Shown one piece after another: positions 1 through 64,000 of a stretch of DNA of 64,000 bases (positions are counted from its first letter, which is position 1; every line of letters starts with the position of its first letter). Source of the DNA: Salminus brasiliensis (taxonomy: Eukaryota > Chordata > Actinopteri > Characiformes > Bryconidae). The translations under genes were made by a program, and so were the position numbers. The notes beneath the pieces were generated by a model. That model made no database searches and was not told where the DNA came from. It saw only the letters and a program-made list of their open reading frames with translations. Location of the stretch: NCBI RefSeq assembly GCF_030463535.1, contig NC_132893.1:27340782-27404781 (forward strand), read 5' to 3'.

Positions 1-207
1 ACCGTAGCGGTCGTTTTTCTTTTTTGCGTCACTTTTCCTCACGATCCAAACACGATCCAAACACTTCTAACTCACTAAAATAAGCACTCCTCTCCTTTCC
101 TCACCCCTCTATCCTGCATGCTCTCTAACAGCTTTCTTCTGCCCTTTTCTAACCCCTCTTTCTGTTAGCTGTTGTACGTTTCAGGTACCTGTTTTTCTCT
201 TTCTCAG

Positions 208-3200
208 AGGCCACGCGTGGTTCTGCTGTAAAAAGATTTTCTATCTCATTTGCGCGACACCCAACCAATGGTATGTTTGCTTTCGTTAATTCCCAGTACA
301 CCCTTTCCCCCCGTCCACCCCGCCCCGCCCCCCCATTATTTTGTTCTGGACTTAGACTTCCTCCCTCAGTTCCTCTCCACTAACTCCAGAGCAGTGCACA
401 TGGAATGTAGCCATGAACATTGAGATGGCTGAAATGCTCGTGCAAAACACTTCAGAGACCATTTTTCAACCTTATATTCCTTCGCTCAGTTCTGCTAGAT
501 CATCGACACATGGATTCAAATGGCTACTTTTTTTTGTTTGTTTTTTTTGGCTGTCAACCTAAAATGCTACAAGGTGATGTAAGTTAGATTGCTATTTTTC
601 ATGAATCATGAGTAACTTTAACAAGGCTAAGCATTGCTTTATTTGAATATTGTTTTTTGTATCATGTTGAGTTTATTATTTACTGAATTTGCATCATTAC
701 ATTTAAATCATTCTTTGAAAATACATTTAACATTGTTGGTCAAACTCACTGAAATTAAAGGCGAAGCATACTGTGCATCATCCATACAGCTAATGAAAGG
801 CGGTTTCCTTTCTTGATGAGAAAGTAGCTTGTTTTGACATAATGAAACCTTTGTCTTATTTTCTGTGTATATGCAAAGGCATTGCTGATTATAATTGCTA
901 TAATGTTGTAATAACATTTAAGGTTATCTTAAAACCCAATTCTCCAGAAGGTCACTTATTAAATTAGCACCTAGTGTAGACTTAGTTTTATTAGGTAGAC
1001 TTAAGTAAACATTACCCTGACATTAGGCAAATTACAATATTTTTCTCTTCTATATTATTAATATATTAGTAGACTACTTAAAGTATTTTGAGACTGCAGC
1101 TGAAATATGGTCATTTTGAGGGTAGCATTTTTATTGTTTTTTGTTTTTGTTTGTTTTTTTGTTTTTATTTTTAATCTGCTTTTCTAAATGGGTCAGTGTT
1201 TCCCAGTATGTTCTGTGGTAAGTGTTATTTATCATTTAATTTTCCTGTTTCAATCCTGTTTGACTGTTTGTTTTGTTTTGGCTCAGATTCCAGACCTTTT
1301 GTAGACGTCCAGCTTCCTTATTTCTGCGTTTTAGCCCCAATTTTTAACCTTCACCAAATTCTCAACCTGTGTTTATTCTCTCCTTGTAGAGAGTAGTATT
1401 ATATCACTGTGTGCTTTAGCAACACATTTATTTGGATATGTCCTGTACATTTCAACTACGCATTTACACTTACATTGAAGGAATAGTTCTACCAAGCATA
1501 CTAATGTTGCCAACAATGAATAGATGCTGATAGTCACCAAACAGCATAATGTCATTTGAGTAGTGCTAAGTGGTGACTATTGACTTGAATTAATTATTAG
1601 CAAGATTAAAATGACTGACTGGACCATTCCTAATAGGGAAAACACATTTTCACGTTGGCTTCAATTCCTTTTTACAACGTAATGTACATTTAGATCATTA
1701 AACAAGTCTCTATTGCAGTGTTTCTTAATCTTGTTAGTAGTGACCCACAGCACTGCTGAGTAATCAGCTGGTGAGCTGGAATACTGGAAACTGTGCAGTA
1801 CTGTTGGTGTTAGGAGCAGGACTATGAGACATTGCTCTGTTACATTCCAACACATTAAAATGCTGTCAACTGTTCTATAAATGTAGAAATTGCACACTGA
1901 ATTCAGAATTGGAGCAATAATTTATTTTAACATGAAAGCCCCAATTGGGAGATGTTGGAAAATACAGTGTTGAAAGGCTGTATCGAACATAATCATTACT
2001 AGCTATATAATAATAATAATAATATAATAACAATAATATAAGCTGTAACTGTAGTTTCTCTTTGTAACTTTTGAGCTAGTCCTAAAAAAAGGTGTACAAT
2101 GGAATAGTCTGTTACCCATTCCAGGTGCAGGTACAGTCAAAAACAAAAAATAATAATATGTTGTGTTTGGAAATAATACTGGTAATACTGATGCAGTTTG
2201 ATATTTTTTCAACATTTGTCTTATCCTGAGTTAGTTTAGTCAAACAAACACATTGCAGATAGGTAATTGCAGTGTGGAATCCCTCTTCATTTGATGTGCA
2301 TTAGCTGAAAATCCCCTTATGAACATGACAGTGCTGAAATATCTACCAAAAAGGCATATCCCTAGCCTTAATGCTACCACTGTTTTTGTGCCTCCTAGTT
2401 TGGGCTTTCTGTATTTTCTTTTTTTTTTCTTTAAAAAATTGGGGCCAAATTTCTTTGGGTTTTTGTCAGCATTAGATTGTGTTTTGTTGTATATTCACCA
2501 CCATTGAACATCAGTATATTCCAATGAACACACTGATCATAATTGTACTTCACTGTGTTGGTATTACATCCAACCAGCCAATACAGGGGGAAACCCTCAG
2601 CGAGTGCTCTGTATGAGATTTTCTGCATAATCTTTGTGATATGGTTTAAGGTCCCTTTATCAATTGCAAGTGTCCACTTGGAGAAAGCAGCAGAAACTCC
2701 GACTTGGCTGGTGTTGTATTTATTCTACCTTTTAAGCTACCTTTTAACTGTTTTGAATAGTTCCATGTTACTAGTTCACATTCACTATAAATTACTTAGC
2801 TGTTGGTAGTGCATATTACGATTACTATGATTACTCTCCTACATGTATTCATGTAAGACTAGTTACAGAGAGGGAGAGGATCTCTCCAATACAGTTTAAT
2901 CAATGACAACTTGGCTAAATGCCAGAGCAGTTGCTTTTTGAAGATTCATGTTTTAGGTTTTTTGAGCTAGGCAAGAGGCTGGTACTAGTTTAATAAGTAC
3001 CTGTATGTTCATTGAACAGATCTTATTATAATCCTAAGGCGTAATTAATTACATTAGGGAAGCTTTTAGCAGTTCGGCAGTATAGACATTTTTGTGTGCT
3101 CCACTTCAAAACATCTTAATGAGCAAGTGTAAGTAACTCAGGTCAGTAAAGCTGAAAATGGTGTGTGTAAGGTAAGTAGAACACCATTCTCACTCTGTAG

Positions 3201-4110
3201 CATCATCCTGGCTGACGACTTTGTGGTAGGTAGAGCTTCTTAGTGAGTTGTATCGTACTTTGTGTGACCCATCTGCTTCCATTCTGCCCACCTCAAACAC
3301 ATGTTTGATGGTGCTGTTACTCCTTGCCATACTCTCGGGAAATGGAACGCCATGTATCTGTGTGCCATGATCTGAATGTGCCGAATGCCCTGTGCTTAAT
3401 GCAGGTGAATTCTCTTACTGCCAGTGTTATGAAGGTTCATCTGTCTGTGTTATATTTTATTTGAAGGGTTTGAGTTGTACTCCATGGTTCCGTCCATCTG
3501 CCCACTCGAGACCCTCCACAATTCACTGTCCCTCAAACAAGTAGACGACTTCCTCGCTTCGATCGCCAAATCCCATGAGTCCTTGCTGGACATTTCTGCA
3601 TGCTCACCAGGTACAAGAACAACATGATGTGGCAGCTACCATTTTCAATGTTGGAAGCTGTGTGTACACCTTGCATCTACATGTTTTGACTTGGAGTTCA
3701 CTGATCAAATGAAAAGCCAGGCATAAACATAACCCAGACACATTGACCTTATCTGGCATGTTACGCAATATGACGACGGGTGGGAGGTTTACTTCTTTAC
3801 TAGAAGTAAAAAGTAACCAGTGCATGTGTTCATCTGCTGATAAAGCGGATCTCATCTAGTCGAACTGAAGAGACACATCTGAATAAAGTATACTAAATGG
3901 ACACAACTAAATGGACAATGGGCAGTGGTGGCTCAGCGGTTAGAGTGCCGGGATATCGATAACAGGATTGTGGGATCGATTCCCGGGCTCGGCAAGCTGC
4001 CACTGTTGGGTCCTTGAGCAAGGCCCTTTACCCTCTCTGCTCCCTGGGCGCTGGAGTTGGCTGCCCACCGCTCTGGGTGTGTGTGTACTCACTGCCCCTA
4101 ACACACAGGT

Positions 4111-4153
<43 letters not shown>

Positions 4154-4705
4154 CACTACCAGATGGGTTAAATGCGGAGGACACATTTCGCTGTACAGTG
4201 TACACTGTACAGTGACAAATACGTGCACCTTTACCTTACAAATGTATTGGGACACCTGCTCGTACATTGATTCTTCTGGAATCAAGGGCTTTAAAGAAAA
4301 AGAGTTTGTCCAAATCTCATCCGCAACTCCCTAATTCTTCCCAAAAGTATTAGATAGAGCACCATCATTCCAGAGAACACAATTCCATTGCATTCTACTG
4401 CATTTGATCTTTGACTTTTAGAGAGACTAATTGTTGATTTAACAATTGTCTGTCCCTCAGCTGTTCAAGGAAAGAAAGTCCCTTTAAACACCTACACTCC
4501 GGCAAAGGTTTTACCCTGTCCATTCACACAGTCTCTGGTAAAGAAGTCACCAGAGAGGACTTCCTCAGGCATGTATAAGTGTTAAAAAGGTTTATTGGAC
4601 TACACACTTGACTGTTCTTGACTTGCACATATAGTTCTAATAAAACCTTACATTGGTGTCCACTAGGGCTGCACGATATTGGGGGGAAAAAACTGATATG
4701 TTCTG

Positions 4706-4747
<42 letters not shown>

Positions 4748-6271
4748 CGATATTACAAAAATACAGGGACTTGCACACGATATGCACCAGAAGTCAGTGA
4801 TCCAGCACCCTGTGTATCCAGTATTGGAGTAAAATGAAAAGTATAATCTAGCAGGTATAATCTGTACCAAGCAGAAAAACTTTTTTTTTTAAACCTGAAT
4901 TTGACATTTCATGTCCTGCGATGTGTTTATTGCATATGTGCACATTGTGATACCGATGCTGAAACGATGTATTGTGCAGCCCTAGTATCCACTTTATTTC
5001 TATGAAATATGGAAAATTCATCTGAAGCATTAATGGATAATACGCCAGCTATTAATAACATTTGGACATGATAGACAGATGTGAATAAATAAACATGTAA
5101 TGAATATCAATAGTTGGATTACTTGAATGCCTGTGGGCCAATGTTTGTATCAGTCAACAGTTTAGAAGTTTAGTTTACTTCTGTTCATAGCAATTACCGT
5201 TTGCATAATCGGTACATATATTTTATCAAGTGTAAATGTCTAAAACAAATGTTTAAAAACAACCACTTATGTTCTGTTGGCAGTTTGTCATCAACAAGAA
5301 CAACTGGGCTTTTTCAAGCCATGATTATTACACTACACTTGAATGCCCTCTAAAGCCCTGCAGTTTCTGTAGAAGTTTATGCTTGCAGGCTTTTTGTAGT
5401 GGCCATAATTTAGGCCTTACTTGACTGCAGACATTTAATGGGCTATAAAATGATTAGAAGTTAGATCACTGTTATTGACATGGACAACCTTGGTCAACGG
5501 CACTGCCAGCGTTGGTTTTGAAATCTGCAAATCCGTACTTAATGATGTGAGAATAGTGTCAGAGTTCAAAATAGCAGCTTACCTAAGGATCGAATGATGT
5601 AATAGCTCAGTAGATTACCTATCATGGTAGGTGTGGCTTAGTACAACAGTATGAGTGTGTGTGTGTTCTTAATGCATATGACCGTGTGTGCTTTATTCTG
5701 CCCAGTGAGAGGAGGTTCTCCTTCTAGAGCATCCAGACCAGGCCAGGCAGACCTGGCTCAGCATGGTGCCGGTGGAGACAAGCAGTTGCAGTGGAGCTCT
5801 ACTCAGCAAACCGCAGAGAGCAAATTAGCCACGCAACCCAAAACAACAGAACAACAGCAAGCTAAAGCTATTAGCACCTCATCCTCCCCTCAGCCAGCAT
5901 CTAATAAAGGCCAACAACGGTCAGCCTACCAAGAAATGCAAGACAACACCAGATCGACCAAAACTCACAGCTGTCCAGTCGCAACGCAGCACACTGGTAC
6001 TGTTGTAACAAAGGGACATCCGATATCTGACAACCATTGCTGTATCACTTCACAAAAAGCCAAGACCCCAGAAGGTCTTATTGGGACAAAACCAATTGTG
6101 GACATAACCAAAGACAAGTCCACCAAGCAGACTTCTCAAGAAGAGCGCAGTGATGGCAAAGTGCAGCCATGCTCTGCAATGCCAGTGATTGTGATAGAGC
6201 AAGCTTCATCAGCAGCCGTGCAGAAGGAGCAGAAAGCTGTGGCAGATTCCACAAAACTGAGCAAGCCTTGA
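208..6271 (+). CDS. ppip5k2: 3' end of inositol hexakisphosphate and diphosphoinositol-pentakisphosphate kinase 2 (partial, last three coding exons)
   Basis: PPIP5K/VIP enzymes phosphorylate inositol hexakisphosphate and 5-InsP7 in the cytosol to make inositol pyrophosphates. Only the C-terminal end is here; the kinase domain and most of the phosphatase-like domain lie upstream of the window. Exons: 208-270 (after ttctcag, before gtatgt), 3467-3610 (after ttgaag, before gtacaa) and 5706-6271 (after tgcccag, stop TGA 6269-6271). Phases close exactly (1+2 nt at each junction). The first two exons read through the family-typical stretch [15 protein letters not shown] / [18 protein letters not shown], then [14 protein letters not shown], which I recognise as the end of the phosphatase-like domain. 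The last exon encodes about 188 residues rich in Ser, Thr, Gln and Lys, with no domain; such tails are poorly conserved. The acceptor of the first exon could also be two bases further on. Identity is supported by macir lying next to it. Confidence 0.9.
3920..4240 (+). mobile_element. tRNA-derived SINE in ppip5k2 intron
   Basis: Pol III A box (tggctcagcgg, 3929-3939) and B box (ggatcgattcc, 3973-3983) have tRNA-like spacing. The conserved fish SINE core follows (gttgggtccttgagcaaggccc, near 4003), then a tail with aggacacatttcgctgtacagtg. A TG microsatellite (about 4109-4152) sits inside. It is a SINE rather than a tRNA gene because no cloverleaf can be drawn and the body continues past 300 bases. 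Confidence 0.8.
4109..4152. repeat. (TG)n microsatellite
   Basis: Nearly pure TG dinucleotide run inside the SINE body. Confidence 0.95.
4241..4395 (+). mobile_element. fragment of the common TIR MITE family (family A)
   Basis: Matches the 5' part of family A (tattgggacacctgctc, then ttcttctggaatcaaggg), then jumps to its middle (gcaccatcattccagagaacac). It abuts the 3' end of the SINE, so one element interrupted or truncated the other. Confidence 0.6.
4663..4985. mobile_element. MITE with 'ctagggctgcacgatat' terminal inverted repeats
   Basis: The left end reads ctagggctgcacgatat and the right end atgtattgtgcagccctag, near-perfect inverted repeats of about 17 bases. The inside is AT-rich and includes a (TA)n run (about 4708-4746). 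There is no coding capacity. Confidence 0.75.
4708..4746. repeat. (TA)n microsatellite
   Basis: Pure TA run inside the MITE. Confidence 0.95.
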
Positions 6272-6794
6272 AGGTCTCTTGACTAATCAGATATCACTGT
6301 TACATTAAACTGAATGTCACAGGCCTTGATTTATCCTATTTTACCTGTAGTTGTCTCAATATTTGACATCAGATGTGAGATGCCAAAAGATCTTGCCATG
6401 AAATGTTCTCATCCCAGTGGACTGAGTTAGCATTCACTCTATGTTCACAGTTTGTTACTCATATCTTGTATATTTGAATGTTTGAATGTACAATCAGATG
6501 TATACAGTCTACTTTGTCTTGATAGGTATAACATTTTGCTAAAGCTATTTTAAATATTTCTGAACATTGGATGAATGCAGCAATTTTTGGGGCTTAAATA
6601 TAGAGGTCCAAAAGCCAATGTAAGGAAAGTCCTATTTTCATACATATCCTTAGGTACACTGTGTTTGCACTTCATTTCATTCTCGTTAAACTGGAAAGAA
6701 GGACAGATCTGCCTTAGAGTTACTGTTGGGAAGGATCTTTCATCATGCTCTATTCTATCATTACCAAATCATAACCAAACATGATTGTATAGGG

Positions 6795-6800
6795 AATAAA
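6795..6800 (+). other. candidate polyadenylation signal of ppip5k2
   Basis: AATAAA lies about 525 bases after the ppip5k2 stop codon, with no other gene between. The stretch 6272-6794 is AT-rich with no coding signal and is read as 3' UTR. Confidence 0.45.
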
Positions 6801-7414
6801 TCTTGGTGAAACTCCTGTTACATCTGGTTTGGGTTTGGTGAGTTGCTTGGTGTCCTTAGTTTTGCAAATGTGACCCCCCCCCACCCACCTTTTAACTTCA
6901 GCAGGAATATAGGGACACAAATCCAAATGCACACATGCGCCAAGTTCATACCAGAGTTCTCTAATGCTACTCCTGGACAGCCACCAACCACCTCAAAACT
7001 CACCATTCAAGGCTGAGATTCACAAAAGTATCTTGGCACAAAGCTGACACTTAAATGCTGGAGTGAGGATGACATTGCATTCTCTCTACCAGTGAAGCTG
7101 ATATTAATACTAAGATGCTTTTGGAAAACTAGGCCCTGAAGGATGTTACTTTACAAATGTGAATATTGAGAATGAATCTGTCTTGGTAACAACATGTGTT
7201 GGGGAAAGATCTCAGATATAGAGAACATTTCTAAATGAAGTGTGAAAATGTGCTGAAGTTGTGAAGAGAAGCAGGACGTGTTAAGAACCCAACACACGCT
7301 GCCCATGTAAAAGAGAAAAACCACTAAGCCTGGCTGAGTATCAGGTGTGCAAATTCATGCACGCTGTGTCTACAACACTTCAAGCTGTGTTGCAAAGAGC
7401 TGTGCAACAAAATA

Positions 7415-7570
7415 GGGCAGTTGTAGTTCAGCAGCTAGAGCACTGGATATCGACAGCAAGGCTGTGGGTTCAATACCAAAGTCAGCTAAACTGCCACTGT
7501 TGGGATTTTGGACAAAGCCCTTAACCCTCTCTGCTCCAGGGGTGCTCTGACCCTGCTTACTCAGCTGAGA
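7415..7570 (+). mobile_element. degraded tRNA-derived SINE
   Basis: Shares gcagttgtagttcagcagct (A box), gtgggttcaatacc (B box) and ctgccactgttgggattttg / cccttaaccctctctgctcc with the SINE at 3920, with many mutations. Confidence 0.65.
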
Positions 7571-7587
7571 TGTATGTACATTATAAG

Positions 7588-7760
7588 GCCGGCATGGCCT
7601 GAAAATTAGGGAAAGAGCCTTGCGAGTGGAAATTTGCAGGTTTGAGGCCCTGAACTGACAGGACCTTGACTGAAGTGCCCTTGATCAAGGCACCAGGGCT
7701 GCCCACCTGTGTACATGTGCGTGTTTGCTGCACGGATGGGTTACATGTTTTTTTGTTTTT
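7588..7760 (+). mobile_element. second SINE type, degraded
   Basis: Has ggccggcatggcctgaaaatt (A-box-like), gcaggtttgaggcc (B-box-like) and the core gaagtgcccttgatcaaggcacc. It directly follows the previous SINE. Confidence 0.55.
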
Positions 7761-9150
7761 TTTTGTGGGTTTAATGGCTCAGAGCACTCAAATAGCAGTT
7801 GAGTGGTTCTTCCTTCTCTCCTTCTTAAATATGCATAAAGATATACTAATGTAATCTGGACCTCCGTGCTTCACAGTTCAGATGATAGTTGGGTTACGCT
7901 CCCTTTAGTGAAGTACTGTAGTTCAGCTAGTTGCCTCAGTTGTACTTGACTACAAAGGCTGCTTCCTGCACTAAGCACAGCTTCATTGATAAGCTTGTGT
8001 AATTGATAGATACTAATTCTGTTTGGAGATTGTGCACTGTTACTCACCCATCGGCCCTCCTCCATCCGTAGGCCAGGGTGTTCCCAATTCCAGTTCAAAC
8101 GGCTCACGCTACACCCTTTTTTGTGCATCAACAAGCTCTTTATGTGCAGGATCAGGTGTGTAGATTTGAGTAGCCCCTGATGCTGATTTGGGCACCACAG
8201 CTCTAGGCAGGTCCTCTGTTGGCACACTGTACGAAGTAGCTTGGTTGACTCGGATGTTTGAGGAAGCCTGTTCCACTGGGTCATGAGGTTAGGTTATTTC
8301 AGTGTGTTTCGGACTTGCTTTAATTGAAACTCCTCTGCACTAAATTCCACCCTATAGCTGCTGGTGATTGTGATCTTTTCTCACTAACACTAGCACTGTG
8401 ACAACACGCTACACCTGTCATTAATAAGATGTTTGTGGAGTATAATTACGGGCCTTGGGTCAGTGTTCAGTTTCCATCTGTCTGTGTGAAGTTGCCCCCC
8501 CTCCCCACTGTTGCTTGGCAGCAGAAAGTAGCAAAGCAGCTGCTGTGACCACTTGAGTTCTCCTTCCCTGCTCAACCAGCCTCAAACTCGGACCTCCTGC
8601 TCAGGGCTCGACTGTTAAAGGTGGGTAGCAGCTAATTCCATTTACTCAGTTCTGCAAACTTCAGTTCAGTTGTGTTGGATTTTGGATTGATTTAGTCTGC
8701 TCTGTTAGAACAGCTGAGAACTTTGCTTTAAATGTAGACCAAAATAACCTTAAAACTGCTGCTGATTTGTTATAAGGATCTTATTACTGTGCAAATATCT
8801 TAAGCAGCTCATATGCCTGTGTTTCTGTCTGTATTGTGCTCAGAATGTGCTGGTTGTGGTGTGAAGTCATTCATATAAAGTCAGCTGCATGGATGCTGAA
8901 ATGAAGGATTCACAAGCCTACCAAGAAACATCTATGCAACTGCCTACTCACAGCAGTGCTAGCACCCACCTAACAACACACTAGCACCAATTATAATAAT
9001 AACTAGCGACCACCAGGGATGCCACTGCAACCACCCGTCCGGTTTCCCCCTACAGACCATGAACAACAGCGCTTAAACTGCGCAGCCCAGTTATTCTGAG
9101 CTGTATTCAGGAATCGCAGCTTTTTGCACAGCTATTAGTACAGTATTACT

Positions 9151-9283
9151 AACGGCGATCGATTCACTGAAACGGATAGTTCGAAAGAATCGGTTCTTTG
9201 GTGATCTGAATCGACCGTCCTTTGACTAGCAACGGTTATCGAATCGCTGAAACGGAACATTCGAAAGAGTCGGTTCCTAGCTG
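9151..9283. repeat. two imperfect direct copies of an 80-bp unit upstream of the macir promoter
   Basis: The block starting aacggcgatcgattcactga at 9151 recurs at 9231 (aacggttatcgaatcgctga). In both, gaaacgga and ttcgaaagaatcggttc-type sequence follows. The spacing is exactly 80 bases. Each copy holds palindrome-like TTCGAA and GATTC/GAATC motifs. Confidence 0.75.
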
Positions 9284-9289
9284 AACCGT

Positions 9290-9800
9290 GTCTCTACCGC
9301 CATGACATCACCGTGTCACGTGACCCGGTGCAGGACGCGCGTGCCCGAGAGTTGGAGCAGGCTGAGACAGGCGGAGGGGCGCGCGCACAGAGCAGGTCTG
9401 TTATCACTTTGCTTCATTTTCTCCATCGGTTTAAAATCGGGCTCGCGGCGGCGGCACGGGGCGGCATGGGGGTCCGTACGGGGGTTTAGATTAGTGGCTC
9501 GCACTCGGACACACGGGCGGATAGAGCCCGTATTAACACTCGCCTCGTCGAATGGTGGGCAGGGGCAGACTGCAGCCATTACTGCCTGCTGGAGGAGGAG
9601 GAGGAGGAGGTGGAGGATGGTGTAGCACTACAGAGAGGACCACCGGGGGGGCTGGTTGCAATGGCTTGTGCTCGATTTGCTCTCCACTGATCCGGATTGC
9701 AGCGCTTTCGTAATCGTGCCCCCTTTTTTCTCCGGAGCTCGGAGTGCATCCTGGAGCTGGCCTCCTCACAAAGGGTCTGTTAGCACTTAGGCCTTAAAAC
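9290..9800 (+). promoter_or_regulatory. CpG-rich promoter / first exon region of macir
   Basis: This is the one stretch of the left half rich in CpG and G+C: gcgcgc at 9380, tcgcggcggcggcacggggcgg near 9450 and cgcctcgtcg near 9540. It lies about 2.4 kb before the macir coding exon on the same strand. MACIR has non-coding 5' sequence in vertebrates, so an untranslated first exon here is the simplest reading. I cannot fix the start site or the donor. Confidence 0.6.
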
Positions 9801-10348
9801 GAGGGGAAATCACATGAGATCGAGATGATCGTGTGTGTTTGATGGATTAGACTGAGATGGACTGCAGTAGTGTAGCATTTTACAGTCAGGAGGGTCCCAG
9901 TGTTGAGGAAGAGGAAGAGGAGGAGGAGGAGGAGGAGGAGGAGAAATGCAGTCTCATCTTACTACAGGCTTCATCTCGATTTAGTTATTTTTATATTTAG
10001 TGTGTAGTGTGTTGTGTTCAAGCCCCAGGTTTATATTTCACACTGGTCACGACAATGCTGACCAGTTCAGTGTATTTCCAGCACCATGTCATTAATCAGC
10101 TGCTCTTTGGTGGAGCCACTGGGCCACAGTACGTGCTGTTCTTCTGTAAATGCAGATTTGGTGTGTAAAGCCCCAGTCAGGGATGTTACTGCAACACACG
10201 AGCCAGATCTGTGGTAATACAGCAACCATGGTTTAAACACCATGTTCGAACCTTCGACTTCCTGTGCTTTGCCAGATCTGTGCCGGTGAATGCAGCTGTA
10301 CAGTGTATTAGTAGTCTGTGCTGCATTTCCTTAGCAAGCCTGTCTAGG

Positions 10349-11499
10349 GATGCACTGGGAACTGTGGGCTGATGCTGATATCTGATGTTTTATATGTACG
10401 TGTCTGCTGATGTGTCAATATCTGGGTTATTAATAAGGAGAAATATAGCAATTTTGTGAGTGGTACCCAATCAGGTACCCAACCCACTCATTAGTGCACC
10501 CAAAGCGCTTGGAGGAAAGTGCCGGGTACCAGCTCTGATGCATCAGCTAGCAGACGGCCAGTTGTGCTCTCTTAGGCTTCGGCTGCTGATGGCAGGCAGC
10601 ATGACCCATTTGGCTTGATTTTAAGGGCCATTCTTACACAAAGGCCCATATTCTGTTTGGTGGCACAGAAATATTTTGTTGGGCGTTTTCTACTGGAAAT
10701 CCTGTGTAGTGACAGGATATGAATGTTAAGTGCATACACCAATCAGCCATAACTTTAGTACCACTGACTATCTTCATCTACTGTGGCATCTGTCAAGGGG
10801 TGGCTACAGTAAGCAGTTAGTGTGCAGTCAGTTCTCGAAGGTGATGTGTAAGATTCTGATACACTTTTGACAAGGGCCAAACTGTGATGGCTAGACGACT
10901 GGGTCAGAGCACCCACAAAACATCAGACAGGTCTTGTGGGGTGTTTCTGGTGTGCGGTGGTCAGTACCTACCAAAAGTGCTTCAAGAACGGTTAACCAGT
11001 GCACCGGCAACAGGCTTACAGGCGCCTAAGGCTCATTGATGTGATCCGTAGAGGATCCACCTTACAACTTGCAGGACTTGCAGGATCGGCTGCTAATGTC
11101 TTGGTTCCAGATACGACAGGACATCTTCAGTAGTCTTGTTGTCCATGCCTCTCATGGTCAGATCTCTTGTGGTGGCGCACGGGGACCTGCTCAGTATTAG
11201 GCAGGTGGTGCTAATGTTAGGGCTGATGGTGTATTTATATGTTTACAGCACAAAAAGATATATATTATGTCATACTTAATATGACATGATATCAATAATA
11301 TCAGTCATATTTGTACTGGCAGGTGTGAGAGATTTTACTGCATTCATTGAACTCCAGAAGAGCAGAGTGTTTAGATGATGCTGCACTAAAACATCTGCAC
11401 AAATGCATTTATGCAATGTGCGATCTGCAGGAATACACATGGAAAGTACAGGATGCCTGCACTGGCCCACAGTTCCCATACTGATGCATCCCACCCTAA
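10349..11499. mobile_element. MITE with inverted ends, carrying other repeats inside
   Basis: The left end (agggatgcactgggaactgtgggc, near 10349) is matched in inverse by the right end (ggcccacagttcccatactgatgcatccca, ending near 11495). The interior holds another element (10738-11235) and a repeat at about 10475-10610 that recurs at about 62045-62250. Confidence 0.55.
10738..11235. mobile_element. non-autonomous DNA element with 'cagccataac' ends, nested
   Basis: Begins caccaatcagccataacttta and ends taatgttagggctgatggtg, an inverted pair. Interior phrases (gggtcagagcacccacaaaacatcagacaggtcttgtgg; tccatgcctc) resemble the copy at 18960-19230. No transposase frame. Confidence 0.6.
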
Positions 11500-11905
11500 T
11501 AACCTGAAGGATTCTTCTGTAGGTGGAGGAATATCAGGAATCTCACTCGTGGCGTTTCTGGTTCATCTGCTTTAATCCTGTGTCCTGAAGCCCCCCTTTT
11601 TTTTTACGTCATTGTTGTTATTGACCATGTGTTTGGCAGGGCAGCTCGCTTCACCATATGCCCATGTTATTCAGACAGCTGGGCACTCTTCAGGGATTTA
11701 TCTCCGTTTTCTGACTCAAAGATGGAAAATGATACGAGTGCATTCAGAGACTCACTCAGACTTAAATAAATAGGAAGAGGATTTAAACGATTGCCATTAA
11801 AAGGTCCTGGATCTCCTTGATATTTAGATTTTCTGTTCTCACAGTTCTCTCTCTTTCTTTGTGCCTTCCTCTCCTTCTTCTTCCAGCCAGGTCATGTCAT
11901 TGAAG

Positions 11906-12526
11906 ATGGAGATGGATGTCAGTGGAGTGTCCAGGACGCCCATATCCATTTTGCCTGCTGCCGAGGTCAAAGCTACGCTGAAGCCGGAGGCAGACAAACC
12001 GCGCTGCTCCAGCACCCCTTGCTCGCCCATCAAAAGTACTGTTTCGGGATACCAGATCCTCCACATGAACTCCAACTATCTGGTGGGCTTCACCACCGGC
12101 GAGGAGCTCCTCAAACTGGCCCACAAGTGGTCTGGTCCTGAGAAGAGCAACACAGAGGCCTTGCCCAGTCCTGTCAAAAAGCCTGTGGATCTGGGCCTGC
12201 ACCGCGCCTCGCGGATTTACAAAGCCAAAAGCCGCTTCTACCAGCCCTACGACATCCCCGCCGTCAACGGGCGCAGGAGGAGGCGCATGCCCAGCTCCAG
12301 CGACTCCTGCTTCAGGTCGCTGGCGGCCGGGGAGCCCAGCAAGGCTCTGCACGGGCCCCTGCCCCTCTGCCTGCTCAAGGGCAAGCGGGCGCACTCCAAG
12401 TCCCTGGACTACCTCAACCTGGACAAGATGAGCCTCAGGGAGCCGGCGGACACCGAGGTGCTGCAGTACCAGCTCCAGCACCTCACACTGCGGGGAGAGC
12501 GTATGTTCAGCAGGAACAAAACATGA
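11906..12526 (+). CDS. macir: macrophage immunometabolism regulator (C5orf30, UNC119-binding protein)
   Basis: Vertebrate MACIR binds UNC119 and has been linked to ciliary trafficking of lipidated cargo and to restraint of inflammatory macrophages. The whole 206-residue protein lies in this exon, the same length as human. Recognised blocks: KPRCSSTPCSP, VSGYQILHMNSNYLVGFTT, GEELLKLA, FYQPYDIPAVNGRRRRRMPS, ALHGPLPLCLLKGKRAHSKS and DTEVLQYQLQHLTLRGER. The polybasic run is intact. An acceptor (ttcttccag, 11885-11886, or ccag, 11889-11890) precedes it. I chose the ATG at 11906 because MEMDVSG aligns with the family start; an in-frame ATG at 11894 (MSLK-) would add four residues. The stop is TGA 12524-12526. 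The opposite-strand open frame of 219 codons is a shadow of this exon. Very sure. Confidence 0.97.
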   Translation: MEMDVSGVSRTPISILPAAEVKATLKPEADKPRCSSTPCSPIKSTVSGYQILHMNSNYLVGFTTGEELLKLAHKWSGPEKSNTEALPSPVKKPVDLGLHRASRIYKAKSRFYQPYDIPAVNGRRRRRMPSSSDSCFRSLAAGEPSKALHGPLPLCLLKGKRAHSKSLDYLNLDKMSLREPADTEVLQYQLQHLTLRGERMFSRNKT

Positions 12527-12860
12527 GCAGCCACGGCGCAGACCGCTTGCATCCACGGCCAGGCCCCCCTCGCCTGGGGGGATTTGGCTGCTGTTTTTGG
12601 GCCTTGCATTTCTCCACTCAGTTCATAGGCAGTTCCTGTAGTAAGGCACCCATAGGCCACTAATCTTATTTTAAGAACTGTTTGTTAACCAGGAGGTTTG
12701 GATGCGGCACAGTCAGGCCCGACTAACTTAAACGTTAACCTGTGAACAAAAGAAAAAGGAAAAAAAAATGTTTTGATAGTGTGTCTGCGTGGGTGTGTGT
12801 GTGTGTGTGTATTTCAGGAGGATACTTTAAGTGTGAGGGTTGAGGTCATTCAGGATGAGC

Positions 12861-12866
12861 AATAAA
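12861..12866 (+). other. candidate polyadenylation signal of macir
   Basis: AATAAA about 335 bases after the stop. The AT-rich sequence that follows, to about 14.8 kb, could be part of a longer 3' UTR; I cannot tell. Confidence 0.35.
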
Positions 12867-13851
12867 TGACTTGCTTAATAATTGCTACTACTGTATGTGC
12901 GCGTACGCCTGTGCTAAGGTGTGGGATTGCCTCTTTTGCAGAAACGTATGTATGCTCTGCACTGGATCGCACTGTTAGTTCATCTGGATATGTATATTTA
13001 TTGTTCTGTTCTTGTTTTGGTTCTTTTTAACCTGGTTAGCTCACTGTGTTGTTCTCCTAACGTTAGCATTTTAGCACTAGCATCTTCGCACAGTTAAACG
13101 TGTCAGTGGGTGAGCTCACTTTGACCTTCGCTCCTGGTTTTGCCTCCGTCTGGCAAGAATCTTCATGTAAAACTCTTGACTGTTACACAATCTGGAGGTT
13201 ATTTAAGACAGCGCTGTGAGAGGCTTTGAGCTGGAGAGGCTTATCTTTAGAGAACCTGAGCTAAGATTAGCGCCTCATATACACACTATTAATCCTCCCT
13301 TTCCATTTCTTTTTTTCACCCCCACCCCCTCCACGCCCCTCCACGCCCCGTACGCCGCAGGACTCCGCTCGGATTATTTTAGTCCTGTTTTTCAGATTGA
13401 GTAATCCTTCCTGGTTGGGAATCGGTTTCATGATAACATGAAGGATCTACATGGGCAGCGCTGATGTTACACTTGTCCGTGCACACGACATTTTCTTTTT
13501 TCTTCCTCTGTTCATTTCTCATGTTGGTGCACAGTATTGCTACTGAAACAAACCAAAGGATAAACTTACTTTGGGTGTCCTGGGGAAAACTTGATTGCTA
13601 ATGTAATTTTCTTTTCTCTTTTTCTCTTTTCTCTTTTTTTTTTTTGTAAAACATCTGACAATCATATCCAAATTTTCTACCCAATAATAAGCCACACAGC
13701 TGGAAACAGTTCACATCGCTCATATTTCGCTGCCAGCCAGGCATGTGTCTGTTTGTTTCTTTTTCCTCAGTGTGTTAAATATTTGTATTACGTCTTACTA
13801 TTTAAAGCTATAATTAGTGTACTATTTATTGTCTACTATTAGCATTGACAT

Positions 13852-13852
<1 letters not shown>

Positions 13853-13889
<37 letters not shown>
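13853..13889. repeat. (TAC)n microsatellite
   Basis: About twelve trinucleotide units. Confidence 0.9.
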
Positions 13890-15724
13890 TCACCAGTTAA
13901 CAGTGTGGACCTGATACAGTGGTTTAAAAAGCATGCAATGGATTTGTTTATTTTTATTATTATTTTTTTTTTTAGACCATCTTATTAGACTAGTTCATTG
14001 GTATATTGACGTGTGTTTTTATGGTTTGATGAAATGATACACTGTCCGGAATGTGTTAGCAGGTTCCTGTTTTTGCAATCCCCCAATTATTTTTTTACAT
14101 TTTAATTATTTTATTTCAATTTTTAATCTGAATTGAGACTTTAAAGCTTACTTTAAAGATACGGCTCCCCCCCACCTCCATCCCCTTTCTCAAACAGCAA
14201 ACTCCTATTTGGCCTGATATGAAATTGTACAAATACGGCTCTTCTAAGTGGGTGGGTTGGGTAGTTAAATATTACAGTGAATGCTTTGTTGGACGCTGCC
14301 AGCTTTGTTTGTTCTGGGCAGGTTTTGTAGTAGGGCTGAGTGTAATTGGGCGTAATGTAGGCGAACGTCCTGATTGTACCTTTTTAATATCTGAATTATT
14401 TAATACCTGTTTAGTTGAGATGACCTGCACTAGTCTTTATCCTTTCCTATTTTTTTAATTCCCTTTTCCTGATGAGCGATATCTTCTATGAATGCTGAGA
14501 AGAGCACCTTAGACTCGTAGATAGCAACAGTGACATTGGTGGGATTTCCTCTCGTCCTGACTGAACTGCATATTGATCCTACGTGTTGCTTTTTTGGCCT
14601 ATTTGTTTACATATTGGGTGTTTTAATTTAAGGCTGGAATACTGTTCTGTGATTGTATTTGTTTGATTCTTATTTTAGATTTTTATTGTGCCAGATTCAA
14701 TTTTTTTTGTTTTGAACATGATGGATAAAGGCTGCTGCTCTCGGCTGCACTGAGCTCTGCTATGTATCATTTATTTTGAAGTAAGGAAATAGGAAATTAC
14801 TGCTGTGACTCAGGACTGAGCTGGCCTGTGTCTCGAGTCGCCGCTAGAGACACGTACTGCTCATAGTAGTGAACTTAAGTTCATGGTGGGAGAAAACTAA
14901 ACATGCCTGCAGGCATTTCTGATTTTCTAAACTAACTCTGTGTAACTATTGAGAACACGACCACAAAATACATAAGGTTGATTTAATAGAAGCAGCTTGT
15001 AGGATTATCATTACCTTTACGGTTGTGTTATCACACTGGGGCGCGCCCATGCTCTAACAGCTAAACTGGGAACCTGGGAATGTTGTTCTTGCATCACCAT
15101 AAAAGGTTAATTTGCTGTAAGGTGTGAAGTTTAGCTTAGCAGACCATAAAATACTGCATTTTTACGTGAGCCTAAAAGACATAAGGAGCCACTACAGGTC
15201 ACAGTGCCTACATACAGTCACTGCCCACTGTATGTCAGTCTTTTCCGCCATTAAACACGTGTTGATTTAGGATATTTACACACTAACGGCCAACGCTGTG
15301 CTTCACAACTCTTGTATTCCGTAAGACGACTGCTTTTCGATTCCCCTTTCTTTGTCCTGCTGAGTGTGTCTGTGCCCTGCAATGCTTTTGTATGTCCTGG
15401 GTTGAACCTTACACTCGACATTATTAAAACACTACACTGTATTTGTGTGTGAGCTTCTGTCTTTAATGAAGCAGCTGTGGGTGTTGCTCTCCTGTAAATA
15501 CCACAGAAACCTGGTATAACCTTATAAAAACCGATTTCCTGGCTGTGGAGTCCAGACAAGGCCTAATCCCTGTCCAGAAAACTGACCCTAAGAAACAATG
15601 CACAGGCGTGATTTCACAAGAGCAGATTAATATTAAGATTAATATCATCCACATTATTCTATTACACAGCTTTGTTGCATTACTGGGATGCTTCAGAACT
15701 CTAATTATTATAATTATTGCTGTA

Positions 15725-16010
15725 AGGATTTGATTGCATACAGTGACAAGAGCATTGGAGACCTCAGGATGTTGGATGATCACCACCCCACCTCATCCCA
15801 AAAGTATTGGATGGAGCACCATCCATCATTCCAGAGAACGCAGTTCCACTGCTCCACAGCTCAATGCTGGGGGGCTTCATACCCCACATTACTTCTCTTC
15901 AGGGTCTAGACAAGCTGTGTGTGTGCATTTGCACATCTGTGTCAGCAACAGTTGCATCTTCAAGTATCTAAATGCATTCATTGGAAGGGGTGTCCACAAA
16001 CATTTGTGTC
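15725..16010 (+). mobile_element. family A MITE, 3' part
   Basis: Runs from the middle (gcattggagacctcaggatgttggatgatcacc) to the 3' end (ggaaggggtgtccacaaacattt). The 5' end is missing. Confidence 0.75.
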
Positions 16011-16333
16011 TTTGCAGTTTACTCATGTGGCGTTCTTGCAGGTATTTGAGCGGACACAAGAGGGCGGTGCAGTTTAGCATCTGTGTCGGTCTCTGGGCCA
16101 CAACATCTGTTGAACTGGGCTGTCTTTAAGCCTGTGGTCTCTGACCCTCCACCAGGAGAACGACCTTCCTGCAGGCTTCAACTCCAGCCCAAATCTAACT
16201 CCCCGTTCAGCCAGATGTTGAGCGCAGATTTCTTTCATACATTTCTGACCAATAAGAGGTGTTTATTAATACTAATACACTTTTAGCATATTATAATATT
16301 TCTCTGTTACACTGTTAAAAGAGCACATATACA

Positions 16334-16515
16334 CACCATATGGACAAAAGTATTGGGACACCTACTCATTCATTGTTTCTTCTGGAATAGAGTTGATCCT
16401 GCTTTCGTTGGAGTAACTGTCTCTGCTGTCCAGCGAAGGCTTTAGACTGCTGAGCACTGCTGTGAGGATTTGATTGTATTCAGCAAGAACAGTGTTAGTG
16501 CGGTCAGATGTAACG
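16334..16515 (+). mobile_element. family A MITE, 5' part
   Basis: Begins caccatatggacaaaagtattgggacacc, the family A left end, and runs to about the middle (cagcaagaacagtgttagtgcggtcag). A separate copy from the one just upstream. Confidence 0.75.
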
Positions 16516-18659
16516 CACCTCATTTAGTCAATCAAGGGTTTCTGAAGGCAGTAATTTGTTGGATCAGGTGGGTTGGATTACAGCTCTGGGAAAATATTGC
16601 TCAGATGTTTACACTCAGCTAAAACTGTTAGCAAAGGGTCAGTCTGGAAATGGAAAGTGTGCAGTGCTCACAGTCATAATGGCTATTTTTAAATTAGCAT
16701 AATTTTACATAATGTTTCATAATGTGTAAAATTACAGTAGGAGCAGAAACAATATGGCAACAGTAATATAACGTATAACAATTTAACCACATATAAAAAT
16801 GATATGTATTTAAAAGCATGGAAACGATTGGGAGGGAAACAAATGCGTGTGCACAGATGTTCCAGATGTGAGTAGCTCCTCCCTTTCTGTTTCACATTGC
16901 ATTGTGGGACAATCACACTCGAACATTGTCCAGTTCTGAGTATAAATCGTGGATATTTGAGTACACTCAACTTTGACACTTATCTATACTACATGCTTCA
17001 AACTCAATAACTAGTTAGTAATTACTACGCAATTGGGACGCACCTATGGTCTCAGTTTTGTGCAAAGGCTTGTGTTAGGCTTTTTGCCTAACGTCTGTAA
17101 GCCTAGGCTTCAGCTGCTGCTTGCTTTTATAAACAGTATATTATCATCATATCATTTGGATACTTTCTCACACAACACTGCATAGAATTTTACACATTCC
17201 CGTCATGATAGAGTGTGTGTAGCCTGCAGTAAAACCTTTATGACTGTGTAATTTGGTTAACCTGCATGAAAGTGGAAAGTAGGAAAGTGCTGCCTGATTC
17301 CCGAGACATTGTTCTGGCCTAAAACACATATATTTATCCATCCATCACAGAACAGTACATGGGAAACTGAGCTGCACTGAGCTTATACATTTTGAGCTGC
17401 AAAAATCTCTTTGCTTTTGCTCTGAACTGCTGAACATTTAACCTCAGTTAAGATTTTCTATTTTTCATACAACAAAGTGAAATTTTCCATTCAGATTGTG
17501 ACGTTAACCAGGCGGATGTGAGTCCACCTTCAGTTTAATTTAGACCCATTAAATAAGAAGAGCAGTGGTGAATTGGCTGATATCAAATATCTGGTTCGGG
17601 AGATAGGGAAAGTAAAAAGTGTGACATCCAACTTCCTATTTCTCTACTGGGTCTGATCATGAGTTTTACCAATACATGCATTACACAACCACTTTTGCTT
17701 GGACGGTGACTCAACTCAGCATTAGGCAATTTTGGAGTTCCAGTGCACCGAAAACAGTGTGACATCTGATTCTGAAATAATAATAGATTTTAAACTTATA
17801 TTTTAATGGACAGGTTTTTACAGCTTCCCACAGATGAGTTCAAATCTATGCAGCTGTAAAGCACTACCATCATCTGAGAATCTGCACTTCTGTAACAAAG
17901 GTTTGCATTATTGAGAACAGTGCTAAACCTTTGAAGGGTAGGGATTTTGGGTGAGACACAGTTTTGTAAGTGACAGCTCATACGTGCACACGGTTAAGCA
18001 GAAGTAGGGCATTTGTTCCACCCTGTGCAGTTTCAACAAAGTAAAGTACGTCTGTTTACTGATCGTTTTCAAGTCCTTATCTCACACCCAAGTGTTTTCA
18101 CTAAAAAGTGTCAGGTGGGGTTACTGATTAAGCATATCATACGATTCGTAACTCGTAATTCAGCTGTTTGCATAAGTGTTTAATGCTCAGGCCAAGCTGT
18201 ACTGCTATCGCCTACATGGCATTTCTCACGCAGATGTTTATAATACAGGACATTAAAAACACTGCATTATATGCAAATATAAATAACCAAGAAATAAGCA
18301 CAAGCACAGTAATTAACATCAAAGTGGTTATGTAAAATACATTGTACAATGTAATGAAGTTACATAAAAAAAAAGAAAAAGTTGTTTAACAAAGTGAAAA
18401 TTGTTTTTTTTTTTGTTTTTTTTTAAAAAAAAAGAAGGACACTGGGGACACACAGGCGTCCATCATGGTAAGGATGCTGTGGCTGGGGAGCACTTCAATA
18501 ATGGGCCTAAGTTGTAAGACCATAGCAGTTTGTACGTGTGAGCGATAGACAGACTTGTATATCTTTAAAACTGCAGCTACATTAGCATTTCAATATATAT
18601 GCTAATATAAAATACTCATTTACCAAGACCCATAAATAACCTTAATAGCCCATATAGCC

Positions 18660-18803
18660 GAATTAGCCGTCTGGAGCAGTGGACAGCCATTGCTGCGGCG
18701 CACGGGGAGCAGAGAGCCCAACAGTAGCAGTTTGCTGAGCCTGGGTATATCATCTAATAGCCCGGTGCTCTAATCACTAAGCCACCAGGGCTCCACTGCC
18801 CCA
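18660..18803 (-). mobile_element. tRNA-derived SINE, reverse orientation
   Basis: On the minus strand it reads gggcagtggagccctggtggcttagtgattagagcaccgggc (A box), then ctgctactgttgggctctctgctcc, as in the SINE at 3920. The B box is eroded. Confidence 0.6.
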
Positions 18804-18959
18804 ATGCAGTTGAAACATGCAGGGCACTGTGGTATTCAGGGACCAGGATTGTCACATACCTCCCCAGCAAACGTCTGTCTGTGAAATCAATGTTGAAACG
18901 ATGCTCATGCACATGATTTTATTGATTATACAGTGATCTGTCCTGGAAGCAGGAAAAAG

Positions 18960-19230
18960 GGCCAGTGTGAGACACACTGAGTCACTTTGACAAGGATCAG
19001 AGCATCTCCAAAAAACGTAGTGTTCCCAGTAATAGTCAGAAGCACCCAAGGGTCATTGATAGGTGTGTGGAGAGAAGGCTAGTCTATCTGGTCCAATCTC
19101 ACAGAAGAGCTACTCTGGCTATGTCTTGTGTAGTCCATGCCTCGATGGGTTAGAGCTGTTTTGGTGGTCTGAGGGGGCTCTACACAGGCTTACGCAGGTG
19201 GTTTAAATGTTATGGCTGATTTGTGTTTAT
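18960..19230. mobile_element. fragment of the 'cagccataac' DNA element
   Basis: Shares gaagcacccaagggtcattgat, tagtccatgcctc and gcaggtggtttaaatgttatggctgatt with the element at 10738-11235. Confidence 0.5.
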
Positions 19231-19980
19231 ACCGCTTATGCTGGTCTTGTGCTTTGCAGTGTTTGTTCCTTAGCAACACTGGTTTCATGCTGGTGTTTCT
19301 TCAGTTTTCTGTTTGTTCCTTGTTTTGTATTATCTTCTGTATTCACTTTCAAGCCTGACCTTGGTTCTAATTTAGGTTAAAAGTCCAGCCTGATTTTGGA
19401 TTCTGCTGCTTGCAGAGCGCCCTTAAATAAAAGAAATGCTCTTGATGGCACCTCGGTAACACACAGGAAGGTTAGCCTCATACATTTTGTATCAGGCACC
19501 ACAACAAAACACAACATCTAACATTTTGTTATGGAAATGTTTGAAGTACCCGCTTCTTCCTTGTCAGGGTCATGGTGGGTCGAGAGCCTATTTGGAATCA
19601 TTGGGTGTAAGGCAGAAACACCCCCTGGACACGGACCAGGCCCTGAGAAGGTACCATTTACACACACATATTCACACCTAGGGGCAATTTAGCATGGCCA
19701 CTTCATCTTCCATGTGCATTTTTGGGAGCGTAAAACACTCCTTACAGACATTGACTGGAGCAGGAATTGAAAGCTCAACTTCGTCCCTGGAGCTGACACA
19801 CACACTGTCTGTGTCACTACCAAGCACATTTTCAGTCACAGTCACTCCTTCATACCACAGAAGTGTTGAGTGAGGAACGAAACATGTAGGTCCTGCAAGA
19901 CACATAATTACATTTAAGTAGACAAGTAGACATCATTTGCTTTTAAGACCAATACCAACACTTTAAAATATACTATATAA

Positions 19981-20337
19981 AATATATGTCCAAATACTTG
20001 TGGACAGCCCTTCTAATAAATGCATTCTGAGCAGATAAACATGAACCTATTGGCACCATGCCTAATGCCAGGTGTGGGCTATACAGGTATAAAGCCCCCC
20101 AGCCTCACCAGTTGTGGATCAGTTGAACTGTGTTCTCTGGAATGATGGTGCTCCATCCAATACTTTTGGGATGAATGCAATCAAAGTACTGAATGCAATC
20201 AAATCCTCACAGCAATGCTCTAAAATATAATAGGAAGTTGCTCCAACAAAAGCAGGCTAAACTCTTCTTTAAGACTCTTGATTTTAGAAGAAAGAAAGAA
20301 AGACCAGGTGTCCCAATACTTCTGTCCATACAGTGTA
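19981..20337 (-). mobile_element. family A MITE, near complete, reverse
   Basis: Left edge atatgtccaaatacttgtggac and right edge ggtgtcccaatacttctgtccatacagtg are the two family A ends in reverse orientation. The diagnostic middle (ggaatgatggtgctccatccaatacttttgggatg) is present. Confidence 0.8.
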
Positions 20338-20982
20338 AAATGAAATATAGACCTTGTCCACTCGTCTGAGAAGGTTTTACATTAGATGTTAGAACATTGA
20401 TGTTGCTGCAAGGATCTGATTGCATTCAGCCACAAGATAATTAATGGAGTCAGTTACTGAAGCTGGGTGATTCATTCTGGATTACAAACATCACTTCAGC
20501 TCTTCCTCAACATACTGGATGGAGCTCCATCACTCCAGATAATGCCATTTCATTCAGTTCCAGCTCCATGGCCCATTGCTAGAGGGCTTTGTACCCCACC
20601 AGTTGACCATTGTCATTGGGTACAGTGACCTTCAGCTCATGTTCAGCTGCTCCAGATTGCGTCCCATTACACTCTGCAGCAATTACACAAGCTGTACGTG
20701 CACAATGGAACGCCCAGGTCAGCAAAGGGTGCACCTTGAAGTGCTGCTATTAACTCCCTGTAGTGCTGTTTGAGCTGTAGACAGCAGAGCAAACACTTCT
20801 TTTTGTGGACACTTTCACTGAGATTGAATGATGTGTTTGTTCAGCAACGGCAGACAAAGGAGGCCGTAAAGAAGTCGCCCATGATAAAAAAAAAACATCA
20901 ATCGAACCAGGAATTAGGTCTGAGGAAGGTTGGGTAACGTAAAAACAAAAAATTCCTGCAGTAGCACCAGTTCCCCAAACGG

Positions 20983-20990
20983 TATATATT
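20983..20990 (+). promoter_or_regulatory. TATA box of lysozyme copy 1
   Basis: TATATATT about 83 bases before the ATG at 21066, in the same position as the TATA boxes of the other two copies. Confidence 0.65.
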
Positions 20991-21065
20991 TAAGGAACAC
21001 ATGCAAGACAGGACACACAGAACATGCACAACCCTTCTAGAGATTGACTCTCATCCTGCAGCACG

Positions 21066-21794
21066 ATGAAGATTTGGGTGCTCCTTCTGCTGGTGGCGGT
21101 GGCCAGTGCCAAGCGGTTTACCAGATGTGAGCTGGCGAGGACTCTGAAGGCAGCTGGAATGTCCGGCTATAAGGGAGTCAGCCTGGCTAACTGTGAGTGC
21201 TCCATGTGCCATTCAAATGACATACTCATTTATATAGTTATTGAAATGTTTAGCTTTAAACTCTTTACATTTCTTTTACAGTGTTTAGCTGAACTCTGAG
21301 CAAACTGTGGAAAGCTTTAGACTAAACCTGTCTCATCTGTTTAACACTAGGGGTGTGCTTGGCCAATGCAGAGTCCAGCTACAACACTCAGGCCACCAAC
21401 CGCAACTCTGACGGCTCAACGGACTACGGCATTTTCCAGATCAACAACCGCTGGTGGTGCTCCAATGGCCAGTTCCCCAGCCACAATAGCTGCCGGGTTT
21501 CCTGCAGCCGTAAGAACGACAGCCTCCAGCTTTTCTTATATGCATCCATCAGCTGTTAATACAAACACAGTGCTTGATCAGACTCATGTAACTGACTCAT
21601 GTAACACTTTCTGCTTTCTCAAACAGAGCTGCTGACTGATAACATCTCAGCTAGCATCGCTTGTGCCAAGACCATAGTGAGTCAGCAGGGCATCACAGCA
21701 TGGTAAGACTATAATAATAATAATAATAATAATCTGTTTTTAAAGGGCCCACATCATGGGGAACAATAGTGGCCTTAGTGAGGTCAAAAAGCAG

Positions 21795-21844
<50 letters not shown>

Positions 21845-22169
21845 GGTCAATAGCGACTCTGTGTACGGTGTATAAGCCTATAGCCATTCAAGCTGAAGTT
21901 ATAAAGAAATTAAGCAAAACTGCTTTTGAATGAAGTACAGAACAGCCAGTCAGAATAGAGCTCATTTACATATGTCACAAAGCACAGAAACAAAAACATG
22001 CCATTTCGTTTTAAAAGCTGGACAACATGTGTGTGAGTTATGTAGCAAAACAGCCACAAATGAAATGCTCAAATACTTGACTGAATGATTTGTGTCCCTC
22101 AGGGTTGGTTGGCGTAACCGTTGTAGGAACCGAGATGTGAGCCAGTACATCGCAGGCTGTGGAGTGTAA
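21066..22169 (+). CDS. lyz: c-type lysozyme, copy 1 (basic, catalytically intact)
   Basis: Secreted glycosidase of family GH22 that cuts the MurNAc-GlcNAc bond of peptidoglycan. Exons 21066-21192, 21351-21509, 21627-21702 and 22103-22169 have GT-AG borders and join in frame to 142 codons plus TAA. Residues 1-15 ([15 protein letters not shown]) are a signal peptide. The 127-residue mature chain starts KRFTRCELA and follows hen numbering without gaps through the active site: Trp28, Glu35 (NAESSYN), Asp52 (STDYGIF), Asn59, Trp62 and Trp63 (RWWC), with Trp108 near the end of exon 3. All eight cysteines are present. About 14 Arg/Lys against 6 Asp/Glu gives a strong positive charge, usual for an antibacterial lysozyme. 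The calcium-site aspartates of calcium-binding lysozymes are absent. First of three tandem copies. Confidence 0.95.
21711..21732. repeat. (ATA)n microsatellite
   Basis: Directly after the exon 3 donor of lysozyme copy 1. Confidence 0.9.
21795..21844. repeat. compound (CA)n(TA)n microsatellite
   Basis: In intron 3 of lysozyme copy 1; CA units then TA units with no break. Confidence 0.95.
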
Positions 22170-22390
22170 ATGAAGACCACAGAGTGATGCACCTCAAGCT
22201 GAATGAAATGCATCATGTGAACAATACTGTGCCGTTTGGGGCACTTTCCCAGAACCTATAAAATGCAATCATGCTGTACTGTGTTATTAGAGAATTAGTC
22301 AGAAAGTCATCACACACATTATACTCTCATATGACTTTTTATTATTGCCTAATGCTTGCCAAGGTTACTGAATATATTGTGCAAAAGGAA

Positions 22391-22396
22391 AATAAA
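22391..22396 (+). other. polyadenylation signal of lysozyme copy 1
   Basis: AATAAA about 220 bases after the stop. Confidence 0.6.
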
Positions 22397-23379
22397 CGCT
22401 ATGAACTGCAGATGTCTAACACATGAGTGTAATAGTGTCTGTTATCAATAATTGTCTAACTATAATGATTAAACATGTATAAAGCAACACAAAAAAGCCT
22501 GAAGTCCTGCTTGGAAAAGGAAACACTCAGAGATGATTGTATTATTGACTGCAGTATCCTGTGTATCTTCTGTAGAGTGTTGATTTGATAATTTGGTTTT
22601 GGGGGACCAAAGTGGAATGTTTGCCATAGGCCGAGGGCCTACAAATAAAGAAAGGAGGGAGGTGTTAACTGTGGCACAGTGCACCACAGATATTGTGTGA
22701 CCCACAAAGCTCCAAGGTCTTGGGGTTTGATGAATGGTTGGATGGTGGATGGTAGGCTTCACACTGAGTTCACAACACATTATAGATGTGAAGCACTGAA
22801 AGCTATATGAGTATTAATAGCACCCTCCTGTGGACACTACACAAGTAAGTTACACGCCAGGTAATCTAGAAATGCCTGCTATAACATGCCCATATTACTA
22901 AACTGCTATTTATTTCATAGGGTTTGTGCAGCCATGGTTCAGATTAAAAGTTAGTTTATTTTACAAATCTGTATCAAAATTATATGTAAGAAAAAGAAAA
23001 TGATCAGTATTTCAATTCAACAATTATAAACACAGCCAGGTTCAAATGCCATGGCAAACTTTAACTGTGGCTGTTATAGCTTGGCACATAATACACCTGG
23101 CATAACCCAAATTAACCAGTAAATGCCTTAACTGGAAGCAGAGTCATCCGCTATGTGGCTGCTACAGCTTGGCCAGTTTGGGCCCACAGACTACCATAGC
23201 CTTATCACAGATTTGTCTCCTATTTGTTTAGTCTGTGTCTGAATAACCGCGAGAGAGCACCGATTGGCTGCAGTACCTTGGGTTGATCTGTGTCTGTTGG
23301 ATGTTGTCGGACTGTACAGTGCAGGAATGAGTATAGCAGCTAGTGTTCAGGTACAGAGAAGATGTACACAGCTTATTTC

Positions 23380-23660
23380 CAGAGAGGTGTTTAGTTAACA
23401 AGTATCCACATATCTCGACACTGGGGGTCTCATAGGGGTCTCTGTTCATTGATAGATGGGGTAAGGACTGTATAGTATGTGTGTCAGATAAAATGGTTAA
23501 GGATCGTAGCTTGTGGATCAATAGTGCCACTAGTTTACTAATTACAAATCTACAATTCTTCCTGAGAAACTGTGGGGAAACTGATGACAGCACATTTTAC
23601 CATGGACTGTTAATCATCTACTGAGGTTGAAAGACCAGATCAGGAACAGATCTAATGTGT
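23380..23660. repeat. duplicated non-coding block, copy a
   Basis: Phrases aggggtctctgttcattgatagatgggg, cagataaaatggttaaggatcgtagctt, tagtgccac and ccatggactgttaatcatctact recur in the same order at about 24595-25110. Its end also resembles sequence near 27910-27965. No coding signal. Confidence 0.7.
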
Positions 23661-24594
23661 TTGCCAATTTTACAAAATAGCCATATGTTTGGATCGATTT
23701 TATACTGTTGCCTATCTAGTTTTTATTTATCCTAAGGGAAGCTGTAACCATCTACAAATGATGATGTATTCTATTATGTATCATAAGAACATGTTTGGTA
23801 TTTTTAAGAAACCAAACTGCCTCTATAGACACACATGCCCCGACACTTACGCAGCTACCCCTACCAACATGGCGGCCGCAAAATTCGACGCAGGCTCCTG
23901 GAGCATCTCACAATGTTAAAAAACTGTTTATTCTATTGATACATAGAAGTAAAGAAACATGTCTGACATATCCTTGCAAAGTAGCACTAGCTGATGCGCT
24001 TCCTAGCTTGCTAGCCAGGCACCAAACCACTGTGAAGGCCACCAAACCACTGTAAAGGAATGAAAATGCTAAAGTTTCTGATTACACTGTAAGCTGTTTC
24101 GTATTCCCTTGCTGTTTGTTTATGCTTCACTTTGAGTAAGCTTCTTATCTGGAAGATGGTGTTAACACCTTGCTCTTCAGTGGACCCAGACTGCCAGGTG
24201 GTTAGCTATAGCTGTGTGCTCAGAGCGCCCCCTGTTGGAATATGTAATCTATCTGTGAGCTCACCTTTTCTATTTTGAGGCTATGTGTGATATTATCTGC
24301 ATTGCTTTCGTTTACTTTACCATACCTTTGTATAGTTACTTTAATACCTTCTTCAGGTCTTCGATATTTGCTAGATGTTCACCAATCACCAAGGGAGCAA
24401 TTGTGGTGGCGCAGCAAGGTGGCAGTTGACACGCAACCTTGGATGCAATGCAATGTAACACATGTAACTTGCTGCTATGTATGTAACTTGTGGATGACAT
24501 ACAATACAGATAAAGACCTATGGCAACATGCTAATTGTTGGGAGTAGAGCTGCCCTTATGGGGGCATTGATTTGCCATGGCCTTTGGAGAATAA

Positions 24595-25110
24595 GTAGAG
24601 ATCCACATATCTGACCATTCGCTGTCTTATAGGGGTCTCTGTTCATTGATTGATGGAGTAAAGATTGATGAACTGACAGTTTTGTGCACCTAGACATTAT
24701 AGTATGTATCAGATAAAATGGTCAAGGATCGTAGCTTTTGGATCATTAGTGCCACATGTTTGTTTTTTTTAGGAAGGAAGGATATTCAGTTTAGCTCCTA
24801 AATAAATCTACTTTTTACCTCTAGTTTGTTAATTACAAATCTTCTAAAATTCTGATGATTATTTAGTGGGATTTGTGAAGATGGTCCCTAACCTAGTGAA
24901 TTTAAACCATTACAGGGTAATTACAATAAGAGACATAATGCATGTGTGTTCTCTTCCAAACTGTGGGGTAACTAATGACAGCAGTTACCATAGACTGTTA
25001 ACCATCTACTTTAGGTTTAAAGACAACAAATGTCTGGCAAATATCAAATGTCCAATATTAAACATACCTGAAACTGATGTGATATGTTCCTAACCTGTAC
25101 TATACAGAGA
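24595..25110. repeat. duplicated non-coding block, copy b
   Basis: Same ordered phrases as 23380-23660, with about 230 bases of extra sequence inside. Lies between lysozyme copies 1 and 2. Confidence 0.7.
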
Positions 25111-25375
25111 CAGATCTACTGTGTGTCGACTTCACAACCGTCTAAACTAACCTAAACCTGATGTGATACGTTCCATTTACGTGTTGCTGCTCATACACTT
25201 AGTCCAACAACAGCCAACCAGTTAAATGTTTGAGTTTAATCTATTTAGGATAATTCAATCTGATATATGGTCTATTTAAAGCAGTGTAAGCTGAATATAT
25301 GCACAAAACACAGAGCATCTTGTTCAAAACAAGACCCCCTTAGTCAGAATCATGAGAAAACTAAATAAAAGGGAG

Positions 25376-25576
25376 CAGAGCTCTCTGCTGTTATCTGCTC
25401 CTCACTCCACAACCACCACTAATGCACCTGCAGCTCACCACCAGACACACTCTTATCTCAGAATACTAATCAAATGCTTTCTGAGTTGTAGTTGTAGATT
25501 ACATATAAAGTGTTTTATTTAATACATTATTTTATTAAGATAAAATTATTTGTTTGTCCCATAAAGGGCAGATAAG
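25376..25576. repeat. upstream flank of lysozyme copy 2, duplicated before copy 3
   Basis: From gagctctctgctgttatctgctcc to the GATAAG motif at 25571 it is almost identical to about 29814-30015: two or three substitutions and one short indel by eye over about 190 bases. Confidence 0.85.
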
Positions 25577-25698
25577 GAGGCATGCAACGAAGGCAACTGG
25601 GCATGATCAAATGCAATAATCAGATCAGGATTTAACTTTGAGAAAGGTTAGAAACTGTTTACCAAATAAATCCAGCAATCCTAGCAGTTTCTTGAACG

Positions 25699-25706
25699 AT
25701 ATAAAT
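25699..25706 (+). promoter_or_regulatory. TATA box of lysozyme copy 2
   Basis: ATATAAAT 74 bases before the ATG at 25773. A GATA-type motif (gataag, 25571) lies about 128 bases further up. Confidence 0.65.
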
Positions 25707-25772
25707 TTGAGCAGCACTTCCAGAGCCCTATTCAGCAGCATTTCTAGAGATCCAGTCTCATCCTGTGTCACA

Positions 25773-26856
25773 ATGAAGCTTCTGCTGCTTCTTCTGCTTG
25801 TGGGGGTGGCAAATGCCATGTATTTTTCCAGATGTCAGTTGGCGAGTACTCTGCAAGCAGCTGGAATGGACGGCTATGCGGGTGTCAGTCTGGCTAACTG
25901 TAAGTTCTCCAAGAGCCATTTGAAGGAATGGTTCTCATATTCCATTTATCCCAATTGTTGCAGAGCAGCAAAGCTCGGATTTATGTGTGAAGTTGGATTA
26001 TTTAGCCCTGCTCTGGAACTTCAGGTCTATGACTTTCAGCTGGAGTCTGATGGTAGAAATTCAATCTGGCTTGAATAATAATCATCTAAACTGCAAGTCT
26101 GTTTATGAAACACCACTAATCACAGTTTATGGATTTATGAATCACTCTATTGGATGTTTAGCCTGGTTTTGCTTTATAGGCACTGCATCATTGTGGCTGT
26201 AATCAACTGTGTATTGTATTTTGATGAACGCATGTTATACTTCAATACCTGCAGGGGTGTGCTTGGCCAATGCTGAGTCCAGCTACAACACTCAGGCCAT
26301 CGACTACGACTCTGACGGCTCAATTGACTACGGCATTTTCCAGATCAACGATCGTTGGTGGTGTTCCAATGGCCAGTTCCCCAGCTACAACGGCTGTGGG
26401 ATCTCTTGCAGCCGTAAGAACGACCACCTCCAATCATCCCTCAGCTGTGACCAGTGAAGCATTATCAAGCATCATGCATTAAACAAGAACACACTGATTG
26501 AACCCGTACCTTCATTTAAAGCACCATGCATACAAACACATTTCCTGTGGGATGCCCTAGACATGTCGAAAATAACAGACTGGAAACTGCATGGCTTATG
26601 TAAGCGTCTTAACACTTGTCTTTCTTAAACAGAGCTGATGACTGATAACATCTCTGCTGACATTGCGTGTGCCAAGGTCATCGTGGACCAGCAGGGCATC
26701 TCAGCGTGGTAAGACTAAAGCAGGTTAGGTTAGGTTTTTAATAGACTTTAATAGACATGTCTTAACTGTTTTTAATCCGTCTCTCTCAGGGTTGGCTGGC
26801 AAAACAACTGTGAGGGCCAAGATGTGAGTCAGTATGTCGCCGGTTGTGGACTTTAA
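25773..26856 (+). CDS. c-type lysozyme, copy 2 (acidic, catalytic residues intact)
   Basis: GH22 lysozyme paralogue of the same design as copy 1. Exons 25773-25899, 26255-26413, 26633-26708 and 26790-26856 have the same four lengths, giving 142 codons plus TAA. Signal peptide MKLLLLLLLVGVANA; the mature chain starts MYFSRCQLA. Glu35 (NAESSYN), Asp52 (SIDYGIF), Asn59, Trp62, Trp63 and all eight cysteines are kept. The charge is very different: by hand count about 3 Arg/Lys and 12 Asp/Glu in the mature chain, so near -9 at neutral pH. Acidic, arginine-poor lysozymes are known from digestive (stomach) lysozymes of mammals, so a gut role is possible but is inference. A TATA box and AATAAA (26912) frame the gene. 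Part of a recent duplication with copy 3. Confidence 0.93.
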
Positions 26857-26911
26857 ATGAAGACCACAGGACGGTGCACTTCAGGCTTCATCTTATGGGA
26901 GAAGGAACAGA

Positions 26912-26917
26912 AATAAA
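26912..26917 (+). other. polyadenylation signal of lysozyme copy 2
   Basis: AATAAA 55 bases after the stop. A second AATAAA near 26996 is also possible. Confidence 0.55.
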
Positions 26918-28619
26918 AAATACAAACAGCAGATGACAAACGACCAATGGTCTAATTATTAAGATCTGGATGAACCAGTGTAATAAAAAGCATGGAATAA
27001 ACAGCTTTACCGTTCTCCTGCTTTTTCCGTGTCTCCTGTTATTACCCAATAATGTACAATAATGACTACAGTACCCCCTGTATCCTCTGCAGTGTCTTTG
27101 CTAAAAATGAAAAGTTGCATTCCTTCAATCAAATGAAATCATATCAAATCATCATGGTTTTCACATCACATCAACACAGGTGTTACAAGGTTAGTGAAAA
27201 ACGTAGGTGCGTAGTCCCTCACGGCAGTACATACACAATATATACACAATGCATATACAGAATATATACACATATACACTTACACTACATATGCACTTTT
27301 GCACTGCTTAAAATGTTCAGGTCTACTGGATAATCTGTAAAACGTAGAGGTGTTTATATAAATATGTACAGAGAGACAGACGTGAAGTCTTTGGTGGGTG
27401 CAATGTGACTGAGCAGTTGGTCTCTGGAACCAGTTCCTGGAAGTAAGCAAGTGCAGGGTGCAGAGTGTGTTGTATAGGGTGGAGGTTTGATAGGATGTCT
27501 TGTGTGATGGATTGGACTGATACACTGTACTGCCAGCTAATATTGTGTACTACTGGATATTATACTTTTCTAACAGTTCTATACAAAATAAGTAGCAAAC
27601 TTGTATAACAAGTAGATGATCTCAGCAGTAGCTACAGGAGCCTGAATGGCTCATTATTCACTTCTGTCTTTCAGCTTATCGCAATATACTAAAAAGCTTG
27701 ATAAAAAGTGAATGTACGTTTGAAAAGACATTTCTTTTAAACCACTCTTGTGTAACATTTCAACTAATGCACTTAACTGCACCACATAACTGAACACAAC
27801 TTCACCAATGTTCCTCAGGTGATTGTGACCATTTGATTGAGGACTATGGGTTGATCTGCATTAGCTAGAAGCTGATGGGAGTATTTAAGTCTTATCAGTG
27901 TCTAATACAAATTATGAAAGGACAGATTTACTGTGTGCCCACTTAATAAAATAGCCATATTTTAAATACAAACCTGGTGTCTGTAACAAACCAAACAGCT
28001 TGAAATCAGTTGAAATCCAGTTAGTTATGATGATTTACTCTGTGGATCTCCTGCCTTCAACATATAATATGCTGGTGAAGAGCTGGTTAACCGGCTAGCT
28101 TACCAGTATAGGATGTTTCTGTCTGGATGACCATCTTTTCAACCACCTTGACCATCAAAGACCAGCGTAAACTATCTCCTTGAGCTGGATTTTTCAGCAG
28201 GGATGCCAGACAGTAGCTGGTTAAATTCTGATTACACTGTTTGCTGTTTTCTGTGTTTCTTTGCTGCTTGTTTATGCTTCAGTCAGAGTAGGCCTGGAAA
28301 TAGTATTCACACCATGGCAGCTGCTCTCATGTTGACTCAGAGTGCCATGTGGTTATAGCTGTGTGCTCAGACTGCCCTCTGTTGGAATCTATACTATAAT
28401 ATCAAGTTAGCTTTTTCTTTTTTGAGGTGATGTGTGATATTAGATGAATGACTTTATTAATATTTAATAGTAATGTATTCTTTACATGTTTGTTTTCTGT
28501 TTACAGAACCACACACCCAAAGCCTGTCTCTGTGTTGAGCGTCAACTTAGAACTTGCCATCTTACTGTAACTTTTAATACTGGATTTTCCCTTTTTGCCA
28601 GATTTTCACCAATTTTGAA

Positions 28620-28970
28620 ATTTTACCCAGCTAACAGGTCCATGTGTGGCCTGTATGTGTAGCCCAACTGAGAACCAGAAGGTTTTGTCCTCTTGGGGTT
28701 TTCCATGTTGGCCCCACATATGGATGCACCAGGATCAGTTATGGGATCAGGATGGTTTAAACATGGGTCCCATCTGAGTTGCACATGGAGCCTAGATTGG
28801 ACTCGTGTGAGATTAAGGTGGGCTGTAACGATGGGGCCCACTTGAGAAGCCCACCTAGGTCCCAGTAAAATGCCTGTACAAACCCACTCAGAGCCCATGC
28901 CCACCCTAAACTCACTTAGCCCTCGTTCCAGCCCTGTGAGCCCCACATGAGCATGTTGGCCAGGTAAATG
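28620..28970 (-). repeat. interspersed repeat rich in 'ggcccacatatgg' phrases
   Basis: Contains gttggccccacatatggatg, gggtcccatctg and agcccatgcccacc. The same phrases occur in inverse orientation at 36430-36745. The 107-codon minus-strand frame here is repeat sequence. Confidence 0.6.
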
Positions 28971-29177
28971 AATGCATGATAAAAGAGCAATGCATATGCT
29001 GTATATTTCATAATTTCTTGCAAATTCTTTTATAAGAATATGAAAGAATTGTGGAGCTTTCCATATAGCTACTCTTGCGAGTTAAGGACCATACCCAAAG
29101 AGACATACTGGACACGGACATAAAAACACAAACAGAAATTAATTTATTGAACGATTGACATACTGCACCAAAATTAA

Positions 29178-29552
29178 AGCCTTTCTAATGGAAGCGTTCA
29201 GCTACCTTAAGTTGCACCCATTGCTGACACAGATGTTCAAATGCATACACACAGCTTGTCTAGTCCCTGTAGAGAAGTACTGCCAATAGAATAGGGACTC
29301 TCTGGAGAAGATCATGCAAATAAAAACTGATAAAAGTGTTAGACGAGGGTAGAGGGGTATGAAGCCCCCAGCATTGATCTGTGGAGCAGTGGAACTGTGT
29401 TCTCTGGAATTATGGTTGGTGCTCCAGTACTTTTGGGATGCAATCATATCTACATACCAACATCTAGCAGAAAGCCTTTCCTGGAAAGTAGAGACAGTTA
29501 CTCCAACAAAAGCAGGATAAGCTCTTTTTAATACTCTTGATTTCAGAAGTAG
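29178..29552 (-). mobile_element. family A MITE, reverse, ends eroded
   Basis: Contains acacacagcttgtctagtccctgtagagaagtac, gtggagcagtggaactgtgttctctgg and gttactccaacaaaagcaggataa in the reverse order of family A. Lies between lysozyme copies 2 and 3. Confidence 0.75.
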
Positions 29553-29813
29553 CAACGAATAACCAACTAACCTGAGACTGGTGTGATATGTTCTGTTAAC
29601 GAGGTTCTGCTAATAGTAATGGTAATGATGTAGCAGCAGCGTGTCAGCCACATTTCTAATTGAGTTTAGGGTCATACACACTGATATACGGCTTATTTAA
29701 AGCAGTGCAAGCTCAATACATGCACAAAACACAGAGCACCTCGTTCAAAACAAGACCCCCCCCCAGTTTTGTAAGATGCAGAGCGGGAATCATGAGAAAC
29801 CATGAAAGGGAGT

Positions 29814-30015
29814 AGAGCTCTCTGCTGTTATCTGCTCCTCACTCCACAACCACCACTAATGCACCTGCAGCTTACCACCAGACACACTCTTATCTCAGAA
29901 TACTAATCAAATGCTTTCTGAGTTGTAGTTGTAGATTACATATAAAGTGTTTTATTTAATACATTATTTTATTAAGATAAAATTATTTATTTATGTCCCA
30001 CAAAGGGCAGATAAG
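29814..30015. repeat. upstream flank of lysozyme copy 3, duplicated from copy 2
   Basis: Near-identical to 25376-25576. After the shared gataag motif the two diverge: copy 3 lacks about 74 bases that copy 2 has before its TATA box. Confidence 0.85.
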
Positions 30016-30063
30016 GATTATTTACCCCCAAAATTCCAGCAATCGCAGCAGTTCCTCCAGCGG

Positions 30064-30070
30064 TATAAAT
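30064..30070 (+). promoter_or_regulatory. TATA box of lysozyme copy 3
   Basis: TATAAAT 72 bases before the ATG at 30136 and only about 54 bases after the GATAAG motif (30010). Confidence 0.65.
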
Positions 30071-30135
30071 TTCAGCAGCACTTCTAGAGATTCACACAGG
30101 AGTACATTCAGGAGTCTCCTGTATCCTGTGTCACA

Positions 30136-31121
30136 ATGAAGTTTTTGGTGCTTCTTCTGTTTGTGGGCGTGGCCAATGCCAAATATTTTACCAGATGTGA
30201 ATTGGCAAGTGTTCTGCAAGCAGCTGGAATGGACGGCTATGCGGGTGTCGGTCTGGGTGACTGTGAGTTCTTCTAGAGCCATTTGAATGAATGGTTCTTT
30301 TTTCCACAGTGTTTTATTTATCCCCAGTGTTGCTTGTGGGGGAAGTTTGATGCTTTACTTTTACCCCAGAGCTACAAGTCTATGACTTTCAGCTGGAGTC
30401 TGATGGTAGAGATTCAATCTGGCTTGAATAATAATCATCTAAACTGCAAGTCTGTTTATGAAACACCACTAATCACAGTTTATGGATTTATGAATCGCTC
30501 TATTGGATGTTTAGCCTGGTTTTGCTTTATGGGCACTGCATCATTGTGGCTGTAATCAACTGTGTATTGTATTTTAATGAACGCATGTTATACTTTAATA
30601 CCTCCAGGGATGTGCTTGGCCAGTGCTGCGTCCAGCTACAACACTCAGGCCATCAACCACAACTCTGACGGCTCCACTAACTACGGCATTTTCCAGATCA
30701 AAGATCGTCTGTGGTGTTCCAATGACCAGTTCCCCAGCTACAACGGCTGTCGGATCTCCTGCAGCCGTGAGAATGACAGCCATGATTTAAAGCATCATAC
30801 AAACATGGTGCCGCAGACATATAGAAAATAACAGCCTGGAAGAAGTCTACAAAATCTTGAGTGTTTTAACACTTGTCTTTCTCAAACAGAGCTTTTGATT
30901 GATGACATCTCTGCTGACATTGCGTGTGCCAAGGTCATTGCCAACCAGCAGGGCATTTTATTTTGGTAAGACTAAAGCATTAAGGTTTTCAATAGACTCG
31001 TTTAATAGTCGTGTCAGATACATGTCTTAACTGTTTTCAATCCGTCTCTCTCAGGCCAGGCTGGCAAGCCAACTGCGAGGCCCGCGATGTGAGCTTGTAC
31101 GTCGCAGGCTGTGAGCTTTAA
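30136..31121 (+). CDS. c-type lysozyme-like protein, copy 3 (predicted non-catalytic)
   Basis: Same architecture as its two neighbours: exons 30136-30262, 30608-30766, 30890-30965 and 31055-31121 with GT-AG borders, joining to 142 codons plus TAA with no frameshift or stop. Signal peptide MKFLVLLLFVGVANA; the mature chain starts KYFTRCELA. All eight cysteines, Trp28, Trp63 and Trp108 remain. Both catalytic acids are lost: position 35 is Ala (gcg, 30628-30630; SAASSYN) and position 52 is Asn (aac, 30679-30681; STNYGIF). Asn59 is Lys and Trp62 is Leu (IKDRLWC). Net charge is about -5. Lysozyme-fold proteins without catalysis are known (alpha-lactalbumin, some sperm lysozyme-like proteins), so a binding or structural role is plausible. 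Its promoter is also shortened. Function unknown. Confidence 0.9.
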
Positions 31122-31153
31122 ACAGAAACCACAGGACGGTGCACTTAAAGCTG

Positions 31154-31159
31154 AATAAA
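31154..31159 (+). other. polyadenylation signal of lysozyme copy 3
   Basis: AATAAA 32 bases after the stop; another AATAAA near 31270 is possible. Confidence 0.5.
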
Positions 31160-32020
31160 ATGCATCTTATGGGAGAAGGAACAGAAATGAAAGCCCACAA
31201 ATAGCAGATGACAAACGACCAATGATCTAATTATTAAGATCTGGATAAAACAATAATAAAAAGCATGGAATAAACCAGTCTCCGGTTATTAACCGATAAT
31301 GTACAGCAATGGAGGAATGGCTGATTGCCCAGTATGCCCTGTATCCTCTGCAGTGTGTATAGTAAAAGTGAAAAAGTTACAAGTTAAATGCAACTGCATA
31401 CAAAAGGGTTTTTATTTCAGTTCTCTACAAAATAAGTAGCAAAATTGTATGAAAGGAGAGAGAATTAGAAAAGAAGAAGATAAGCATTCAAACTCACTAA
31501 ATACAGAAGCCTGCAGTGAATGGCTTAATATTCACTGTCCTTCAACTACTCGTAATATACAGAGAAGCCTGAAAAGATACAGCCTGAATGTTCATTCCAA
31601 AAGACATTTCTTTTAAACCGTCTTTGTGTAACGCTTCAACTAATGTACTTCATAAAAAATACTTGCATACATAACTGAACACAATTACACAAAGCTTCCT
31701 TAGGTTAATGGGATCACTTTAGATATGTCCTGCTTTGCCTGGTGCCTTGCGTAGAAGCCTGCATATGGCTGCATTCAAATGTCCAGACCTCATTCATAAT
31801 GTCCATCAGCTGATACAGTTGTACAGTTGTGTGTGAATGTTTGGGCACACATTAACAAATAACACACGTCTTTTTAAGCTACAGCATCTGCTGTGCGGCC
31901 TGTTGTTGGAAGCCTGATATGCATTTTCTGGCTCTTCAAACCTTGTGCTCATCAAACATGGACTCCTGGAAGTAACTGTCCATAAGAACATTGCCATGTG
32001 TTTTCAGCTTTGATTGCTAT
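31160..32020. other. downstream flank of lysozyme copy 3
   Basis: The part to about 31710 matches the flank of copy 2 (to about 27830): ctctgcagtgt, acaaaataagtagcaaa, aaagacatttcttttaaacc. It marks the right end of the duplicated unit. Nothing coding. Confidence 0.6.
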
Positions 32021-32200
32021 CACTGTTAAAAGTATAAGATCTTGAGGAACCTTTGAGGGGTTCTTCAAATTAAAACTGTGGAAGAGCCATTTAAGGTGTT
32101 TTGAGCAAACTTCAAAGAACCCTTTTCATCTTGAAGGGTCCCTAAAGCACCTTTAGAGAACCCCTAAAAGTTCCTCAAGGAACTTATATATTTAACAGTG
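32021..32200. mobile_element. 180-bp palindromic MITE with 'cactgttaaa' ends
   Basis: Starts cactgttaaaagtataagatc and ends gaacttatatatttaacagtg. The inverted arms continue inward with ttgaggaacc / gttcctcaag. No coding capacity. Confidence 0.75.
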
Positions 32201-32622
32201 GACAGCGCAGCATGTTAAAAATGACCAGTTCATGGGAACTATGGAAGTCAAGCTCAGATCTGGAGGAGCAGAAAACTGCTCATATGCTGGTAAGTAAGGC
32301 AAATCAAACCCCCATATGACTGCTAGTGAAGTTACTAGTGAGAGTGCACTGTTCCACTGTGCAGCTTTGCTAGCCCGAACATTATCCTCAAAAAAGGGGC
32401 AATAGAGGCTATGTTTACTACTCCCCGTTAGAAAAATGTGACAAAATGTGTCATTTGGGAAATGATGCCAAAATATTTGCATACAACCGTATGTACAAGT
32501 GATGCAGATCAGTATGGTTCCCGGTTATAACGTTTCCCTGACCTGCTAGGTTCATATCATGACTGGTAGTACTGATGATCAGGTGCACTGGAGCAGAGCA
32601 AACCATTTAGGGTTTCAACTGC

Positions 32623-35600
32623 TCACATTCTGGTGGTCTCAGGTGGGCGACTCATGTAGTCTTGAATCGCCTGATGCAAAGGAAGCCACTTCCCTACAGA
32701 TGCCTTTATTGCCACGATCCACCTGTAAATATAGCATGAAAAATACATGAAATATGTGAAAGCAATGTACGTTTTACAATGGATATCAGAGTTAACATTA
32801 TTATGCAAGGTGTTATTATTATTACGGCATTCTAAAATAAACCACATTTAACACAAACCTATGAACAACAGGTTATTAGATGTACTTTTGTAAATAAACA
32901 CATTAGGCCACATATAGTCCAAGACTAGGTCAATAATACAGTAGGCTTATTCCATGGCTGGGAAACTGACTCATAACCTTTTCATAATGTATTTACTCTT
33001 AGGTCTTATTTGCTTTGCTAAAAGGCCTTGAACTAAGCTAATCACACAGATGAGATGTTGTTTGGTACCGTTTGTTTTCGTTGCCGTTTTCAGCACACAG
33101 GTGGAACACTTTGAACTCCTCAGACGGGGGTTTGAGTTCGATGGTGGATCTTTTGGATCCTAAGGGCTGTTCCTTCACCAAGTAGCCGTGCAGGTAGATC
33201 CCCCCTGTGGCCATTCACCAAATAAAACAGGAGAATTCAGTGTGCACCCAAAACCAAAGATTCATAGCACTGCTGGCAAAGTGAGCTACTCAACTAAGAA
33301 AGATTCAGCTTAAAAAATGATCCTAATGGGTTCATGGTGTGGGTGAACGGCTCTAGAGAAAACTATTCATTGGTGTAGAATACTGTGTGTAAGTGGTTTT
33401 TGTGGTGGCTGTATGACCTTTTAAAAAGTTTACAGTTCTACTGTCAGGACTGCTTAACGTCACCTGCAGCAACATAAGTATTATAATAAAATAAAAAACA
33501 TTTAATTAAAAGCCTTTTAATGAAATTACTTCCAGTGCAACTACAGCATCACTTTACCCAAGAGATATGTACATTCCACTGACAATCTTCTGTAGGATTG
33601 AGCCCAGTGCAACCGTGTTTCTTGACAAAGCTGATCTTCTAGTAGCATACCTTTTGAGATTTTGTCTATTTGTCATGTTTTGTATAATAAACATTCATTC
33701 AATCATTTTTCATTTGGTTATGCATCATACACTATGAGGGCAAAAGTATTCGGACACCTGCTCATTCAGTGTTTCTTCTGATCAAGAATCAATGATATTA
33801 AATAAGAGTTCATCCTGCTTTTGTTGGAGAAACTGTTTGTATTGTCAAGGAAAGGCCTTCTACTAGATTTTGAAGCATTGCTATGAGGATTTGATATCAT
33901 TCAGCGGCAAGAGCATTAGTGAGGTTGGGATATTGGATGATCACCACCTCACCTCATCCCTAGCTCCCCAACGCATCCCAAAAGTATTGGATGGAGCACC
34001 ATCATTCCACTGCCCCACAGCTCAATGCTGGGGGTTTTATACCCCTCTGGGTTTATGCTTATCTGCTGTAGAGAGTCCTATTCTATTGGCAATACTTCTC
34101 AGCAGCTTAAAAGTAGCTGAATGGTCTTTTTCAGAAGGCGTGTCCATAGGCGTTTGGACATACAGTATATTTTCATTGTATTAGACTATTTTAAGGTATT
34201 TAGATCTTAACAGTCAGAGATCCCTTTACAATCGTCTATTAGAAGATTCCACGGGGAACCAAAAGTGGTTATTCTATGCCATCACTCCAAAGAACCTTCT
34301 ACTTGGTTCCAGTTAGTCATTTTAAGGCCGTAGTTTCTTTGTGTATGGGTGCAGTAGATGAGTCGTACCAACTGCGTAGGTCGATCGAATGCTGCCGTAG
34401 AAATAGAGGCATCCGTCTTTCAGGATGCAGTAGTGTTGTACCCATGAGTCTTTGTTCCTGTCCAGCAGATGAAGCAGGCCGAGGCATTCTGGGTTCTTGA
34501 CGGCCAGTGGAGGCAGGTTCGAGTTGTGGCGAGTTACGTCCACCCACACGTGATTCTGCAACAGGAATCACCACGGTTACTCAACCGTCCTGACTGTTAC
34601 CATGGCAACACAACTGAAGCTCTTTATTCCTTTGTTCTGGGCTCCTGTGCTGCTCAGCTGTGCCATAAATATAACATACAGGAATATCACATAGAATATA
34701 ATTACATTAACAGATATTCTCTTCAAGAAGATCCATCATTATACAGTACTATACAGCAGGGAGCAGAACAGCATGCTCTGAATGCTTCATTTGTCTTTCT
34801 TCAAAGATGACCCCATCCAGAAGTAGACCACTCATGGGGTTATGTCACTTTGTGTTGTTGGGGTCCAGGTTTTATGCTCATCATACCGGTGCTAATAGTC
34901 AATGCCAATGCTGTATCAGGTGTTATGAATGTAGCATGGTGTGTACATGGATCTGTGAGGTGTTCTGATGCCGCTGGGTAGTTTGTGGATCTACTGATGT
35001 TACTGGTTTGTGTTTGTATATTTGCCTTACATGATCTCTAGATTTAATGGACTACTCTTTTTACCTTCTATCACCTGTTTTGTGACCGTTTAGGAAATAT
35101 TTTCTAGCTGAAACCTCAAAGAATCAAGATCTTTTACCTGAGTGATGGGGTGAACTGCTCGTTCCATGGCCTCCAACCATCTGAGAAAAGGAAAGAAAAA
35201 AACATCACCATCTTGTTACAGCACTTCAGTGTATTAATTAAACATTTGCCCAGCAAGCAGAGAGCATGGCTCTGATATGCTCTTACAAGGGCTCTGTATT
35301 CTGGGCCTGAAGCAAGTCACTTATAGGGGCCAGGCTGTTCCTTTAACACTCTGTCAGCTGATGCCTCATAAACAGGGACTTTTAACTCCTGATGGAAAAT
35401 TCTGATTCCATCGTTCTCATCCTTGTAAAAGGAGAGGTAGAGGTGACTTCTTCAGCCCTTACAAATATACTATATGTCCAAATGTTTGTGGACACCCCTT
35501 TTAATTAATGCATTTAATTATGCACCCATTGATGATATCTATTTTTAAATGCACACACACAGCTTGTCTAGTCTCTGTACAGAAGTATTGCCTGAAGAAT

Positions 35601-38600
35601 AGGACTGGAGTCTGGAGTAGAAAAACATGAACCTATTGGCATCAAGCCTAATGTCAGGCATGGGCTAAAGGGGTATAAACCCCCCAGATGGTGATCATGT
35701 AACATCCTGACCTATCTAACGCTCTTGTTGCTAAATGCAATGCTTCAAAATCTAGTAGAAAGCCTTCTTCCCTGGATGGTAGAGACAGTTACTCCAACAA
35801 GAGCAGGATAAACTCTTTTTAATACCCTTGAATTCAATGAACGAGCAGGTGTCCCAATACTGTTAAGTACTGTTAAGTGCTTGTAATGTAATCTAACTAT
35901 CAAACCAGCAACCTTCCGGTCCCCAAGCCCACTTCTCTAACCTATAGGCAACAACTGCCCCCAATTCACCTTCCATGTGTGTTTTTGGAAGGAAACTCAA
36001 ACAGACACAATAGTACATCATATCTTTGTGCTCTTTGTCACACTGGTGTGTTTAGCACAGCAGTCCACTTTAAATCAAGTCACCTTCTCATTTCTTGGTT
36101 CGATGTAGCACAGAAGTAGTAAACTCTGTTTCCGGACATGGGACAGCATTTGAACACGAAGGGTTTCCCCAGGCTGGAGTCAGCCTCCACTACTGCACCT
36201 TCCAGCTTCATGCCGGACAGAGCACGGCTTTTTCCTTCATCCTGTGAGACAGACACACTGCAGGTCAGTCAAGAGGCTAAAAATCGGGAGTTCAACCCAG
36301 GACTTCCATTTTTTTATAGTATTCACCCTAATACTTTTGTGATTGTAGATCAATAGTAGATAGATAAATAGCTTTTGGGTGGCAGTATATAAATGTGTGG
36401 TACATAAAACTTGAGAAATTGTCTTAAAATATCTCAGCGTACCCAGCCATGTGGGGTTCAAATGAGCATGGGCTATATGGCTTCCAGGTGGGCTAGGCTG
36501 AGACTGGACTTGGGCTTCCCAAGTAGGCCCCACTGTTACAGCCTACCTTATTCTCACATGGGTCCCATCTACAGCCCAATGTGCAGTGTACAACCAAGAC
36601 AGGGCCCATGCTTAACAACTCCTGGTTACTGATCCTGGTGGGCCACATCCATATGTGGGGTCAACATGGAACCCATGGACAAAACTTCCTGACCCCTAGT
36701 TGGGCTAACCATACAAGCCCCTAATGGGCATGTTATCTGTGTAGTTTTGAGACCTTGGGCCTCGAACATGACAGAGCTCAGACACAAGCTTTAATGGGAA
36801 AAATGCTTCAATGACATTTTTAATATGACAAATGGATGGATTTAGCGAGCTCGGAGAGTGTGTGAGAGAGAGAGAGAGGTAAGGGAATCGGGGAAATGAC
36901 ATGTTAAAGTTTGGTTGTGTAAGTTAATGTGTTAACACTGACAGCACATAGTAGACTTTTGAAAAAAGGTTTGGTAATAAAGTTGCCTGTTGAGAACTTT
37001 TAACATGACTGCTTTATTTAAAATGATCAGTTCATTTGATCAATTCTGTTCAAGCTTTATCCACTGAAACATGTTCTGAAATTAATTCTAATGATTTCTC
37101 AGTTGAAAGGGACAGGTTGAACACCTACTTTCTGTTTGTTCACACCGTTTGCTTCACACATTAAAATCTAAAAAAATACTCTGACAATGACTATCAGAAG
37201 TTGGGCTTACTAAACGGTTTGGAAGATTCAGGAGTGAACTGTGTGAAAGGAAATCAGACTCACTCTTTTGTTTCTGTAGTAGTAAAGGCAGCAGTCGTGC
37301 CTGAGCACAAACCACCTCTTCCTCCAGCCCTTCAGCAGACTTGACTGGGTGCGCTTGTGCAAATAGCCTCGGCAGGCAGGCCTTGGGGTGTTAGGGGTCC
37401 GGCCAATGTCAGAACCGATGGTCAGAGTCAGAAGATCAGGACCTTTTCAGAGGTCAAAATATAAAAGTTAAAATACTGCATAATTGCGTACAGTGACAGC
37501 TTCTCTAACCTCTCTAAATAGTCTTCAATAAATTTGATAAATTATAGGTAAACTTTTACATTGCTATGCTGTAAGTTCTATAGTTATGGGAGTAAGGATC
37601 TGAACTGATGTCTGTATTTTCTATGGACAATGAAACATGCTATATAGTCTCAGTAAGTGTAAAACTAAGTGATCACTGCCCTAAAACACACATCAGACTG
37701 TTTATCCTAGTAGTGAACCAGAGGGTTTAAATTGCACTTCCTTAAATAGCGACTAGAGCTTTACTACATCCCCGTCAACATGTTGATAATCCCCCCATGG
37801 CCAGGTGTCGTGTCTGTGCACCTGCAGTACCTTGCCGAGCGAGGTCAGCTGCCTCAGAGTGTGGCACACTCGTGACATCGGTGCCATTAACTGCCAGCAC
37901 GTAGTCTCCAACCTGTAGCCCTGCCTCCTCTGCAGCTCCATCTGAAACCAGCAGGCAGACTGTTCATGGCTTCATGCTTCAGGAAGTGCCAAACTCACAG
38001 TGTAATCCACTCAGTACCAACAGCATTTCTAAAGTATCAAGGTGTAAAGCCATGCAGACTTTTGAAACTAGGTCATAAGTGGCCTATCATTTGGTTAAGT
38101 GCTTCATGCTGAACAAACGGATAAGATTCCTCGTCCACCTACTTGTGTCAACTTCAGTGACGACAATTGGTTTGGAGAATTGGATCCTGAAACCCCACGG
38201 ATACTCTCCCAGTCCTTTGTTGATTTTTACAGTTCGTTCCCGAACTGAAAAGAACACAAAACAATGACATCAACACAATTTTTCATGGCTTTAAATACAG
38301 GAAATTTCTAAAAAAACAAAACAAAAGTGCTTCAAAGGTTTTCTTGCGTGATGCCTTAAAAGAACCACTTTTGGTTCAAGAAAGAACCATGTTTGTGGAC
38401 AGAGGAGGATGGGCCCCCCTTGTGAGTCTTGGTTCCTCTCAAGGTTTCTTCCTCCAGCTCTGAGGGAATTTTTTCTTGCCACTGTCGCCGTTGGCTGCTC
38501 ACTGGGGGTCTTAGACTTTTCATGTTTTCTTATGTTATTTCTTTTTTCTTTTTTCTGTCTTGTACTAATTACTAATTATGTAAAGCTGCTTTGTGACAAC

Positions 38601-41600
38601 AACAGTTGCAAAAAGCACTATATAAATAAATTTGACTTGACTTGACATGGTTCTTAAAGGGACTGATAGTGGTTCCACAATGGCATCGCTCAAAGAACCC
38701 CTTGAAGCACCTTTATTTCTAAGAGCGTATGTGAAACTGCCTTCTGTGCCTACTCTCACCACTTTACATAAAATGCCTTCTTTCCTTGTTACTTGATTAG
38801 TAGTTTATTAGTAGAATTAGTCATATGACAATAAGCAAAATTAGCTAAAATGAGAAATAAAATGAAGTTTAAGATAAATTAAGATAAAATTAATGGCAAT
38901 AGTATATCATCACTGTCGAAAAACCTTACATTTACATTTAAGGCATCTTTTCCAGAGCGACTTACAAAAATGCTTCTCTGTTCACTCAGAAAATACCCTT
39001 AGCTAGTTTGTATCAGCTTATATTAGATGCTACTAAAAACAAAAGTCAGTGTGGAGACCACTATACTCGGCACTGCACTTCACCCAAGTACTCTTGGTAG
39101 AAGTGGGTCTTCAGTTCCCTTTTTTTCATTTTTTGACATAAATTGAATTTGTTCTTTACATCGTGTTAAAGTTGTCCTCATGATTTTGAAATTTACATAG
39201 TAAAAATCATGATGAATGGACCAATCAAAATGCTCCAAAATGACTTGAAATAAAATCTTTAGTTATTAAGGTTTTTTCCTTCTCCTTTAAAGTTGCCATT
39301 TTGGAGATGTGAAGTTTTTGTGTGACAGCAACAATATCTTACTATGCCCTAATTGGCTATTACGCTTTGTGAAAGGTCACTTGTGATGTTTCTACTGGTC
39401 ACAGTGTGTCATTCAGGTTATCACAAAGCTGTTAAAAACAAGCTCAACTGGAACCTTTTTTAAAGATGGCTCTGTGAAAATACACAATGTGTTTGAATGT
39501 ATGTTCGTGTTTATGTTTGTGTTTACTTACTTGCAACAGGTCGAGGACCATTGCTAAGACACTGAGCAGTTTCGCTTGGGTTGACATCATCTCCTCGATA
39601 AATCCATGAGGCTGAGTGGAACGTCTCGGTGTAAAAACCTCTATCTTCAATAGACATGTCAACTGACCGGGTGTCTTCTGAATTCACTGTGTCTGATATG
39701 AAGATAAACAACAATGTAACAAATACTGCAAACTCTAAAACTCACAAGATGCCAGTGGAGGTGGTTTTGCTGCAGTCTAGTTATTTGCATAGGATCTTTC
39801 ATTGGCTTGTTCTGAACCAGAAGAGAGAAAAACTGGCACCATGTAGAAAATTCTTCTAGCCGCCATTCTGTCATTGTTGTGGCAGAAGTGCTTATGATAC
39901 TATTTGCTGTCTGATTGGATTTCTTCTCTGGATTGTGATCAATTGATGACTTTTCTGACTAATGTTCACCTGATTCCTCTGTGATGTTGCTAGTCATTGA
40001 ACTTCCTCCTGCAGAACTCCACTGTTTGCTCTCCTTAAACATCTTGCGTTTCTTTGCCCAATGGTCTGAAATTTCTTCTGAATCCTTGAGGGCACAATCT
40101 CCTGGGGGCTTTAGATGCTCCCGGAAGTCCAGTGATGCTATGAATGACAAAATAAATATTAATAACAAAGCTAGCATTGTGCACAGGCTCACATATTCTG
40201 AGGACAACAGTGGCCAGTAGATCTACTGGACATTACATTATATATATACAAGTATTTTGTGAAGAACTTTTAAAAATAGCCTACATTTGGGGGTAGTCTG
40301 CCGGTCAGCCATGTCTGACTGGTATGACTTTGATGTCCGACGGATACCCATGCTCGTCTGTCTGTTTGTTTGACTACAGACTCTATTTGATGCCTGTGCT
40401 TCTTCACGACTTGCTCTTCGATAATTCTCCATTCTTTTTGTTGGAGCATCTTCAGCGTGCATCTCCAGTGCATGTCCAGTGTGCATCTCCAGTGATGTCT
40501 CTGTCTGGTTTTCTGAGGGACAATATAAGGAGATGCTTTCTACTTGTGAGTGGGGGGGCTGGTGGGATTCCTCAATTTCTTGTCTTTCAACATCCAGCTG
40601 TTCTGATGGAGATGCAGAAAGTGGCTCAGACACTGCACTGCATGTTTCTGTGGCCGATGGGGATTCCTGTAGATTGTTCTGCAAAGTATCTTCACTTGTT
40701 GACACAGAGTGGTTCTGCAGACATCTCTGCTCATATCCACCTATAATGATGGTCATTACTGAGCCTCTTCGCTTCTTTTGAGCACTAACAACTTCTTGGT
40801 CTTCATACGTTTGAGGTTTGGGTCTGCTGGGGGCTCCATCACTAATGTGTTCCTCAGAGTTGCAAGGTGAAGGTGGGGTGACGTGGATGAGAAGGTTTTT
40901 CTCAAAGATGTCCTCAGCCAGAGCTACTGGACTGCTCTCCTCCATCTCAACCATCTCTTCATCAAAACCACTTTCGGTCACCTCACTCTGTTCCAGCGGG
41001 CCCGCTGAGGAGCTCCTGCGGTCAGCTCTGACCAATCGCATCAACTCACTAAACTCTGCTGGATCTCCAGGATCCTGGCCACTCTTCAGGAAGACATCCT
41101 CAGACGTCTCGTCAGACCTTGTTGGATAAAATGGGTTTTTTGTGGTGCTGTATGCCTTGATGTTATCAGGAGCATAGATAGAGCTGGAACTTGGCCTGTA
41201 GCTGCTGCTGCTTGATGACTTGCGACTCTCTCCTTCGAAAAGTCCTAATCTCTCATCGTCTAGGTAGAACCTAGTTACTCTCTCTGCTTGAGAAGGTAAC
41301 GACTGCATGAAAAATGAAGAGAGTGTGCCAGAGGAAAACGACTCTCTGCATGAAGGAATGCTTTCTTGGCCTTGGCTTGACTGATACGCCACCCCAGGAA
41401 AGGTCCTCCGCCTTTTTGTTGGCACTTCTATGTAGCCGTTAGCTTGAGTTTTGGTTTCTAAGATGGCAATGCTGTTGTTACGCATTCTCATCTTTCCTTC
41501 ATGATTTTGAATGAAGTTTTTAGTGAAAGACGACCTGCTGACTGGAGTCCTGGGGTATAAGGGTTCCTGACTTTCCAGGACATATTGACTACAACACACC

Positions 41601-43546
41601 GGTTGAAACATTCTTTCTTCCTCGTCTAAGGTAAGCTGAAACTTAGAGTCTTTGTTCCACGAGTCCTTCTGCTCTTTGAACACGTCATCATTTATCTGAC
41701 AGGATTCTACGTTCTCTGTCAAATTTTGAAGAAATTCATCACTTTCCTTGTCAGCAAACTCGAGAGGTGGAGGAATATCCCATAACGTCTCATTGCTTAA
41801 ACTCTCAGGAAGTGATAGCTGCCTCTGTGGGAGCCAGAAACCAGAAGGCGAGGAGCAGGTAGATGAACCATCCACCAGTGTGAAATCAGTGTCAGTGTAA
41901 CCTCCAGCATAGTGTCTGCAGAAGTGATCTTTGCAGCAGCTTTTGCAGCAGTCAATCTCATCTTGGCTGCCTAATGAGCTTAGATTGCAAGACATCTCTT
42001 TAACATCTGTCTTCAGTTCTGCAATGCTAACCTTATAGCTCACATTTTCACAGTGTTTGGCATTTTGCTTATAACCAGTTGTGCACTGGCTCCAGGAGAA
42101 AGGGTGGGCAGATCCTTCCTTGTTTGTTGTTTCGACTTTCTGGCTCTGAAAACAAGCCTCCGTTGCCTGTCCCTGCTCACTTCGGAGAACGAGAGTGGTC
42201 TTGAAGTCTGAGTCATCCGACTGTACCACTTCATTGATCTCAAGCCTCATATTGGAGCTCACGCACTTAACCTTGGCTGTTGTGACCGCTATCACGCTGC
42301 TGACTCTCTCTCCTGCTGCAGACTCGTGGGAGCGCTGAAATATGATTTTGGGAGCAGACCTTCCAAAATCATCAATTGTCACTGAGTGTGTGATCTTTAG
42401 ACCCTTGTCTTTATCCACTCCATCTGAAATGCTCGTTTTCATCTTTTTCTCCCCATACAAATCCCCATAACTCTCTTGTCTGAACAGATTCTCTTTGCTA
42501 GGAGTTTCGTCCTCTTTTTCCTCTTCATCCAACAAAATGTTTTCTTTACAGAAGGAGTCTGCCTCTCCTTTTTCGGCAGTATCGTCTTCTTGAACCACAT
42601 TGTCCAGCGGACTTTTGTTATGGTTTTGAAAGCTGGATGTAGAGATGCTTTCTGTGAACACATGACAAACTGAATGAGCATATGAGTATGTCAGTAGGAT
42701 GGATAAAGTACAGAAAATAAGGTACTGAGAGGCTGTTACAGAAAAAATAGCATTCTGCAAGGCTCTTCCAATTGTGGCCAGAGGTTTACATACAGTGTTC
42801 TTTTTATGTGGCATACTGGGGTACAACATACTTTAATAATAAACATCTTTAATAATCCAAATTTGGGGTCAAAATCTAAATCAGCACAGGGTTATATTTA
42901 TACATACAGGATCAAAAACACACAGCACACTTAATATTTGGTTAACAATCTCTTAGCAAGATGCATCTTGACTGGATGATTTTGGTAAACCTCAAACAAG
43001 CTTCTAGCACAATCCTGGTTAAATATTTGATCACTTTTGGCAGAATTTGTATATTTTTTTACTGGCACAGACCCGGCTTTTAAACACAGTCCACATATTC
43101 TTGATAGGGTTGAGGTCAGGACTTTGGGAAGGCCATACCAAAAGCTTGATTTTAGCCAGCTCTGTGTTTTTAGCCATGTGTGTTAGGAGTCATTGTCCTG
43201 TTGAAACACCCAGTTGTGTCCAGGTTTTAACCGACTAGCTGACGGTTTGAGGTTATGATGAAGAATTCTGAGGTAGTCCAGAATACTTAACCAACGTTGG
43301 TGTGTAGGCATGTGCCTGAACAAGTGTATTGATTTAAGGCGCCCAGAAATAGACCCTGCTAATCCTCCACCTGTCTATGTCCATGCTCAGGCTTGAAGAG
43401 GAGAGCATGGGCTGAGCGTGACTCAGACAGTCTTTACAGGATTACCATTAACGCCCTGCCCAGCAGCCAGGTATAGACCAGCACTCACGTTTACTGCTGC
43501 AGGAACTCCTCCTCCTGCGACTGTTCCTCCCCCTCCTCTTGCTCAT
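32623..43546 (-). CDS. pdzph1: PDZ and pleckstrin homology domain protein, PDZPH1-like
   Basis: Twelve coding exons on the minus strand, in order: 43489-43546, 40285-42651, 39970-40137, 39531-39692, 38143-38244, 37831-37941, 37264-37442, 36084-36241, 35138-35180, 34369-34555, 33069-33204 and 32623-32722. All have GT-AG borders and all phases close: 3771 nt, 1256 residues, TGA at 32623-32625. The ATG at 43546 opens an Arg/Ser-rich start (MSKRRGRNS). Residues about 20-915 are Ser/Glu-rich, probably disordered, with a Cys/His cluster. The PDZ domain covers about 919-1002, PH1 about 1010-1113 ([15 protein letters not shown], final W) and PH2 about 1140-1245 ([18 protein letters not shown], final RWIVAI). 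One PDZ followed by two PH domains suggests PDZPH1, a poorly studied gene that I believe survives in human only as a pseudogene on 5q21, which fits the ppip5k2-macir neighbourhood. Domains suggest a membrane-associated scaffold. The structure is sure, the name less so. Confidence 0.82.
33730..34170 (+). mobile_element. family A MITE, near full length
   Basis: Left end cactatgagggcaaaagtatt, right end gcgtttggacatacagta. Contains the whole internal order of the family, about 440 bases. Inside a pdzph1 intron. Confidence 0.8.
35467..35862 (-). mobile_element. family A MITE, near complete, reverse
   Basis: Left edge tactatatgtccaaatgtttgtggacacccc, right edge gagcaggtgtcccaatac. Inside a pdzph1 intron. 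Confidence 0.8.
36430..36745 (+). repeat. interspersed repeat rich in 'ggccccac' phrases
   Basis: Inverse counterpart of 28620-28970 (gggtcccatct, gggcccatgctt, ccatatgtggggtcaacatgga). Inside a pdzph1 intron. Confidence 0.6.
37264..38244 (-). other. PDZ domain exons of the pdzph1-like gene
   Basis: Exon 38143-38244 gives [20 protein letters not shown], with the carboxylate-binding loop in the form PWGF. Exon 37831-37941 gives [20 protein letters not shown], the usual G-D-x-(I/V)-L-x-(V/I)-N-G segment. The first bases of 37264-37442 close the domain (GPDLLTLTI), and that exon then begins PH1. Confidence 0.85.
38300..38735. mobile_element. palindromic MITE interrupted by a second repeat
   Basis: The outer arms gtgcttcaaaggttttcttgcgtgatgcc (38329 on) and ggcatcgctcaaagaaccccttgaagcac (38682 on) are inverted copies. 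Between them, about 38405-38645, lies another interspersed repeat (caaggtttcttcctccagctctgaggga ... aaagcactatataaataaatttgactt) that recurs in part at 61785-61920. Confidence 0.65.
38935..39120. mobile_element. interspersed repeat with 'ttacatttaaggcat..ccagagcgacttac'
   Basis: Shares its left end with 58985-59060 and, faintly, the last 20 bases of the window. A frequent fish dispersed repeat. Confidence 0.5.
43040..43330 (-). pseudogene. decayed Tc1/mariner-type transposase fragment
   Basis: On the minus strand, short frames recall the C-terminal part of Tc1 transposases: a segment reading FQQDND (near 43200), then a stop, and later a SPDLNPI-like segment before a stretch ending TVFKSRVCA. 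Stops and frameshifts break it. It sits in intron 1 of the pdzph1-like gene. Confidence 0.7.
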
Positions 43547-43566
43547 TGTGCTTTGCGATGCAGCAT
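43543..43566 (-). promoter_or_regulatory. seven-codon upstream ORF overlapping the pdzph1 start codon
   Basis: ATG at 43566 reads MLHRKAQ and ends in TGA at 43543-43545, which overlaps the main ATG (43544-43546) as ATGA. If this leader is transcribed it could limit initiation at the main start or act by reinitiation. The possible acceptor tatctag (ending 43567) would put the uORF at the very start of the exon. Confidence 0.4.
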
Positions 43567-43639
43567 CTAGATAACACTACATACACAAAACAAAGATGGC
43601 ATTTTAACACACACTTTAAACATAGAACTCTAGAATATT

Positions 43640-43900
43640 CCTCTATTCAGTGTTTATACAACCTTTACCTGAAAGAACCAACTCAAAAACAGCTTTTTGC
43701 TGTTTTACAATTTTAAATCTGGCATATTGAAGTTTGTATTGTGTGAAACGATGGTGAATGGACCAAGAGAAGTGCTCCATAAAGTCTAATTGTTTTACAT
43801 CGACCTTTATTGAAAGTTCTGTAGGTTTTTCCTTTTATTGTAAGGTTGCTATAATGGCAATACAAGCTTTTTTGTGCAACACTGACTATCTAATAAAATA
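43640..43900. repeat. interspersed repeat, copy of the block at 39130-39330
   Basis: Both hold gatggtgaatggaccaa / gatgaatggaccaat, then tgctccat / tgctccaa, then ggtttttccttt and a run into a gttgc motif. Shorter relatives seem present near 48480, 49250, 53610 and 56400. Confidence 0.5.
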
Positions 43901-45800
43901 TAAAATATAAAATATCTAATAATCACACTTTTCAAGCAGATGTTTTATGGAGTAATTGTAATGGTATTCATATGTAGTTGTATGCATAGTCATCAAACTC
44001 TGCTGATGCTCAACATCATTGGGAAATAGCAGATCCTACCTTGGAAGAGTTTCATACCCAAACCATGTATAGCCTATTTGCAACAATATTGGTATTTGTA
44101 CATCAATATAAAATAGGATAAAAGCCAATGTATATTTAAGAAATTTAAATTAGATTTACAAATAAATCATCATATAGCACTGATATATCTTATGTACATA
44201 GAGTCAACTCCCAACATCTCCAAACAATTGAGGAAACATTGATGAAAGTGCATTTTTATAATTTTTATAATTTCTAACTAATCTAATCGTGACCAATGTG
44301 ATGCCATTTGAAATGTTACATCTGCTGGCAGGGTAAGGTCTGTGGGGCACAGCCACAATTGGGCCTCTTTTACCACATTGATTTTTCTTAAATTTGTTCT
44401 TGAGAAAAGTCCTAACAAAAAGTCCACATCAGATTCATGGTAAAAGCTCAGAATTGTTCACAGTGTCATGGTGTTCTTGGAAGGACTTCTTCTTGAAAGG
44501 AGACTCTTGACCACCGTCTTTCAGTTGCAATAATGAAACATTTTATTCCAATCAGAAGTACAGTGTGGAGAGAGCCTGCCAATTCTCGCTGCCCCTCTAC
44601 TCTCTCTCCAGACAGAGGAACACCTCACATTTTATACCCTTTACAGGTCATGTGTTGTTGCACTATTTCCATATATAGGATGTCACTGTCTAACTCCACA
44701 AGAGGGGTAAATCAACTGTCACATACTATATTTGTTCAGTTCGTGTATGGCTTTACCAGGTTAGGTCTGGGAATGGATCACGTTTTCCTTTTTCAGGTCT
44801 AACCCATGGGCCTCACCATATTATTCCTCAACTCTATACCATTTCTTCAGATCTATGGACACCCGCAGAGCCAGTGTATATACACTACAACAGCTCTGCT
44901 CTTCTAATGATGGATCCCACTGTCTTCATAAACTGAACAAATCCCAGACATGAGAACATCAGAATCTCGAGAAACAGTAAGTACGTTGTAAGAGGACATT
45001 TCTTCTTAAGAACAGTTGGTGAATAAAAACATGAATTTTAAATAAAATATAAAGAAATAAAGAATGTTCCAACTCTGATATAAACACCACGACAGTATAG
45101 ACTGAGGAGTTCACATTTCTAGCTTACAGCAGATACAGATTCTACAGTCTAGATTCTCCAGAAACATTTTTGACAAAATTCAGAGTCACAATTCAAAGTA
45201 GAACACCCTGTATGATGTTCTGCTGAGCAGTCTGTGGCTCTGTGGCTCTCATATGTTAACAAAAAAGTTTTCAGATGTTTTCAGCCTGTACCGTTAAAGT
45301 TGTGCATTTTTACCTGCTGATACTGTAAAACGTTGAAGCACCCACCTTTCATTACTGCAAATCTAAATCTCCTTCCCCACAAAGTGCATGTCAGCAAAGT
45401 CCTAACCTTGCAGTGATGAGTAACAATCGATGAGCTGTCCCACTACAACTCAGGATCCAAACAAATGTGGGTATCTTACCTTGAGGCCTCACTGACCTGC
45501 AGTCTTTCTTTACTTGGGAGAAATGAAGTCCAGAAAAAGGAATATTTTGGATGAAGAAGCGCCATCCCCTGTCATCTGGACACTGCTCCACTTCTTATTG
45601 TTCTATTCCTGCCGTAAAGCCTAGAAGCAGCTTAGTGGCTCTAATCCCATGAAGTACTTGTGATGTCAGGCGGGACAGTGTATATTCAATGCTCAAAGAG
45701 TTGATGAAGCAGCTGCAGCAACACTGCCTGGGCAATTGATGTTCTCTCTTTTTGTCATAGTCTTCAAGAGAGAGAAATCTGTCCTATTCAGATGTTTAAA

Positions 45801-46060
45801 CACTGTTAAACATAAAGGTGCTTCAAATGGTTCTTTGAACGATGCCGTAGAACAACCACATTTGGTTCCATAAAGAAGCATGTTCATAGAGAAGAGTGAA
45901 AAACCTTTAAATTGGTAAAGAACCTTTGCATCAAGTGAAGGCTCATTAGACCTTTCAAAGGTTCTTCACACTCATACCTCTCTGTTACAAACATGGTTCT
46001 GTATAGGTTCTTTTATGGCATCTATCAAAGAACAATTTGAAGCATCTTAATTTTTAGCCT
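45801..46060. mobile_element. palindromic MITE related to the one at 32021
   Basis: Starts cactgttaaacataaaggtgcttcaaatggttctttgaacgatgcc; the right arm ggcatctatcaaagaacaatttgaagcatc is its inverse. Same arms as the element at 38300-38735. Confidence 0.7.
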
Positions 46061-47128
46061 CCTAAGACCCAGACTTTTGCTTGATGTGCATTTTTAATTA
46101 TTTTTAATAATGGGATTATTAGGACCTAACAAGTATAAAAACTGAACTTTCAGTCTGTGTACAGGAAGTCGTTTTTGCAAGAAATAATGGCGTCATATAA
46201 GGCCAAAGGGTCAAAGTTGAAAAAAATGAAGCATCATGTTACAGAGAAATGCAATGTCCCCATAAGAGGATACAGGGTCTCAAGATGTAAACAGTGTACT
46301 TCCAGACTGAATTGAAATACAAACTAAGAAAAACATCAGGGCAGAGGTTTCACATGTTTCTGAGATACTTTATTTGAGTTGTTACATGCAGTCATGTGCA
46401 AACATTCGGGCAGCTCTGGTCTACTTATATTTTTTGGTTGATTTTCAAAAGTGCAAACAAGTTCATATCATACAGAGATCACCTTTCTGCACATTTTAAT
46501 ACACAGGTACTGTTTATCGACTAAACTTAATGTATTGAAAAACTACAACATGAAAAACAATGTGCAGTGGTCATGGCACAATTAATATGGTATGCTTCCA
46601 ATATGTTAAATTCAGCAAATCCATAGAAATCATTCTCAAAAACAGATTTGATTTTGTTTCTCATTAAGGATTTGTTCACTTATTTTTACCTAGAAAATCA
46701 ACAAAGTGTGTCATTTGATCAGGGGTGCCCAAACTTTTGCAAGGAAAACGTAGTAGGTTTTCTCTCCAGGTCTCTGATCTTTGACTGGAGGTCTGAATGA
46801 AGTGGGCCTAAAAGGCTTAAGTAGCAAATCTCCATTCTGAAGAGTAAGCGAGTTCATTGCTTGGCAGGTGAGCTGCGTGAAGTAACTAAAGGTCATTTGG
46901 TAAAGTGGAAATGCACAGTTGATTAAAACCCTAAAATTTACAGGTTTTTTAAATATCAGCATTGGCACAACTGTCAGCTGCTAGTGTTTTCATTACTGAA
47001 CTAGTATACAGTTATTATTTACCAGTAATCAGCACTGGAAGAGCCTGTATAAATAATCTGCCTTAAAGGGCCCATATTCTACTCTAAGATTAACTTGCTT
47101 GTATGTTTGTATTAAATGCTTACTTCTA

Positions 47129-47580
47129 CACTGTATGTCCAAATGTTTGTGGACACCCCTTTTTAATGAATACTTTAGCTACTTTGCACAGCTTGTCTGG
47201 TCCCTGTAGATAAGTATTGCCATTAGAATAGGACTCTCTGGAGCAGATAAACATCAACCTATAGGCACCATGCCTAATGCCCAGTGTGGGCTAGAGAGCT
47301 GTGTATGCTGGAATGATGGAATGATGGATGGTGCTACATCCAATACTCACCTTCTGGGATGAGTTGGGGATCAGGTGGGGTGATAATCATCCAACATGCT
47401 GACCTTACTAACAGTCTTGTTGCTGTATGCAATTAAATCCTCACAGCAGTGCTCCTCCAAAATCTAGTAAAAATCCCTTTTACCCGGACGATGGTTACTC
47501 CAACAATTATTTTGAATACAATTGATTTCAGAAGGAACAATGAATGAACAGGTGTCCAAATAATTTTGTCCATATAGTTT
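47129..47580 (-). mobile_element. family A MITE, full length, reverse
   Basis: Left edge cactgtatgtccaaatgtttgtggacacccc and right edge ggtgtccaaataattttgtccatatagt form the inverted termini of a copy of about 450 bases. Confidence 0.85.
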
Positions 47581-50500
47581 ATGTCATAAAAGTAAGGAAA
47601 CATTGTTTTTCTATGATATGAGCCCTTTAAGATAATTAAATGAATAAAGGTCTGCAGTTTAAAGGGTTAAACCGGTTTTGTGCCAGCATTGTGAAATTTG
47701 AGGTCTGTTCACCTGACCACAGGTGGATCTTTCACTTCCCATATTGTCCACTAGATGGCACAAACAACTTTCAAGCATTCTGGCGTGAACCCATGTGCAG
47801 GACAGTCCACCTCCCCTGCTGTCTGTCACATGTCACCACACACTGTAGGCTATACCAGTGCCACCATGTGATATCTGCTCATGTGTCAACCCACTTACCT
47901 CAGCCAGCAGACAGGCTTTATGCCTCATCACCTGCAGGCTAGCTGCATCCTGATGTACTGTATGTACATATGTGTACATTGATGATGTCTTGGTCTCACG
48001 TAGCATCATGTGGGATTATTTGATTAAATCATTAATAATTGTAGTATATTTTCAATATAGACAAACAGATGGAGGGATGCATCATTCGTCTGACGGATGG
48101 TCTGCTCTGTATCAGACTCTGGCCTCCACGTGTATAAATAGATGAGCTGGGTTTGTTCTCCAGACAGGCTCTAGCACAAATAATTGATCAACCTGGGCGC
48201 TTCTGCATGTTTGCTTAAAGCAGATGTATGCAAATACTGGTCATCCTTGTTGTGGCTAACGGACGTGACCTACATTAGTGGGGACTCGTGTTCAGCATGT
48301 TTGAGTGAGTTGCAGATCATTGAAGACCTAAGACCTTCTCCATCTGGAACGACTGTGACGTGTGCAGTACAAAGATGTAGGCTTACAGAAATGTGCTTTG
48401 GGCATTAGGCAGTAAAGGATCGGACTGTTATAATGGCAAATTAGGCAAATATCTTTATAAACACTTTCAATGGAAGTCAATGTAATATGATTTTTATTTT
48501 GTAGCATTTCAATTGGTCCAATCATCATGGCATTATAAAACAAATTATGCAAAAAGTGAAAACCAGCAGAAATGAAGATACGATATGTTTTTGAGAGTGA
48601 CGTACACTACACTACCTACCTACAATGGACTAAGATCTACACTGAAGACACAGTGCTTCTGAATTCAGATGTATACACAGTGCTTTAGATCAGCTCCACA
48701 TGAATAAGAATGGATTATTATTATTATTATTTTGCTTTTCACTATTAAATAACATAACCTCACACATATTACAATATCTACGCTGATTATATTCACACCA
48801 GAGTGGGTTGTTTTGTAGCACAACTCCCTTGCATATATGTCCCAGGTTAGAATGGTTAGAATTATCCCAGGTTAGCCATGTTAGCGATACCAGCTGATAA
48901 CAAAAAGGTTACACAGTGTACGATATAACGAGACACAAACAGACAGAAGTATGTAGTATAGATAAAAGTGTTTTAAACTTAACTTAAATATCCAAGATGT
49001 GCAGAACTGCTGTTTTTGAGTGTAGATATGATGGAAACTATTATCCCACAATGCAATGTGATACAATAAAGGAGGAGCTACTCAATTCGGAACAATGGTG
49101 GATAACTTGCATTGGCGTATGTTTGCATAGCAACGCTTCGTTATTTTCTGTTCGAACAAAACAGGTTAGTACGTTAATATTTTGTGTACTAACATGCTGA
49201 ACCCGCATTATTATGGTTAGTATATCGTCACTGTCCAATGAAAAACATGTATCTCCAAAATGGTGACTTTACAGAAGAAGGTAAAACTGGTCTTAACTTT
49301 GAATGGAAGAATTTCAAGCATTTCTATTGGTCTAATCATCCAGAATTAGTGACACAGTGTACAGAGCAGCTACAGGGTTCCAACCATGAAGATACTAAAA
49401 ACTGACAAAAATGGAGATCCATGGTTTTCATTGGACAGCAGCCATATAGTATTTACCTCATAGTACTAGTGTGTAGTACCCAACTGGGACGCAGCCCAGG
49501 TTAGAAGTGTAAAAACAGGCAGTGAATTTGACTGGAGGCTAATATATATTTACGGAAGTACATGTGAAATGTACAGCAGCAGTTTGAAGCGGTTTAGGTT
49601 CGCTGAGAGCCACAGGCTCTTTTCCACATTAGCGGCCCTTTGAATCAAGTCTTTTCTCTTTCTGCCTTCGTGCTTCATGTGATGTCATGATGCTCTAGGG
49701 CAGCTTTGAAAGCTCATCACGTAAGGCCAAGGGGAAACAGGCCTTCTGAAACCTCTGGAGCTGAAGGAGTTGTGTTTGAATGGAAAAAAGGGTTGAACTC
49801 ACTGAAGGAGCCCTGGGGAAGACACTTATGTTTCCTGCCTGGCAAATAACAAAGAAACAGAGCTTTTGCAGTGTAGGAAAGGTTCTAACAGTCTGTTAGA
49901 GAAGTAAGAAACACTAGATATTCATGTGAATCTGATGTAGGCTGGGTTCCTCCGTTTCTTTCAGAGCAGCACCATGTCATCATTTTATCAGCCTGCCATC
50001 ACGCCTCGCTGATTCTGAACCGCTTCTACCGCAATTAAAATGGCTGCTATTTTTAGTCCTCTACATTATTTAGCAGGTTATTAGGCTCAAATCACTGAAT
50101 GGATCTGTCAGATTTTCTACCAGTAGCTGTTTTACATTAGCAAAAATTACTCAGACATCAACCAGCTATCTACACACACATAAAACTGTGCCTGTACCAG
50201 CAAGGTTTAGCATACCCTTTCTGTCATGTACAAACCTCATATGTCTGATACTGTTAAGATGAGATGGGCGCACATTCTTAATAGAATAGTTTAGCAAAAA
50301 ATCCAGAAGCAGTTGATCAGCCATGACATGTCAGCTACGTGCTTCATTCGTTTTGAACAGGAGATCAGAGGCTAACAACCATCTGTCTGTGCCAAACAAA
50401 TGAAGACGTGGATGCAGTTAGTTTGACAAACTATTCCTTTAAAGAAGACAGTCATGCTCATCACCCGGAGAACATTTCTGACTGAAGAAGGATGATTTTC

Positions 50501-50631
50501 TTATCCTGCAGGTCCAAAAATAGCCTTTTCTTAGGTGACATTTTGTCGCTCAGAGGAGTCAAAATGGTTAAGTTTCAAACTGCAAGAGGAGGGGCATTAC
50601 TGCCATCCTCACTGTCTTAGTTTCCTTTTAA

Positions 50632-50971
50632 CCATGCCTAATGCCAGGCGTGGGCCAGAGGGGTATAAAGCCCCCCAGTACTGAGCTGTGGAGCAGTGGA
50701 ACTGTGTTCTCTGGAATGATGGTGCTCCATCCAGTGGTCTTGAGTTTGGGATGAGTTAGGGTGGTGATCATCCAACATGCTGACCTCACTAACAGTCTTG
50801 TGGCTGTATGCAATCTAATCCTCACAGCAGTGATTCTGCAAAACTTAGTAGAAAGTCTTCTTCCCTGGATAGTAGAGACAGTTACTCCAACAAAAGCAGG
50901 ATAAACTTTTTTTTAACATCGTTGATTCCAGAATGAGCAGGTGTCCCAATACTTTTGTTCATATAGTGTAC
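50632..50971 (-). mobile_element. family A MITE, reverse, left part missing
   Basis: Starts inside the element (catgcctaatgccaggcgtgggcc) and ends with the intact terminus ggtgtcccaatacttttgttcatatagtg. Confidence 0.8.
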
Positions 50972-52993
50972 GTTTGCAGCCTAATCTTGTAGTTTTGTGT
51001 TTTTATAAAACGAAAATTCACTAATAACACACATCCTGTAGAAAGATCAGTTTGCTGGAAGAAGGGAAGGATTAAAAGCCACTGATGGGAGATAAAGTGG
51101 TCTTTCAGCCACTCAACATTTTGTTCAAGAGCAGACGAAAAGTCCCGCCATACATAGTGACCTTGGTCAAAGGACCTGCTCGAGCCTTTCTTTCCCTGCA
51201 ATATGCAAAACAACAGACTGGAGAGACTTTTAATTAGCTAATTAGCATTTGAAACCATCTGGACGTCTTCCACCCCTCCCTCTTTCTGCCTATTGAAGTC
51301 TTCTTATTACATAACCACAGCTTCTTGTGGGTGGCTTGTCAACTGTCAAGTCATCGTTAGTGCTCTCTCTCTCTTTATTTCTATTGAAGTGAGCACCGCT
51401 AATGTATAGCAGCGTAGAGAGACTGGTGTGCCATAATGGTCCCTTACTGTGTGCTGTTTGTTGACTGGGAGGGAAAGAGGCCAGGCGGCTGGTACAGCAG
51501 AGTGGGTGACACGCATGGAGGAAGTGATGGATCACAGGAGTGATTACATTATGCAGTTTACAGTCAGCCTGTTGGTGGAGTAAGACTGTTGAAGGATTAT
51601 GCTGGGTTACTGAGCTGTGGATGTTCTGAAGGAAGAAATGGGCTCCCCAGTATTGCATAACTGCACGCAGTGGTGTTCAGCGTTGCGAGTGTTTATTCTC
51701 AACAGTGCTGAACGTAACTGCCTCTGGCAAAGCACACCCACTGCACTCATACAGCCATTCTTACACAACAAACACGTATAGAGCTGAGAGTAACGGTGAG
51801 TTTTAATGTCTATGGGTCAGTTTCCCAGACAAGGATTAAGCGTTGTCCTGGACTACCTTGTCCTTTCAACGGGGAATCTTCACTCAGCATGCAGTGTAGC
51901 CCAGGACGGGACTTAATGTCTGTCGGGGAAACCAACCCTATATGTGTAACACAACTACTTTGTTGGCCTGGTCTAGTGGGTAATAACACATCCCTCCCTG
52001 TGGCAGATTAGGGTGTGATTTCCTGGCTGGGTAAACTTTACCACACTACACCAATAAATGTTCTTAGTCAAGACTTCTAATGCTCCTAATGTTATGTTCA
52101 CACTTTTAGCCCCAGTGTTTTGAATCATTTGGAGATCGCCAACTTCTTTCACAGTTATTTCTCTGCTGTTACCTTTTACTGACCTACAGAAGTTACCTGG
52201 TACTCTGTCCAGCAGTGACAGTTCTGCTATGTACATGGCTTGATTAATCACCCCAAGCTTCTAAGTGTAGGATATATGGCTGATTTCCTTAAGAGCATGA
52301 CGAACATGATGGAAAAGGTGCATGCGGCTCATACACACCAGTGAATGTCCTCTACACTGCTACACTGGAAGATTTTCCTCCCCCCAGATTAGTGGCAGGT
52401 TATAATCGGGGGTGGGGGGTGGGGGGGTATGGGAATCGGCCCTGCCTTCATCTTGATTGAGGAGATGCTAACTGACCTCAGTGATGACCTCATTATTATC
52501 TCCTTCAGGCCGATGATGACCATGTAGAAACCGGGAGCGAGAAGGACAACATCTACAGAGGATGACCTGTAAAGTTGCAGACAATCCCATGTTGTACAGG
52601 CTCTCAACCCTGGTCTAGGAGTAGCCCCTGTGTTCAGGGCTTCAGGAAGGGCTTGTTAGAAATATGCACCCAATTTCTGCAGCTGATCTGCAAAGCATGT
52701 GATCAGTGACCAAGAGGTGTGTTTTGGAGTTTATAGAAATATGGGATGTTCAATATGACATCTATTAATATAAGACCTGAAGCATCATAATGACTTATTG
52801 CATATGAATAATGGTGCTACATATTATATTGTAATCAGGATACTGCTGTACACAGACACTGATCACTGATATGATACTGCAGATCTTCACACAGGTCTAT
52901 CCCAAATGACCAGTATAAAGCACATAAACATGCTTAGATAGACTAAACATGCTGTGACTGTGTATACATAAAGACACTTAGACACTGTGTCGA

Positions 52994-52996
<3 letters not shown>

Positions 52997-53068
<72 letters not shown>
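52997..53068. repeat. compound (CT)n(CA)n microsatellite
   Basis: CT units followed directly by CA units, about 72 bases. Confidence 0.95.
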
Positions 53069-53069
<1 letters not shown>

Positions 53070-53766
53070 CTACCTGATTTACTGAGTGCAATGCAGTAAT
53101 AATCTTGCAGTATTAAACTCTGACTGAACTGAATAAACTGTATGACTAAGGAACTCACAGATAGGTTACCTTGCCCTGGCCTTGCATCATCTCCGGCTCT
53201 GTGGAAAAGAAGTTCTTCACAGAGTTCATTGAGAGATGATGTAAAAGAGAATGAAGCTAAATAAATTGCTGCGGGCAGTGCAGGGGATTTACGTTTTTCA
53301 CAGTTTTTCCCCTCTCCTGACCGCACTCACTTTCACTGCTGTTGCCATTTTTACTGTTTCATTGCTTGTCCAGCTCCCACCTGTTTTTGTACTCAGCCAG
53401 ACAAGCTGGAGGAAGTGTGACTCTTTTACTGGAAAACCCTGGGTCCAGGCGTTCATGTGGACATCATGCTACTTTTCGAATACTGCTGCTGTTTTGGAGC
53501 CACATATCCAACCACAAATATCCAAATTACATACAACAATTAGATTGTCACTGTCACGTAAAAACCTTGTGTGTAAAACGTCAGCTTTACCGAAGAAAAT
53601 CCTCTTAACGTTCACTGGAAGTCAATGTAAAAAAATGGGGCATTTCTATCGGTTCATTCATCATGACATTTTGACACAATGTAAAGACAATGTAAACAAT
53701 ATAATCGACTGCCAGATTCAAACAAAACAAAACAAAAAAAACAGCAAAAACAAAAACACAAATACA

Positions 53767-53935
53767 ACTATATGGACAAAAGTATTGGGACATCTGCTCA
53801 TTCATTGTTTCATATCAAATCAGATATTCAAGGGCACTTTTGTTGAAGTAACTGTTCATACAGTCCAGGGAACACTTAGAGTGTTAGTGAGCTCAGGATG
53901 TTGGATGATCACCACCACCCCTCTAGGCTAGTTAG
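53767..53935 (+). mobile_element. family A MITE, internally deleted
   Basis: Starts actatatggacaaaagtattgggacatctgctc and jumps to gtgttagtgagctcaggatgttggatgatcacc; the 3' part is missing. Confidence 0.7.
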
Positions 53936-54899
53936 GTTAGTTAGTTAGTAAGTCTGTTAGTTAGTTAATTAGTTACAAACCATGTCCATGAAGTAATTCC
54001 CATTAAAAACAATAATTAGCTAGTCAATAGATACAAACATCTTCAAAAGGTGCATCAGCTAAACCATATATTGGCTGAAGTATCACTCAAAATTTAGTGT
54101 CTGGCCTTGGTGTTTGGTGCATAGTGCTGTCAGTCAAGCCACCCATATCTATGAATTCATACCTGGCTGGCGCTCCTGAGGTGAGACTGCAGTGGAGACA
54201 GACGTCACTGTGCAGGTAATGGCACCTTAAGTCAGCCAATCTTCTGTCCTTTTAATTAGGTAGCTCAGGATCTTCAGAGATGTTAAAAGGATCGGAGCTT
54301 GCTTGCTCATATTCTGCCAGGACTGTGCTACAGAATGGATTAGCATGTTCTGGGGTTTGGATGAACAGACGGGGAGATAGCAGGAGCATTTTATTGGGTT
54401 CCTTTGACCTGCAGTGCAAATGAGATGACAGGAAAAGCACAGCTTGAAAAGGCCAATTTCAGTCTGCCTTCAGTGTATCTGAATGATTATGTGTTATATG
54501 ACTGCCACGAATTGGAACCAGGGTGGTTCTGACCCATTTGGATCACAGTGGAAAAGAGTGAACATGTCAATCCAACCCACTTTTATCTCAAAATCAGGTC
54601 ATTGTTAAAGTGATGTTCAGTTCAGAGCAAGATCAACTAAAAAAAACAGTGTTACTGATGTGTAGCACTGAATGCAGACTGAGTCAGGAGACTTTTACTG
54701 AAGACTTCTACTGAATTCAGCTGGGTCACTTCATCTGGGTCCAAGTTCAGATCTGTAGATGTTGACCTGAGACATCACTGATCATCTAACAGGTCTAAAA
54801 CAGACCATCTCAGCATCCTCAACCAGCTGTTATAGACCTGCTGCTGACACCAGTCTGGAACTGGAGCTTCACTGGATTATGTTCAGATTAAAGGGCCAG

Positions 54900-55046
54900 G
54901 ATGAGGGTTGGGATTAGATTTTGGGTTTAGGTTAGGGTTAGAATTAGGGTTAGGGTTTAAAGATAAGGTTAGAATTAGGGCCAGGATAAAGGTTAGAATT
55001 AGGGTTTGGGTTCAGGTTGAGGTTAGGACTAGGGCCAGTGTTAGAT
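54900..55046 (+). repeat. degenerate TTAGGG-rich (telomere-like) repeat
   Basis: About twenty loosely spaced units of the type gttaggg, attaggg and aaggtta, including ggttagggttagaattagggttaggg near 54929-54956. The short matching plus-strand frame is only this repeat translated. Confidence 0.7.
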
Positions 55047-55439
55047 TTGGCCCACTTGCTTCTTTTCCTTTCAGCAACAGTCCTGTATCTCTCAGCTTGT
55101 CCAGAAATGCATTTGAGAAGTGTGTTTTAAATTTTTAATTTAAACTTCCATGGCATCCAAACTCTTCTGACGCTGTTATTTTTAAGAACAGTGTACCTTC
55201 TCCAGAGCAGATGGTTCAGCTTCTTTTTATCACCAGCAGCCAAGGACAACAAAAAGCTAAAACGCTGCCGATCTTGGAAGGCGAAATGCAAAAGCGGACC
55301 ACCGCCGGTGAGGGCGTGCTCGCAACTGGAACCCACCCTTAGAATGTGTGTTTTCAGCTAATAAAAGAAAAAAAAACCTTGCAAGTCGGTGGGTTCCTCT
55401 GCACGAATGAGCTACGATCCAATTATAGCCACAGAGCCC

Positions 55440-55600
55440 CAGAGAGCGTGAGGCGAGCTGAGCTTCACGCAGTGTGTGAAGAGGAGCCTGTGATGTTCAC
55501 ATTGCTGCGGCGTGTGGGGATGTAGGCCAAGAGCTCACACGTGGCGATGGCAGATCACGCAGGTAGGAGAACAAGGTGCCTCGGGCCTAAAGCGTGCCGT
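55440..55600 (+). promoter_or_regulatory. possible first exon / promoter, low confidence
   Basis: A locally CpG-containing stretch holds ATG GCG ATG GCA GAT CAC GCA G at 55545-55563, directly before gtaggag, a fair donor. It could be the start of a gene that continues in later exons, but I find no partner exon to the right in the window and cannot name a product. Confidence 0.2.
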
Positions 55601-55867
55601 TTCGCTTCCGCTCCCTTTACTGCACTGGATCGTTATAGCTGTCGTGCTTGGATTGAGGAGGTTCAGTGTGTGTGTGTGTGCACATGCTGGGGGGGTTGGA
55701 GGGGGGTTGTGTTTGCTGCTGGGCTCCAGTAGGAGTGATCTGAGGAGGGAGGTGCATCCTGCTGTGTTGCTGGGGGTGCACAGCCCACCCTGTAGCGTAG
55801 GAGTGCTGTGTTTGCTAATGCTAATATTGAAAATGCTTCTAGAGAGGAAGCTCAGTCTCCTGGGACA

Positions 55868-55891
55868 ATCTCTCTCTCTCTCTCTCTCTCT
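55868..55891. repeat. (CT)n microsatellite
   Basis: Twelve CT units. Confidence 0.9.
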
Positions 55892-56734
55892 GTCTCCATG
55901 TTTCTCAGTCTGTGGGAGGTGGTTGTCAGCCGCTGTGATTGGCAGGTCAGTAAGCAGGGCAGAACGAGCATGACTGGGTTGTGTAGTGTAGGTCTGTTCA
56001 TCAGTCTGGGCAATTTTTTGTCTGTTGCTTGTTGAAGCATTAGTTTGGCCAAAAATCTAATTTACACAATCTTTTCCTGCCCAAATGTAGTTAATAAATG
56101 AAGGCATGTTTGGTATTTAAAGTTTGCTTCATTAGTTTTGCACTGGCGCTGAGAGGCTAATGTAGCTAATGAAGTAATAATACCTTGTACCCCACCAATT
56201 TGATGACCAGACCATCTCTTTAACCATAGTAGCAATCAACACATCCAGTCTATTGTGCAGAGTAGCACATAGAACATATTACTCATGTCACATTATATGA
56301 ATATATAGATGTAGTAACTTGACATAAGAAGTACCATTATATAAACCGCTATAAATGAGGAGACCGGCCATTGGTTGAAATTTGAATGGGACTTCTCGTA
56401 ACGCTCAACAATGGCGTCTGCTTGCGGATAAAGTCTCGCTCTTCAGCAAACAAGAAAAAACAGGCAAGCCTAGTTTTGCCAGACCTAGTTTGGCTGCATA
56501 GAATTGTCAGTAGAATTTCAACATTGGAGGTTGGGGTCAAAATATCTGCTCTTCATTTTGAAAAGCTTCTGTGGCATAAAATGACCTCTATTATGTTTCA
56601 TGTACCATTTCATGTGACCCTGCCTGGAAAAGGACTCAAGTTTCGCCCCCAGAGCCTTATAATGTAGACTAGTTATTAACTAGTTTTCAGATGTGAAGAC
56701 TCACGCCACGGTAGCAATGCTGGCTGAAGCTGGC

Positions 56735-57285
56735 AGCCGTCGCAATAGCAGTGGGCCTTGCCATGGTCTTAGCATTGCGGATCAGTTAATGGATCAGACA
56801 CAGCAGTGCTGTTGTCGTGTTTAAATACTGTCTTCACTCACTGTCCACTCTATTACACACTCCTACCTAGTTGGTCCACCTTGTAGATGTAAAGTCAGTG
56901 ACAGAAGCTCATCTGTTGCTGCACAGATTGTGTTGATGATCATCTAGTCCTTCGTCAAAAGCTCCAGCAGCACTGCTGTGGCTGATCCACTTGCACCAGC
57001 TCAACACACACTACTAACACACCACCAGCATGTCAGGGTCAGTACAGTGCTGAGAATGACCCAACACCCAAATAATAGCTGCTCTGTGGTGGTCCTGTGG
57101 GGTCCAGGCCTTTGAAGAACAGGGTAAAAGGAGACTAACAAAGTATGCAGAGAAACTGGAGAAGATGGACAACAGTCTGTAATTACGGAACTACACAGTG
57201 CTCCTGTGTGGTGAGTGGAGCTGATAGAATGGACAATGAGTGAAGAAACAGGAGGTGGTATTAATGTTATGGCTCATTACTTGTA
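56735..57285. mobile_element. non-autonomous DNA element
   Basis: Contains phrases typical of a widespread fish element (cagcactgctgtggctgatccact, acaccaccagcatgtcagggtcagt, ggtggtcctgtggggtcc) and ends aggaggtggtattaatgttatggctcatta, like the end of the 10738 element. Confidence 0.55.
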
Positions 57286-57517
57286 TTACTTGTTACATTA
57301 CATTTAGACAGGAAGCTTCAGTGCAAAACTAGAGAAGCAAACTTCCAAGCAAAGAGCAAAGAGTCCAACCATGTCTTGGCTGATAGACTGTGATAGACTT
57401 TGCCTTGACAGTCCCAACCTGCCCCTTTTCATTAGTAAGACTCGCATACTGCGCTCTGTCTTCCTCAGGTGTTACACAGGGTCAGAAACTGAGCATTGTC
57501 TCTGCTGCTGTGTGGGT

Positions 57518-57519
<2 letters not shown>

Positions 57520-57552
<33 letters not shown>
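57520..57552. repeat. (GA)n microsatellite
   Basis: Pure GA run. Confidence 0.95.
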
Positions 57553-57553
<1 letters not shown>

Positions 57554-58253
57554 TTGTTGTGTTTGTTGACATGCAGACAATAAATAAACTCATCACTAAA
57601 ATGATAGTCATCAAGGTTTATTGAATATTTTTGGGTTTGGCCAAAATTGGATGGCTCTCTGAGATTGCTCCTCTTTTTGAGGTTATTCTGGAGTCAGACA
57701 GATATTTTTACATATTTTGTGAGAGTATGGAAAGTTGTTGCATTTCATATTACTGCTTCAATTTAAATGCATGAATTTTACATGAGGCTGGAAGATTGTC
57801 TACAGAGACACTCAGTGCTGAGCACTTCTCTAAAATGACTTTGTTAGATTGCCTTATTCAGAGATTGATAGACACATTACATTATACAGAGATACAGAGA
57901 AAGATACACGTCACTGCTGTCTTATCAAAACGCCATTCTTTCATTTTTATATTTTGCAGAGTTTTAAAACACCAGCTGTCTTTTACCTTATGTGAACGTT
58001 CCATAATAAGTGAACCAATAAAGGTGGTCTAGAAATGTATTAACACACATTAGTCCTTCAGTACAAAAGTGTTTTTTCTTTCTTTCATAAAATCACTGTT
58101 TCTTAGAATTTAGGGTTTCTTACAACATTGCTATAATGTACAGTTTAATGCATAGGTTTGGCCGCCTCTAGTCGAGAAGCAGTAAAGTCAGCCTCCTAAA
58201 AGCTAATCAAACATTAAACACAATATTTTAACACAAATATTAACACAAAATTA

Positions 58254-58985
58254 GGGATGTCCCAGTCCAATACAGTGCATCAGAATCAGGGCTATCCAGG
58301 TATATTATAAAGGACCGGGTATTGGCTATTTTAATATCAATCCAGTTCTGAGTATTTGTTTCAACCACAGTGTCCTAAAGGCGCCATTAACAGACATTGT
58401 TTCAGTGCGGACGTTCTCAGACGGTAAATAAAGGAGTTGAGAGTCTGCAGTGTGGAGCTATTTTACAGTGGAACATGAAAACAGAGCATAATATCTGACG
58501 CTTTCTAAAACCATTACTGAAACGCTCTGTTTTACCAGCGGGAGAACCGCACACCCTTCTCTGTTTTTAAACCAGCACTATAGAACACATTCAGAATCGA
58601 GTGGAGGCTAACGCTAATGGTAATACACACACATATGCTATAGAAATCCAATCACACACTGTTACACATTCACCCACTATAAACCAGTTATTACACACCA
58701 GTAGTCGACAATAAGAGATATTGGTTCAGAGTGTGTACCACTACACACACACACACACACACAAAGGCAGTCTTTTGACTGCAGTGTTGTAAAGGAACTG
58801 GGAGCTGATTGGTCAAGGAGGAGAGACATTAAAAATAAAGGGATTTTACTGAATGTATCAATCATCAGCTCATCTGATCTAAACTGTGTTACTGTGTTAT
58901 TTATATAAACACAAAGATCAGATCAGCTCAGATCGGCTGATATTCAGCATTAAGAGACTCAGGTTTGATCAGGGGGTAAAATAAT
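58254..58985. mobile_element. possible MITE with 'gggatgtcccagtccaatac' end
   Basis: The left end matches a common fish MITE terminus. The right side (gatcagctcagatcggctgat) looks like its eroded inverse. Limits are uncertain. Confidence 0.35.
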
Positions 58986-59853
58986 TTACATTTACATTTA
59001 AGGCATTTAGCAAACACGCTTATCCAGAGCAACTTACAAAAGTGCTTTGCTATTTAGTCCATGAAGCTTGAGTGCACAGCGTTGCTAAAACCACTAAAGG
59101 GCATCTCGAGGTCACACACTAAACAATATATTGCTGTAATAAACTCTCGATTAATCCCTTTACCTCTCCAGACCTTAAAACACACCTTGAAGTACACAGT
59201 GTACTAGAAGTGATAGGTGGAGAGCTACTGCATCATGGACGGTCTGAACTGTCCCACCCGCCTTTCCTCCACTAATTCTCTCTCTTCATTCTGCTGCTTC
59301 TCATATAGTGAAGTTGTATATTCAGAGGCCTTTTTTTCTTTTAGATGTTCTGTCCCTGAAAGGGTCTGTCTCCTTTTTGCAGTTATGCTGCTATGGGAAA
59401 TGGAACTGTATTGCTTTGTGGCCTGTGACGGCACAGAGAAATGAGAGAAAGAAAGAGACAGGCCGAGTGTGAGTGAGAGAGTGATTACACGAGTTTCAGA
59501 CGAAATCCAAATCTGAGTAATTGTACCCTCACTACATTGTTACATGTCCCTAATTTGTGTTCATGTAGATTCTAGCAGTTACCCTATAAAGTTATGCATT
59601 AGTCCAAGTTGTTGGATTCCCCGAAAGGAAGTTTGACTCCCCATTTGTGATTCAGTTAGCCAATCGAAATGCATGAACAACCATTGGTCAGAATGATTGA
59701 AAAACAGGAGGAAATAAGATGATGATTAAATTGAACTAACCAATCAGAATGAGCATTGTTAAAAATTCAAAAAGCCAACGTGAACACATAAGGGAAAATG
59801 TATCCAAATAAGAACACAAGAAGGAACAAAAGGGCAAACTGATTGCAAAAAGT

Positions 59854-60345
59854 CAGCTAGCCAATTAAAATGTAGAATGTAAAATTACAATACTGCAAAA
59901 TATTTAAAAAATCAACTAGCCAATTAAAATGTAAAATGTAAAATTACAGCATTGCAAAAATATTTAAAAAATCAGCTAGCCAATTAAAATGTAAAATGTA
60001 AAATCACAATACTGCAAAAATATTTTAGAATTCAGCTAGCCAATTAAAATGTAGAATGTAAAATCACAATACTGCAAAATATTTAAAAAATCAGCTAGCC
60101 AATTAAAATGTAAAATGTAAAATCACAATACTGCAAAATATTTAAAAAATCAGCTAGCTAATTAAAATGTAAAATGTAAAATTACAATACTGCAAAATAT
60201 TTTAGTATTCAGCTAGCCAATTAAAATGTAAAATGTAAAATTACAGCATTGCAAAATATATAACAATTCAGCTAGCCAATTCAAATTCACAAGGTAAGAT
60301 TAAATAAACAATAATGGCTTTAAAATTCAGCTAGCCAATAACAAT
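59854..60345. repeat. 59-60 bp minisatellite, about eight copies
   Basis: The unit starts cagctagccaattaaaatgt, then agaatgtaaaat(t/c)acaatactgcaaaatattt. Starts are at 59854, 59913, 59973, 60033, 60092, 60151, 60210, 60269 and 60328 (last partial). Every unit except the one at 60151 carries CCAAT. Older, weaker relatives seem to extend upstream to about 59655 (cagttagccaatcgaaatgc; gaactaaccaatcagaatg). Confidence 0.9.
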
Positions 60346-61235
60346 TCAGGAGGGAAGTCTGAACTAACAAAACACTTTGCAGGAGGAAAAGGGACTATTT
60401 CTATTATTTTTAAAACAGTGGAACTTAAAATACATTTTGGATACTCTATAGAGCTTCGCGAGACGTCCTAAGGGTGAACAATACTTATGTATTAATAATG
60501 ATCCCCACCATAGCCTGTCAGAAAAAGAGACCCTCATATAGAACCTCAGTGAACATCATACAACTCATCTGCTGATGAAGCCTCCTTGAATGAACTTTGG
60601 ACAACCTTCTCAGCTTGTCTGTTGACCAAGCAATCATTTGGTTTGCTTTCCCTCCAGCTTCCCTCCAGCATGTGCTCCCCTAGCTTTATAGCTTTACATG
60701 TGTTTTTGTGGTTCGGCCTGAAAAGGGGATCAAAATAACCTGCACCTCTGCGTCATCAGAGGCTACGAGGTTTTCTCTCTGTAGAGTTATTGAACTTAAT
60801 ACATCCAAATAACTGTGTGTTAGTGCGGCAGCTGTAAGAGAAAACATCACTGCCAGTAATATTATGTTATTACTGTAATGGCTTTGGTTGGAACAACATC
60901 TGTGTCACTAAAAATACAGCCAGAACTCCCTCTGCCAATTGCTGCATTTTTTCCCATTATGGGCTGACAGAGTGACAAAATCATGGGCAGGGCTTTATTT
61001 CCGTGCTAGCACAGGTGGAACAGAACTTTTCCAGATTTACTGTCATATGTCAAAGACGTTTATCCCAACTTTTAAATGGTTCTGCAACCAGTAAACCACA
61101 GAACCATATAAGCATTTACATGGTCATTATTTTTAGTAAAGAATGGTTGAGGAGCTCCTTTTGCAAAGCGTATAAAACCTCAGTAAAGCAAGTAAAATGA
61201 TTTATTACAAACCACATGCTAAAGCATGTTATATA

Positions 61236-61640
61236 CACTTTATGGACAAAAGTATTGGGACACCTGCTCATTCAGTGTTCCTTATGAATGTTTTAAAGAG
61301 TTTATCCTGCTTTTGTTGGAAGAACTGTCTCTACTGTCCAGGGAAGGCTTTCTACTAAATTCTGTAGCATTTCTATGAGGATTTGGTTGCAATCAGCAAC
61401 AAAAGTGTTGGATGATCACCTCTCCACCTCATCCCCAGCTCCCCAACTCATTCCAAAAGTATTGGATGGAGCATCATCCATCATTCCAGATCACAGTCCC
61501 ACTGCTCCACAGCTCAATGCTGGGGGGGCTTTATACTGGCGTTCATGTTTATCTGCTCCAGAGAGTCCTATTCAATTGGCAATACTTTTCTACAGGGAAT
61601 AGACAAGCTGTGTGTGCTTCCATTTGCAGTACCACATTGG
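61236..61640 (+). mobile_element. family A MITE, lacking the 3' terminus
   Basis: Starts cactttatggacaaaagtattgggacacc and runs in family order to gaatagacaagctgtgtgtgc. Confidence 0.8.
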
Positions 61641-61784
61641 GAGGAAAATTCTAATAATTTGTTAAAAATACATATTTTTAAGTAATATTTAAGAATTCAG
61701 GTACAGCTATCTGCAAATGCTGTTTTGCTGATTTTCTGACTGAAAATTTGCAAACATATCCTAAAATAAATGAAATTAATGGTT

Positions 61785-62250
61785 CTTCTTAAGGTTTCTT
61801 CCTCCAGCTCTGAGGGAGTTTTCCAACCCACTGTCCCCTGTGGCTGCTCACCATGGGTTGTAGGTTTTCATGTTGAACTCTTGCCCTATCACTGACTCCT
61901 GCATAGCACTTTCTACACCAAGCAGCTTTACAGGAATCAAAATGCATTTGGCACACTCTCCCCCCCATTACACGTATTGCTCCTGACACATGGAGGGTGA
62001 GGACAGCAACCAGCCACCACCTCTTTTCAAACTGCTGATCATGCAACGGCACCGGGCAACCAACACGCTTGGAAGAAGGCGCCGGGTACCCAGCTCTGAT
62101 GCACTGGCTAGCAGAAGGCCATGCTGGCAAGCATCACACTGAAGTGATGTGGGAAGAGTGAGCGAGCCATCTAGCCACCTAGAGAGAGCAAGGCTAATTG
62201 TGCTATCTTGGGCTCTGGCTGCTGATGACAGGCAGGTGGTGACATGATTT
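61785..62250. repeat. two adjacent dispersed repeats
   Basis: The first part (ttaaggtttcttcctccagctctgaggga) matches 38440 onward. The second (cgcttggaagaaggcgccgggtacccagctctgatgcactggctagcagaaggcc ... gggctctggctgctgatgacaggca) matches 10510-10610. Confidence 0.6.
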
Positions 62251-63521
62251 TTAGCCTACCATCTCCATGCCACCAATTTTTGATAATACAGTTTACTGCA
62301 AACCCTGTTGAGCTACTCAGTATCAGTGCTGCTCACAGCAGATATGTTTTATTATTTTGGGACTTCTCCAAGTTTGTGTGAATGAACGGCAAGATGATAT
62401 TTACACTCATCACTGTGAGGCAACCAAATGACCTTGGATGAGATTACAGTGCAGATGGAGAAAGTGGAGAGCTATGGCTTTCACATATTGAGGCCATTGA
62501 GTAGTATAGGCCATTAATGTTCCAGACTATCTGACTATTTCACTGCTTTGCTTATCACAGTACTGCTGTCTGTGCATTCAGGAGTTCTTTGGAGCTCTCA
62601 GCTGTATTTCACTCAGCCTTTGTGGAACGGGACGGTCTGTGCAGGGCTGCCATTCATATCTGCCTGTGGCCATGTGATTTATGAACCCCCGCCTGCAGTG
62701 CCTCACCTTGAATACTTAATTAAATTAAGGCTAATGGGTGTTGTGGGCAGACCTGGTTCACATTTTACTAGGGATTTTCATGTCCCAACTTATTTCAAAT
62801 ACTTTTATTACTAATGTGACCTGTTTTGATTGTTATATAATATTTAGAAAGGGTTATTTGACTCTTTTTGGTGCTATTTACACATGGTTATATTTGCTTT
62901 GGTTATATTTTTACATTTGTATTTGCTAAATATACAGTACAAACAATGTAAAATGATTTTTGAAAAGTTTTTGAAAATGACATGCATGTACAAAATTACT
63001 TTGCCTGGCCATCTGAAATCAGAGGTCTGGGGTTTGCCTCCAGGTCCACAGCAGGTATCTACTCTCTAGACTGCTTGTTTTGCTTGATTGTTTTTTTTGC
63101 CATGGATTTTGCCAAGTGACTGCTTTGACTTCTCGCCTGCATGGCTAATAACCTTCTTTGAGAATGGATCCTTGTTTGCAGGTGTTCCTGCATGATAAAA
63201 TGGCTTGATTGCAGAAAGTGCTGTTCTTCTCTAAATGAGAGTTTGTATCCAAACAAATTCAGGAAAAGCAATAAACGGATAATCCTAGGTCCTACTATTT
63301 TGCAAAAATGAAAAATCTGAAATTGCAAACTATCTACGGTTCGAATGGAATTCTTCTGTGTGAAAGCACACCAGCAATAATCAGATCCTCCTCTAAACAA
63401 GCCCATAATATTGTTCCTGGGTACCGGACCCATGTATTCAGGCCAAAATGCCCTAGCTTGACATCTCAAAGAACCTTTTGGACGTTAAGATGGTTCTTTG
63501 ATGCCTGGTTGTAGATGGTTC

Positions 63522-63522
63522 T

Positions 63523-63570
<48 letters not shown>
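63522..63570. repeat. compound (TA)n(TG)n microsatellite
   Basis: TA units followed by TG units. Confidence 0.95.
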
Positions 63571-63572
<2 letters not shown>

Positions 63573-63597
63573 AAATATACCATATATATTTTATATG

Positions 63598-63600
<3 letters not shown>

Positions 63601-63647
<47 letters not shown>
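63601..63647. repeat. (TA)n microsatellite
   Basis: Pure TA run of about 46 bases. With the run at 63522 it can form long hairpins. Confidence 0.95.
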
Positions 63648-63650
<3 letters not shown>

Positions 63651-64000
63651 CACATATAACACAAAAAATATATAAACTATACAGAAATAGTTCTATGTAT
63701 CCCCAAAATAGGTTCCACTATCTTTACAGTCAAAACACCTTTTTATAACTTCCAAATGATCGTACTAACCTTTAATTGGGTTGCACTGTATTCTGAGAGT
63801 TCAGTACTTTGTAGATGGTCAAGATAGTCTTCAACTACAATTCAACTAAACATAAATGATATTTCTTCAAACATTGAGCAGAATATAATTCTAATAAATC
63901 TGCCCTTCGCTTAACCCTCACTTTAATTTCAATTTAAGATCTAAACTTGACACTTAACCAAGTATTTATTTAACTACAATATGCATTTACATTTAAGTGC

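Follow-up and report, generated by a model that had tools for sequence, protein, structure and literature searches.

The third of three tandem lysozyme genes has lost both catalytic acids, while the rest of the gene is intact. Does it encode a protein with a new, non-enzymatic role, or is it a redundant copy in the first stage of decay?

Structure and active-site residues of the third lysozyme gene

The window, that is the whole 64,000-nucleotide stretch analyzed, corresponds to positions 27340782-27404781 of contig C16 in a 1.07-Gb assembly. It contains three head-to-tail c-type lysozyme genes, L1 (21066..22169), L2 (25773..26856) and L3 (coding sequence 30136-31121), all on the plus strand. 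Exon lengths (127, 159, 76 and 67 nucleotides), GT-AG introns, a 142-residue product, a signal peptide and eight cysteine columns are common to the three copies. L2 is the closest paralogue of L3 (107 of 142 residues identical), and the active sister copies are located 4 to 9 kb from it. The calculated isoelectric points are 9.35 for L1, which is basic, 4.05 for L2 and 4.47 for L3, both acidic.

The reading frame of L3 is open throughout its four exons. Exon 1 (30136..30262) encodes the signal peptide MKFLVLLLFVGVANA and mature residues 1-27. Exon 2 (30608..30766) encodes mature residues 28-80 in the protein's own numbering and contains positions 35, 52, 59 and 62. It is followed by exon 3 (30890..30965) and by exon 4 (31055..31121), which ends in the stop codon TAA. 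A TATA box (TATAAAT) is found at 30064..30070 on the same strand, with an L2 counterpart at 25700, and an AATAAA motif resembling a polyadenylation signal is present 3' of the gene (31154..31159, plus strand). The first-pass annotation had described an intact gene, and this was confirmed for the eight cysteines, exon lengths, splice sites, TATA box and open frame; the signal peptide was assigned by homology and by its look. L3 matched the PF00062 profile over positions 1-123 of 123, with an E-value of 3e-41 and a score of 141 bits against a curated cut-off of 27. This match, the eight conserved cysteines and the four coding exons place it in the family. Moreover, 67 of 126 residues are identical to trout lysozyme, for which structures have been solved, and its fold is therefore in little doubt. 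For L1 the corresponding figure is 80 of 126, from which the host is taken to be a bony fish.

Active-site positions of the three copies are numbered here as in hen lysozyme (HEL). In L3, position 35 is Ala (GCG at 30628), position 52 is Asn (AAC at 30679), position 59 is Lys (AAA at 30700) and position 62 is Leu (CTG at 30709). These residues and coordinates agree exactly with the first-pass annotation. Among the three tandem copies L3 alone carries them, L1 and L2 having Glu35, Asp52, Asn59 and Trp62. The change from TGG to CTG at position 62 could have taken two steps, first a replacement and then a silent change, as one possible path. Active lysozymes of family GH22 are recognized by Glu35 together with Asp52, and L3 has neither. 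Since the general acid and the nucleophile of GH22 chemistry are both absent, L3 cannot hydrolyse peptidoglycan and the protein should be catalytically dead, as had been proposed earlier. L3 also gave the weakest of the three matches to the SLT_3 profile (0.0064, against 6.4e-8 for L1 and 2.6e-6 for L2).

Further changes are found around the active site. A107F and V109P lie inside the sugar cleft and V99A and N113A near to it, and position 101 is Asn in the alignment. Trp63, Trp108, Asn44, Asn46 and Gln57 are retained. Altogether, 19 replacements in the mature protein are unique to L3. A sequencing or assembly artefact hiding real Glu35 and Asp52 codons would have had to produce all of them and leave the frame open throughout, and is hardly credible.

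Identity tracts shared by L2 and L3

Two non-coding tracts of L3 are approximately 98% identical to L2. The first covers the 3' part of intron 1 and leads into exon 2 (30388..30607, plus strand); it agrees with L2 26035-26254 at 214 of 220 sites. The second is located upstream of the gene (29820..30016, plus strand) and agrees with L2 25383-25578 at 192 of 195 aligned sites. By comparison, divergence is 9-32% across the exons and the remaining non-coding parts; in the five of the latter that were measured, the counts of differing sites are 8/75, 18/149, 28/116, 31/122 and 38/119. Uninterrupted identical stretches of 115, 85 and 59 nucleotides were longer than those in any of 5000 permutations. 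Synonymous divergence between L2 and L3 was lowest in exon 2 (0.08); it was 0.19 in exon 1, 0.35 in exon 3 and 1.21 in exon 4. Likewise, 2 or 3 of 33 silent sites differ in exon 2, whereas exons 1, 3 and 4 together have 19 silent differences in 64 sites (p = 0.008 or 0.02, according to rounding).

Exon 2 probably belongs with the intron-1 tract, and gene conversion between L2 and L3 is the simplest reading of these data. Alternatively, the two non-coding tracts might be shared regulatory DNA. A mobile element as their source was not supported by matches within the genome. In a search that skips very common words, an upstream query covering 29740-30135 found nothing in the genome besides L3 itself and the region upstream of L2. 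A second query spanned intron 1 and exon 2; its intron portion hit nothing but its own locus and L2, and L1 was matched through exon 2 alone.

In the course of events that we propose, tandem duplication gave L1, L2 and L3. A conversion between L2 and L3 would later have reset exon 2 together with the adjoining 3' end of intron 1, as suggested by the identity tracts and the low synonymous divergence. Exon 2 of L3 would afterwards have gained V29M, N33S, E35A, D52N, N59K, W62L and G67D. Indeed, because L1 and L2 both have Glu35 and Asp52, the catalytic loss post-dates the conversion if the converted tract covers codons 35-62. The loss is apparently quite recent: taking half of the tract differences, neutral change since the conversion is about 1.4-1.6% per lineage.

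Constraint and possible selection on L3

Intactness had been taken in the first-pass annotation as a sign of a new role and not of decay. As argued, this step is unsupported. At 1.6% neutral change, drift alone would keep the frame, cysteines and splice sites of L3 since the conversion with a probability of about 0.23; if the neutral change is set to 1% or 3%, the probability becomes 0.40 or 0.06, respectively. The open frame is therefore a poor guide to the period after the loss. L3 might thus be in early decay, redundant beside L1, L2 and a further lysozyme c gene on contig C1, with constraint on its active site lost and no stop codon or frameshift acquired yet. We regard this as a serious possibility, somewhat short of an even chance. 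It is consistent with the apparent youth of the catalytic loss, and the three other genes all retain both acids. The C1 gene (C1:76197162-76198556, minus strand), which we take to be of the zebrafish Lyz kind, is 29-33% identical to L3 over two matched stretches. If this assignment is correct, the host may be an ostariophysan that carries both kinds.

Over a longer period, the data argue for constraint. The maximum-likelihood neutral length of the whole L3 branch was 0.12 to 0.21 per site. With an indel rate taken from the L2/L3 introns, the probability that frame, cysteines and splice sites were retained by chance over this length, and that no indels occurred, was 2e-5 to 6e-9. Neutral decay over the whole branch is very unlikely on this estimate. 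The dN/dS check proposed in the first-pass annotation pointed the same way: omega was 0.45 on the L3 branch, a value of 1 being disfavoured (2dlnL 4.23), and 0.40 for exons 1, 3 and 4 (2dlnL 4.49 against 1). Purifying selection on these three exons may pre-date the catalytic loss. Nevertheless, their longer-term constraint stands against decay.

Exon 2 carries 12.5 replacement and 2.5 silent differences between L2 and L3 (NG86). Replacements were more frequent than differences in the intron tract next to exon 2 (6/220; p = 0.005 for 13/125 sites or p = 0.01 for 12/125), which goes beyond relaxation alone if the intron is neutral. They also exceeded the change in the tract and exon-2 silent sites combined (p = 0.007 to 0.03), but the excess vanished against the whole of intron 1 (p = 1.0). 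In the codon models, exon-2 omega was 1.65 on the L2/L3 branches versus 0.18 on the L1 branch (2dlnL 5.87). When the neutral length was fixed from the intron tract, omega for exon 2 of L3 was 5.1 (2dlnL 10.85), and when this length was doubled it was 2.6 (2dlnL 4.37). From the codons alone, exon-2 omega was not significantly above 1 (2dlnL 0.46 when L2 and L3 were taken together, 0.04 for L3), and the occurrence of at most 2 silent changes among 15 had a p value of 0.17. Therefore, relaxed constraint, as expected under decay, fits exon 2 unless the adjoining intron is the proper neutral measure; this tract could itself be constrained or have been converted repeatedly.

The position of the changes in the protein was also considered. 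Among the 21 sugar-contact positions listed in a study of lysozyme-like proteins (PMC5104373), six carry changes unique to L3, versus 13 of the 106 other positions (p = 0.06). The earlier statement that exactly the active site had been lost is too strong, as 13 of the 19 unique changes fall outside this contact set. With a wider cleft set, drawn from general knowledge, the proportions were 8/37 and 11/90 (p = 0.14). Where L1, L2, hen and trout all share the same residue, L3 departs from it at 5 of 10 contact sites versus 5 of 42 others (p = 0.015). This lean towards the cleft speaks against simple decay. A codon fit restricted to the 21 contact codons gave an L3 omega of 0.38, not raised, in an unstable fit (L2 omega was 20 in the same run).

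According to these tests, exon-2 replacements in L2 and L3 would have outrun the adjoining intron after the conversion, with exons 1, 3 and 4 constrained, a statistical pattern that involves few sites. The case for selection is weakened by the contact-codon fit and by the more cautious rounding (12 replacements). All of the tests are post hoc and interdependent, they use three sequences and few sites, and the tract was picked after viewing the data; support for adaptive remodelling of L3 exon 2 over simple relaxation is weak to moderate.

Exon 2 of L2 is fast-changing as well, although its acids are kept: it shows N44D, N46D and, beside Asp52, T51I. These changes and the very low isoelectric point of L2 (4.05) perhaps mean that it has come to act at a different pH or in a different tissue.

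Possible role of L3 and related lysozymes

We lean slightly towards the reading of L3 as a young, secreted, acidic, non-catalytic lysozyme paralogue with a binding role, a judgement that we hold at even chances. With acid and nucleophile lost and several sugar contacts altered, peptidoglycan hydrolysis would be abolished. L3 might still be antimicrobial without catalysis, by acting as a lectin for peptidoglycan or chitin or by drawing off, as a decoy, the lysozyme inhibitors that bacteria produce. The retention of Trp63, Trp108, Asn44, Asn46 and Gln57 and the location within a lysozyme cluster are consistent with this role, which we nevertheless consider improbable. Indeed, bactericidal lysozymes are cationic, whereas L3 is acidic (pI 4.47), and the catalytic cleft to which inhibitors such as Ivy and PliC bind is altered in L3. 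Moreover, the sugar contacts at positions 59, 62, 107 and 109 are changed and position 101 is Asn, changes that would probably weaken the binding of GlcNAc polymers. Loss of sugar binding is not certain, because homology models of other non-catalytic LYZL proteins, with a changed position 62, keep (NAG)3 binding (PMC5104373).

The nearest parallel in kind, set beside L3 from published residues, would be SPACA3/SLLP1 (LYZL3) of mammalian sperm, a GH22 scaffold in which both acids are lost. The published substitutions are E35A and D52N in buffalo SLLP1, the same pair as in L3, and E35T and D52N in the human protein (PMC5104373). Trp63 and Trp108 are kept in both SPACA3/SLLP1 and L3, and position 62 is changed in both, to Lys in the former and to Leu in the latter. 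In that study, SLLP1 displayed no significant binding to chitin or arrayed glycans and bound the oocyte receptor SAS1B (PMC5104373). Unlike SPACA3/SLLP1, L3 lies in tandem with active paralogues and is 107/142 identical to L2, and its loss therefore looks independent. It most likely reached E35A and D52N on its own, the identity to L2 pointing to a local origin.

By analogy with SPACA3/SLLP1, L3 would most likely be a small secreted binder held together by disulphides, with a protein or some other molecule from outside the cell wall as the ligand of its remodelled cleft. Such a role is more likely than that of a cell-wall lectin. A more specific proposal is that positive selection after the conversion quickly remodelled the cleft into a new binding surface, independently reaching the substitution pair of buffalo SLLP1. 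This proposal is tentative, and we judge it rather unlikely as it stands. If it is true, then together with three genes on contig C15 described below, it would mean that the lysozyme fold became non-enzymatic at least twice in this fish lineage. A young case in a fish, with active sisters 4 to 9 kb away and a clock provided by gene conversion, would make the change from enzyme to non-enzyme watchable. It would also allow a test of whether the E35A/D52N route recurs.

Non-catalytic lysozymes are best known from mammals, where they include alpha-lactalbumin, SPACA3 and LYZL4. Alpha-lactalbumin (LALBA) is a lysozyme paralogue that turned non-enzymatic, as is proposed for L3, and the first-pass annotation had named it as a parallel of separate origin. 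The origin does look separate, given the tandem cluster and the closeness of L3 to the active L2; as a parallel, SPACA3/SLLP1 is the better one. In the calcium loop of alpha-lactalbumin and of calcium-binding lysozymes, acidic side chains occupy positions 85, 87, 90 and 91 (HEL numbering). L3 has Ile85, Asp87, Ala90 and Asp91, so that acids are absent at two of these positions, and membership of this group was rejected. In addition, it has Ala32 and not the His32 of alpha-lactalbumin.

Among fishes, a 2011 survey identified no more than a single lysozyme-like gene per genome in the bony fishes examined (PMC3141428). Atlantic cod LygF1c and LygF1d are lysozyme duplicates with active-site substitutions and low or no activity, as described in another report, which found no c-type gene in cod (PMC4914998); they resemble L3 in their altered active site and differ from it in belonging to the g-type family. 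Among the matches listed from the open-licence literature (titles and abstract openings, for example 20 of 2,214), we noticed no non-catalytic c-type lysozyme from a fish, which is weak evidence of absence. No relative of L3 was confirmed among bacterial genome contigs or viral contigs.

Within the genome itself, a family search in which 16 of 16 candidates were scored yielded seven hits with E <= 0.001, of which six lie in the cluster and one on C1. With the limit of a protein search set to E <= 10, 15 hits were obtained; the cluster accounts for 11 of them, and C1 and C15 for two each. Contig C15 carries three lysozyme-like genes within 19 kb, none of which has either catalytic acid. Read by eye against hen lysozyme, position 35 is Ala, Met or Ile and position 52 is Leu. 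Gene a (C15:29626019-29629941; exons of 157, 1209, 61, 51 and 67 nucleotides) encodes 514 residues with eight cysteines, Ala35 and Leu52, and matches PF00062 at 4.6e-17. It contains a repeat-rich insertion of 357 residues between about residues 41 and 49, and all ligand positions of its calcium loop DKLIDDNITDDI are filled. Gene b (C15:29635353-29639670) encodes 504 residues with nine cysteines, Met35 and Leu52, and its insertion of 347 residues contains 27 S-x-E motifs. Gene c (minus strand, from C15 29644997 down to about 29642960) has Ile35 and Leu52 in a partial model, in which the last exons were not found. The C15 genes may encode a hitherto undescribed kind of fish protein in the lysozyme/lactalbumin lineage. 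As non-catalytic genes they are stranger than L3.

The surroundings of the cluster were scanned for flanking genes. Among 10 open frames, only one scored above its cut-off: the frame at 11828-12523, upstream of the lysozymes, which matches a macir/C5orf30 homologue (UNC119_bdg, 2.1e-119). Another of the scanned frames matched DUF4344 below the threshold. On the minus strand, 40241-42832 is taken up by one open frame of 864 codons, counted from stop to stop, which has no Pfam or PDB match. Finally, a degenerate telomere-like repeat (AGGGTT) is found at 54904-55027, internal to the contig.
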